This document shows, in pieces, positions 1 to 41,815 of a stretch of 41,815 nucleotides of DNA (positions are counted from its first letter, which is position 1; each line of letters begins with the position of its first letter). The translations under genes were made by a program, and so were the position numbers. The stretch spans positions 1-41,815 of the forward strand of contig PKTJ01000020.1 of the NCBI GenBank assembly GCA_002869205.1, given 5' to 3'. Below the pieces are notes generated by a model, which was given only the letters and a program-made list of their open reading frames with translations, was not told the DNA's origin and searched no databases. The DNA is from Candidatus Parcubacteria bacterium. GTDB lineage: Bacteria > Patescibacteriota > Patescibacteriia > Magasanikbacterales > UBA922.

Positions 1-53
1 AACTCCCCCTATAAGGGGGAGGGGTAATCGCTTTGACCTACTTTAAATAAATT

Positions 54-1151
54 ATGACAGAGAAAAAAGAAAAGATTTTGGTAGCTATGTCTGGAGGTGT
101 CGACTCATCAGTTGTCGCTGCTCTTTTGGTAGATCAAGGTTATGATGTGATGGGGGCATATATGATTAATTATGATAAAGATGATCATGAAGGTGTGGGT
201 GCAACAGGGGAATCATGTTGGGTGCCAGACTATAGAGATGCGGTGCGTGTAGCTGCTAAGCTTGGAATACAGCTTTTGAAATTGGATTTTAAAAAAGAAT
301 ACCAGAGTCAGGTTTTGGATCATATGTTTGCGGAATATGAAAGAGGGAGAACGCCAAATCCAGATGTCATGTGTAATAAATTTGTAAAGTTTGGATCGTG
401 GCTTGAAAAAATAAAAGAACTCGGGTTTGAAAAACTAGCGACAGGACACTATGCGAAAATCATGGAACACGATGCATGGAACATGGAACAAAAAAATAGT
501 AGATTTCAGTTGATGCAGGCGAAGGATGAGAACAAGGATCAGACATACTTTTTACATCAGTTAAATCAGGAACAATTATCACATACGCTGTTTCCTCTGG
601 GTGATTATACAAAAGAAGAGGTTCGTGAACTTGCAAAGAAATTTGATTTACCAACAGCAGGGAAAGAAGAAAGCATGGGAATTTGTTTTGTGGGTGAAGT
701 TTCCATGGAAGAATTTCTTAAGAATAAGATTAAGAATAAGATTAAGGAAGGTGATGTTGTTATGTCAGATGGCGTTGTTATAGGTAAGCATAATGGGTTG
801 GCTTTTTACACTATTGGGCAAAGGCATGGATTTGAGCAGGCTGGAGGAGGAGAGCCTCTCTTTGTTGTAGATAAACGATTTGATTCAAATGAATTGGTTG
901 TTGGTGAAAAAGACGATCCTTTGCTACATAGAGATGAAATTAAGTTAGAAGATGTCCATTGGATTGCTGGACGAACACCTGATTTTCCGCTAAAATGTAA
1001 AGTGAGGATGCGTCATCGTCAAGAATTGAGAGGGTGTACAGTTGACGGTAATGATATCCAATTCAAAAACCCTGAACGTGCAGTCACTCCAGGGCAGTTT
1101 GCTGTATTTTATCTAGATGGCGAATGTCTGGGTGGTGGAGTTGTTGTATAA
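54..1151 (+). CDS. mnmA: tRNA-specific 2-thiouridylase MnmA
   Basis: SGGVDSSV PP-loop motif, GHYA, NKDQTYFL, GICFVGE and TIGQRHG motifs. Confidence 0.95.
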   Translation: MTEKKEKILVAMSGGVDSSVVAALLVDQGYDVMGAYMINYDKDDHEGVGATGESCWVPDYRDAVRVAAKLGIQLLKLDFKKEYQSQVLDHMFAEYERGRTPNPDVMCNKFVKFGSWLEKIKELGFEKLATGHYAKIMEHDAWNMEQKNSRFQLMQAKDENKDQTYFLHQLNQEQLSHTLFPLGDYTKEEVRELAKKFDLPTAGKEESMGICFVGEVSMEEFLKNKIKNKIKEGDVVMSDGVVIGKHNGLAFYTIGQRHGFEQAGGGEPLFVVDKRFDSNELVVGEKDDPLLHRDEIKLEDVHWIAGRTPDFPLKCKVRMRHRQELRGCTVDGNDIQFKNPERAVTPGQFAVFYLDGECLGGGVVV

Positions 1152-1194
1152 TCCTCAACCTTATTCTCAATCTTATTCTTAACCTTAAAATTAT

Positions 1195-1296
1195 ATGCAA
1201 GAAGCAAATTTTCTCGTTGGATTACTCGCAACCATCTGGCCAGTACTCGTGGTGGTCGGTATCATGTTATTTTTTGCATTCAAATATCTAAAATAA
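1195..1296 (+). CDS. small single-pass membrane protein (33 aa)
   Basis: ATG..TAA ORF MQEANFLVGLLATIWPVLVVVGIMLFFAFKYLK between mnmA and the next gene; hydrophobic helix. Confidence 0.45.
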   Translation: MQEANFLVGLLATIWPVLVVVGIMLFFAFKYLK

Positions 1297-1300
1297 GCAT

Positions 1301-2824
1301 ATGGAACACACAGTACAAGAAGCACTCAAGCGTCACTGGCGTTTGACCTATACGAGTTTCGCTTTTCTCATCGCTATTTTGTATGATGTGTTTTTTTGGG
1401 GACAGCAACCAGGGCTTGGGTTTATGTTGTTTGTGGGTTTGTACGTACTTGGTTTTTCAGTACTTGCACTCCTCAGCGATCAAGTTCACAATCCAAAAGC
1501 ACTTTTGTTGCTCATACCAATTTTTATATTTTCTTTAGACATATTATTTTATAATAATATGTTTGTGCGTAATTGGGTGATGTTATTTATTGCAGTACTT
1601 TTATTCTTGTTTTCAGTTTTATTAACATTGAAAAATCCAAAAAAACATTTATTTTCTTTTTCAGAGATTCCTGTGTTACGTAGCCTTGGACTTCCTTTGA
1701 CCAAGATAGGTCAGGTATGTCGCGATTTGTTTTCTTCAAAAAAGAAAAAGCATAGTGAACTGTATAAAAAGATTGCACTTGCATTGACCATTGCTGCACC
1801 AATTTTGTTTATCTTCGGTCTATTATTTGTAAATGCTGATGCAGTGTTTGCTCAGTGGATTAATAATGTATTCAGTTTTGATTTTAATATAAAAGAAGAG
1901 ACGGTGTGGCGTTTTGTGCGGACTATCCTTCTGACCTTACTCCTTGGAGGATTATTTTATACTGTGATTGATCCGTCCTATGTTTTGAAAGAAAAGAAGT
2001 TTCGTGCATTCAAGATCGATAATACGGTTATCTCTATTGTTCTTGGACTTGTGAATGTGTTGTTTATGCTTTTTGTATTTATTCAGCTCAACTATTTATT
2101 TGGATCACATGATTTTGTGGTACAAAACAATATTAAGTTTGCAGAATACGCGCGCAGTGGATTTTTTCAGCTTGCGTGGGTGATTGCACTTGCGGCCGCC
2201 ATGCTTATTGTGTTTTATAGATCAGCGGTACACCACGGAAGTCATACTCTGTTAAAAATTTTAAAAGTATTACTCGTGGTGCAGGTCGGTGTGATTGCTA
2301 TGTCTGCGCTCAAGCGCATGAATATATACCAAGATCAATTCGGCTATACCGTACTAAGATTATATGTAGAATGGTTTATTTATTTTAGTGTTATTATTTT
2401 GACGCTGTCAGCAGTCAGTATTTCTATTGATTGGAAGTTTAGAAATTTTTTATATACGAGCATGGTGCTGGGTGTGGGAGCCATGTGTATCGTCTCGTCT
2501 ATAAATGTTGACCGTGTTATCGCACGTGAAAACGTGGATCGCTATATAAATGAAGGGAAAGAGTTGGATATGAGGTATCTCATATTTGACCTTTCCTTGG
2601 ACGCGGCACCAGAGATCAAGCGAGCGTTTGATGCGGGATTTGTATATACCAAATTAGGAAGTAACCCGTCGTATCTTGTTAACGACATCGAAAAGGTGTA
2701 TTTTGGAAAATCGAGAATACGTACATATGGAAGACTTTCGAACAAGTGGTACAATCATTTTTCAGATATAGAACAATCGTGGAGGGAATTTAATTTCGGA
2801 ATACAAAAATTAAAGAATTTATAA
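1301..2824 (+). CDS. multi-pass membrane protein, DUF4173-like
   Basis: 507 aa, many TM segments, DUF4173-like C-terminus (NVDRYINEGKELDMRYL..). Confidence 0.7.
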   Translation: MEHTVQEALKRHWRLTYTSFAFLIAILYDVFFWGQQPGLGFMLFVGLYVLGFSVLALLSDQVHNPKALLLLIPIFIFSLDILFYNNMFVRNWVMLFIAVLLFLFSVLLTLKNPKKHLFSFSEIPVLRSLGLPLTKIGQVCRDLFSSKKKKHSELYKKIALALTIAAPILFIFGLLFVNADAVFAQWINNVFSFDFNIKEETVWRFVRTILLTLLLGGLFYTVIDPSYVLKEKKFRAFKIDNTVISIVLGLVNVLFMLFVFIQLNYLFGSHDFVVQNNIKFAEYARSGFFQLAWVIALAAAMLIVFYRSAVHHGSHTLLKILKVLLVVQVGVIAMSALKRMNIYQDQFGYTVLRLYVEWFIYFSVIILTLSAVSISIDWKFRNFLYTSMVLGVGAMCIVSSINVDRVIARENVDRYINEGKELDMRYLIFDLSLDAAPEIKRAFDAGFVYTKLGSNPSYLVNDIEKVYFGKSRIRTYGRLSNKWYNHFSDIEQSWREFNFGIQKLKNL

Positions 2825-2827
2825 GGT

Positions 2828-4651
2828 ATGCTTACATCACACGAACTACGACAAAAATATTTAGACTTTTTCAAGTCAAAAGATCATGCGATTATTTCGT
2901 CAGCATCTTTGATTCCAGAAAACGATCCAACAGTATTATTCACTACTGCAGGCATGCATCCGCTTGTACCATACTTGATGGGTGAAAAGCATGCAGAAGG
3001 TACGAGGCTTACTGATGTACAAAAATGTGTAAGAACAGGGGACATTGATGAAGTTGGTGACATCGGTCATCTCACATTTTTTGAAATGCTTGGCAATTGG
3101 TCTTTGGGAGATTATTTCAAGGAAGAAGCTATTGAAATGAGTTGGGAATTTCTCACATCAAAAGAATATCTCGGACTTGACCCAAAGAAGTTGGCCGTAA
3201 CAGTGTTTGAGGGAGATGACGATGCACCATTTGATGAAGAGTCAAAACAAAAATGGCTTTCACTCGGTGTGCCTGAACATAAGATTGCTGCACTACCAAA
3301 AAAAGATAATTGGTGGGGCCCTGCAGGACAGACCGGTCCATGTGGTCCAGACTCAGAAATGTTTTATTGGGTTGGTGAATCAGAATTTCCAGATGAATCA
3401 AGTAATCCAGGAACTGATGAAGATAATTGGCTTGAGATCTGGAACGATGTGTTCATGCAATACACTAAGCAAAAAGACGGATTATTTATTCAGTCTACTC
3501 AAAAAAATGTTGACACCGGTATGGGGCTGGAGCGTACGGTGACCGTACTTAATGGTTTTTCTGACGTGTACCAGATTGACACAATGAAACCTTTGGTAGA
3601 AAAGATCGAAGAAATTTCTGGAAAGAAATATGGAGAAGATGAAGAGATACTCATGTCTATGCGTGTAATTGTAGACCATGTTCGCACCGCAAGTATGATT
3701 ATGGCAGATGATCTCGGTGTTGCACCGAGTAATGTGGACCAAGGTTATGTCGTTCGTAAACTTATCCGTCGTGTTATTCGTCATGGAAAGAAATTAGGAA
3801 TTGAACAAAATTTTTGTGTAGATATGGCAAAGCGTGTTATTGAGATTTTTGCCGATGTATATCCAGAAGTGAAACGTAATCAAGATTTTGTTTTGCGCGA
3901 AATGGAGAACGAAGAAAATAAATTTAGACAAACTCTTGAGCAAGGTATTAAAGAATTTGAAAAACTACTCAAAGGTTTTGCAATGGCATTGGAAAAGACA
4001 GGAAATAAAATTACAGAAATTTCTGGAAAGCAAGCATTCAAACTGTATGATACGTATGGATTTCCACTTGAGATGACGCAGGAGCTTGCACAGGAAAATG
4101 ATTTGACTGTTGATGAAAAAGGTTTTAATGATGCGTTTAAAAAACACAAAAACTTGTCTCGTGAAGGTGCCGAGCAAAAGTTCAAGGGCGGTCTTGCTGA
4201 TCACGGAGAGATGAGCACAAAGTATCATACCGCAACACACTTGCTTCATGATGCCTTGAGAAAAGTTCTAGGGAGTCACGTGGCGCAAAAGGGAAGTAAT
4301 ATTACTGCTGACAGATTGCGGTTTGATTTTACACACGGAGAAAAAATGACAGATGAGGAAAAAAAGAAAGTAGAAGATATAGTAAACAATGCTATTTCAA
4401 AAAAACTTGCCATATCTATGGAAGAAATGACGGTGGAAGAAGCAAAAGACCAAGGTGCTATTGGACTGTTTGGTGATAAATATGGTGAGAAAGTAAAGGT
4501 ATACAGTATCGGTGCAGGTGACGATATTGCAAGTAAAGAAATTTGTGGTGGTCCTCATGTAGAGAATTTAAATGACATGGGACACTTTCGAATCAAAAAA
4601 GAAGAATCGTCTTCTGCAGGTATTCGTCGTATCAAAGCCATTCTTGAATAA
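2828..4651 (+). CDS. alaS: alanyl-tRNA synthetase, short form
   Basis: Class II AlaRS core (FTTAGMHPLVPYLMGEKHAEGTRLTDVQKCVRTGDIDEVG) and editing domain (TATHLLHDALRKVLG, EICGGPHV); ends shortly after GGPHV. Confidence 0.95.
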   Translation: MLTSHELRQKYLDFFKSKDHAIISSASLIPENDPTVLFTTAGMHPLVPYLMGEKHAEGTRLTDVQKCVRTGDIDEVGDIGHLTFFEMLGNWSLGDYFKEEAIEMSWEFLTSKEYLGLDPKKLAVTVFEGDDDAPFDEESKQKWLSLGVPEHKIAALPKKDNWWGPAGQTGPCGPDSEMFYWVGESEFPDESSNPGTDEDNWLEIWNDVFMQYTKQKDGLFIQSTQKNVDTGMGLERTVTVLNGFSDVYQIDTMKPLVEKIEEISGKKYGEDEEILMSMRVIVDHVRTASMIMADDLGVAPSNVDQGYVVRKLIRRVIRHGKKLGIEQNFCVDMAKRVIEIFADVYPEVKRNQDFVLREMENEENKFRQTLEQGIKEFEKLLKGFAMALEKTGNKITEISGKQAFKLYDTYGFPLEMTQELAQENDLTVDEKGFNDAFKKHKNLSREGAEQKFKGGLADHGEMSTKYHTATHLLHDALRKVLGSHVAQKGSNITADRLRFDFTHGEKMTDEEKKKVEDIVNNAISKKLAISMEEMTVEEAKDQGAIGLFGDKYGEKVKVYSIGAGDDIASKEICGGPHVENLNDMGHFRIKKEESSSAGIRRIKAILE

Positions 4652-4669
4652 TTTTTAACAAGGAATTAT

Positions 4670-5401
4670 ATGCAAGATCTAAAACAACCTCCTACACAAC
4701 AGCCTCCACAGACTCCTGGGTCGCAAGCACCAATGGACCCAATAGCAAAATCAAAGTTTCGCTCAGGTTTTGTTTGGTTTGTTGTGTTGGGAATAGTATT
4801 TTATTTTGGTGTTGAGTTTTTAATAAAAAATGAACATCTTATAGATAATTTTTTAGATGGTGAATTAGATAGGGTTGCTCCGGTGGAAAATACTGATAGT
4901 CTCTTAGAAGATGAAATTGAAAATTTGGATTCAGCAATCGAATCTTTGAATTTACCCGTCGGGACAGTTGAACATGTAAGATATAATTCTGACCTCGCAT
5001 CAATCACAGGACTATGTACACAAAGATGGGATGATATTGATTTTATACTTGCCGGTGTGGCTAACACAGAGTCACATATTAGGACAAACGTTCTAAATTG
5101 GTATTTGACTGTGTATGAGTATCAAAATCCAGGTGAAACTCCTCATATATCTCAATACGAGCTTGGTATAGTAGCTTCGCGTATACTTTACACAGCTGTT
5201 GTCGATGGTATATTTGAAATTTCAGCACTTGAATATTATGAAGATGTGGATGAGACTCGACAGGTGTGGTATAACATCGTGGTCCAGGAGAATGATTCTA
5301 TTACTGTAATTAAGAAGGCACAGACAGAACCACTTGATAATGACACTATATTTGATTTGATCTATGAAATGACGTACGACAGTAATTGTGTGAGGATATG
5401 A
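4670..5401 (+). CDS. hypothetical membrane-anchored protein
   Basis: Proline/glutamine-rich N-terminus followed by one TM helix; no recognised domain. Confidence 0.6.
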   Translation: MQDLKQPPTQQPPQTPGSQAPMDPIAKSKFRSGFVWFVVLGIVFYFGVEFLIKNEHLIDNFLDGELDRVAPVENTDSLLEDEIENLDSAIESLNLPVGTVEHVRYNSDLASITGLCTQRWDDIDFILAGVANTESHIRTNVLNWYLTVYEYQNPGETPHISQYELGIVASRILYTAVVDGIFEISALEYYEDVDETRQVWYNIVVQENDSITVIKKAQTEPLDNDTIFDLIYEMTYDSNCVRI

Positions 5402-5820
5402 TAAAAAAAACCGCTCGATATTTCTGGTCGGTACGAGATCAACTTATTAAGTATTTTATTGTAGGGTTTTCAGGAGTATTTTTGGATGTTGGGTTCTTGG
5501 CCCTGTTTTCCAAGGTTTTTGGCTGGAATCCTACTATTTCAGTGGTGCTTTCTCAGATTATAGCGCTTATTTACAACTTTCTACTCAATAAGTACTGGTC
5601 TTTTGCTAATAAGGAGATGCCTCATCAGCAAATCGTGCGTTATTCCATACTTGCAGGGGCAAACGCTATTTTTGCTACTGGAGTCATGTACATATTCAAT
5701 GAGCTCCTTGGTTTTGAAGAATTATTGGTCAGACTTGGTACAATAGCCCTGTCTGTATCTTGGAACTTCTTCTTATATAAGTATTGGGTGTATAGAGAGG
5801 TGGTAAAAGAAAAATTGTAA
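5398..5820 (+). CDS. GtrA family membrane protein
   Basis: 4-TM GtrA-like sequence (KYFIVGFSGVFLDVGFLALF.., NKYWSF, YKYWVYR); ATG overlaps upstream stop as ATGA. Confidence 0.85.
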   Translation: MIKKTARYFWSVRDQLIKYFIVGFSGVFLDVGFLALFSKVFGWNPTISVVLSQIIALIYNFLLNKYWSFANKEMPHQQIVRYSILAGANAIFATGVMYIFNELLGFEELLVRLGTIALSVSWNFFLYKYWVYREVVKEKL

Positions 5821-5871
5821 AATAAATTAGAAAATAGTAATATAATTATATTATCTACTAATAACATATAT

Positions 5872-6570
5872 ATGACATCAGAAAGCCAAAGAGGTTTGGA
5901 AGCAAATGCTGCTATGAGAGCATCTTCTGAACCGACTTCATCACAAGATTCTGGGATTTTAGAAAGACGAAATGGCTTACCAGTTATTAGTCGAGATAAT
6001 TTTAGTTCTCTTGCATCTTTAGACGATGGTAAGACCAGATCTTTTGTGGGTTATTTTGTTTATGAAAGTGGTGAAAGTGATCCTGTCTTTCAAGATGTGA
6101 TAATGACAGGAGGTTTGAGAAAAAAGGATTTACAAGGGCATGAATCTATTAGATTAAAGGTAATGGGGACAGCCTCATCAGGAATGGAAAGAGAGCCAAA
6201 AGATGTTGATGAATACAAAATGTTAGTTGATATCCCTGATTCAGTTCAAGATCAGTTAGGCATAAGAATGTTGATTACGAATGATATTATTCCTGTCGCC
6301 GAATTTGAGGAAAAGAAAGGAGACCCGGAAGATCCAGATTTGATAGCTGGCTCAACTATTAGTTATGAAATGCCAGATTCTAGACAATTTGTTGATGGTA
6401 AGCTGGAGAAAGACCCTATAGCTCGAGAAAAAGCCGCTATCATCAATCAGATGGTTGTAGATTTTATAGAAAGAGGTGGTGATCTGACTAAATTAAGAAG
6501 TTTCATAGAATTGCTAGAGAAAAAAATGGAAGAGATGGATAATATTCTAGATAGTTCAGTTAGTCGATAA
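5872..6570 (+). CDS. hypothetical protein
   Basis: 232-aa ORF with host-like AT-rich codon usage. Confidence 0.6.
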   Translation: MTSESQRGLEANAAMRASSEPTSSQDSGILERRNGLPVISRDNFSSLASLDDGKTRSFVGYFVYESGESDPVFQDVIMTGGLRKKDLQGHESIRLKVMGTASSGMEREPKDVDEYKMLVDIPDSVQDQLGIRMLITNDIIPVAEFEEKKGDPEDPDLIAGSTISYEMPDSRQFVDGKLEKDPIAREKAAIINQMVVDFIERGGDLTKLRSFIELLEKKMEEMDNILDSSVSR

Positions 6571-6712
6571 AATAGAAAGTTTGTTTGTTAGTCTTAGGCT
6601 CAGATATACCTATTGTATTTTTAGCCAAATTTAGCTATAATTACTACGTAAAGTCCCTATGGGGCCACGCAGTATTACCTTATCCACGTTTAGTCCTTGA
6701 CATTGTTTTAAC

Positions 6713-6740
6713 TTTAGGTTAAAATAGTGTCGCTAATTTC
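6713..6740 (+). promoter_or_regulatory. sigma70-like promoter upstream of infA
   Basis: TTGACA, 17-nt spacer, TAAAAT; exact boundaries approximate. Confidence 0.6.
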
Positions 6741-6749
6741 AATTTACAC

Positions 6750-6968
6750 ATGGGAAAGAATAAGGATGTAATTGAGGTCCGAGGCAGAATTGAAGAATTA
6801 TTGCCCGGAGCAAAATTTCGTGTGATCCTCGAAAATGATCACGAAGTCACTGCACACCCTGCAGGCAAGATGCGTATGTATAACATTCGTATGAGTGTCG
6901 GCGATGAGGTGAAAGTGGAGATGACTCCGTATTATTTGACCAAGGGTCGTATCACGTATCGTTTCTAA
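6750..6968 (+). CDS. infA: translation initiation factor IF-1
   Basis: 72 aa with S1-fold IF-1 motifs ([36 protein letters not shown]). Confidence 0.95.
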
Positions 6969-6981
6969 AAGTTATAAATCT

Positions 6982-7044
6982 CAACTAGTGCGGTGGAGCT
7001 TTGCCCGTCTTAGAGGCGAAGCTGCGATATCGCGGCAGTAGTTG
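6982..7044 (+). promoter_or_regulatory. structured intergenic element between infA and rpmJ
   Basis: CAACTA/TAGTTG outer stem enclosing AGCTTTGCC/GGCGAAGCT and GCGATATCGC hairpins. Confidence 0.5.
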
Positions 7045-7068
7045 ACGATTTTTTATTACTAAAGACAT

Positions 7069-7203
7069 ATGAAAGTAAAAGCATCAGTTAAAAAACGTTG
7101 TAAAGATTGCAAGACCGTCATTCGTCGTGGTGTACGTCATGTTATTTGTAAGAATCCTCGACACAAACAACGTCAAGGAACAAAACAACGTGTTAAAGCC
7201 TAA
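7069..7203 (+). CDS. rpmJ: 50S ribosomal protein L36 (44 aa)
   Basis: [45 protein letters not shown]-x2-C..C..H zinc motif; missing from the supplied ORF track. Confidence 0.93.
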
Positions 7204-7260
7204 TAATTTAAAAACATAAAATAATCCGAAGATATACTTGGATTAGTTAATGAAAATAAT

Positions 7261-7647
7261 ATGAGAGTAGCGGGAGTAACAATTCCAAAGGAAAAACGAG
7301 TTGTCATCGCATTGACATATGTATTTGGTATTGGTCCAACAACTTCAAAAAAGATTTTGGAGCAAGCACAAGTACCAGAACACACCAATGTAAAAGATCT
7401 TACCCAAGATCAAGAAGACAAGATTCGTAATTTGATCGAAAAAGCTCATAAAACAGAAGGTGATCTTCGTCGTGAGGTTTCATCAAACATTAAACGACTT
7501 AAAGATATCAAAGCATATCGTGGTACACGTCACGCAAAACGTCTTCCAGCTCGTGGTCAGAGAACCAAGACAAACAACAGAACATTGCGTGGTAACAAGC
7601 GTGCTCTTGCCGTGAGTGGTAAAAAAGGACCTGCTCAAAAAACCTAA
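7261..7647 (+). CDS. rpsM: 30S ribosomal protein S13
   Basis: [24 protein letters not shown].., [23 protein letters not shown]. Confidence 0.97.
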
Positions 7648-7671
7648 ATATAGATCACAAATTTTTATAAT

Positions 7672-8067
7672 ATGGCTAAGAAAGTTAAAAAGACAGCAAA
7701 AAAGAAAAAGAATCTACGTTCAATATCACATGGTAGAGCGTATATTCAGGCTACATTCAACAACACAATTGTTACTATTACCGATCAAAACGGTGATGTG
7801 ATTGGTTGGGGATCTGCAGGTAAAGAAGGATTCAAAGGACCAAAGAAGTCAACTCCTTATGCAGCAGGTATTGTAGTAAAATCAATCGTAGAGTCAATCA
7901 AACCATACGGATTGAAAGAAGTAAACGTTTTTGTAAAGGGTATCGGTGGTGGTCGTGAGGCTGCTATTCGTGGTCTTAATACAAATGGTATTCAAGTATT
8001 GTCTGTGAAGGATATGACACCTATTCCACACAATGGATGTCGTCCTCCTAAGAGACGTAGAGTTTAA
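7672..8067 (+). CDS. rpsK: 30S ribosomal protein S11
   Basis: [36 protein letters not shown]. Confidence 0.97.
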
Positions 8068-8081
8068 TTAGAATAAAAGAT

Positions 8082-8705
8082 ATGGGAAGATATATTGGAC
8101 CAAAAAATAAAATAGCACGACGTTTTCGTATCAATTTAGGTTTGAAAACAAATGCGACAAAGGTTGCACGACGTATCAATCAGGCTCCTGGAGTACATGG
8201 ACCAAATAAGCGTCGTGGTTCTGTGTCTGCATATGGTAAACAACTTCTTGAAAAACAAAAAGCGAAACTCATGTATAATATACGTGAGAAACAATTTCGT
8301 TCTTATGTAGAAAAAGCAAATGCCATGCAAGGGGATTCAGGTGTAAACTTACAACAACTCCTCGAAATGCGCATGGACAATGTGGTATATCGTATGGGAT
8401 TTGCAGAGACTCGTGCACAAGCTCGACAGTTTGTAAGTCATGGTATGTTTACATTGAATGGAAAGAAAATGACTGTTCCTTCACATATCGTACGTGTTGG
8501 AGACGTCGTAGCTCTCAAAGAAAACAAAACAAAAAAGAAAATTTTTGAAGGTCTTGAAGAAAGACTCGCACACAAAGAATTACCATCTTGGGTTTCTGTT
8601 GATCCAACAGCAAAGACGGGTAAAACATTGAGTCAGCCTCAAGAACGTGATTTTGAAAAGGTGTTTGACGTTAAACTTATCATTGAGTATTATTCAACTC
8701 GATAA
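8082..8705 (+). CDS. rpsD: 30S ribosomal protein S4
   Basis: RYIGPKNKIARR..; S4 domain LEMRMDNVVYRMGFAETRAQARQFVSHG. Confidence 0.97.
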   Translation: MGRYIGPKNKIARRFRINLGLKTNATKVARRINQAPGVHGPNKRRGSVSAYGKQLLEKQKAKLMYNIREKQFRSYVEKANAMQGDSGVNLQQLLEMRMDNVVYRMGFAETRAQARQFVSHGMFTLNGKKMTVPSHIVRVGDVVALKENKTKKKIFEGLEERLAHKELPSWVSVDPTAKTGKTLSQPQERDFEKVFDVKLIIEYYSTR

Positions 8706-8711
8706 TTTAAA

Positions 8712-9485
8712 ATGCCTGTTAACCAAAACTATATGGATTATATACTTCTACCATCAACAATCGAATTTCAGGAGACTGAAGACAAAAATGTTGGAAATTT
8801 GATTATCACACCATGTCATCAAGGCTATGGTACAACAATTGGTAATTCACTACGCAGAGTTTTGCTTTCTTCAATTGAAGGTGTTGCTGTTGAAACAGTT
8901 AAGATCGAAGGTGTGCAGCATGAGTTTTCATCAATTGACGGTGTTTTAGAAGACGTTGTAGAGGTTATGCTCAACTTGAAGCAACTTGCAGTAGTTTCAC
9001 ACGCTGATCAGCCTATTACACTTACCATTTCAAAAAAAGGAAAAGGTGATGTAACTGCAGCTGACTTTGAAAAAAATTCAGATATCGAAATCATGAATCC
9101 AGAATTGAAGATTGCTACCATCACTGGTGACAAAGAATTCAATTTGGAAGTAATTGTTGGTAAAGGGCTTGGGTATGTTCCAGCTTCAGAAAAAGATAGT
9201 AAAAACTTAGATCTTGGTACTATTCTCGTAGATTCATTCTACTCACCAATTAAAGATGTCGGGTATAAAGTAGAAAATACTCGTGTTGGAGATGTGACTG
9301 ATTATGAGAAAGTAACAGTTCGTATTGAAACAAACGGTACTATTTCCCTAAAGGAAGCAGTCGCACGTGGTACAAAAATCCTTATGGATCACTACAGTCT
9401 TGTGCTTGATGGCGCAGGAACAGTAGCTGCTCCGGCCAAGAAGGCAAAGAAAGAGGAAGTGCCTGAAGAGGAGACTGCGGAATAA
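8712..9485 (+). CDS. rpoA: RNA polymerase alpha subunit (short)
   Basis: alpha-NTD motifs (GYGTTIGNSLRRVLLSSIEGVAV); ends after NTD with charged tail. Confidence 0.95.
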   Translation: MPVNQNYMDYILLPSTIEFQETEDKNVGNLIITPCHQGYGTTIGNSLRRVLLSSIEGVAVETVKIEGVQHEFSSIDGVLEDVVEVMLNLKQLAVVSHADQPITLTISKKGKGDVTAADFEKNSDIEIMNPELKIATITGDKEFNLEVIVGKGLGYVPASEKDSKNLDLGTILVDSFYSPIKDVGYKVENTRVGDVTDYEKVTVRIETNGTISLKEAVARGTKILMDHYSLVLDGAGTVAAPAKKAKKEEVPEEETAE

Positions 9486-9512
9486 TTTGGTAATTTCCCA
9501 CATAATAATTAT

Positions 9513-9863
9513 ATGAGACATAGAAAGAAAAATGTAAAATTAGGAAGAACAAAAGCACCACGAAAGGCGTTGCTTCGCAACTTGGCTGAAAGTTTGGTAT
9601 TGCATGGTGCAATTACCACAACCAAAGCAAAAGCAAAAGCATTGCGTAGTGTTGTTGAACCTTTGATTACCAAAGCAAAAAAGAATCATCCAATTGACAA
9701 AGAAAAAATCAATCAAGTTTTGTATACTGGTAAAGCACAAAAGAAACTTATTGAAGAAATCGCACCTCAATACAAAGAACGTGAAGGCGGATATACACGT
9801 ACTACCAAATTGGGTACACGTCCAAACGATGGTGCAGAAAAAGTTAAAATCGAATTAGTTTAA
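9513..9863 (+). CDS. rplQ: 50S ribosomal protein L17
   Basis: MRHRKKNVKLGRTKAPRKALLRNLAESL. Confidence 0.95.
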   Translation: MRHRKKNVKLGRTKAPRKALLRNLAESLVLHGAITTTKAKAKALRSVVEPLITKAKKNHPIDKEKINQVLYTGKAQKKLIEEIAPQYKEREGGYTRTTKLGTRPNDGAEKVKIELV

Positions 9864-9870
9864 AAATAAT

Positions 9871-9953
9871 TTTTAGATCCTGATATTCGGATAATCCAGA
9901 TTGACGGATGTAACATCTGTAAATCTGGATTATCCGGAAATCCGTATATTAAA
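9871..9953. repeat. 83-bp palindromic repeat, copy 1 (upstream of rplM)
   Basis: CGGATAATCCAGATT/AATCTGGATTATCCG stem; near-identical flanks to 10344-10426. Confidence 0.9.
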
Positions 9954-9957
9954 TTCT

Positions 9958-10317
9958 ATGGAAGAATATAAACGAGAAACAATTGAGTTAGATGCAACAG
10001 ATAGAGCTGTTGGTCGTGTTGCAACAGAAGCAGCAACAATTCTCATTGGTAAACATAAGCCAACATTTGAGCGTCATATTGACCGTGGTGACTTTGTGGT
10101 GATTAATAACGCAGGCAACGTGAAGTTCACAGGTAAAAAGCTTGTACAGAAAGATTATTACCGTCATACACAATATCCAGGTGGACTTATTACTACTGCA
10201 ATGAAAAAAGTATTTGAAAAAGATCCAACTGATGTTATGAGACGTGCAGTATATAGCATGCTTCCAAAAAACAAATTGAGAAAAGAAATGCTCAAGCGTT
10301 TAACTATCAACATTTAA
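9958..10317 (+). CDS. rplM: 50S ribosomal protein L13
   Basis: LDATDRAVGRVATEAATILIGKHKPTF; ATG at 9958 preferred over the track start at 9901, which reads the repeat. Confidence 0.95.
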   Translation: MEEYKRETIELDATDRAVGRVATEAATILIGKHKPTFERHIDRGDFVVINNAGNVKFTGKKLVQKDYYRHTQYPGGLITTAMKKVFEKDPTDVMRRAVYSMLPKNKLRKEMLKRLTINI

Positions 10318-10343
10318 TTGATACTACAGAGTTTTAACAAATA

Positions 10344-10426
10344 TTTTAGATCCTGATATTCGGATAATCCAGATTTACAGATGTTACATCCGTCAATCTG
10401 AATTATCCGGAAATCCGTATATTAAA
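10344..10426. repeat. 83-bp palindromic repeat, copy 2 (upstream of rpsI), central core inverted
   Basis: Same flanks and arms as copy 1; central 19 nt is its exact reverse complement. Confidence 0.9.
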
Positions 10427-10431
10427 GAAAT

Positions 10432-10842
10432 ATGAATACACAAACAAAAAAATCTGATTCTATGGCACGAGCTGTCGGACGACGCAAAAAAGCTTCTGCT
10501 CGCGTACGTATTGCTCCAGGAAAAGGCGCAATTGTGGTAAATGATAAAGATTACAAAGTATTTTTTCCTACAAAAATTTTACAAGACAAAGTTCTTTCTC
10601 CATTGGTAATTACCAGTAAAGAGAAAAGCTTGGATGTGACCGTAAAAGTAGTTGGTGGTGGTCCTGCTGGACAAGCCGGTGCCGTACGACATGGTATTGC
10701 TCGCGCACTTGTAGAATGGAATGAAGAATTGAAACCAGCGCTCAAAGCTGAGGGATTCATGACACGTGATCCACGTGCAAAAGAACGTAAAAAACCAGGT
10801 CTTCACAAAGCACGTCGTGCTCACCAGTGGAGAAAGCGTTAA
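10432..10842 (+). CDS. rpsI: 30S ribosomal protein S9
   Basis: AVGRRKKASARVRIAPGKG..DPRAKERKKPGLHKARRAHQWRKR. Confidence 0.96.
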   Translation: MNTQTKKSDSMARAVGRRKKASARVRIAPGKGAIVVNDKDYKVFFPTKILQDKVLSPLVITSKEKSLDVTVKVVGGGPAGQAGAVRHGIARALVEWNEELKPALKAEGFMTRDPRAKERKKPGLHKARRAHQWRKR

Positions 10843-10862
10843 AAACTATTTCAAACATTTAG

Positions 10863-10889
10863 ACACCATCCGAAAGGGTGGTGTTTTTT
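10863..10889 (+). terminator. rho-independent terminator after rpsI
   Basis: ACACCATCC gaaa GGGTGGTGT TTTTT. Confidence 0.85.
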
Positions 10890-10894
10890 ATTGG

Positions 10895-10938
10895 GTTAAC
10901 AAGTAACTAGTTTACTAGTCAACTAGTTACTTGTTAAC
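10895..10938. repeat. perfect 18-bp inverted repeat, 8-nt spacer
   Basis: GTTAACAAGTAACTAGTT / AACTAGTTACTTGTTAAC. Confidence 0.9.
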
Positions 10939-10984
10939 TTCGTTCATTGCTCCCATGCGTTTTTTAAGGTAAAATATACTCATT

Positions 10985-12415
10985 ATGAGTACATCGGTTG
11001 CAAAAAACACCGCCTTCATGACAGTGGCATCAGTATTCCAAAAGATCATTGCTTTTGGGTATTTTGCGATTATTGCGAGAAGTGTTGGGGCAGGGGATAC
11101 AGGGAAGTATTTCTTTGCTCTTTCTTTTACCACCATCTTTGTGGTGTTTGTAGATCTGGGTTTGACCAATGTGATGGTGCGTGAGGCAGCAAAACTCAAA
11201 GAAAAAGTGCAGGAATATTTTTCTGCTATTTTGTTTGTAAAATTTTTCTTGAGTATTCTTACATATGTTGCAGCGGTTATTGTAATAAACGCAATGGGAT
11301 ATCCAGTAGAAACAAAACATCTTGTTTATGTTTCTGGGATCACCATGTTATTTGATTCGCTTCACCTGTCTTTGTATGGCACGCTTCGTGCAATTGGAAA
11401 TTTGAAATATGAGGCGATCGGTATGGTGGGAAGTCAGCTCACGACCTTGATCCTTGGTTCAGTATTTTTGTATGTTGGTTTGCCACTTATTTATCTCATG
11501 GTCGCTTTTCTCATACCAAGTATACTAAATGTTTTGTTTGCATATACGATTGTGCATAGAAAATATAATATTAAGTTGAGATTAACGTACAATAAAAAAG
11601 TTTTGCGTTATATTATTCCCATTGTGATTCCTTTTGCTCTGGCGGGTATTTTTGGAAGAGTGTATTCATATATTGATTCAGTATTACTTTCTAAGCTTGC
11701 GGGGGATGTGGTAGTTGGCTGGTATAGCATTCCGTACAAAGTTGCATATGCATTTCAGTTTATTCCAATGGCACTGGTCGCGGCACTCTATCCACGATTC
11801 AGTGAATATTTTGTTCATGACAAAGAAAAATTACATTATGTATTCCACCAAGGTATCAAATACTTACTTTTGGTCGCGTTACCACTTGTCGTGGGCATCT
11901 CTTTGCTTTCCCGAGAAATAGTCACCACACTCTTTACTGATGAATATATTAATTCTATTTTACCACTTCAGATTCTCATGGTAGGGATAGTATTCTCGTA
12001 TCTGAATATCCATTTCGGGGCACTGCTTAATGCTTGTAATAAGCAAGTTACACAGACTGTTTTGATAGGAATAGTAATGATACTCAATATTGGCTTCAAT
12101 ATCGTTTTTATACCTCAATATGGGGCCGTAGGAGCCGCTCTGGCAGCTGTTTTGGGTAATATTGGGCTCATGCTCATGAGTCTGTTTATTGTGCCTAAAA
12201 TCACAAAAATCAACGTCCGATTTTTGGGAGAGGCTATGATAAGACTCATCTTATCTGCTGGAGTAATGGGTGCATTGGTATGGTATACTAATATGCATAT
12301 GGGATTTGTCTTTGCGATTGTCGCAGGGCTTATTTCATATCCAGTTATGTTATTTATTACACTAGCAGTTACAAGGAAACAGATGGCGGAAATGGTGAAT
12401 TTAGTTAAAAAGTAA
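10985..12415 (+). CDS. polysaccharide flippase (Wzx/MATE-like)
   Basis: 476-aa polytopic protein, oligosaccharide flippase pattern. Confidence 0.85.
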   Translation: MSTSVAKNTAFMTVASVFQKIIAFGYFAIIARSVGAGDTGKYFFALSFTTIFVVFVDLGLTNVMVREAAKLKEKVQEYFSAILFVKFFLSILTYVAAVIVINAMGYPVETKHLVYVSGITMLFDSLHLSLYGTLRAIGNLKYEAIGMVGSQLTTLILGSVFLYVGLPLIYLMVAFLIPSILNVLFAYTIVHRKYNIKLRLTYNKKVLRYIIPIVIPFALAGIFGRVYSYIDSVLLSKLAGDVVVGWYSIPYKVAYAFQFIPMALVAALYPRFSEYFVHDKEKLHYVFHQGIKYLLLVALPLVVGISLLSREIVTTLFTDEYINSILPLQILMVGIVFSYLNIHFGALLNACNKQVTQTVLIGIVMILNIGFNIVFIPQYGAVGAALAAVLGNIGLMLMSLFIVPKITKINVRFLGEAMIRLILSAGVMGALVWYTNMHMGFVFAIVAGLISYPVMLFITLAVTRKQMAEMVNLVKK

Positions 12416-12416
12416 A

Positions 12417-12492
12417 AAGTTTGAAAGTTCATAAAGAACTTACAATACGTAAAAACTTTATAACTTTAAGAACTTTATAAACTTTCAAACTT
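12417..12492. repeat. imperfect 20-bp inverted repeat in intergenic spacer
   Basis: AAGTTTGAAAGTTCATAAAG / CTTTATAAACTTTCAAACTT (19/20). Confidence 0.8.
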
Positions 12493-12498
12493 ATATCT

Positions 12499-13647
12499 AT
12501 GAAAAAAATATTAATTACAACTCTTGAATATCCGCCGCATGTCGGTGGTGTGGCAACGTATGTTCACCAGATGGCGCAAGCTATGGATAAAGAAAAAGTG
12601 GTGGTCCTCGCGCCAAAGATGAAAGGTGATACACAATGGGATGAGGGTGTACAATACAAAATCATTAGAAAAAAACAATTATTTCCAAAATTTGTTTGGC
12701 CACGGTGGATAAAACTTGTTTTTCAGATGAGAAAGATTGTTAAGCAAGAAGAAATTGAAATAATTCTTATCAATCATGTATTACCAGTCGGGTACGTGGG
12801 ATGGATAATCAAGAAGATGTTGAAAGTTCCATACGTTATTATCTCTCACGGAACGGATATACTCATGGGGACACGCAATAAGTGGAAGATTAACATGGTA
12901 AAAAAGGTAATGGGAGAGTCAGAACAGATCATTTTTAATAGTGAATCACTCAAGCGAAGATTGTTACGCGTACTTCCTGAATTTGAAAATAAATCCACTG
13001 TATCATACCCATGTCCTGACAAAGAATTTTTGTCTCCACCTCCACAAGAGGAAATTGATAGACTTCGTAGCACGCTTGCGCTTGAAGGAAAAAAGGTGTT
13101 ACTAACTGTATCGCGTATAGAAGATGGCAAAGGATTTCCTCATCTCGTACGTGCCATACCAAAGCTACTCGAAAGTGAACCACATCTTGTTTGGCTCATT
13201 GTGGGAGACGGTCCCAAAAAACAAGAAATTCTCAATGATATTCAAAAACATTCATTACAAAACGTCGTCCGTTATGTAGGCGAAGTTCCTCATGAAGATT
13301 TGAAAGTATATTATTATTTGGCTGATGTGTTTGCGTTATTCACTCATCCAGACGAAGGACGAGAAGAGGGTCTCGGTCTGGTGTTTTTAGAAGCTGCAGC
13401 CACCGGACTTCCTATAGTTGCAGGAAAGAGTGGTGGAGTGGAGGAAGCAGTACTTCATACACAGACAGGAATTGTTATCGACGTGCAGCAGCAAGCCATG
13501 GCTATGGATGATACAATATTACAATTACTTCAAAACGAAGAATATGCCAATCGTCTTGCAGATAATGCAAAGAAAAGAATTGAAACAAGTTTTCGCTGGG
13601 ATAGTCAGCTGAAAAAACTTGAGGAGTGGATTGGAGCAATTAGTTAG
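12499..13647 (+). CDS. GT4-family glycosyltransferase
   Basis: N-terminal PPHVGGVATYV, C-terminal EGLGLVFLEAAATGLPIVAGKSGG. Confidence 0.9.
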   Translation: MKKILITTLEYPPHVGGVATYVHQMAQAMDKEKVVVLAPKMKGDTQWDEGVQYKIIRKKQLFPKFVWPRWIKLVFQMRKIVKQEEIEIILINHVLPVGYVGWIIKKMLKVPYVIISHGTDILMGTRNKWKINMVKKVMGESEQIIFNSESLKRRLLRVLPEFENKSTVSYPCPDKEFLSPPPQEEIDRLRSTLALEGKKVLLTVSRIEDGKGFPHLVRAIPKLLESEPHLVWLIVGDGPKKQEILNDIQKHSLQNVVRYVGEVPHEDLKVYYYLADVFALFTHPDEGREEGLGLVFLEAAATGLPIVAGKSGGVEEAVLHTQTGIVIDVQQQAMAMDDTILQLLQNEEYANRLADNAKKRIETSFRWDSQLKKLEEWIGAIS

Positions 13648-13708
13648 AAAGTTGTAAAGTATATAAAGTACTTTTTAACTTTTTACTTTATAAACTTTAA
13701 AATCAAAT

Positions 13709-14326
13709 ATGAAAGATTTAAAATTAAAAGAAGGGGAGCGAATTGTGGACGAAGTTCGTCAATACGGCCTCACTACCATATGGTCATGGGTGGGAGGATT
13801 TTTGCTTTTATCTATTGCAGCGTTTTTTATGTTTTGGTTATTTCGTCATGATTGGTGGGGACAGGGCTTGTTTGGGTTACTTATTATTACTGGTTTATTT
13901 ATATTTTTCCGCACTTATTTTTTGTGGAAGAAAAATGTGTTTTTCATTACGACGCATCGACTTATAGATATTGAACAGCAAGGTTTTTTTCATCGTGTGG
14001 TTTCTGAAATTCCGTATGACCAGGTCGAAGATGTGTCAGGAAAGGTGAGTGGTATGTTTGGAATGGTCTTTCGCTATGGTGACGTACGTATACAAACCGG
14101 AAGTGGAAAGGTAAAAATAATAGTTCCTCATGTAAAACGTCCACTCCAACTCCAACAACAGATAAATGAAATGAGAGAGCGTCATGTTTCTAAATACGCT
14201 CATGAATTTAGTGGAGATGTGGCAGAAGTCATTATTGATAAGCTCTATGAGCTCGAATTACCAGATTTGAGACGTGTACAAAAGGTGCTTGATAAGCGTG
14301 CAAAGAAATTAAATGAGAAAGAATAA
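13709..14326 (+). CDS. PH-domain (YdbS-like) membrane protein
   Basis: Two TM helices followed by bPH2-like TTHRLIDIEQQGFFHRVVSEIPYDQVEDV. Confidence 0.7.
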   Translation: MKDLKLKEGERIVDEVRQYGLTTIWSWVGGFLLLSIAAFFMFWLFRHDWWGQGLFGLLIITGLFIFFRTYFLWKKNVFFITTHRLIDIEQQGFFHRVVSEIPYDQVEDVSGKVSGMFGMVFRYGDVRIQTGSGKVKIIVPHVKRPLQLQQQINEMRERHVSKYAHEFSGDVAEVIIDKLYELELPDLRRVQKVLDKRAKKLNEKE

Positions 14327-14401
14327 AATGGCTCTAAAAGGGTCATTTTTTAACACAGTTAGAGCTATTCATCAAAATGTAGATATGGTATACTTCTCTT
14401 T

Positions 14402-14827
14402 ATGAAAAGAGATGAACAACGATCCTCTGTAGGGCGCTTTTTTGCATCGCGTAGTTTTTTGGTTATTGCACTTGTGGTGATGACATTGTTTACTCTTGGG
14501 TTTGCGCGAGCGTATTATCAGGATTACAAGGTCAAACAGCAGATCAATCAGCTGGAAGAAGAGGTAAAGTTACTTGAAAATAAGAAAATTGAGTCTATTG
14601 ATATTCTCAAGTATGTTGCGAGTGACAAATACGTCGAGGACAAGGCACGAACCGAGCTCAATATGAAGGCTCCGGGTGAGCAGGTTATATTTATTCAGGA
14701 TTTGAACGAGGAAAACAGGGAGGGAGCGCTAAACGATGAGTACCGAGGAGAGGATGGACAAGTGCTCTCAAATCCGGTAAAATGGTTCTATTATTTCATT
14801 CATAAATCTCTCCCACCTGGGGAATAA
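14402..14827 (+). CDS. septum formation initiator (FtsB/DivIC-like)
   Basis: N-terminal TM, short coiled coil, YVEDKARTELNM motif. Confidence 0.75.
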   Translation: MKRDEQRSSVGRFFASRSFLVIALVVMTLFTLGFARAYYQDYKVKQQINQLEEEVKLLENKKIESIDILKYVASDKYVEDKARTELNMKAPGEQVIFIQDLNEENREGALNDEYRGEDGQVLSNPVKWFYYFIHKSLPPGE

Positions 14828-14844
14828 TATCTAATATTTAGAAT

Positions 14845-15882
14845 ATGTCAGAAGAACAAAACGTTTCTGTTGAAAAGGAACAGAAAGAAAAAAAAGGAGG
14901 TTCTCTAAGCGCAGTTCACATGCTTGTGCTTGGATTTGTTATCGCACTTCTTGTAGGTGTGGGTATCTTTTATTCTGTCGGGGTGAAAGGAATAAAAGCT
15001 CAATCACAGTCTCCAATTACACTGAGTGCTGCAGGATTTTTTAAATTACCTGTAGCAAAGGTAGGTGGCTCTAAAATTCTGTATGCTGATTATGTAGATA
15101 ATATTGCTGCAATGCAATTATTTTATGATACTGATACCGAAGGACTACCAATACCAACTGACGAAGAAATGTCAGACTTTGTATTAAGTCGATTGATTAT
15201 AAATAAAGTTATTGGTTCTGCTGCAGAGGAACTAGGTGTTTCACTTAGTGAAGAAGAATTAGATGTAGTAGTAGAAAATCAAATTTTGGTAAATTTTGAA
15301 AACAGAGAAAAAGCAGACGAAGAAATTCTTAGTCGGTATGGATGGACATTTGATGAATTTATCCAGAAAATTGTAGAACCAACAGAGTTGGAAAAGAAGC
15401 TTAGTGACGAATATATGGCTGCAAACCAAGCAAATCCAGAAGATGTTCGTGCACAGGCCGAGGAAGTTCTCGAACGTATAAAAAATGGTGAAGAATTCGA
15501 AACCCTTGCTGCAGAATTTGGATCTGATGGAACCAAAGAGGTCGGTGGTGATCTCGGTTGGTTTGGTAAAGGTGCTATGGTCCCTGAATTTGAAGCAGCT
15601 GCTTTTGCACTTGAGGCAGGAGAACTCAGCGAAGAGTTGGTAGAAACACAATTTGGATATCATATTGTGCGTACAGATGACAAACGAACAGTGACTGATG
15701 AAGAAACTGGAGAAGAATCAGAAGAAGTGAGTGCGCGACATATCCTGTTTATGACAGGAGCTGGAGATGCGGCAGATTTCCGTCAGTTTATGAATGATAA
15801 ATTACAAAATTCTGATGTACAAGTGGTAGAAGGTATACACAATCCATTTGAAGAATTTTTCAAAACAGAAGTTCCAGAATAA
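14845..15882 (+). CDS. parvulin-type peptidyl-prolyl isomerase (SurA/PrsA-like)
   Basis: PPIC motifs GGDLGWFGKGAMVPEFEAAAFALEAGELSEELVETQFGYHIVR. Confidence 0.9.
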   Translation: MSEEQNVSVEKEQKEKKGGSLSAVHMLVLGFVIALLVGVGIFYSVGVKGIKAQSQSPITLSAAGFFKLPVAKVGGSKILYADYVDNIAAMQLFYDTDTEGLPIPTDEEMSDFVLSRLIINKVIGSAAEELGVSLSEEELDVVVENQILVNFENREKADEEILSRYGWTFDEFIQKIVEPTELEKKLSDEYMAANQANPEDVRAQAEEVLERIKNGEEFETLAAEFGSDGTKEVGGDLGWFGKGAMVPEFEAAAFALEAGELSEELVETQFGYHIVRTDDKRTVTDEETGEESEEVSARHILFMTGAGDAADFRQFMNDKLQNSDVQVVEGIHNPFEEFFKTEVPE

Positions 15883-15903
15883 CAATCTTTTAGAAGAATA
15901 TTT

Positions 15904-15927
15904 AAACCACGCATAAGCGTGGTTTAA
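15904..15927 (+). terminator. hairpin AAACCACGC/GCGTGGTTT before tRNA-Gly
   Basis: Perfect stem; T-run weak. Confidence 0.5.
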
Positions 15928-15930
15928 AAT

Positions 15931-16001
15931 GCGGGATTAGTATAGTGGTAATACGTTTGCTTCCCAAGCAAAAGTCGCCAGTTCGATTCTGGTATTCCGC
16001 T
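15931..16001 (+). tRNA. tRNA-Gly (CCC)
   Basis: Cloverleaf: acceptor GCGGGAT/ATTCCGC, anticodon loop TTCCCAA, T-loop TTCGATT. Confidence 0.9.
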
Positions 16002-16005
16002 CAAA

Positions 16006-16284
16006 TCAGGCCGCTGTAACAAGTTGATATGAAGCAAATTCAATAACTTTCAGAGCTAGTGTAAATAGTGCTGCTATAGGAAGTAGCCACCATTTAATGA
16101 ACAATTGTTTTTTTGAAAAAAAGAATATTAGTAAGAGAATAACAATCAAACAAATTGAATAGGTTATCAAAGAAAATTCTTTTGCTTCTTCTGCAAGAGG
16201 GGAATTGATAGTAAAAGATATGTATAATCTATAAATATTCCACAAAGATAAAAAACTATAGATTGCGATGTTCAAAAATTTCAT
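16006..16284 (-). CDS. small hypothetical membrane protein (92 aa)
   Basis: Three hydrophobic segments; no antisense gene. Confidence 0.5.
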   Translation of the reverse strand: MKFLNIAIYSFLSLWNIYRLYISFTINSPLAEEAKEFSLITYSICLIVILLLIFFFSKKQLFIKWWLLPIAALFTLALKVIEFASYQLVTAA

Positions 16285-16344
16285 ATTAATTAGATTACAT
16301 TAAATTGAATTAAGTATACATCTAATAAATTAATTAGACAACGC

Positions 16345-16677
16345 ATGTTAAAACAATCAGACCACTACAAAATAAAAGTAACGGTGCCACTTGAGTCAGC
16401 TGATAGTGTCCGCGATGCACTCGGGAGTGCTGGCGCAGGAAGATTCAATAAGTACGATCATTGTTCTTTCATGTATCCAGTGAAGGGTAGTTTTCGTCCA
16501 CTCGAAGGAGCCAGTCCAGCAATTGGGAGTGTGGGAAATGTAGAAGAGGTGGATGAAATGTGTATCGAATGTATATGTCACAAAGATATTATTGAGGAAG
16601 TGGTCGTCGCATTAAAGAAGGCTCATCCATATGAAGAGCCTGCGATTGACATACTTCCGAGGTTTGAAATAAGTTAG
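16345..16677 (+). CDS. YqfO/NIF3-C-terminal-domain-like protein
   Basis: YKIKVTVPLESADSVRDALGSAGAGRFNKYDHCSFMYPVKGSFRPLEGASPAIG..HPYEEPAIDILP. Confidence 0.8.
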   Translation: MLKQSDHYKIKVTVPLESADSVRDALGSAGAGRFNKYDHCSFMYPVKGSFRPLEGASPAIGSVGNVEEVDEMCIECICHKDIIEEVVVALKKAHPYEEPAIDILPRFEIS

Positions 16678-16747
16678 CTAGTTTGTAAGTTAACTAGTTA
16701 TCCAGTTATTAAATAAAAAAATCATCCTTTTGGGGGTGATTTTTTTG

Positions 16748-16820
16748 AGCCGAAAACGGGGATCGAACCCGTGACCTACGCGTTACGAGTGCGTCGCTCT
16801 ACCAACTGAGCTATCTCGGC
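16748..16820 (-). tRNA. tRNA-Thr (CGT)
   Basis: Reverse complement GCCGAGATAGCTCAGTTGGTAGAGC..CTCGTAA..GGTTCGATCC..CGGC. Confidence 0.88.
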
Positions 16821-16977
16821 ATACTTACAGAGAATATATTATCAAGTCTATGCTCGTTCGTCAATCATAATTATGGTACTCAATATATAATTATGATATA
16901 ATATTTTTAGTTAGTAAGTTAGCTAGTTCATAAGTAGCTAGTCAACTTATAAACTAGCTAACTAGTAAACTAAACAT

Positions 16978-17658
16978 GTGATCGTTCTCAAGAATTTATC
17001 AAAACAATATACACGCGATAGTGTTGGCCTCCATGAGGTCGATCTTCATATTCAGCCAGGTGAATTTGTGTCAGTAGTTGGACAAAGTGGTACTGGTAAG
17101 ACTACTATGGTGAAGCTTCTTATTGCAGAAGAACGTCCAAGTGCTGGGAAAATAGAAATTGGTGGATGGGATATTACTAATATCTCCCGACATGATGTAC
17201 CCTTACTTCGTCGTCAGATTGGAGTGATTTTTCAAGATTTCAAATTATTACCCCAAAAGACAGTGCTTGAAAATGTTGAGTTTGCCCTAGAGGTTGCAGG
17301 AGAACGTAAAAGCCGTATCCAACAAGTGGTTCCTAGAGTTCTCGATATTGTAGGTCTTTCGCACAAGAATGAGCGATATCCTCATCAGTTGTCAGGTGGT
17401 GAGCAACAGCGTGTAGCTATAGCACGTGCACTTGTGCATCGCCCAAAGATTCTTGTAGCTGATGAGCCTACGGGAAATTTGGATTCTATAAATACACAAG
17501 AGATTATAGAGATTCTCAAAAAAATTAATGAGTTTGGTACTACCATTCTACTAGTAACACACAATAGAGAAGTGGTAAATCAACTCAAGCGTCGTGTGGT
17601 CACACTACACGATGGTCGTCTGATTTCAGACGAACATAAAGGTAAATATCGTCTTTAA
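16978..17658 (+). CDS. ftsE: cell-division ATP-binding protein FtsE
   Basis: Walker A GQSGTGKTT, LSGGEQQRVAIARAL, FQDFKLLP; GTG start. Confidence 0.93.
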   Translation: MIVLKNLSKQYTRDSVGLHEVDLHIQPGEFVSVVGQSGTGKTTMVKLLIAEERPSAGKIEIGGWDITNISRHDVPLLRRQIGVIFQDFKLLPQKTVLENVEFALEVAGERKSRIQQVVPRVLDIVGLSHKNERYPHQLSGGEQQRVAIARALVHRPKILVADEPTGNLDSINTQEIIEILKKINEFGTTILLVTHNREVVNQLKRRVVTLHDGRLISDEHKGKYRL

Positions 17659-17729
17659 GTTTACAAGTTGATAAGTTAGCAAGTAACTAGTTAACTTGTA
17701 AACTTATCAACTTATCAACTAACAATTTT

Positions 17730-18641
17730 ATGCTTGCAAGCTTTTTTCGAATAGTAAAGTTCTCCCTTCAGGATATATTCCGTAACATGAGTCTGTCATT
17801 TATGACCGTACTTATTTTGATACTCATGTTGTTGTCTATCAACACATTGATTGTGGTACGTGTGATCACTGATGAATCTATAAAGACAGTAAAAGAACAA
17901 ATCGATGTGAGTATCTATTTCCACCCTGAAAGCACTGAGGAAGAAATTGCAGAAGTGCGTGAGTATGTAGGTTCGTTTCCTGAAGTTGAAAATGAAGTAT
18001 ATCAGACCAAAGAAGAAGTGTTAGAAGATTTTAAAGAAACATATTCAGATAACAGAGATATATTATCTTCACTCGATGAGCTAGGAGAAAATCCTTTGGG
18101 ACCAACACTTATTGTGAAGACGCGTGAGCCAAAAGATTATGAGAAAATTATCAATGCACTGAGTGTCCCTGAATATGAAAATATTATAGAAGCAAAAACA
18201 TTTGGTGACACACAGGTAGCAATAGATAGAATTCATTCAGTTACTACACAGGTAGAGAGATTTACGTATTTCCTTACCGCACTTTTTGCAACAATTGCAT
18301 TTGTTATTATATTCAATACGATTCGTGTAGCGATTTACACACAGCGTGCTGAGATTGGTATCAAGCGACTTGTGGGTGCAACAAATTGGTTCATTAGTGG
18401 ACCATACATGCTCGAATCTCTCATTTTTTCTATTATTAGTGTTGCGGTGACATATGGAATTGCACATTTTTCTCTTGGGTTCCTCGATCCATACATGAGC
18501 GTAGTTTTTGGTGAACAAGAACTTCTCGCAAATTACTTTAGCTCACATATTTTCTTTATACTTGGTATAGAATTTGTCTCAGTATTCTTACTTACGATTG
18601 TATCAAGCGGACTTGCCATGAGAAGGTATTTGAAGACGTAA
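17730..18641 (+). CDS. ftsX: cell-division permease FtsX
   Basis: 4-TM FtsX architecture, FNTIRVAIYTQRAEIGIKRLVGATNWFI..P..ES. Confidence 0.93.
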   Translation: MLASFFRIVKFSLQDIFRNMSLSFMTVLILILMLLSINTLIVVRVITDESIKTVKEQIDVSIYFHPESTEEEIAEVREYVGSFPEVENEVYQTKEEVLEDFKETYSDNRDILSSLDELGENPLGPTLIVKTREPKDYEKIINALSVPEYENIIEAKTFGDTQVAIDRIHSVTTQVERFTYFLTALFATIAFVIIFNTIRVAIYTQRAEIGIKRLVGATNWFISGPYMLESLIFSIISVAVTYGIAHFSLGFLDPYMSVVFGEQELLANYFSSHIFFILGIEFVSVFLLTIVSSGLAMRRYLKT

Positions 18642-18718
18642 GGTTTTGTAAACAAAAAAAAGACACGATCAATTCGTGTTTTTTTGACTAAATTTAGCTA
18701 AAAAAATGCATAGATACC

Positions 18719-18747
18719 TTGACAAAATAGTTGATTTGTGCTATATT
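18719..18747 (+). promoter_or_regulatory. sigma70-like promoter of GC-rich island 1
   Basis: TTGACA-17 nt-TATATT. Confidence 0.7.
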
Positions 18748-18798
18748 GTTTTGTTTGATATTGATTCAAGCGAAGCTCTTTTAAGTTTATCTAATGTC

Positions 18799-18843
18799 CC
18801 TGGGTTATATAAGGATCAAAATATGGTTTTTATATAACCCAGG
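18799..18843 (+). promoter_or_regulatory. 14-bp perfect hairpin in leader of GC-rich island 1
   Basis: CCTGGGTTATATAA / TTATATAACCCAGG, 17-nt loop, no T-run. Confidence 0.8.
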
Positions 18844-18893
18844 AACGATGCCCCTAATGCGCATCAATTCTCAAGATGATAGGATAGAAAATC

Positions 18894-19517
18894 ATGAGCG
18901 AGATGAAGAAGGGTCTGGTCGCCGAAAACGTGGACGACCTCAGAGGTCTGCTCGAGGGCGAGAAGAAGTTCAAGCTCGTCATCGTAGAGAGAAACAAGGA
19001 GAGTGACTTCGGTGCTCTCAGCGGTCCCATCATCTTCCGGGAGGATGAGGACGGGGAGTACATGAGCGTGTTCCCGAAGCTTTCTCCGTCTCCGTTCCGA
19101 TTCCACATCGGCGAAGGACTCCTGTTCGAGGAGCAGACGGATGGAAGTCTCCACTTCACGCACACCGACTACAAGTGGCGGCTCATTCGCCTGGATGTCT
19201 CTCGGAAGGTTTCCGAGCACGACAAGGGGGTTTCCGAGCTGCTTCTTCACCGGCGGTTCCACCTCGAGGTGATCCATCAGCCCGTCGGCACCGTCGACAA
19301 GTACGACGTGAGTGGCGAAGTCTGGATCGCGGGTCAGCTGATCTCGACCCACATCTCGATCCCCACTACCGCTCATCAGATGCCCTTCGCGCTCTACCTG
19401 CGAGGGTCCGGCGAGCTCGGAGACCTCTTCTTCGAGGAGAACGAGTACGGCGGCATCACGTTCTACTACGCGAGCAAGCGGCACGTCTACGAGCTCGTTC
19501 GCGTCAACACCTACTAG
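18894..19517 (+). CDS. GC-rich orphan protein, unknown function (island 1)
   Basis: 207-aa ORF, strong G/C third-position bias unlike neighbours. Confidence 0.8.
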   Translation: MSEMKKGLVAENVDDLRGLLEGEKKFKLVIVERNKESDFGALSGPIIFREDEDGEYMSVFPKLSPSPFRFHIGEGLLFEEQTDGSLHFTHTDYKWRLIRLDVSRKVSEHDKGVSELLLHRRFHLEVIHQPVGTVDKYDVSGEVWIAGQLISTHISIPTTAHQMPFALYLRGSGELGDLFFEENEYGGITFYYASKRHVYELVRVNTY

Positions 19518-19525
19518 GGGGAGAA

Positions 19526-19549
19526 ATGAACAACATTAGAGCGCCGTGA
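19526..19549 (+). CDS. mini-ORF MNNIRAP (tail module copy A)
   Basis: GGGGGAG SD, ATGAACAACATTAGAGCGCCGTGA; matches two other mini-ORFs in window. Confidence 0.55.
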   Translation: MNNIRAP

Positions 19550-19579
19550 GGGAAGCGGCGAAAAACAAGTTCCCTTCCC
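19542..19579 (+). ncRNA. predicted H-type pseudoknot (tail module copy A)
   Basis: CGCCG/CGGCG stem; loop AGGGAA or GGGAAG pairs with TTCCCT or CTTCCC after A-rich linker. Confidence 0.6.
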
Positions 19580-19620
19580 AAATATCTTTTTTACTTAAAG
19601 TAGAAAAAATTGAGGAATAA

Positions 19621-19650
19621 AAAACCACCAAAGTAGGTGGTTTTTTATTT
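19621..19650 (+). terminator. terminator of GC-rich island 1 (may be bidirectional)
   Basis: AAAACCACC aaagta GGTGGTTTTTT. Confidence 0.8.
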
Positions 19651-19652
19651 GT

Positions 19653-19721
19653 TCGCGGACAGGGATTCGAACCCCGATAGCCAGTACCAAAAACTGGAGT
19701 CCTACCATTAGACGATCCGCG
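19653..19721 (-). tRNA. tRNA-Gln (TTG)
   Basis: Reverse complement CGCGGATCGTCTAATGGTAGGAC..CCAGTTTTTGGTACTGG..GGTTCGAATCC..GTCCGCG. Confidence 0.88.
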
Positions 19722-19929
19722 ATTAACCTTCGCCAAGGCTACGGCTGACAAGTTATTTTATACCAATATTTTGTGATATAACTTGTCCACCGAAACTTTA
19801 GTGTAGGTGGAGACGATCCGCGAATAAGACGATAATATGATACTATATATAATATGATTTGTCAATATAATTGCCCACATTGAATGGTCTATATTGAAAT
19901 GGTATACTCCTGAATATAATAAAATTTCT

Positions 19930-21027
19930 ATGCATATATCCCAAAGAACATTTTGGCTTGGGGCAGCCATAATAAGTGGTGTGGTATTTTTGAGCCTGGT
20001 TGTTTTTTTGATTGTGTCGATGGGGGCGGCTGGTTTTGCCAAAGAGGGTGATTATGATATGAAAAAAGCTTATGAGCAAAGGGAGGCTGAAGGGGTAGCT
20101 CTAGAGCTGTCCGTACAGGATATCTCAGAAGCCGCGATTGATGAAAAAAAAGAGGATATATTACCAAAACGCAGCGCCAAAATCAGAGCAGTAGGGGATA
20201 TGATGCTTGATCGCACTGTGTACTTGCACAGCTTAAAGGCTGATGATTTTTCGTTTCCATTTTTGAATATTGCAGATTTTTTGCTCGACGCCGACTTAAC
20301 TATAGGAAATTTGGAAGGTGCTATTACTGATAATACATCTATTGCAAATGGAGAGGGTGGTCAGCGTTTTTATTTTACCTTTTCTCCAGAGACGGTCGAA
20401 CCGCTCACAACGTATTTTGATGTTGTAAGTTTTGCAAATAATCACGCACATAATTTTGGTGCAGATGGTCTAGCACAGTCGCGTGGTTATCTCGATGGGT
20501 CTGGACTAGCGTATTTTGGTGACCCGAATAACGATCCAAATCATTTATCAGTCATAGTAGAAAAAAATGATATTACATTTGGGTTTGTTGGGTTTCATGA
20601 GCTCGTGGGATTTGGTTTTGCTGATGTGGTGGCAGAAGTAGAAAGACTTCGTCCAGAGGTCGATGTATTAATTGCATATCCACATTGGGGTCATGAATAT
20701 ATTACTACTCATCCATCTGCCGCACAAAAAGCAGAAGGACATGAGCTTATCGATGTAGGAGTAGATATTGTTATCGGAGCTCATCCACATGTGATTCAGC
20801 CAATTGAAATTTATAAGAACAAGGTAATTTTCTATAGTCTTGGAAACTTTATATTTGATCAATATTTTTCAGAGGAAACCCAGCAGAGTTTAGGAATAGA
20901 AATCTTAGTCCAAGAAGTTGACCCATCCTTCGCTAAAGCTTCGGAGGGTAAATTTGAATTTACATATAAGATTTATCCGATTCGTGTGAGTGAGAAGAGT
21001 CAGCCTGCCCTAGCGCAGGAGATATAA
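19930..21027 (+). CDS. CapA/PgsA-family metallophosphatase-like protein
   Basis: GDMMLDRTVYLH, NLEGAI, SFANNHAHNFGADG, HWGHEY, GAHPHVIQPIE. Confidence 0.88.
   Translation: MHISQRTFWLGAAIISGVVFLSLVVFLIVSMGAAGFAKEGDYDMKKAYEQREAEGVALELSVQDISEAAIDEKKEDILPKRSAKIRAVGDMMLDRTVYLHSLKADDFSFPFLNIADFLLDADLTIGNLEGAITDNTSIANGEGGQRFYFTFSPETVEPLTTYFDVVSFANNHAHNFGADGLAQSRGYLDGSGLAYFGDPNNDPNHLSVIVEKNDITFGFVGFHELVGFGFADVVAEVERLRPEVDVLIAYPHWGHEYITTHPSAAQKAEGHELIDVGVDIVIGAHPHVIQPIEIYKNKVIFYSLGNFIFDQYFSEETQQSLGIEILVQEVDPSFAKASEGKFEFTYKIYPIRVSEKSQPALAQEI
20930..20952. repeat. palindromic element inside capA-like gene
   Basis: CCATCCTTCGCTAAAGCTTCGGAGGG translated as PSFAKASEG. Confidence 0.65.
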
Positions 21028-21219
21028 GCTCAGCAGATTCTCAATACTCTGAGTACATATTCTATAGTAACTTCCACAATACAAGAGCAAATAAAAGAAG
21101 GCTATATACATCTTTAAACGGACGTTACACTTATCCACATTTGACCTCTGTGTTTTGAAAAAGCATACTAATCTTGTATAATATACACAGAGATCATTTA
21201 TTTTTAATTATATTTCTCT

Positions 21220-22074
21220 ATGAATAAGTACGTGTTATCCATAGTAATGTTAGGACTTGGTATTGTGCTCGTCGGAGCGGGATGTTCCCCAACACAACCA
21301 GAAGGACAAATGGAAAGTAATACAGGCCCTAATTCTGGTTCAGCTATGATGGAAGAAGGAGATTCTGTGGAATCAAAAGATGATGGTGAGATGATGGTGA
21401 AAGCAGACGTGGTGGTGGAGGTGTCAGGAAAAAACTTTTCTTTTTTACCAAATGTAATAACAGTAGAAAAAGGACAGACAGTACAAATCAATTTTACCAG
21501 CGAACAAGGATACCATGATTGGGTAGTAGATGAATTTGATGCTGCAACAGAACAGATAAATGCTCCTGGCAAAAATTCTGTTACGTTTGTTGCAGATAAG
21601 GCAGGGGAGTTTGAATTTTATTGTAGTGTAGGCCAACATCGTCAACTTGGTATGGTTGGTAAACTTGTGGTGGCAGACGATGCAATGATGGAAAGTGGAG
21701 ATGTTATGGAAAAAGACGGTGATAGTATGATGGAGAATGATAGCAAGGGTGAAGTCATGAGCAAGGAAGGCTCATATGAAAGTTATGATGTTTCCAAATT
21801 GTCTCGCGCAGAAAACGGAGATGTCGTGTTATTTTTTCACGCCAACTGGTGTCCGACGTGCAGATCTCTTGATAAGAAATTGAATGAGGAATTATCAGAT
21901 TTTCCTGCAGACCTAACTGTTCTCAAAGCTGATTATGATACTGAAAAAGAGTTAAGAAAGAAATATGCCATCACTTCACAACATACACTCGTGCAAGTAG
22001 ATAAAGATGGTAATATGATCCAAAAGAAGATTGGTGGAAATCGTCTTTCTGACATAACTTCGTGGGTAAAATAA
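21220..22074 (+). CDS. lipoprotein: cupredoxin domain, Met-rich linker, thioredoxin domain
   Basis: Lipobox-like VGAGC, cupredoxin ligands (GYHDW..FYCSVGQHRQLGM), WCPTC thioredoxin motif. Confidence 0.85.
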   Translation: MNKYVLSIVMLGLGIVLVGAGCSPTQPEGQMESNTGPNSGSAMMEEGDSVESKDDGEMMVKADVVVEVSGKNFSFLPNVITVEKGQTVQINFTSEQGYHDWVVDEFDAATEQINAPGKNSVTFVADKAGEFEFYCSVGQHRQLGMVGKLVVADDAMMESGDVMEKDGDSMMENDSKGEVMSKEGSYESYDVSKLSRAENGDVVLFFHANWCPTCRSLDKKLNEELSDFPADLTVLKADYDTEKELRKKYAITSQHTLVQVDKDGNMIQKKIGGNRLSDITSWVK

Positions 22075-22081
22075 ATATAAT

Positions 22082-22107
22082 ATCTAGGCTCTATCAATAG
22101 AGTCTAG
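22082..22107 (+). terminator. hairpin TCTAGGCTCTAT/ATAGAGTCTAGA
   Basis: Stem followed by T-rich stretch. Confidence 0.6.
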
Positions 22108-22128
22108 AATTTTATATTTAAATTCATT

Positions 22129-23862
22129 ATGACATTACTTATTGTTTCGTTTATCGCAGGTATTCTTACTATACTTGCTCCATGTATCCTGCCGGTACTT
22201 CCTATTGTGCTTGGAAGGTCGGTTGAGGGTAATAACAAATACAAACCACTCATCATCAGTGGATCTCTGGCAGTCTCAGTTGTTATTTTTACACTATTAC
22301 TCAAGGCAAGTACCGCACTCATTGATATTCCATTTTCAACATGGAGTTATATTTCAGGTGGAATCATTATATTTTTTGGTCTTATCACTCTTTTTCCTGG
22401 TCCATGGGAAAAGCTTAGTTCACTTTTCAAATTTTCAATCAAGTCCAATCAGGTTTTGGGTAAAAGTGCACAGAAAAAAGGCATTGTTGGTGATATATTG
22501 GTAGGCGCTTCGCTTGGGCCGGTATTCTCAAGCTGTAGTCCAACATACTTTCTCATCATCGCAACAGTATTACCACAAAATTATTTTGTAGGAACTATGT
22601 ATATTATTGCATATGCACTTGGTCTTTCGCTCATGTTGCTCTTGATTGGTTATGTTGGTCAAAGGTTCGCAAGCAAGCTTACTTCTCTGGCAGATCCAAA
22701 GGGCTTGTTCAAACGAATACTCGGTATATTGTTTCTCATTGTCGGTCTTGCAATTATTACTGGGTATGACAAGAAAGTAGAAGCAAAATTACTCGATAGT
22801 GGATTTCTGGATGTAACAAAGATTGAACAACGTCTACTCGCAGAACCTATGGATGATATGAAGGATGAAGGTGTGGAAGTTAATATGGAAAAACAAGCAC
22901 GTATGAATAAAGAACAATTTTATCCTCAATATACTGACATCGTAAACCCAAGTGGTTTTGTAAACACCGACGGTATCACCATAGAGGAACTTATTGGAAA
23001 GAAAGTTGTGTTGGTGGATTTTTGGACATATAGCTGCATCAATTGTCAGCGTACCATGCCATATATAACGTCGTGGTATGATAAATATCGAGATGAAGGT
23101 TTAGAAATTATAAGTATTCATACACCAGAGTTTGCATTTGAAAAGAAAATAGAAAATGTGATAGATGCGGCTGAGCGGTTTGGTATTGAATATCCTATTG
23201 TACTTGATAATGACTACAGTACATGGGCAGCATACAAGAATCGTTATTGGCCACGTAAATATCTCATAGATATAGATGGGTTTGTAGTATACGATCACAT
23301 TGGTGAAGGTGCATATGAACAGACTGAAAATAAAATGCAAGAATTACTCGAGGAACGAAGCGAGCGTATCGGAGAAAGTAAAGAATTTACTCTCGATCTC
23401 TCTACAAACTTGGGAGAGAAATCTCAAGCAAAGAGTCCAGAAATTTATTTTGGGTCAGCACGAAATAGTAAGCTTGGTAATGGAGCATCTGGGCGTGCTG
23501 GTGAGCAGATACTTTCTATGCGAGATGATGACGATGTGCTCAATACGTTGTATCTGCATGGATCATGGAATATAGAACCTGAATATGCACAGACAGTAGG
23601 TGAGGGTAATAAGGTAAGATTTCGCTATAACGCAGACAAAGTATTTATGGTTGCTGAGTCAGATGAACCGGCAAAAGTGCGTGTAATGAGAGATGGCGTC
23701 GATGTTGGCACTTATGGTGGTAATGATATCCTCAATTCACAGCTTGAAATAGGAGAGAGTAAATTATATCACCTCATAGATGAGCCAGATGCAGGAGAAC
23801 ATACATTAGAATTTATTGTCGATGATCCGGGTGTACGTATCTATACATTCACTTTTGGTTAA
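22129..23862 (+). CDS. DipZ-like protein: CcdA/DsbD TM domain plus TlpA-like thioredoxin
   Basis: CcdA-like N-terminus (LAPCILPVLPIVLG), TYSCINCQRTMPY redox motif, C-terminal DipZ-type domain. Confidence 0.88.
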   Translation: MTLLIVSFIAGILTILAPCILPVLPIVLGRSVEGNNKYKPLIISGSLAVSVVIFTLLLKASTALIDIPFSTWSYISGGIIIFFGLITLFPGPWEKLSSLFKFSIKSNQVLGKSAQKKGIVGDILVGASLGPVFSSCSPTYFLIIATVLPQNYFVGTMYIIAYALGLSLMLLLIGYVGQRFASKLTSLADPKGLFKRILGILFLIVGLAIITGYDKKVEAKLLDSGFLDVTKIEQRLLAEPMDDMKDEGVEVNMEKQARMNKEQFYPQYTDIVNPSGFVNTDGITIEELIGKKVVLVDFWTYSCINCQRTMPYITSWYDKYRDEGLEIISIHTPEFAFEKKIENVIDAAERFGIEYPIVLDNDYSTWAAYKNRYWPRKYLIDIDGFVVYDHIGEGAYEQTENKMQELLEERSERIGESKEFTLDLSTNLGEKSQAKSPEIYFGSARNSKLGNGASGRAGEQILSMRDDDDVLNTLYLHGSWNIEPEYAQTVGEGNKVRFRYNADKVFMVAESDEPAKVRVMRDGVDVGTYGGNDILNSQLEIGESKLYHLIDEPDAGEHTLEFIVDDPGVRIYTFTFG

Positions 23863-24043
23863 GGGTATTGTGGAAAACTGTTTGACAGTTTTTTCGAAGT
23901 AAGGTAAGGTATATTTACTATGAATATAGTTCACACACAATTTGTTGACACTAAGAAAAAGAACTGCCCCCGTATCTAGGTAGTTTTTATATAACAAAAT
24001 TATAACTGCCTAGAAGGGCAGTTTTTTCTTTTTTAAAAAATAT

Positions 24044-24100
24044 ATGATTATTTCCATTTCAAAACAATTCAAGAAGAAGGTATTTCCCGAAAGAAGCTGA
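24044..24100 (+). CDS. putative 18-aa leader peptide MIISISKQFKKKVFPERS
   Basis: ORF whose stop overlaps the end of an antiterminator arm; no clear SD. Confidence 0.3.
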   Translation: MIISISKQFKKKVFPERS

Positions 24101-24164
24101 AATAGTATTTTATTATCAAACAGCTTTTCTCGGGAGGACACAAGAAAAGCTGTTTTTTCTTTTG
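24086..24164 (+). promoter_or_regulatory. putative transcription attenuator upstream of GNAT gene
   Basis: CCCGAAAGAAGCTG can pair with CAGCTTTTCTCGGG, competing with CAGCTTTTCT/AGAAAAGCTG followed by TTTTTTCTTTT. Confidence 0.6.
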
Positions 24165-24206
24165 TCCAACCAAAAAACACGTTCATTCCATTAGGGGGAC
24201 ATACAG

Positions 24207-25124
24207 ATGAGTAATGCAAGTATCGGTCAGGTGGGTGGCAAGCCCTACGTAGACAAGAAGAACGATCGGGTCAAGGGGTTCGGCGACGAGCTTCAGACCT
24301 CGATAGACATCATCGAAGCGACGCTTCGTAGAGCACTCCAATCGCTCAATGGAGAGTCGCGATTCACGATGAGGGTCCCGGTCGCACATGACATGGACCT
24401 GGATCGTGTCAGAGAGATCCGTGTCAATGGAGGGTCTGTGCGAGTGACCTGTGAAGCGATTGTGCCGATCAACAATGATCAGGTTGGTGCGATCGCGTAC
24501 TTCGGCGGCAACCGTCCTGAGCGTCAGACTGCGTATATGACGCACGTTGCTGAACAGGCGTGTCTGAATCAGGCCTTCGCTCACGAGATGCGCGAACACA
24601 CCCTCCCAGACGTCTGCGTCATCGAGTGTCACGCACCTGGCGAAGGGAACTGGAGTGACGAGGATGTGGAGGCGCTCGTGCGTATCTACGAACAGGCCTT
24701 CTCGGGCTACCTCGTCGCATTCACTCACGAATCCGTGCGTGGCATGCTCGATGGCAATCTCGTCGCAGTGGTGCGCCACAACGGCGAGATCGTCTCGGTC
24801 GTGATGGCTGAGATCGCCGAGCTCAAGACTGCTGGAGAGGTGCTTCGTCTCGCGGAGATCTCCGAGGTCGCGACCAGTCCGCAGTACCATCGTCGCGGTT
24901 TCGCGCGCATGCTCTACGGCGTGATCGTCGAACACCTGCGCCGTGCGCAGATCGAGGTCATCTTCACCGAAGCCCGTGCCAACTCGGTCGGCATCATGGT
25001 CGCCGCGAGGAGCGCCGGCCTCAAGCCACGCGGGCTGCTCGATCAGCACTGCGTCATCTCGTCTGAATTCACCGACGTCAGTCAAGACACCGAACACGGA
25101 AGTCTCTTCGTGTTCTCGCTCTAG
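24207..25124 (+). CDS. GC-rich GNAT-family acetyltransferase (island 2)
   Basis: LAEISEVATSPQYHRRGFARMLYGVIVEHLR GNAT motif A; SD GGGGGAC. Confidence 0.82.
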   Translation: MSNASIGQVGGKPYVDKKNDRVKGFGDELQTSIDIIEATLRRALQSLNGESRFTMRVPVAHDMDLDRVREIRVNGGSVRVTCEAIVPINNDQVGAIAYFGGNRPERQTAYMTHVAEQACLNQAFAHEMREHTLPDVCVIECHAPGEGNWSDEDVEALVRIYEQAFSGYLVAFTHESVRGMLDGNLVAVVRHNGEIVSVVMAEIAELKTAGEVLRLAEISEVATSPQYHRRGFARMLYGVIVEHLRRAQIEVIFTEARANSVGIMVAARSAGLKPRGLLDQHCVISSEFTDVSQDTEHGSLFVFSL

Positions 25125-25141
25125 CAAGTCGGTGCGCGGTT

Positions 25142-25178
25142 TGGGGCGAGGGAGTACACATGTACATCCCTCGCCCCC
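25142..25178 (+). terminator. strong GC hairpin after GNAT gene
   Basis: GGGGCGAGGGA / TCCCTCGCCCC; no long T-run. Confidence 0.55.
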
Positions 25179-25231
25179 GGCCCAATTGAAAAAATAATAT
25201 ATTATATATAATTAATCTTAATCAAACACAT

Positions 25232-25951
25232 ATGCATACAGATATACAAGAACGTTCGAGACAATTAGTACAAGCGTTACATCAACACAAAAAAGATTTT
25301 CATTCAGTGGTTCCATTTGATTTACATATCGAACCAGTTACGGTGTTTGACTTAACTGGACAAAACGAGGAGCTGACATCTCTGGATCTAAGCAATACTC
25401 ATAACATGAATGAATATATATTTGGTATGATGAAAAGAGACCATACGCGTCTCGGAATTGGTCGGTATGATGAAGATAGAGTAATTTACAAAAGAAGTGA
25501 ACTTTTTGATACCTCACAAGATGACAGGACGATTCATTTGGGAATTGATTTGTGGGTAGAGGCGGGAATGCCTGTGAATGCGCCACTTGCAAGTAGAGTA
25601 CATAGTTTCCAGGATAATAATAATTTTGGAGATTATGGTCCAACTATTATTTTGGAACATGAACTGGACGGTGTTGTTTTCTATACGCTCTATGGACATC
25701 TCAGTAGAGAATCTCTGGAAAATATATCAGTTGGTCAAGAAATATCGGCTGGCGAGGAATTCGCAACTGTAGGAAACTTTCCTATCAATGGCGATTGGCC
25801 GCCGCATCTTCATTTTCAAATTGTTCTGGATATGGGAGAAAAAACAGGGGATTTTCCTGGCGTGGCTTCAATTCAGGAGAGGGATTATTATACCTCATTA
25901 TGTCCAGACCCAAATATGATTCTCGGACTTGTACAAACAGACACAGTTTAG
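25232..25951 (+). CDS. M23-family peptidase (LytM-like)
   Basis: HLGIDLWVEAGMPVNAPLASRV..YGHLS..GDWPPHLHFQI. Confidence 0.88.
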   Translation: MHTDIQERSRQLVQALHQHKKDFHSVVPFDLHIEPVTVFDLTGQNEELTSLDLSNTHNMNEYIFGMMKRDHTRLGIGRYDEDRVIYKRSELFDTSQDDRTIHLGIDLWVEAGMPVNAPLASRVHSFQDNNNFGDYGPTIILEHELDGVVFYTLYGHLSRESLENISVGQEISAGEEFATVGNFPINGDWPPHLHFQIVLDMGEKTGDFPGVASIQERDYYTSLCPDPNMILGLVQTDTV

Positions 25952-26023
25952 GTTTGTCTCTCTTGTGTAATGTCTGTTTAAAACATATACTATGACTTAT
26001 AACTTATGAATTAAGTCTGAATT

Positions 26024-26509
26024 ATGCAATTACCAAAAAGAAAATTAGGAAAATATGCTCAAGGAGATGAGGATTTTGTGATGAGTAAAAGTAAATACGA
26101 TGAGATCGAGAGAGAAGTTGAAAAACTTAATAAAAAACAACCAGGTGCTGCCAAAGAAGTAAGTCGTCTTGCAGAACTTGGAGACTTTTCAGAAAATGTG
26201 GAATATCAGATTGCAAAAGGACGTTTGCGTGGAATTATGAATGCAATTTTGAAATTAGAAAATCAACTTAAGAATGCTGAGGTCGTAGAACATACAGGAA
26301 AAAGTGATACCGTTTCGATTGGATCCACGGTTACGATTTCAGACGCTCATAAAGATAAGATATACACAATTTTAGGTGCTCTTGAAGTCGACTTAGACAA
26401 AGGAATTATATCTCACAATTCTCCTATAGGTGTTGCTTTGCTAGGGAAAAAGGTGGGGGATAGTTTAGAATTTAGAGGAACCGAATATAAGGTAGTTTCT
26501 GTGGAATAG
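26024..26509 (+). CDS. greA: transcription elongation factor GreA/GreB family
   Basis: AAKEVSRLAELGDFSENVEYQIAKGR; C-terminal ISHNSPIGVALLGKKVGD. Confidence 0.92.
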   Translation: MQLPKRKLGKYAQGDEDFVMSKSKYDEIEREVEKLNKKQPGAAKEVSRLAELGDFSENVEYQIAKGRLRGIMNAILKLENQLKNAEVVEHTGKSDTVSIGSTVTISDAHKDKIYTILGALEVDLDKGIISHNSPIGVALLGKKVGDSLEFRGTEYKVVSVE

Positions 26510-26530
26510 GCAAAGATAAAAGAACAAAGT

Positions 26531-26557
26531 AACAAGACTCTCAGGGTCTTGTTTTTT
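26531..26557 (+). terminator. terminator after greA
   Basis: ACAAGACtctcaggGTCTTGTTTTTTT. Confidence 0.85.
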
Positions 26558-26610
26558 TATATATACTATGTTAGTCTCTTATTGATAGTTAATTGACTTA
26601 GGTACTCCAA

Positions 26611-27114
26611 GTGGGAAAGAATAGGTGGATCCTGATCGGTGTTCTTGGGATATCTGGCGTGGTCATGCTCTTTCTGGCAATTGCTATGTCAGGCGACCCT
26701 AGTCACGCGCTTCTCGCAAGATGCCGAACCCTTCTGCGAGATCAGCCGTGTAAGCGCGTTGTTGGTCTCGATCACAAAGGCGGGTGCGTCTACGGGGATG
26801 CACAGAACGGAACGGTGTGCCTTCCAGAGGGTGGGTTGTTCTGCAACCCCGTGTGTACATGTCGAGACGGCAAGCCAGTGCGTGTGATGCGCAACTGCGA
26901 TGATGGGAATCCCTGTACCAAGGATCGCTGTGAGCATAATCCTCTCGACACTGCTACTACGCCCGGACTCTCTGGTCTCCACCTCACCGCCGACATGTGC
27001 GTCCATGAGTTCCTGGAGGACTACACGCCGTGCAGCAACGAGGACTTCACCGTCCCTGGTCACTGTAAGACAGGTGAGTGCATGTTGCCAGAGATGGATC
27101 TGATTCCAGACTAA
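26611..27114 (+). CDS. GC-rich Cys-rich secreted/anchored protein (island 3)
   Basis: GTG start, N-terminal TM/signal, CDDGNPCTKDRC and further Cys pairs. Confidence 0.75.
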   Translation: MGKNRWILIGVLGISGVVMLFLAIAMSGDPSHALLARCRTLLRDQPCKRVVGLDHKGGCVYGDAQNGTVCLPEGGLFCNPVCTCRDGKPVRVMRNCDDGNPCTKDRCEHNPLDTATTPGLSGLHLTADMCVHEFLEDYTPCSNEDFTVPGHCKTGECMLPEMDLIPD

Positions 27115-27177
27115 GCACGAGCGTACCAGACCAATTTTTACAGGAGGACAAACGGCGGCATTCAGATGCTGCCACAC

Positions 27178-27231
27178 GTAGGCTGAGTTGTAGATGCAAC
27201 ACGTGAACACACCCCCGCTCACTCAGCCTAC
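27178..27231 (+). other. long structured hairpin downstream of island 3
   Basis: GTAGGCTGAG..CTCAGCCTAC enclosing TTG..CAA stem. Confidence 0.6.
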
Positions 27232-27322
27232 GACTCAGCCCTTATTTATTCCTTTCAAAGAGGAATTTTTTGTTACTTGCTTTTTATATATGTATTTATT
27301 ATAATAAGGATACTAAAAAAGT

Positions 27323-27706
27323 ATGATTTCACATAGATATAGACATCTCATCGTTTCAGTCGTGGTTTTCTCCCTCTTGTTTTGCTGTGGGGCTGCTTGG
27401 CATACCGTAATGTTTGGAAATGACATGCCTATGGAAAATCATAATGCATGTGGTATGGGAGATGTGGGGGCTCAAGCTAATTCAGGACACACATATTCTG
27501 TTGTTTCGTCAGTAGTTAGTTTATTCAAAAATATTACATTTAGTTTATCTGTCATTTTTGTATCAGTGATTGTACTGACATTTTTACTCTATGATAGATT
27601 TAGATTTTATTATAAGAAAAGCAGAGATAGGTATGGGGGCTTTCGACTATTTGTATATTTTATAAACTTATTTAGGCTTGGGATTTTGAATCCCAAAACA
27701 TTTTAA
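27323..27706 (+). CDS. small membrane protein, Met/His-containing
   Basis: 127 aa, two TM, HNACGMGD / NDMPMENHN segment; lies in copper gene set. Confidence 0.55.
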   Translation: MISHRYRHLIVSVVVFSLLFCCGAAWHTVMFGNDMPMENHNACGMGDVGAQANSGHTYSVVSSVVSLFKNITFSLSVIFVSVIVLTFLLYDRFRFYYKKSRDRYGGFRLFVYFINLFRLGILNPKTF

Positions 27707-27955
27707 TACAAACATATTAAAAAGCTTTGTTTTGTTGCAGAGTTTTTTTAGTTACTTTGGATTATTTAATTATTCATGTTTGTGGATTTAGTATTAGACC
27801 CCTCCCTAACCCTCCCCTAAGATGGGAGGGAATAAATCAGTTTTATAGTCAGAAGTAATATCCTAAACCCATCTCTCACTTTTTCGGACTGTATATCCGA
27901 ACTATAGAGATGATGTTGTATATGCTATACTCACATAAAGAAGATTAATAAATAT

Positions 27956-29302
27956 ATGAGTGAAAATAATAAAAAGAAAACAATTCATATTAGTGGTATG
28001 ACCTGTGTGTCGTGCGAAACAATTATTTCTGATGAATTGAAAGAATTGGATGGTATAGGAGAGGTGCATGTAAATCACAAAACTCAAACTGCTGAAATTA
28101 GTCTCACAGGGGGTGGACCACATTTTAGCAAGATCGCACAAAAGATAAAGAAATTGGGATACGATGCATCTGAAGAACCAATAGTAAAAAAAGCCAAGAA
28201 AGCAACAAAGGCACAGTGGTTTGGTTCGCTCGCTATTGTATTCTCGTTATACTGGGTATACCGGTATTTCAAATGGATTGGTATATTTAGTTTGGTAGAA
28301 GTAGACCCAAGTAATGTCGGGTTTGGGGCAGCGATACTTGTTGGTGTTGTAGCGTCACTTTCTACATGTCTTGCTGTGGTTGGTGCAGTAGTGATTTCAT
28401 TTGGTGCGAAGTACGAATCTCGTGGTACAAAATTTGAACGAAATATTAAACCACATATATTATTTCATGCAGGACGTATTGGTGGTTTTTTCTTACTTGG
28501 TGGACTGCTTGGAAGTATAGGAAATTTCTTTGAGCTTTCTACTTCGGTCATGGGATGGTTTACCGTCATTATTGCCGTAGTGCTTGCGTGGCTTGGTCTC
28601 AATATTTTGGGAATTTTACCATCACTTACAACTACAGGATTTCATATGCCAAAAGGTGTGATGAAATATTGGAATAAGCTGAAACAATCTGAGCATGCTG
28701 CAGCACCAGTAGTACTTGGTGCATTTACGTTTTTCTTACCTTGTGGATTTACACAGAGTATACAGTTGTTTGCTGTTGCATCGGGAAGTTTCTTTGTTGG
28801 CGGAATGACACTTGCGTTCTTTGCCCTTGGAACACTGCCGGTACTCTTTGGTGTTGGTGTGATGAGTAGTAAGAGTAGAAACAAAGATCGTGTTGTGTTT
28901 AAAAAAGCAATGGGATTTATTATTATCGCATTTGCGTGGTATACACTTAGCTCAGGGCTTGCTGCAAATGGTATCGTACTTACTGCAGGAGGTTCAACTT
29001 CAGCAGTAGAAAGTGGACCGAGCGTTACGATGCAAGACGGTGTCCAGGTAATTGAAATGGATGTCGACTACCGCGGGTTTACACCAAATAAATTTGAACT
29101 CAAAAAAGATGTGCCAGTGCGCTGGGTAATAAATGGTAAACAAATTAGCGGGTGCACCAATGAGGTTATTGTTCCTGAATATGGGATTAGCAAAAAACTT
29201 ACTTCGGGTAAAAACATCGTCGAGTTCACTCCAACAAAAGCAGGTACCACATCGTTTAGTTGTTGGATGGGGATGGTGAGGGGTAGCTTCGTGGTGTCGT
29301 AG
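27956..29302 (+). CDS. HMA domain, DsbD/SafE-like TM domain and C-terminal cupredoxin fusion
   Basis: GMTCVSCE HMA motif; TM segment FFLPCGFTQS; C-terminal CTNEVIVPEYG..FSCWMGM. Confidence 0.88.
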   Translation: MSENNKKKTIHISGMTCVSCETIISDELKELDGIGEVHVNHKTQTAEISLTGGGPHFSKIAQKIKKLGYDASEEPIVKKAKKATKAQWFGSLAIVFSLYWVYRYFKWIGIFSLVEVDPSNVGFGAAILVGVVASLSTCLAVVGAVVISFGAKYESRGTKFERNIKPHILFHAGRIGGFFLLGGLLGSIGNFFELSTSVMGWFTVIIAVVLAWLGLNILGILPSLTTTGFHMPKGVMKYWNKLKQSEHAAAPVVLGAFTFFLPCGFTQSIQLFAVASGSFFVGGMTLAFFALGTLPVLFGVGVMSSKSRNKDRVVFKKAMGFIIIAFAWYTLSSGLAANGIVLTAGGSTSAVESGPSVTMQDGVQVIEMDVDYRGFTPNKFELKKDVPVRWVINGKQISGCTNEVIVPEYGISKKLTSGKNIVEFTPTKAGTTSFSCWMGMVRGSFVVS

Positions 29303-29320
29303 CGTCACCGTCTCACCGTT

Positions 29321-29443
29321 TGTCATCCCGAGTGTAATGAAGCGATAGCGGAATGAAATCGAGGGATCTGTTTCCTAGACAAGTTTTATCTTAAGACAGA
29401 TCCCTCCACTTCACTCCCTACGGTCGTTTTGGTCGGGATGACA
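29321..29443. repeat. GTCATCCCGAG palindromic element, copy 1
   Basis: TGTCATCCCGA .. TCGGGATGACA termini, internal AGGGATCTGT/ACAGATCCCT. Confidence 0.8.
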
Positions 29444-29476
29444 ACTTTACGACGTCTTACTTAAATTAAATATTTT

Positions 29477-31630
29477 ATGAAAAAAACAACGGTTGAAATA
29501 TCTGGCATGCATTGTGCGTCGTGTGCTCTAAACATCGAAAAACAACTCAAAAAAACCGAAGGTGTAAAAGACGCGTCAGTAAATTATGGTATGAACAAGG
29601 CATATGTGGAATATGATGAAGGTATTGTGGCTGAGGATGTGATCGATGAGACTATTGCTTCCGCCGGAGATTATAAAGTGGTTCGTGAAGAATCAGGAAA
29701 TGCCCAAAAGGCTGACGGGACTAACAAGGCTTACAAAAAGTTTTTAATTGCTCTTGTTTTGACATTACCATTACTCATAACAATGTTTTTCCCAGATCTC
29801 ATGATGAAAATGGAAGTCATGCAGGCGATGGCAGTTTTGACTGCAGTTGTGGTGTTCATTGTTGGTTGGCAATTTCATCTAGGAATGCTCTTACAGTTGA
29901 AACGTTTTCGTGCAGATATGGACACACTCGTCTCTGTGGGAACACTTGCGGCATTCATATATTCAGTTTATGCAATGACATCGGGAGGTCATGTATATTT
30001 TGAAACAGCAGCTGTGATTGTCACACTTATCTTGCTTGGAAAATATTTGGAAGAAAAAAGTAAGGGGAGAGCATCAAGTGCAATACAAAAACTATTAGCC
30101 CTTGGTGTGAAAAAGGCGCGTGTACTGGTCGACGGAAAAGAAGCTGAAATGGACATAGAAAAAATACGTGAAGGAGATATTTTGCTTGTAAAAGCAGGGG
30201 AGAAAATTCCACTGGATGGAGAAATTCTAAAAGGCTCTACTTCGGTAGACGAGTCTATGCTTACGGGTGAAAGCATTCCTATAGAAAAAAATGTAAAAGA
30301 TCTTGTATATGGTGCAACCATAAATGGTAGTGGTGTGATAGAGATGAAGGTGACAAAAACAGGAGAGAATACAGTTCTTGCTCAAATTATTTCACTTGTA
30401 GAACAAGCACAAGGATCAAAAGCACCAATACAAAAACTCGCTGATAAAGTTGCCAGTATTTTTGTACCAAGTGTAATGCTTATTGCGCTTGCGACATTTT
30501 TGATTTGGATGTTTGTGGTTGGTGCAGGATTTGAATCGAGTATAATTTACGCAGTGGCAGTGCTCGTGATCGCGTGTCCATGTGCACTTGGACTCGCAAC
30601 GCCGACTGCCATTATGGTGGGAAGTGGAAAAGGTGCAGAAAATGGGATCCTTATAAAAGAATCTCAGAGCCTCGAAGTCGCGCACAAAGTGAACGCAGTT
30701 ATGTTTGATAAAACAGGAACACTGACCAAAGGTGAGCCCGTGGTAACAGACGTAGAAGTTTTTGATAAAGATTTGGATGAAAAAGATCTCATGATTCTCG
30801 CGTGCTCTCTTGAATCACAAAGCGAACACGTACTTGCGTCTGCGTTTAATAAATATTCGAAAGACTTAGGACTTAAGACGTATAAGACCGAGGAGGTAAA
30901 AGCCCTGTCTGGTAAAGGTGTGGAGGGCGTGGTTGACGGGAAGAAAGTGTATCTTGGTAATGAAAAATTAATAGAGACTCTCAAGATCACACTTAGGGTC
31001 CCTCACAAGACTTCGTTTGAAGACTTCGCTAATAACGGCAAGACGCCAATGTATGTAGTAGTCGACGGCGTGGTGGCGGGGATCGTGGCAGTCGCCGACG
31101 TGGTGCGTGACGAAGCCAAGAGTGCTGTAGCATCACTTACAAAGCAAAATATTGATGTGTATATGATTACCGGAGACCATGAAAAGACTGCGCAAGCTAT
31201 TGCCAAGCAATTAGGAATCAAACATGTCGTCGCAAACGTAATGCCAGATCATAAAGCCGAGGAAGCAAAGAAACTTCAGGAGTCCGGGTCTGTGGTTGCG
31301 TTTGTCGGCGATGGAATTAATGATGCTCCGGCACTCGCCCAAGCTGATCTTGGGATAGCTATTGGTAGTGGAACTGACGTGGCAATAGAAGCAGGAAGTA
31401 TTGTACTCATGCAAAGTAATCCGCAAAAAGTCGTCGACGCTATCAGACTTTCTCGTCAGACGTTCAAGTCTATTAAGCAAAATCTCTTTTTTGCATTTAT
31501 TTACAATGTGGTAGCAATCCCGCTTGCCGCGTTTGGAATCCTCAGTCCTATTATCGCAGCGGCTGCTATGAGTATGAGTAGTGTTTCTGTCGTTGGGAAT
31601 AGTTTAAGGATACGGAGGAAATCTCTGTAG
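29477..31630 (+). CDS. copA: copper-translocating P1B-type ATPase
   Basis: HMA GMHCASC, CPC ([15 protein letters not shown]), [35 protein letters not shown]. Confidence 0.95.
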
Positions 31631-31634
31631 TCCA

Positions 31635-31767
31635 AATTGTCATCCTGAGAAGCTCTGAAAGAAGCGACGAAGGATCTTTCTTGTCACTAGTTTTTGGTAA
31701 GAAAAAAATAGCGATTTAAATAAGGTCGAGATAAGAGAGATCCTTCACTACGTTCAGGATGACAATT
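31635..31767. repeat. GTCATCC palindromic element, copy 2
   Basis: AATTGTCATCCTGA / TCAGGATGACAATT perfect termini; internal GGATCTTTC..GAGATCC. Confidence 0.85.
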
Positions 31768-31810
31768 AAAAAAAGCTTCACCACGTGTGGAGCTTTTTGA
31801 TACATAATTA

Positions 31811-31839
31811 TTGACAAAAGAGGAAATTAATGGTACCTT
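31811..31839 (+). promoter_or_regulatory. sigma70-like promoter of GC-rich island 4
   Basis: TTGACA-17 nt-TACCTT. Confidence 0.55.
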
Positions 31840-31893
31840 TACTTGTCGCCTTTGGAGCGACTGATCACAATTTCTTCATTTTGGAGAAGCGGT

Positions 31894-32118
31894 ATGCCGA
31901 AAGTCATCGTCGTCAAGGGGCGTGATTGCCCCAATTGCAAGATCCCAAGAGGGACGACCGACGGGACAGACTTCGTCTGCCCGACCTGTGAAGGAGACTT
32001 CTGCTCGCAGTGCTTCACCTCGCCCAATGACGGCGACGGTAGTGAGATCATCTGCCCGCTCTGCGGACAGCTGCTCGACCTGCCGGAACCCAGCGTCATC
32101 ACCCCGCGGCAGGACTAG
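31894..32118 (+). CDS. GC-rich small zinc-ribbon protein (island 4)
   Basis: CPNC, CPTC, CSQC, CPLC motifs; ATG 31894 preceded by GGAG, preferred over TTG start of track. Confidence 0.8.
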   Translation: MPKVIVVKGRDCPNCKIPRGTTDGTDFVCPTCEGDFCSQCFTSPNDGDGSEIICPLCGQLLDLPEPSVITPRQD

Positions 32119-32177
32119 CGCCTGGGTTTTCAAGGATCCGTCCTGTAATGGGGTGGTAAGTGACAAGGAGGATCGCG

Positions 32178-32201
32178 ATGATTACTATTCGCGGACCGTG
32201 A
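32178..32201 (+). CDS. mini-ORF MITIRGP (tail module copy B)
   Basis: AAGGAGGA SD; ATGATTACTATTCGCGGACCGTGA. Confidence 0.55.
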   Translation: MITIRGP

Positions 32202-32228
32202 AGGGGAGCACGGTAAAAAACACCCCTT
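32195..32228 (+). ncRNA. predicted H-type pseudoknot (tail module copy B)
   Basis: ACCGTG/CACGGT stem; loop AAGGGG pairs perfectly with CCCCTT after AAAAAACA linker. Confidence 0.7.
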
Positions 32229-32265
32229 CCGATTATCATATTAAATTATTGAGATAATTGAGGAT

Positions 32266-32296
32266 AAAAAAGCCCCACAGATCTGGGGCTTTTTTA
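32266..32296 (+). terminator. terminator of GC-rich island 4
   Basis: AAAAAAGCCCC acagatct GGGGCTTTTTT. Confidence 0.88.
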
Positions 32297-32354
32297 TTGT
32301 CTAGTATTATATTTTTTGTTATAATATCCCCATCAATACAATCTATCGATGTAG

Positions 32355-35300
32355 ATGAAAAATAGGAATATTTTAATTTTGTGTTTTATAAGCGCTGCAT
32401 TTTGTGGTGTTTTTGGGTTTGCACAAGATTCATATGCAGTAGACTATTTGGCTGAGTATTGGGATACGGGTAACGCAACATCACCGGCTATTCCGGGGAC
32501 AGATCCGACTGCGACTACTACAACCTCAACAGTGGGCTTTAATATAGGTACAGGAGCTTTGAATGTTGACGGGTCAGAGGTTTCGTCTGGGGATGGTTTT
32601 ATTGTGCGCTATACCAGAGACATCGGTCCTGGTGAATATTCTTTCAATCTCGGTTCAGATGATGGAAGTCGAATTTATGTTGGTGATACACAGGTGATAG
32701 ATATGTGGGTTGATCAATCTTACACCACTTCAACAGGGGCTTATATCAATACCTCAACCCAAGAATTAAAAATAGAATATTATGAAAATGCGAGTGATGC
32801 TCGACTAACTTTTTCTTATCAAAGAATAATCTATGTAAGTTCAAGTTTTTCAGGAACTGAATATGGAACTCAGACCAATCCATATAATAGTTTTTACGAA
32901 GCATATAGCATAGCAGAAGACGGCGATATTATAGATCTCACCGGTACATTTGATTGGACAGATGTCAACCAGCTACAAGGTTATGAGACGAGTGGATATA
33001 TCATTGCAAAGAGCATTACTATTCAAGGACAAGGAGCTGATCAAACATTTGTGCAGGCGGCCAGTGAAGATGATATAGGTAACCGAAGAGTTTTTACTAT
33101 TTCATCTCCGGCATCTACAACAATCCAAAATCTATCGATTCGTTATGGAAAAGTAGATGCTAATGGTGGTTGTATTTCTATGTCACCTGGTACAAATCTA
33201 ACACTTATAAATACAGAGGTATACAATTGTCGTGCGACAGGTGCTACTCGGCAAGGTGGAGGTATATATGCAATTTCTGCTACTACAACTATAGAAAATT
33301 CAGCAATTTATAATAATGTTTCTGGTAGTAATGGTGGAGGTATCAGTAACACTACAGGAAATTTATATCTCACAAATTCTACAGTATATTCCAACCAACA
33401 AACCGGCGGTATTGGTGGTGGCGGTATCTTTACATATGGTGCTGGGGCTATTTATTATATTACAAATTCTACAATTACAAATAACACTGCTGCATGGGGT
33501 GGAGGAATGAATACATATACGAACGCTATTGCATATTTGAAAAATAGTATTGTCGCGGGAAATATAAGTACACTGACTACATGGCGTGACAATTTCTATC
33601 AATCTGGAGGAACATATGTTAGTGGCGGGTATAATATATTTGGATATAACACAGTCGGACCTACGGCGACTACGGGCGACTGGACTGATGCAGATGATGA
33701 CGATACCTATGATTTGTTTACTGTAGGAACTACTGGAACAATAAACTTTGATACAGCGGCAAGAAATAATAATAGTCCTATCTATACCAAAACGTGGGGA
33801 GTGCTTGTGGGTAGTATTGCTATAGATAATGGAAATGCGTCGGCTCATGGTCCAGTCGCCATTCCCTCGGCTGATCAGAGGACTGGTGCGCGAGTAAGTA
33901 CACTTGATATTGGTTCGTATGAGTACGCGGCAATTCTCACAGACATAGATGGTCCAGGAATTTTGAATCTTGATCCTACTGACGATGCAACAGCTGTAGA
34001 CGTGGACGCAACATTTGAAATAAATTTTAATGAAAACATTGTTACGAGTACGGGTAATATTGTTTTGTACAAGACTAGTGACGACAGTTTGGTCGAGACC
34101 ATAGATATTACATCTGCTCAAGTTGTGGCTTCGAGTACGACAGCACTCGTGTTTGATCCTACTACGACACTCGATAGTGAGACACAGTATTATATTATGA
34201 TTGATGCGACGACTGTGGATGATGCTCTTGGTAATAGTTTTGAGGGTATCACGGCAAGTACCACATGGAGCTTCACTACTGCTGACATTGTGAATCCAAC
34301 TGTCTCAACACTGTCTCCAATAGACGGTGCGTCAGACATTGCAGTGGACGCCAATCTCGTTATCACATTTGATGAAGATGTTTCTACGAGCACGGGAAGT
34401 TTTTATATTAGAGAATCAAGTGACGACAGTATTTTTGAAACATTCAATGTTGCATCGTCCACTCTCACTGCATCTGGCACAACAGCGTTTGTGCTCAATC
34501 CAACAAGTAATTTTGCCAGTGAGACGGGTTATTATGTAACTATTGATGCTACGGCCGTGGACGATACGTCGGGCAATAGTTTTGCAGGAATTAGTGCAAC
34601 GACAACATGGAATTTTACTTCGGCTGACACTACCAATCCAAGTGTATCAACACTATCTCCAGCAGACGATGAAACTGATGTAGCGATTGCGTCCAATCTT
34701 GTCATTACCTTTGACGAAGCAGTGGATGCAGAGAGCGGAAACATTACGATCTATAAGACTGCTGACGATTCTACTGTCGAAGCATTTGATGTAACATCTG
34801 ACATTACCGGATCAGGTACGGTACAGATCACGGTGAATCCAGCAAGCAACTTTGATTATGAAACAGAATACTATGTAACAATTGCGACGACTGCATTTGA
34901 TGATAGTGATTCCAATAGCTATGCAGGAATTACGGCAAGCACAACATGGAGCTTCACCACAGGAGACACGCCAGCGTGTCCTGCAGTAGACAATGCCGCT
35001 ACATACGCAAGCTATCCTGGATGTGCAGTACTTACGTGTAATAGCGGTTATACACTTAGCGGTGGATCATGTATTGCTCCAGGCGGCGGAAGTTCTGCGC
35101 CGCCACCTCCACCAGTAGTGACAGAAGAACCAGTGCTCGGAGAAGATGGACTAGAATTTGATATAGATAATGTAGAATTCATCGCCATATCTGAAACAGA
35201 GGATTTTGACGGTGTGAGCTGGGAAACATATACTGGCGGTGATTCCATCATAAACAGTGATAAAACGCTGTATATCAAGTTTAGAAGCCCACAGGGTGGT

Positions 35301-35939
35301 GAAACAGATGTGTATGTGGTTGAGAAGGGGAAAGGGGAGAGTGAGAATGAGATTGAGGATGAGGTTGAGGACGAGAATAAGGATAAGGCTGAGATTGAGA
35401 TTAAGGATGAGGATGGTGCGTGTAAGTTTGAAAGGGATTTGCTAGTAGGTATGAGTGGAGAAGATGTACGCGTACTACAAACATATCTCAATACTAATGG
35501 TTTTGTATTAAGAAACTCTGGAATCGGTTCACCGGGTAATGAGTCAACATATTTCGGTCCTGCAACACGAAGTGCACTAGAAAAATTTCAAGCTCACAAA
35601 AACCTCATAATCACCGGCAGACTCGATGCTCAGACGAGAGAAGTGTTCGGATGTATGGTAGAAAAAATTGAAACACCAACCACACCACCAAAGCCATCTG
35701 CATACACATTCACACGAGACCTGGTGCATGGTATGTATGGATTTGATGTGCTGGAATTACAAAAATATTTAAATACAAATGGATTTACTGTAACAAAAGA
35801 TGGCTACGGATCAATCGGAAATGAAACAACATACTTCGGTCCTGCAACACTCGACGCATTGATCAGATTTCAAACAGCAAATAATATTTATCCAAATGTT
35901 GGATATTTTGGGCCTATAACTAGGAGTGTGATGAGGTAA
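32355..35939 (+). CDS. large secreted surface protein: PA14, beta-helix, three Ig-like repeats, two PG-binding domains
   Basis: PA14-like GEYSFNLGSDDGSRIYVGD; parallel-beta repeats; three SxLSPxDxAxDVAVxxNLVITFDE repeats; two GxxVxxLQxYLNTNGF..FGPATxxAL repeats. Confidence 0.85.
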   Translation: MKNRNILILCFISAAFCGVFGFAQDSYAVDYLAEYWDTGNATSPAIPGTDPTATTTTSTVGFNIGTGALNVDGSEVSSGDGFIVRYTRDIGPGEYSFNLGSDDGSRIYVGDTQVIDMWVDQSYTTSTGAYINTSTQELKIEYYENASDARLTFSYQRIIYVSSSFSGTEYGTQTNPYNSFYEAYSIAEDGDIIDLTGTFDWTDVNQLQGYETSGYIIAKSITIQGQGADQTFVQAASEDDIGNRRVFTISSPASTTIQNLSIRYGKVDANGGCISMSPGTNLTLINTEVYNCRATGATRQGGGIYAISATTTIENSAIYNNVSGSNGGGISNTTGNLYLTNSTVYSNQQTGGIGGGGIFTYGAGAIYYITNSTITNNTAAWGGGMNTYTNAIAYLKNSIVAGNISTLTTWRDNFYQSGGTYVSGGYNIFGYNTVGPTATTGDWTDADDDDTYDLFTVGTTGTINFDTAARNNNSPIYTKTWGVLVGSIAIDNGNASAHGPVAIPSADQRTGARVSTLDIGSYEYAAILTDIDGPGILNLDPTDDATAVDVDATFEINFNENIVTSTGNIVLYKTSDDSLVETIDITSAQVVASSTTALVFDPTTTLDSETQYYIMIDATTVDDALGNSFEGITASTTWSFTTADIVNPTVSTLSPIDGASDIAVDANLVITFDEDVSTSTGSFYIRESSDDSIFETFNVASSTLTASGTTAFVLNPTSNFASETGYYVTIDATAVDDTSGNSFAGISATTTWNFTSADTTNPSVSTLSPADDETDVAIASNLVITFDEAVDAESGNITIYKTADDSTVEAFDVTSDITGSGTVQITVNPASNFDYETEYYVTIATTAFDDSDSNSYAGITASTTWSFTTGDTPACPAVDNAATYASYPGCAVLTCNSGYTLSGGSCIAPGGGSSAPPPPPVVTEEPVLGEDGLEFDIDNVEFIAISETEDFDGVSWETYTGGDSIINSDKTLYIKFRSPQGGETDVYVVEKGKGESENEIEDEVEDENKDKAEIEIKDEDGACKFERDLLVGMSGEDVRVLQTYLNTNGFVLRNSGIGSPGNESTYFGPATRSALEKFQAHKNLIITGRLDAQTREVFGCMVEKIETPTTPPKPSAYTFTRDLVHGMYGFDVLELQKYLNTNGFTVTKDGYGSIGNETTYFGPATLDALIRFQTANNIYPNVGYFGPITRSVMR

Positions 35940-36060
35940 TGTCATCCCGAGCGAGCCCGTAGAGGCGACGAGGCCTGCCTGCCGGTAGGCAGGGATCTAG
36001 ACACGTATATTACCTCAATCATTGTGACTAGATTCCTCACTCTTCGGATTCGGAATGACA
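35938..36060. repeat. GTCATCCCGAG palindromic element, copy 3
   Basis: GTCATCCCGAG..GGATCTAG / CTAGATTCC..CGGAATGAC, with embedded GCCTGCCTGCCGGTAGGCAGG. Confidence 0.75.
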
Positions 36061-36120
36061 AAAAAACAGTATTAAAAAAAGCTCCACGGGTGTGGGGCTT
36101 TTTATTTGTAGATATATATT

Positions 36121-37938
36121 CTATTTAAAAAATTTTAAAGATTCTTTTATAAGATCTGGTATGTCAGATACATCGAAGTTAATTGCTATGTCTAGTTCTG
36201 AAATATTTATTTTATATTTTTTTTGAATTTCTTCTTTCACCATTCTGTAAATTTCTTTTCCCGGTAATTTTGAATAGGGGAAAGTATAATATTTATCTCT
36301 AATATCATTTCTTATCTGTATTGTGGAGGTTTGGATATCTGTAAAAAGTAGGTCGATAAGTCTGTAAGAGTCGTTTAATTTTCCTCGTAACACCCCTTCG
36401 AGATTATCTAGTATTTTGTCCCTATTTTCTGCAACCACATCATTAATTATTTTTTCAATGTCTTCGTCTTTTATTTTCAAAGTAGGGTATTTTTGTTTTA
36501 TAGTTTTATTTATTAATTTTGGATTCAAAAGATAGTTTTCTACTTCGTGTACATCTAAAAAACAAATCGAAATATCCTTATCATTATATGTAGTTTTTAT
36601 TTTTTCTAAATATGTATCAGGAATAGAATCACTGTCTCTAATAAATAATGCTTTAAATTTTAATTTGTTAATATCACGAGATCTTTTTAAAAATTTTAAA
36701 TCTGAATCTGAATCTCCACCACAGCTTATTATTTTAAATTCTGGATTTTTATAATTTAGTTTTTCTAAAAAAAGTTTTATAATCTTAAAACCGTTTCCAG
36801 AATTAGAATCTTCGAGAAAAATGTATTTTATCTCCTTTTCTTCTGTTATATCTTCCTCATCTAATAATCCATCTTCATATAGTGATTTTAGATAATCACC
36901 GTATTCATTTATAGATTTTTGTTTATTTTGTTTCTTGTTTACCAGAATTAAATGATCATTTTTCTCTATAGCATTTTTAATAAAAATTTGTGAATGAGTT
37001 GCAACTATAATCTGTTTACCTTCTTCAACTAATTTTGTAAGTATGTTGTATAAAGAATTTTGTAACCTGTAATGTAGGTGGGCATCCGGCTCATCAATCA
37101 GAATAATTTTTGCATCTGAAGTTACTATGTAGACAAGTATTTGGAGTATCTGTTGAAAGCCACTTCCAGCAGATGAAATATCTAAATTGTTGTATTTTCC
37201 ATCCTTATATATAGAAGATAAATGAATATCATGTGTTTCATTAGAAGACAGTACAACATTAAAACTATCTTTAAGATAATAGTTGAGAATTTCTAATTCT
37301 TTTTTAGATAACCCTTTTATTTGGTTTCTTAAAACCTCATTTGATTTTCCAGAACTAACATAATAATCTACCACTTCTTTTGTCTTTATTTCTTCTCTGT
37401 TAACCACCCCTGCAAAAGAAGGTATCAATAATGGTTGTTTATCTTTTGTGATTTTCAAAATACTTTTTTTGTAGCTTGGTGGGCCGTCTTCACCATCCAA
37501 ATTACTACTGATTACCAGAGGGTTGCCTCCTGGAAAAGAGAGTCTCTCCATAAACTCAACACCGTCATCCATAGTAATTTTAATTTGTGTTGTTTTGTCT
37601 CTTCGGCTTCTAATTTTAAGGCCTTCTGATAAATAAGATTTATCGTGTAGAGCTAGTGGAAAAGATTTTAACATTATCCCCTTTAATTTTTTTATATCTT
37701 TCGTGTCTTTTCCACTGATTCCTTCTGTAGTTTTTAAAAAATAGAAAGCCAAAAACAATGCTTGAATCAAAGAGCTTTTTCCAGAATTGTTTGCTCCTAC
37801 AAGAAGATTAAGGCCTTGACCAAACTCTAGTTTTGATTTTTGGAAACCCTTGAAAAGAGAAACCTCTAAAGATTTTATTTTCATATAATTATTTATTTTG
37901 AGTGTATTTACGATAGCACTAATACTCCACTCCGTCAA
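36121..37938 (-). CDS. OLD-family ATP-dependent endonuclease (AAA ATPase plus TOPRIM)
   Basis: GANNSGKSSLIQALF Walker A, IILIDEPDAHLH Walker B, C-terminal TOPRIM-like FLEDSNSG..ISCGGDSD..LFIRDSDS. Confidence 0.85.
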   Translation of the reverse strand: MTEWSISAIVNTLKINNYMKIKSLEVSLFKGFQKSKLEFGQGLNLLVGANNSGKSSLIQALFLAFYFLKTTEGISGKDTKDIKKLKGIMLKSFPLALHDKSYLSEGLKIRSRRDKTTQIKITMDDGVEFMERLSFPGGNPLVISSNLDGEDGPPSYKKSILKITKDKQPLLIPSFAGVVNREEIKTKEVVDYYVSSGKSNEVLRNQIKGLSKKELEILNYYLKDSFNVVLSSNETHDIHLSSIYKDGKYNNLDISSAGSGFQQILQILVYIVTSDAKIILIDEPDAHLHYRLQNSLYNILTKLVEEGKQIIVATHSQIFIKNAIEKNDHLILVNKKQNKQKSINEYGDYLKSLYEDGLLDEEDITEEKEIKYIFLEDSNSGNGFKIIKLFLEKLNYKNPEFKIISCGGDSDSDLKFLKRSRDINKLKFKALFIRDSDSIPDTYLEKIKTTYNDKDISICFLDVHEVENYLLNPKLINKTIKQKYPTLKIKDEDIEKIINDVVAENRDKILDNLEGVLRGKLNDSYRLIDLLFTDIQTSTIQIRNDIRDKYYTFPYSKLPGKEIYRMVKEEIQKKYKINISELDIAINFDVSDIPDLIKESLKFFK

Positions 37939-38044
37939 GATAAAAAACCGCCCAAATCAGACGGTCTCGAGGATCGTTCCGCCTCTTCGGCGGATACAGG
38001 ATTTTATGGGGGTAGTAGGGGGATTTCCCCCTACCTATAATCCT

Positions 38045-39013
38045 CTAGAACACAAAATTAATCAAATACCCAATCATAATAATCCCCACCGTAACAATAC
38101 CAAAAAACGCAGCAAGGAGAGGTAAGCGCAGGACGCGCTTGAGGATCATGGCTTCGGGGAGTGAGAGGCCGACGATGGCCATCATAAACGCGAGGCCGGT
38201 ACCGATGGGGACACCTTTTGCAATGAGTGACTGGATGACGGGGATAGTGCCGCTTGCATTACTGTAGAGCGGGACAGCGAGGATGACGGCGAGTGGGACT
38301 GCCCAGATGCCGGCGATTTGTAAGTAGGTTTCGAAAAACCCTTGAGGTACATAGCCGTGGATGAGTGAACCGATAGCGACACCGGCGATGAGGTAGAGGG
38401 AGATTTTTTTTGTTATATCAAATGCTTCTTTTGAAACTTTGATAAGTATTTGATTGAATGTTGGTTTTTGTTTTTTGCAGCAACAACATTTCTTTTCTGC
38501 CTCGTCGAGATCTATGACATACTTTTCCATCTTGAGGCGACCGAGGATCATACCACCGATGATACCGATTGCGAGTCCTGATATGATATATACGAGTGTT
38601 ACTTTCCAGCCAAACAGTCCGATGAAGAGTGCGATGGCGATCTCATTGATGAGTGGGGAGGTGATGAGGAATGAAAACACCACGCCGAGTGGTATTCCCG
38701 CGCGAAGGAAATTGATGAAGAGCGGGATAGATGAGCAAGAGCAAAATGGGGTGAGTGCTCCGAAGAGTGATGCGATCACATGGTCGAGGCCGTAGAACTT
38801 TCTGCTCGTGAGAAACGCTTGGAATTTCTTGGTAGGTAAGTAGTGTCGTACCAGACTCATGAGGTGGGTGACGACGATGAGGAGGATGAAGATTTTGAGG
38901 AGGTCGTATATGAAAAAATTGACCGAGTGGGCGAGGGCGGTTTCGTGGGCAATATTGAATAGGTTGTAGGTGAGGTAGTCTGCGAGGGTTTGGATGGGGG
39001 AGAAAATGTCCAT
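38045..39013 (-). CDS. permease, YraQ/UPF0718-like
   Basis: 322-aa polytopic protein, FGALTPFCSCSSIPLFINFLRAGIPLGVVFSFLITSPLINE motif, CCCCKK loop. Confidence 0.85.
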   Translation of the reverse strand: MDIFSPIQTLADYLTYNLFNIAHETALAHSVNFFIYDLLKIFILLIVVTHLMSLVRHYLPTKKFQAFLTSRKFYGLDHVIASLFGALTPFCSCSSIPLFINFLRAGIPLGVVFSFLITSPLINEIAIALFIGLFGWKVTLVYIISGLAIGIIGGMILGRLKMEKYVIDLDEAEKKCCCCKKQKPTFNQILIKVSKEAFDITKKISLYLIAGVAIGSLIHGYVPQGFFETYLQIAGIWAVPLAVILAVPLYSNASGTIPVIQSLIAKGVPIGTGLAFMMAIVGLSLPEAMILKRVLRLPLLAAFFGIVTVGIIMIGYLINFVF

Positions 39014-39044
39014 ATTTTTTTTGATAGTTAACAGGGGATAGTAT

Positions 39045-39105
39045 AGCAGGAAAAAAGGTATTTGTAATTAGGCTTTTGCCTTGACAAATGCCTTTTTTTG
39101 TGATA
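39045..39105 (+). repeat. 61-bp promoter-containing direct repeat, copy 1
   Basis: Identical to 40525-40585; contains TTGACA and an inverted repeat. Confidence 0.95.
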
Positions 39106-39222
39106 TGTTATTTTATTCACACTACGTGTGGAATGTTCTTTTTGTCAGAGAAAGCGCGTCGGCAAGGTGCCGGCGTATTCGATTTTAGACCGGTTTCGTA
39201 ACCAGTAGAGGGAGATCGAACG

Positions 39223-40320
39223 ATGAGAAAACCGATGAAATTCCACGTGATCAACACGGGCGGGACGCTCGGCATGGTCGGCAAGCCGCTTGTGCCGGCG
39301 GCATCCGCTGAAGAGCTCCTCGAAGGCATCAAGGTGCCCAAGGGAGTCAAGCTGAACCTCCAGGACATGGATGAGAAGCAGGATTCCACCAACGTGTGGA
39401 ACGCGGATCGTCTGGTCATGGGTCAGATGATCGAGGCGGCGTACGAGACGCACGACGCCTTCATCGTCCTGCACGGCACGGACTCGCTTGCCGAGACCTG
39501 CTCCTACCTCTCGATGCTCTTCAAGCTGTCCCTGCAGAAGCCGGTCTTCGTGATCGGCGCGCAGATGACGAAGATCGAGGCAGGTAGCGACGTGGCGATG
39601 CAGATCGAGAACGCGCTGCGCGTTGCGAAGTCCTTCGTCAAGAACAGCATCGTCGGCGTGTACAACGTTTGCATCGGCGAGGTGCTCCACGGCGCGCGGG
39701 TGTGTAAGCGTCGCGACAGCGCCTTCGACGCCTTCCACACCCCCGGTGTGCATCCCGTCGCCCACGCCTTCCCTCACATCATGATCAAGGAGGGGGTCCG
39801 GCGCAAGGACGAGGTCACCGCGGTGCAGGGTCTGCGCCTCGATTCCAAGTTCGAGCGCCACGTGGTCTCGCTCGTCGTGTCCGCCGACGCTCCGCCCTAT
39901 GTCCTCATGGACATGGTCAAGGCCGGGCGGATTCGTGGCGTCGTACTCGAATGCAAGGGAGCGGGGAATATCCCTGACCGTCCTTGGGAAACCGAAGGTG
40001 ACGACGCCTTCTCTTGGATCGACGCGATCCGGGCCGCGACCGATGCTGGTATCCACGTGGGTATCGTCTCGCCGTTCGAGGACGGTCGAGTCATCCTCGA
40101 TCGCTACGGGCTGGGTGCCAAGGCCAAGGCCGCCGGCGCTCTCTCGCTCGAGAGCATGACGCCGCCCATGGCCGACACCAAGTTCCGGCAGGCCATCGCG
40201 ATGTTCCCGAAGGATCCGGCGCGCATCCAGCGCTTCCTCTCGGCGGACATGCTCAACGAGCTCCTCGACGGATTCGAGGATGAGAGCGACGAAGACGACG
40301 ACGAGGTCGTGAAGGACTGA
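39223..40320 (+). CDS. GC-rich asparaginase-family protein (island 5)
   Basis: NTGGTLGM and LHGTDSLAETCSYLS catalytic motifs. Confidence 0.88.
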   Translation: MRKPMKFHVINTGGTLGMVGKPLVPAASAEELLEGIKVPKGVKLNLQDMDEKQDSTNVWNADRLVMGQMIEAAYETHDAFIVLHGTDSLAETCSYLSMLFKLSLQKPVFVIGAQMTKIEAGSDVAMQIENALRVAKSFVKNSIVGVYNVCIGEVLHGARVCKRRDSAFDAFHTPGVHPVAHAFPHIMIKEGVRRKDEVTAVQGLRLDSKFERHVVSLVVSADAPPYVLMDMVKAGRIRGVVLECKGAGNIPDRPWETEGDDAFSWIDAIRAATDAGIHVGIVSPFEDGRVILDRYGLGAKAKAAGALSLESMTPPMADTKFRQAIAMFPKDPARIQRFLSADMLNELLDGFEDESDEDDDEVVKD

Positions 40321-40366
40321 TCCGATCACAGTACGGCCTCTGACGACAACATCAAGGAGAACCACG

Positions 40367-40393
40367 ATGAATACGATTCGTGCGCCCTGTTAA
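40367..40393 (+). CDS. mini-ORF MNTIRAPC (tail module copy C)
   Basis: AAGGAGA SD; ATGAATACGATTCGTGCGCCCTGTTAA. Confidence 0.55.
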   Translation: MNTIRAPC

Positions 40394-40401
40394 ATCAGGG
40401 C

Positions 40402-40433
40402 CGCTGTCCGGGGGCAGCGTTATCAAAACCCCC
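40402..40433 (+). ncRNA. predicted H-type pseudoknot (tail module copy C)
   Basis: CGCTG/CAGCG stem; loop GGGGG pairs with CCCCC after TTATCAAAA linker. Confidence 0.65.
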
Positions 40434-40473
40434 TTCGATTATCATTTTTATAACATAGAAATGATTGAGAAAT

Positions 40474-40501
40474 AAAAACTGCTTTTAAAAGCAGTTTTTA
40501 T
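40474..40501 (+). terminator. terminator of GC-rich island 5
   Basis: AAAAACTGC ttttaaaa GCAGTTTTT. Confidence 0.85.
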
Positions 40502-40524
40502 TTTGTGGATTCTAGGGGTGATAC

Positions 40525-40585
40525 AGCAGGAAAAAAGGTATTTGTAATTAGGCTTTTGCCTTGACAAATGCCTTTTTTTGTGATA
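40525..40585 (+). repeat. 61-bp promoter-containing direct repeat, copy 2
   Basis: Identical to 39045-39105. Confidence 0.95.
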
Positions 40586-40695
40586 CAGTGATCTGTCCTG
40601 TTTCTGGTGCAAAACCGCAACTGACTGTTATCGGCAGATCCCAGGGTAGGGGTTCGCTGACAGCATTGTCACGTTACTTTCGTGGAGGTTCCAAG

Positions 40696-41061
40696 ATGAA
40701 CGTCGTTCGAAACATCCTCGGTGCCCTCGTGCTCGTGCTCATCCTCGGTTCGCAGGTCGCGAACGCGCAGAAGCGTACGCTCCCCGAGACGTGCAACTGC
40801 AAGCACGCTCTGGGTATCGGCGGCGCCGACTACGACTCGGTCCTGCGCTGGGACTGCGACTTCATGATCCGAGAGCTGTGCGCGATCGGGAAGCACGAGT
40901 CCTCGTGGGCGGACTTCTCGATCGTCTGGAAGTGGCTCAAGATGCCGACCATCGAGATCTTCGCGCTCGAGGAGGCCGTCTACTACGGCTGGTGGCACAG
41001 CTGCAAGGCGGACTGCATCGAGAAGCACACGACGTGTGCGATCCCGAAGACCTGTCGCTAG
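40696..41061 (+). CDS. GC-rich secreted Cys-rich protein (island 6)
   Basis: ATG preceded by GGAGG; signal peptide MNVVRNILGALVLVLILGSQVANAQ; 8 Cys. Confidence 0.78.
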   Translation: MNVVRNILGALVLVLILGSQVANAQKRTLPETCNCKHALGIGGADYDSVLRWDCDFMIRELCAIGKHESSWADFSIVWKWLKMPTIEIFALEEAVYYGWWHSCKADCIEKHTTCAIPKTCR

Positions 41062-41201
41062 AGGTAAGACGCTCCTCCAAGAGGGGTCAGAACTCAGGAC
41101 AAAAACAGTGGCAACTCCAACGACGAGGAGTGGTCACACCAACTAGGGGGAAACCCCGAGCACAACTTCTGTCTTCGGACGTGGTGGCGCTCGGGGATGG
41201 A

Positions 41202-41235
41202 AAAAAGCAACTTATTTATGTAAGTTGTTTTTTAT
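41202..41235 (+). terminator. terminator of GC-rich island 6
   Basis: AAGCAACTTatttatgtAAGTTGTTTTTT. Confidence 0.75.
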
Positions 41236-41419
41236 TTTTAGTAAGCTTACATAACAAAAAACCACCTATTAAGATGGTCTTTTGAAGTTTGCCGCAAGGT
41301 TGCAGCAAACCCCCTTCCCGAGATGTTGCATGATCTCGGGCCCGTGTAAAAGGAACAGTGGTTCACCTCGTCTCATCTACACGATGGGTGAGAGGAGGTG
41401 TGTGGGAGCGTGACAGCTC

Positions 41420-41812
41420 CTAGCGCCTGTCGTCGTAGCGCTCGTCGCCGGTGACCGGACGTTCCTCGTTCGTAGTCCCCGAGGTCGTGTCAGGATCCTT
41501 CTTCATCATCGGACGAAGGCCGTTCAGGTGAGACAGAGAACCCTCGACGGTCTTGTGGAATTCCGTGTTACTGTGTCTGCTAAAGCACCCGAGCGCTCTT
41601 CGAAGGAGTTCCACGACTTCCTGGAACTCTTCCTTCGACCGAAAGTGGTCTGGCGAGAGCACCATCACGAGGGTCGCAGCCGTGAGCAGTCCACCAAGAC
41701 CAGTGAGGCCTACGCTTATCGGATGGGTGGGTCGAGGGATACCGGACTTCTCGACCTCCTGGAGAAGGGTGTCTCGGAGCAAGGACAGAATGATATCTAC
41801 CGCGGTCTTCAT
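41420..41812 (-). CDS. GC-rich hypothetical protein (island 7)
   Basis: 130-aa ORF, GC-rich codons, one TM-like segment; upstream region lies outside the window. Confidence 0.6.
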   Translation of the reverse strand: MKTAVDIILSLLRDTLLQEVEKSGIPRPTHPISVGLTGLGGLLTAATLVMVLSPDHFRSKEEFQEVVELLRRALGCFSRHSNTEFHKTVEGSLSHLNGLRPMMKKDPDTTSGTTNEERPVTGDERYDDRR

Positions 41813-41815
41813 GCA

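What the first reader, a model, noticed from the sequence alone, without database searches (positions are those of the whole stretch)
32165..32297. Shared 3' module behind unrelated GC-rich genes: mini-ORF, pseudoknot, hairpin, conserved box and terminator (best copy, B)
After the zinc-ribbon gene the order is: AAGGAGGA SD; mini-ORF MITIRGP* (32178-32201); stem ACCGTG/CACGGT whose loop AAGGGG pairs perfectly with CCCCTT across an A-rich linker (H-type pseudoknot); ATTATC/GATAAT hairpin; box ATTGAGGATAAAAA; then a strong terminator. The same ordered parts follow two unrelated GC-rich genes (19526-19650 and 40367-40501). Stem sequences differ between copies while pairing is kept, which is compensatory change and suggests selected RNA structure. 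The mini-ORF stop lies inside the first stem, so a translating ribosome and the pseudoknot cannot coexist. I recognise no described element with this layout. Candidate roles: ribosome-sensing control of the adjacent terminator, 3'-end protection of the mRNA, release of a stable small RNA, or a cassette recombination or replication tag.
Basis: partly seen in the sequence, partly recalled or inferred. Interest (0 to 1): 0.9.

Follow-up and report, generated by a model that had tools for sequence, protein, structure and literature searches.

The report
Shared RNA end-piece on GC-rich cassettes
In a group of ultra-small uncultured bacteria (Magasanikbacteria and relatives), many unrelated GC-rich genes that sit as isolated insertions end in the same undescribed RNA double hairpin, which probably finishes and protects their messages; the mini-gene and pseudoknot seen in this genome are a local addition to that wider module.

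Summary
Three copies sit behind unrelated GC-rich genes, each with a Shine-Dalgarno-like sequence, a 7-8 codon ORF (MNNIRAP, MITIRGP, MNTIRAPC), a plausible H-type pseudoknot with compensatory stems, a hairpin and a terminator. No Rfam family reaches threshold. The reading needs correcting. The exact mini-ORF pattern occurs only in this genome: none in 191 relatives, none in 84,980 species with the box pattern added. What is conserved is the distal half: an A/U-rich hairpin (H1, usually with a U.U mismatch) joined to a symmetric A-tract/T-tract terminator (T). Filled and empty intergenic sites show these cassettes are gained or lost as units. Best explanation: an undescribed composite 3'-end module (GC stem or pseudoknot + H1 + terminator) that ends, insulates and protects mRNAs of moron-like GC-rich cassettes. 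The R-(A/G)-P mini-ORF might pause ribosomes, but that is unproven and local.

The parts
18894..19517 (+). GC-rich host gene of copy A (207 aa, no Pfam/NCBIfam match, GC3 0.82)
19526..19549 (+). mini-ORF A, MNNIRAP*, preceded by GGGGGAG (19517-19523)
19542..19576 (+). pseudoknot A: S1 19542-19547/19555-19560, S2 19548-19554/19570-19576
   Evidence: 0/500 shuffles
19578..19623 (+). H1 hairpin and start of terminator arm, copy A (model R2 match, 58.2 bits)
19615..19650 (+). symmetric intrinsic terminator A; convergent tRNA-Gln begins at 19651
31888..32118 (+). GC-rich zinc-ribbon-like gene of copy B (76 aa)
32165..32171 (+). Shine-Dalgarno-like AAGGAGG of mini-ORF B
32178..32201 (+). mini-ORF B, MITIRGP*
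32195..32228 (+). pseudoknot B: S1 32195-32200/32209-32214, S2 32201-32206/32223-32228
   Evidence: 1/500 shuffles
32229..32271 (+). H1 hairpin (32233-32260) and start of terminator arm, copy B (R2 54.4 bits)
32263..32298 (+). symmetric intrinsic terminator B
39223..40320 (+). GC-rich asparaginase-family gene of copy C (GC3 0.85); orthologues with H1 modules in G022 and G031
40367..40393 (+). mini-ORF C, MNTIRAPC*, preceded by AAGGAG (40354-40359)
40384..40401 (+). extra hairpin found only in copy C (GCCCTG/CAGGGC)
40402..40433 (+). pseudoknot C: S1 40402-40406/40415-40419, S2 40410-40414/40429-40433
   Evidence: 9/500 shuffles
40435..40478 (+). H1 hairpin and start of terminator arm, copy C (R2 65.2 bits)
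40472..40501 (+). symmetric intrinsic terminator C

Best explanation
This is a composite mRNA 3'-end module that ends autonomous, moron-like GC-rich gene cassettes in Magasanikbacteria and related ABY1 Patescibacteria. Its general order after the stop codon is: a GC-rich stem (here a pseudoknot) with a pyrimidine-rich 3' arm; the conserved A/U hairpin H1; a 3-nt AGR linker; and a symmetric A-tract/T-tract intrinsic terminator T. Most likely mechanism: T releases the transcript and can stop convergent transcription. H1 lies 3 nt from T and forms with it a double hairpin at the mature 3' end. Together with the GC stem or pseudoknot it blocks 3' exonucleases, and its conserved bases probably serve as a docking site for a lineage-specific RNA-binding protein or processing nuclease. 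Shown: the structure, covariation, strand and position. Inferred: termination and protection. Guessed: the docking protein. In this genome only, a 7-8 codon ORF ending in R-(A/G)-P overlaps (A, B) or precedes (C) the pseudoknot. A ribosome on its last codons in A and B would exclude S1. Whether this tunes the 3' end is untested.
For: R2 finds H1-T in 30/86 genomes of the order at E<=0.02. It also finds two convincing homologues in other orders of the class (L179, L180). A pattern scan of 84,980 species gives 12 hits, of which 8 are titled Magasanikbacteria and 1 'Patescibacteria group'. Covariation on 38 distinct sequences: 92.8% of cells paired, 42 cells changed on both sides against 10.9 in shuffles, 8 of 11 pairs with a change on both sides, score 0.367 against 0.183, 0/500 shuffles. 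G.U 52 cells versus A.C 4 cells puts the selection on the transcribed strand. Upstream GC exceeds local background in 34 of 36 loci with a background value (mean 0.56 vs 0.41, Wilcoxon p 2.8e-7), and GC islands end at H1. The terminator stem includes the AAYAAAAA arm in the folds. Filled and empty intergenic sites and promoter-like TTGACA sequences before the genes support a cassette unit.
Against: No RNA-seq, decay or protein-binding data exist, so termination and 3' protection are inferred from structure. Only 3 of about 27 GC-rich islands sampled in the own genome carry H1, so the module is not required for such cassettes. A few modules (G029/G039) follow genes that are only mildly GC-rich. 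A simple regex for the variable pair in the terminator arm found a standard pair in 24 of 38 modules, with 5 unmatched.
Confidence: 0.5

Rival explanations
1. Ribosome-sensing element: translation of the mini-ORF stalls at R-(A/G)-P-stop, as RAPP-class and TnaC peptides do, and the parked ribosome blocks the pseudoknot, changing termination or decay at the 3' end.
For: All three peptides end in R-(A/G)-P, or R-A-P-C in copy C; RAPP and RGPP are the strongest described arrest cores (PMC12992588). Pro in the P-site with UGA in the A-site is the TnaC arrest state (PMC8429421), as A and B would have. Differences among the three ORFs sit mainly at third codon positions (2, 6 and 12 summed over pairs), and Arg is kept with three codons. 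SD-like motifs are enriched in modules: 16/34 vs 4.3 expected, 0/300 shuffles.
Against: The mini-ORF pattern is absent from all relatives and, with the box, from 84,980 species. The A-site codon is a stop or Cys, not Pro, and the peptides are only 7-8 residues. There is no downstream gene in the transcript. SD-like motifs elsewhere are mostly the purine arm of a stem, not followed by a similar ORF.
Confidence: 0.15
2. DNA-level exchange site: H1 (or the whole module) is a recombination or copying signal that moves GC-rich cassettes or their 3' ends, as attC sites do for integron cassettes.
For: Cassette layout with exchangeable genes; tandem cassettes in G008 with similar 5' leader and 3' module around unlike ORFs. 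Modules are more alike within a genome, across unrelated genes, than between orthologous cassettes (p 2.7e-6). Two apparent excision scars end inside H1 (G037, G044).
Against: G.U/A.C asymmetry points to RNA on the transcribed strand. attC-like R-box pairs in only 1 of 38 modules. No recombinase was sought or seen. Exact insertion junctions could not be resolved because the genomes are too divergent.
Confidence: 0.15
3. The module releases a stable 3'-UTR-derived small RNA that acts in trans.
For: A compact structured 3' segment ending in an intrinsic terminator is the usual layout of 3'-UTR sRNAs (general knowledge).
Against: No conserved unpaired seed region; conservation lies in the stem and the T arm; the loop of H1 varies in length and sequence, with a ~40-nt insertion in G041.
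Confidence: 0.1
4. Only a lineage-specific terminator style inherited by copying, with no function beyond ordinary termination.
For: T is an ordinary intrinsic terminator; modules within a genome resemble each other.
Against: H1 is not needed for intrinsic termination, yet its bases and pairs are conserved across genera and in a 56% GC genome (L098).
Confidence: 0.1

Closest known systems
Rho-independent (intrinsic) terminator
   Same: T is a stable hairpin with a U-tract at the end of a transcription unit.
   Different: T has a long A-tract/T-tract extended stem and is preceded at 3 nt by the conserved hairpin H1 and usually a GC stem or pseudoknot; H1 covaries and stays next to T across genera.
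Phage 'morons' (autonomous extra genes)
   Same: Single genes of unlike composition with a promoter-like sequence and terminator, inserted between neighbours that are adjacent in relatives. Comparison from general knowledge.
   Different: The flanking genes seen here look chromosomal, islands are frequent in the genome, and some share a homologous 3' RNA module.
RAPP/RGPP-class arrest peptides (ApdA, ApdP, ApcA) and SecM
   Same: C-terminal R-(A/G)-P core (PMC12992588).
   Different: Only 7-8 residues, stop or Cys in the A-site instead of Pro/Gly, located downstream of the gene instead of upstream of a regulated gene; no stalling shown.
TnaC leader peptide
   Same: Short peptide ending Pro-UGA (A and B); [quoted passage not shown]
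   Different: No Trp/Asp/Ile sensor residues placed as in TnaC, no downstream operon, and C has Cys before a UAA stop.
Integron gene cassettes with attC
   Same: Gene followed by a structured 3' element; elements similar within a genome and different between genomes.
   Different: No R-box pairs (1/38), structure selected on the RNA strand, own promoter-like sequences, dispersed positions; no integrase seen.

Membership tests
Any Rfam 15 family | match at the family's gathering score | tested here: not met
   only tRNAs in the whole window; with permissive settings on copy B all matches lie far below gathering score
Intrinsic terminator | stable hairpin followed by a U-tract at the end of the transcription unit | tested here: met
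   folds of A, B, C
Intrinsic terminator | transcripts actually end there | not testable with these tools
   no RNA data
Moron-type cassette | own promoter-like sequence and own terminator | tested here: met
   TTGACA-type sequences before genes and T after them, read by eye
Moron-type cassette | composition unlike the neighbours | tested here: met
   GC 0.56 vs 0.41
Moron-type cassette | present between genes that are adjacent in relatives | tested here: met
   sites 1, 2 and 3
Moron-type cassette | resides in a prophage | not tested
   flanks seen are tRNA, M23 peptidase, Cu-ATPase and similar genes; phage genes were not searched for systematically
RAPP-class arrest peptide | R-A/G-P-P (or RAPG/RAGP) core | tested here: not met
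   core is R-(A/G)-P followed by stop or Cys
RAPP-class arrest peptide | causes ribosome stalling | not testable with these tools
   needs toe-printing
RAPP-class / TnaC leader | located upstream of a regulated gene in the same transcript | tested here: not met
   a strong terminator follows; tRNA-Gln on the other strand (A) or a gene beyond the terminator (B, C) comes next
Integron attC site | paired R boxes RYYYAAC ... GTTRRRY | tested here: not met
   1 of 38 modules
Integron attC site | structure selected on a single DNA strand and not on the RNA | tested here: not met
   G.U 52 vs A.C 4 cells favour RNA of the transcribed strand
Integron attC site | integron integrase in the genome | not tested
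   not searched
H-type pseudoknot RNAs (e.g. preQ1-type riboswitches) | match to a known pseudoknot family | tested here: not met

The most novel reading that the evidence does not exclude
The module marks a lineage-specific system of exchangeable gene cassettes: a common frame (promoter-leader in front, GC stem + H1 + terminator behind) into which unrelated GC-rich genes are swapped, with H1 acting as the signal, at the RNA or DNA level, by which the frame is copied or recombined.
Probability: 0.12. Interest if true: 0.85.

Novelty: new variant of a known kind. Interest (0 to 1): 0.55.

Why it matters
It adds an RNA structure with measurable covariation that has no Rfam entry, in a large bacterial lineage (Patescibacteria/CPR) whose RNA biology is almost unknown; no paper on it was found in the library searched. 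It also gives a sequence tag for part of a striking, apparently undescribed class of genes there: isolated, very GC-rich single genes in AT-rich, reduced genomes. If H1 binds a protein or nuclease, it offers an entry to mRNA 3'-end metabolism in bacteria with minimal gene sets. If it takes part in cassette exchange, it would explain how such reduced genomes keep gaining accessory genes.

Tried and rejected
Mini-ORF as the conserved core: pattern searches in 191 relatives, 84,980 species and IMG/VR gave nothing. Rfam: nothing near gathering score. Integron attC: R boxes absent. Cassette insertion linked to inversion of the neighbouring tRNA: suggested by tRNA-Cys in G032 versus G010/G034, but the opposite orientation also occurs in empty genomes G000, G001 and G015, so dropped. 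H1 U-run pairing with the T A-run as an antiterminator: not kept in copies with changed H1 (B, G039; by inspection). Viral origin: no H1 pattern match in IMG/VR. Exact insertion junctions: flanks too divergent to align. Literature on Magasanikbacteria RNA elements or cassettes: none found.

Full report
OBSERVATION. Each has a purine-rich Shine-Dalgarno-like stretch, an ATG-initiated short frame (MNNIRAP*, MITIRGP*, MNTIRAPC*), two interleaved complementary stems (H-type pseudoknot), a hairpin and a terminator. A simple pseudoknot score with fixed loop limits is matched by 0, 1 and 9 of 500 dinucleotide shuffles for A, B and C. The whole modules fold with z-scores of -4.7 to -5.8. S1 and S2 differ in sequence between copies and keep pairing. 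Among the mini-ORFs, differences sit mostly at third codon positions (2, 6, 12 at positions 1, 2, 3 summed over pairs), and Arg is kept as AGA, CGC and CGT, which hints at translation; three related copies are too few to prove it. Copy C differs: it has an extra hairpin and its stop codon is not in the pseudoknot stem.

WHAT IS CONSERVED. The exact mini-ORF pattern occurs only in this genome among 192 searched, the own genome included. Mini-ORF plus box occurs in none of 84,980 species and in no IMG/VR contig; records of the own genome may be left out of those collections. A covariance model of the three copies (R1) nevertheless hit other genomes of the family. Reading those hits showed that only the distal half is shared. 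A second model (R2, 44 positions, 11 pairs) of hairpin H1 plus the A-rich arm found 30 of 86 genomes of the order, mostly 1-3 copies each. It found four hits at E<=0.001 outside the order among 192 genomes of the class; two of these (L179, L180) sit behind GC-rich genes with the same architecture, the other two look like chance. An exact pattern scan of 84,980 species hit 12 contigs: eight titled Candidatus Magasanikbacteria and one 'Patescibacteria group'; of the other three, two are Flavobacteriia (Chishuiella, Flavobacterium) or Bacillota (Amphibacillus) and one is an unnamed bacterium, and none was followed up beyond a look at one locus. The Magasanikbacteria hits are independent assemblies, so this is not an assembly artefact.

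STRUCTURE OF H1-T. On 38 distinct sequences H1 is paired in 92.8% of cells. 42 cells show changes on both sides (10.9 in shuffles), 8 of 11 pairs have at least one change on both sides, and the covariation score is 0.367 against 0.183 (0 of 500 shuffles) and far above slid controls. A U.U mismatch next to the outer pair is kept in 30 of 38, and in 6 it is replaced by A-U. One genome (G041) carries a ~40-nt insertion in the loop with the stem intact. G.U wobbles (52 cells) far outnumber A.C mismatches (4), so selection acts on the transcribed strand as RNA. The alignment was fitted to the model, so these counts lean towards it; the first 16-sequence MAFFT alignment, which was not, gave the same picture.

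CONTEXT. Upstream sequence is GC-rich (mean 0.56) against local background (0.41), higher in 34 of 36 loci, and the island edge coincides with H1. The genes are unrelated: asparaginase family, zinc ribbon, 2-oxoglutarate-oxygenase-like, SGNH-hydrolase-like, RNase III-like and orphans (several of these names are my reading of the translations). Orthologous GC-rich genes in different genera stay GC-rich (asparaginase GC3 0.85 and 0.88 at 68.6% identity). Between the CDS and H1 there is nearly always a GC-rich stem whose 3' arm is a pyrimidine tract (by inspection); SD-like purine motifs are enriched there (16 of 34 modules, 4.3 expected). By eye, the asparaginase orthologue in G031 can form a short pseudoknot (CCGG c GAGGG caa CCGG ctaa CCCTC), not statistically tested.

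CASSETTES. Neighbour comparison gave filled and empty sites. Gene Y-cassette-gene Z in G034 and G010 is Y-Z in G032, and the site before Z has no GC island in G000 or G001. Z-cassette-W in G044 is Z-W in G032 and others. The G023 cassette is missing at the same place in the own genome. Two sites look like deletion scars that keep the 3' half of H1 and the terminator (G037, G044). Modules resemble each other within a genome more than between orthologous cassettes (for C against its G022 and G031 orthologues the scores are at background). Sampling 279 kb of the own genome found about 27 GC-rich islands, most followed by a strong GC hairpin and a terminator, but only three carry H1.

INTERPRETATION. 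The best-supported account is a composite 3'-end module for autonomous GC-rich cassettes: terminator plus conserved hairpin plus GC stem or pseudoknot, ending and protecting the mRNA and probably recognised by a lineage-specific RNA-binding factor. Structure, covariation, strand and position are shown; termination, protection and recognition are inferred. The mini-ORF ends in R-(A/G)-P, the core shared by RAPP/RGPP arrest peptides (PMC12992588), and in A and B it places Pro before UGA as in TnaC arrest (PMC8429421). Because it is confined to this genome and has no downstream target, I treat ribosome control as a minor possibility (0.15). A recombination role is about equally likely and rests on within-genome homogeneity and the two scars, against the strand asymmetry.

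NOVELTY. No Rfam family fits and no paper on such an element was found in the library searched, which lacks most subscription journals and all preprints. I rate it a new variant of a known kind (structured terminator/3'-UTR module), with interest raised by its link to a large, unexplained class of GC-rich cassettes.

Noticed in passing
window 18894-41800 and own-genome loci L159-L178: About 27 isolated GC-rich single-gene islands in 279 kb sampled (GC 0.54-0.62, GC3 mostly 0.6-0.9, against 0.39-0.40 genome GC), most with a strong GC hairpin behind the stop codon; most lack H1.
   Followed up: partly
window 39035-39105 and 40515-40585: A 71-bp promoter-containing region (TTGACA inside an inverted repeat) is duplicated at 94% identity in front of two consecutive GC-rich genes.
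   Followed up: no
L084 222-1039 (own contig C11 about 42037-42854): Two divergent GC-rich genes share a leader region containing an inverted repeat (ATTTTTAGCTA...TAGCTAAAAAT) between them.
   Followed up: no
L095 5975-8301 (genome G022): A GC-rich asparaginase cassette (GC3 0.88) is followed directly by an AT-rich asparaginase paralogue (GC3 0.29, 27.6% identical to the window protein).
   Followed up: no
L102 and L103 (genomes G039, G029): Near-identical 3' modules of another type (TGTCAC...GTGACCA stem + H1) repeated 1.0-2.4 kb apart behind different, only mildly GC-rich genes; MITE-like spread.
   Followed up: partly
window 19651-19722 vs L100 8227-8298: tRNA-Gln lies at the corresponding place behind orthologous genes but in opposite orientation in G003.
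   Followed up: partly
modules of 34 loci, 110 nt before H1: SD-like purine motifs (AAGGAG, AGGAGG) are over-represented in these 3' UTRs, usually as the 5' arm of a stem with a pyrimidine-rich partner.
   Followed up: partly

What the first reader, a model, noticed from the sequence alone, without database searches (positions are those of the whole stretch)
39045..40585. Identical 61-bp promoter repeat in front of two adjacent cassettes
agcaggaaaaaaggtatttgtaattaggcttttgccttgacaaatgcctttttttgtgata occurs at 39045-39105 (before asparaginase) and 40525-40585 (before the secreted Cys-rich gene). It contains the -35 box and an inverted repeat AAAAAAGGTATTTGT/ACAAATGCCTTTTTT. The genes behind it are unrelated, so only the 5' unit is shared: a recombination or duplication border, or a shared operator for co-regulation. 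Together with the shared 3' tail it brackets the asparaginase cassette (about 39045-40524).
Basis: seen in the sequence. Interest (0 to 1): 0.7.

Follow-up and report, generated by a model that had tools for sequence, protein, structure and literature searches.

The report
Duplicated palindromic promoter flanking asparaginase cassette
In a small-genome Magasanikbacteria bacterium, one 61-base promoter that can be read in both directions occurs twice, on either side of a foreign-looking asparaginase gene; a sister species has a single copy at that place and no such gene, which suggests the gene was gained or lost by recombination between promoter copies.

Summary
A perfect 61-bp direct repeat lies at 39045-39105 and 40525-40585, 1480 bp apart, with no other copy in the 1.06-Mb genome. 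The whole unit is one long imperfect palindrome. Its right arm is a near-consensus promoter (TTGACA-17-TATGTT or TACAGT, extended -10). At copy 1 the left arm carries a second promoter pointing at the divergent permease; at copy 2 that -10 is degraded.

The same-genus genome G001 has, at the same place, permease - one unit - Cys-rich gene, without this asparaginase. G000 flanks joined without 1480 bp align end to end with it. G001 also has a second, diverged unit in front of a different asparaginase-like cassette. Unit copies are more alike within a genome than by position (7 sites to 0).

Best reading: a lineage-specific palindromic promoter whose copies recombine, so that GC-rich cassettes are gained or lost behind it. 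The direction (gain in G000 or loss in G001) is open. A dedicated operator or site-specific recombination site has no support. Both genes belong to a distinct class of solitary GC-rich genes (GC3 0.6-0.9 in a genome at about 0.3), unexplained and arguably more interesting than the repeat.

The parts
39045..39105 (+). 61-bp palindromic promoter unit, copy 1 (between divergent permease and asparaginase)
   Evidence: exact repeat; own-genome search; covariance model hit 96.7 bits
40525..40585 (+). 61-bp palindromic promoter unit, copy 2 (before Cys-rich gene)
   Evidence: exact repeat; model hit 95.4 bits
39051..39065 (+). left arm AAAAAAGGTATTTGT of copy 1 hairpin
   Evidence: sequence; fold
39084..39098 (+). 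right arm ACAAATGCCTTTTTT of copy 1 hairpin; overlaps -35 and promoter spacer
   Evidence: sequence; fold
39081..39109 (+). promoter for asparaginase: TTGACA-17-TATGTT with TG before the -10
40561..40589 (+). promoter for Cys-rich gene: TTGACA-17-TACAGT with TG before the -10
39040..39068 (-). divergent promoter toward permease: ATTACA-17-TATACT with TG before the -10; at copy 2 the matching -10 is degraded (TGTATC) and not called
   Evidence: minus-strand sequences
38045..39013 (-). ArsP_1/UPF0718-type permease, divergent from copy 1
   Evidence: Pfam PF03773 1.6e-65
39223..40320 (+). type I-like asparaginase, GC-rich (GC3 0.85)
   Evidence: Pfam PF00710 3.8e-30; TIGR00519 below its cut-off
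40367..40393 (+). mini-ORF MNTIRAPC* after asparaginase (similar MNNIRAP* and MITIRGP* after two other cassettes)
   Evidence: sequence
40428..40478 (+). conserved 3' tail hairpin ending GATTGAGAAATAAAAA
   Evidence: model R2 hit 65.9 bits; related tails in other genera
40470..40503 (+). terminator-like perfect inverted repeat after asparaginase
   Evidence: the repeat finder I6
40696..41061 (+). secreted-looking Cys-rich protein, genus-specific, GC3 0.92
   Evidence: no Pfam or NCBIfam match; orthologue in G001, 73% identity
41168..41234 (+). conserved GC-rich hairpin plus terminator-like hairpin after the Cys-rich gene
   Evidence: fold z -5.2; 93% identical in G001

Best explanation
The unit is a native promoter in palindromic form: two near-copies of the lineage's promoter placed back to back, each arm holding a -35 and a T-rich spacer, with the -10s at the outer edges. 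At copy 1 both arms are used (permease leftward, asparaginase rightward); at copy 2 only the right arm looks functional (Cys-rich gene). The two copies are the two sides of a recombination event. In one species the interval is permease - unit - Cys-rich gene; in the other an asparaginase cassette lies between two units, as a single crossover within the shared unit would leave it on insertion, or remove it on loss. Shown: the repeat, the palindrome, promoter consensus, filled/empty pair, within-genome similarity. Inferred: promoter activity, crossover mechanism, homogenisation by gene conversion. Not resolved: whether G000 gained or G001 lost the cassette.
For: Exact repeat found only twice in the genome. 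Three of the five promoter-like sites called in 38000-41815 are these arms. Extended -10 promoters of this type are enriched in the genome, 54 against about 9 expected. G000 flanks joined without 1480 bp align end to end with G001's permease-to-Cys interval. Copy 1's left flank and copy 2's right flank match G001's unit A, while the two inner flanks do not, as a single crossover predicts. Seven sites group the units by genome and none by position. No unit of comparable score in 76 other relatives; permease orthologues elsewhere lack it.
Against: Only one sister genome is held, so insertion and deletion cannot be told apart, and homogenisation cannot be separated from independent duplications. 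Part of the matched arm change could be template-switch repair of a quasi-palindrome, and the pair-count control is not significant on four sequences (105 of 500 shuffles reach the covariation score). No expression data. G001's unit B lies near a contig end.
Confidence: 0.65

Rival explanations
1. Terminator-promoter composite: the hairpin and T-run stop transcripts arriving from upstream, while the right arm and T-run serve as -35 and spacer of the next promoter, so each cassette is insulated.
For: Strong hairpin followed by seven T; similar composites in G044 and G011, where TTGACA sits in a hairpin whose T-run is the promoter spacer; in G001 unit B directly follows the Cys-rich terminator.
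Against: Copy 1 has no upstream gene on the + strand to terminate; copy 2 already follows a perfect terminator-like hairpin at 40470-40503; among 54 extended promoters in the genome only these two have the full hairpin.
Confidence: 0.25
2. Operator: the palindrome binds a dimeric regulator that controls permease, asparaginase and Cys-rich gene together.
For: Dyad symmetry kept in both species despite sequence change; exact identity of the two copies.
Against: No regulator gene adjacent; each arm is explained by promoter consensus; no unit at other loci or in other genera.
Confidence: 0.15
3. The unit is a hairpin recombination site for a cassette system (integron-like) and is acted on by a dedicated recombinase.
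For: Hairpin borders a cassette that differs between species; cassettes of foreign composition; two tyrosine-recombinase-family matches in the genome.
Against: No attC boxes (no GTT or AAC in the 61 bp); only two copies, at one locus; the other GC-rich cassettes lack the unit; the G000-G001 comparison at two other cassette sites shows ordinary gene turnover.
Confidence: 0.06
4. History is the reverse: the two-cassette array is ancestral and G001 lost the asparaginase by crossover between two units, rather than G000 gaining it.
For: Equally compatible with the flank pattern; G001 still carries a second unit with another asparaginase-like gene.
Against: The G001 gene is not an orthologue: BLASTP alignment over 42 residues only, and the G000 asparaginase has no match in G001.
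Confidence: 0.35
5. Assembly artefact: the repeat was created by misjoining.
For: Fragmented assembly in 67 contigs with a gap just past the window end.
Against: The sister genome independently has two units at this locus with different sequence; flanks are in orthologous positions.
Confidence: 0.03

Closest known systems
Bacterial bidirectional promoters (Grainger group; PMC10268837)
   Same: Symmetrical DNA drives transcription both ways.
   Different: There the -10 elements overlap and starts lie 7-25 bp apart; here two promoters stand back to back, with predicted starts about 80 bp apart.
Ordinary divergent (back-to-back) sigma-70 promoters between head-to-head genes
   Same: Copy 1 is exactly this arrangement.
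   Different: The two arms are near-copies forming a 61-bp palindrome, and the unit is duplicated.
Campbell-type integration or excision between short homologous repeats (general knowledge)
   Same: Filled/empty site with the repeat duplicated around the insert.
   Different: The homology is a short promoter; no vector, phage or plasmid genes inside.
Integron gene cassettes with attC hairpins
   Same: Single-gene cassettes and a hairpin at the border.
   Different: No attC boxes; the unit carries the promoter and lies before the gene.
Phage 'morons' (single genes with own promoter and terminator and odd base composition; from general knowledge)
   Same: Autonomous single-gene units with own promoter and terminator and foreign composition.
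   Different: Chromosomal, in a Magasanikbacteria genome; tail and unit patterns have no match in IMG/VR.

Membership tests
sigma-70-type promoter | -35 and -10 hexamers at 16-18 bp spacing, optional TG before -10 | tested here: met
   right arms of both copies, and left arm of copy 1 only
sigma-70-type promoter | transcription start downstream of the -10 | not testable with these tools
   no RNA data
Bidirectional promoter as defined in PMC10268837 | divergent starts 7-25 bp apart with overlapping -10 elements | tested here: not met
   -10s at 39104-39109 (+) and 39040-39045 (-) do not overlap (definition)
Integron attC site | RYYYAAC / GTTRRRY boxes at hairpin ends | tested here: not met
   no GTT or AAC in the 61 bp (sequence printed)
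Integron | IntI-type integrase linked to a cassette array | tested here: inconclusive
   two Phage_integrase (PF00589) matches in the genome, neither on this contig; type not determined
Intrinsic terminator | stable hairpin followed by a T-run | tested here: met
   fold -28.1 kcal/mol as RNA and T7 run; not listed by the pattern scan, which allows loops of 3-8 only; termination itself not tested
Transposon target-site duplication | direct repeat flanking an element with transposase or terminal inverted repeats | tested here: not met
   only an asparaginase gene between the repeats; the repeat is a pre-existing promoter, present singly at that place in G001

The most novel reading that the evidence does not exclude
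Magasanikbacteria carry a lineage-specific system of exchangeable GC-rich single-gene cassettes (native AT-rich promoter units, conserved structured 3' tails, mini-ORF MNxIRAP) that move between loci and species by recombination at shared 5' or 3' units and keep a GC3 of 0.6-0.9 in a genome with GC3 of about 0.3.
Probability: 0.2. Interest if true: 0.8.

Novelty: new variant of a known kind. Interest (0 to 1): 0.45.

Why it matters
It gives a concrete filled/empty site showing how a solitary GC-rich gene sits behind a promoter of a streamlined Patescibacteria genome, with the promoter itself as the likely crossover homology. It also leads to a class of GC-rich single-gene cassettes with conserved 3' tails across Magasanikbacteria genera, whose persistence at high GC3 is unexplained and which I did not find described in the open-access library searched.

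Tried and rejected
attC/integron reading (no boxes). Virus-borne unit or tail: no match in IMG/VR. Rfam: nothing near a gathering score in 38900-41400. A genome-wide promoter-terminator composite class: not supported, only the two unit copies qualify strongly among 54 promoters. Ancestral operator at the permease: orthologues in eight other relatives inspected have no such unit. Two other cassette sites compared with G001 show different AT-rich genes at those places, i.e. general gene turnover and not a unit-linked process. Literature searches on Patescibacteria gene cassettes, promoter motifs, Magasanikbacteria and GC content gave nothing relevant.

Full report
What is there. The window is contig 11 of a 1.06-Mb, 67-contig genome with about 38% GC. 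The host is best placed in Candidatus Magasanikbacteria: a 3'-tail pattern from this locus hits only four named genomes of GTDB, all Magasanikbacteria. The 61-bp sequence at 39045-39105 and 40525-40585 is identical in all 61 positions and the copies are 1480 bp apart. Searches of the genome with the sequence and with a covariance model find no further full copy. Two partial matches (L003, L004) are ordinary promoters with the same -35/spacer wording.

Anatomy. The whole unit is one imperfect palindrome, TATAGCAGG-AAAAAAGGTATTTGT-...-ACAAATGCCTTTTTT-TGTGATA, with an inner AGGC-TTTT-GCCT (DNA z -6.3). The right arm is a promoter: TTGACA, 17 bp, TATGTT or TACAGT, with TG before the -10. The left arm read on the minus strand is a second one, ATTACA-17-TATACT, pointing at the permease; at copy 2 this -10 reads TGTATC and is no longer called. 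Extended -10 promoters of this wording occur 54 times in the 510 kb examined, against about 9 in random sequence of the same dinucleotide make-up, so the right arm follows the lineage's normal promoter style.

Sister species. G001, the only other genome of the genus among those searched, has on contig 52 (read toward its start): permease, unit A, Cys-rich gene, terminator, unit B, and an asparaginase-like gene cut by the contig end. Cutting 1480 bp from G000 and joining the flanks gives a sequence that aligns end to end with G001's permease-to-Cys interval. G000 and G001 are thus a filled and an empty site for this asparaginase. G001's asparaginase-like gene is another gene: it aligns with G000's over 42 residues only, and G000's has no match in G001. 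The left flank of copy 1 and the right flank of copy 2 match unit A; the inner flanks do not. A single crossover within the unit produces exactly this.

Homogenisation. Aligning the four units, seven sites group them by genome and none by position; G000's copies differ at 0, G001's at 7, and between genomes at 10-12 of 62 columns. Either copies are kept alike within a genome by gene conversion, or duplications happened separately. The arms changed together between species (GGTATTTGT/ACAAATGCC against GAGCATTTGT/ACAAATGCTC), but with four sequences the pair-count control is not significant, and quasi-palindrome repair would do the same without selection.

The cassettes. Both genes behind the units are GC-rich: GC3 0.85 and 0.92, against 0.21-0.36 for the neighbouring host genes sampled. 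GC3 over 411 ORFs is bimodal: most at 0.15-0.40, about 33 at 0.55 or more. The latter are mostly solitary and often unknown, usually with AT-rich promoters and 3' hairpins. The asparaginase has GC-rich relatives in other AT-rich Magasanikbacteria at other loci (69-73% identity; GC3 0.88-0.89 in 32-37% GC surroundings). A structured 3' tail (TATCNTTTTTA...TAGAAATGATTGAGGAATAAAAA) follows the asparaginase, two other cassettes in this window and GC-rich genes in several other genera. In G000 all three copies are preceded by a mini-ORF MNTIRAPC, MNNIRAP or MITIRGP.

Judgement. The repeat is real and most likely a duplicated palindromic promoter that acts as homology for gain or loss of a cassette. 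Promoter function rests on consensus only; the mechanism is inferred from flanks; the direction is open. Terminator and operator roles may coexist and were not testable. As a kind it is a variant of known things; the surrounding class of GC-rich cassettes is the part that deserves follow-up.

Noticed in passing
whole genome G000 (512 kb read); window 18894-19517, 24207-25124, 26611-27114, 39223-40320, 40696-41061, 41420-41812: Bimodal GC3: about 33 of 411 ORFs at 0.55-0.92 while nearly all others are 0.15-0.40; the GC-rich ones are mostly solitary, largely unknown genes.
   Followed up: partly
window 19571-19623, 32221-32271, 40428-40478; L119-L123, L137: Conserved structured 3' tail (hairpin then GATTGAGGAATAAAAA and terminator), often behind GC-rich genes, in several Magasanikbacteria genera.
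   Followed up: partly
window 40367-40393, 19526-19549, 32178-32201: Mini-ORFs MNTIRAPC, MNNIRAP, MITIRGP with a purine-rich stretch before the start, just upstream of the shared tail.
   Followed up: no
window 40586-40700 and 41130-41240: The leader (84%) and 3' hairpin (93%) of the Cys-rich gene are strongly conserved at DNA level with G001, although the protein is 73% identical.
   Followed up: partly
window 38045-39013; L018 1286-2254: The permease is also GC-shifted (GC3 0.60 in G000, 0.74 in G001), more so in the sister species.
   Followed up: no
L032 around 1815 (contig position about 41815): A single N flanked by the repeated word cttcatgca marks an assembly gap just past the window end.
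   Followed up: no
window 9857-9953 and 10330-10426: A 97-bp pair of hairpin repeats (89% identical) at 9857 and 10330, flanking a region with a 138-aa ORF on the list.
   Followed up: no
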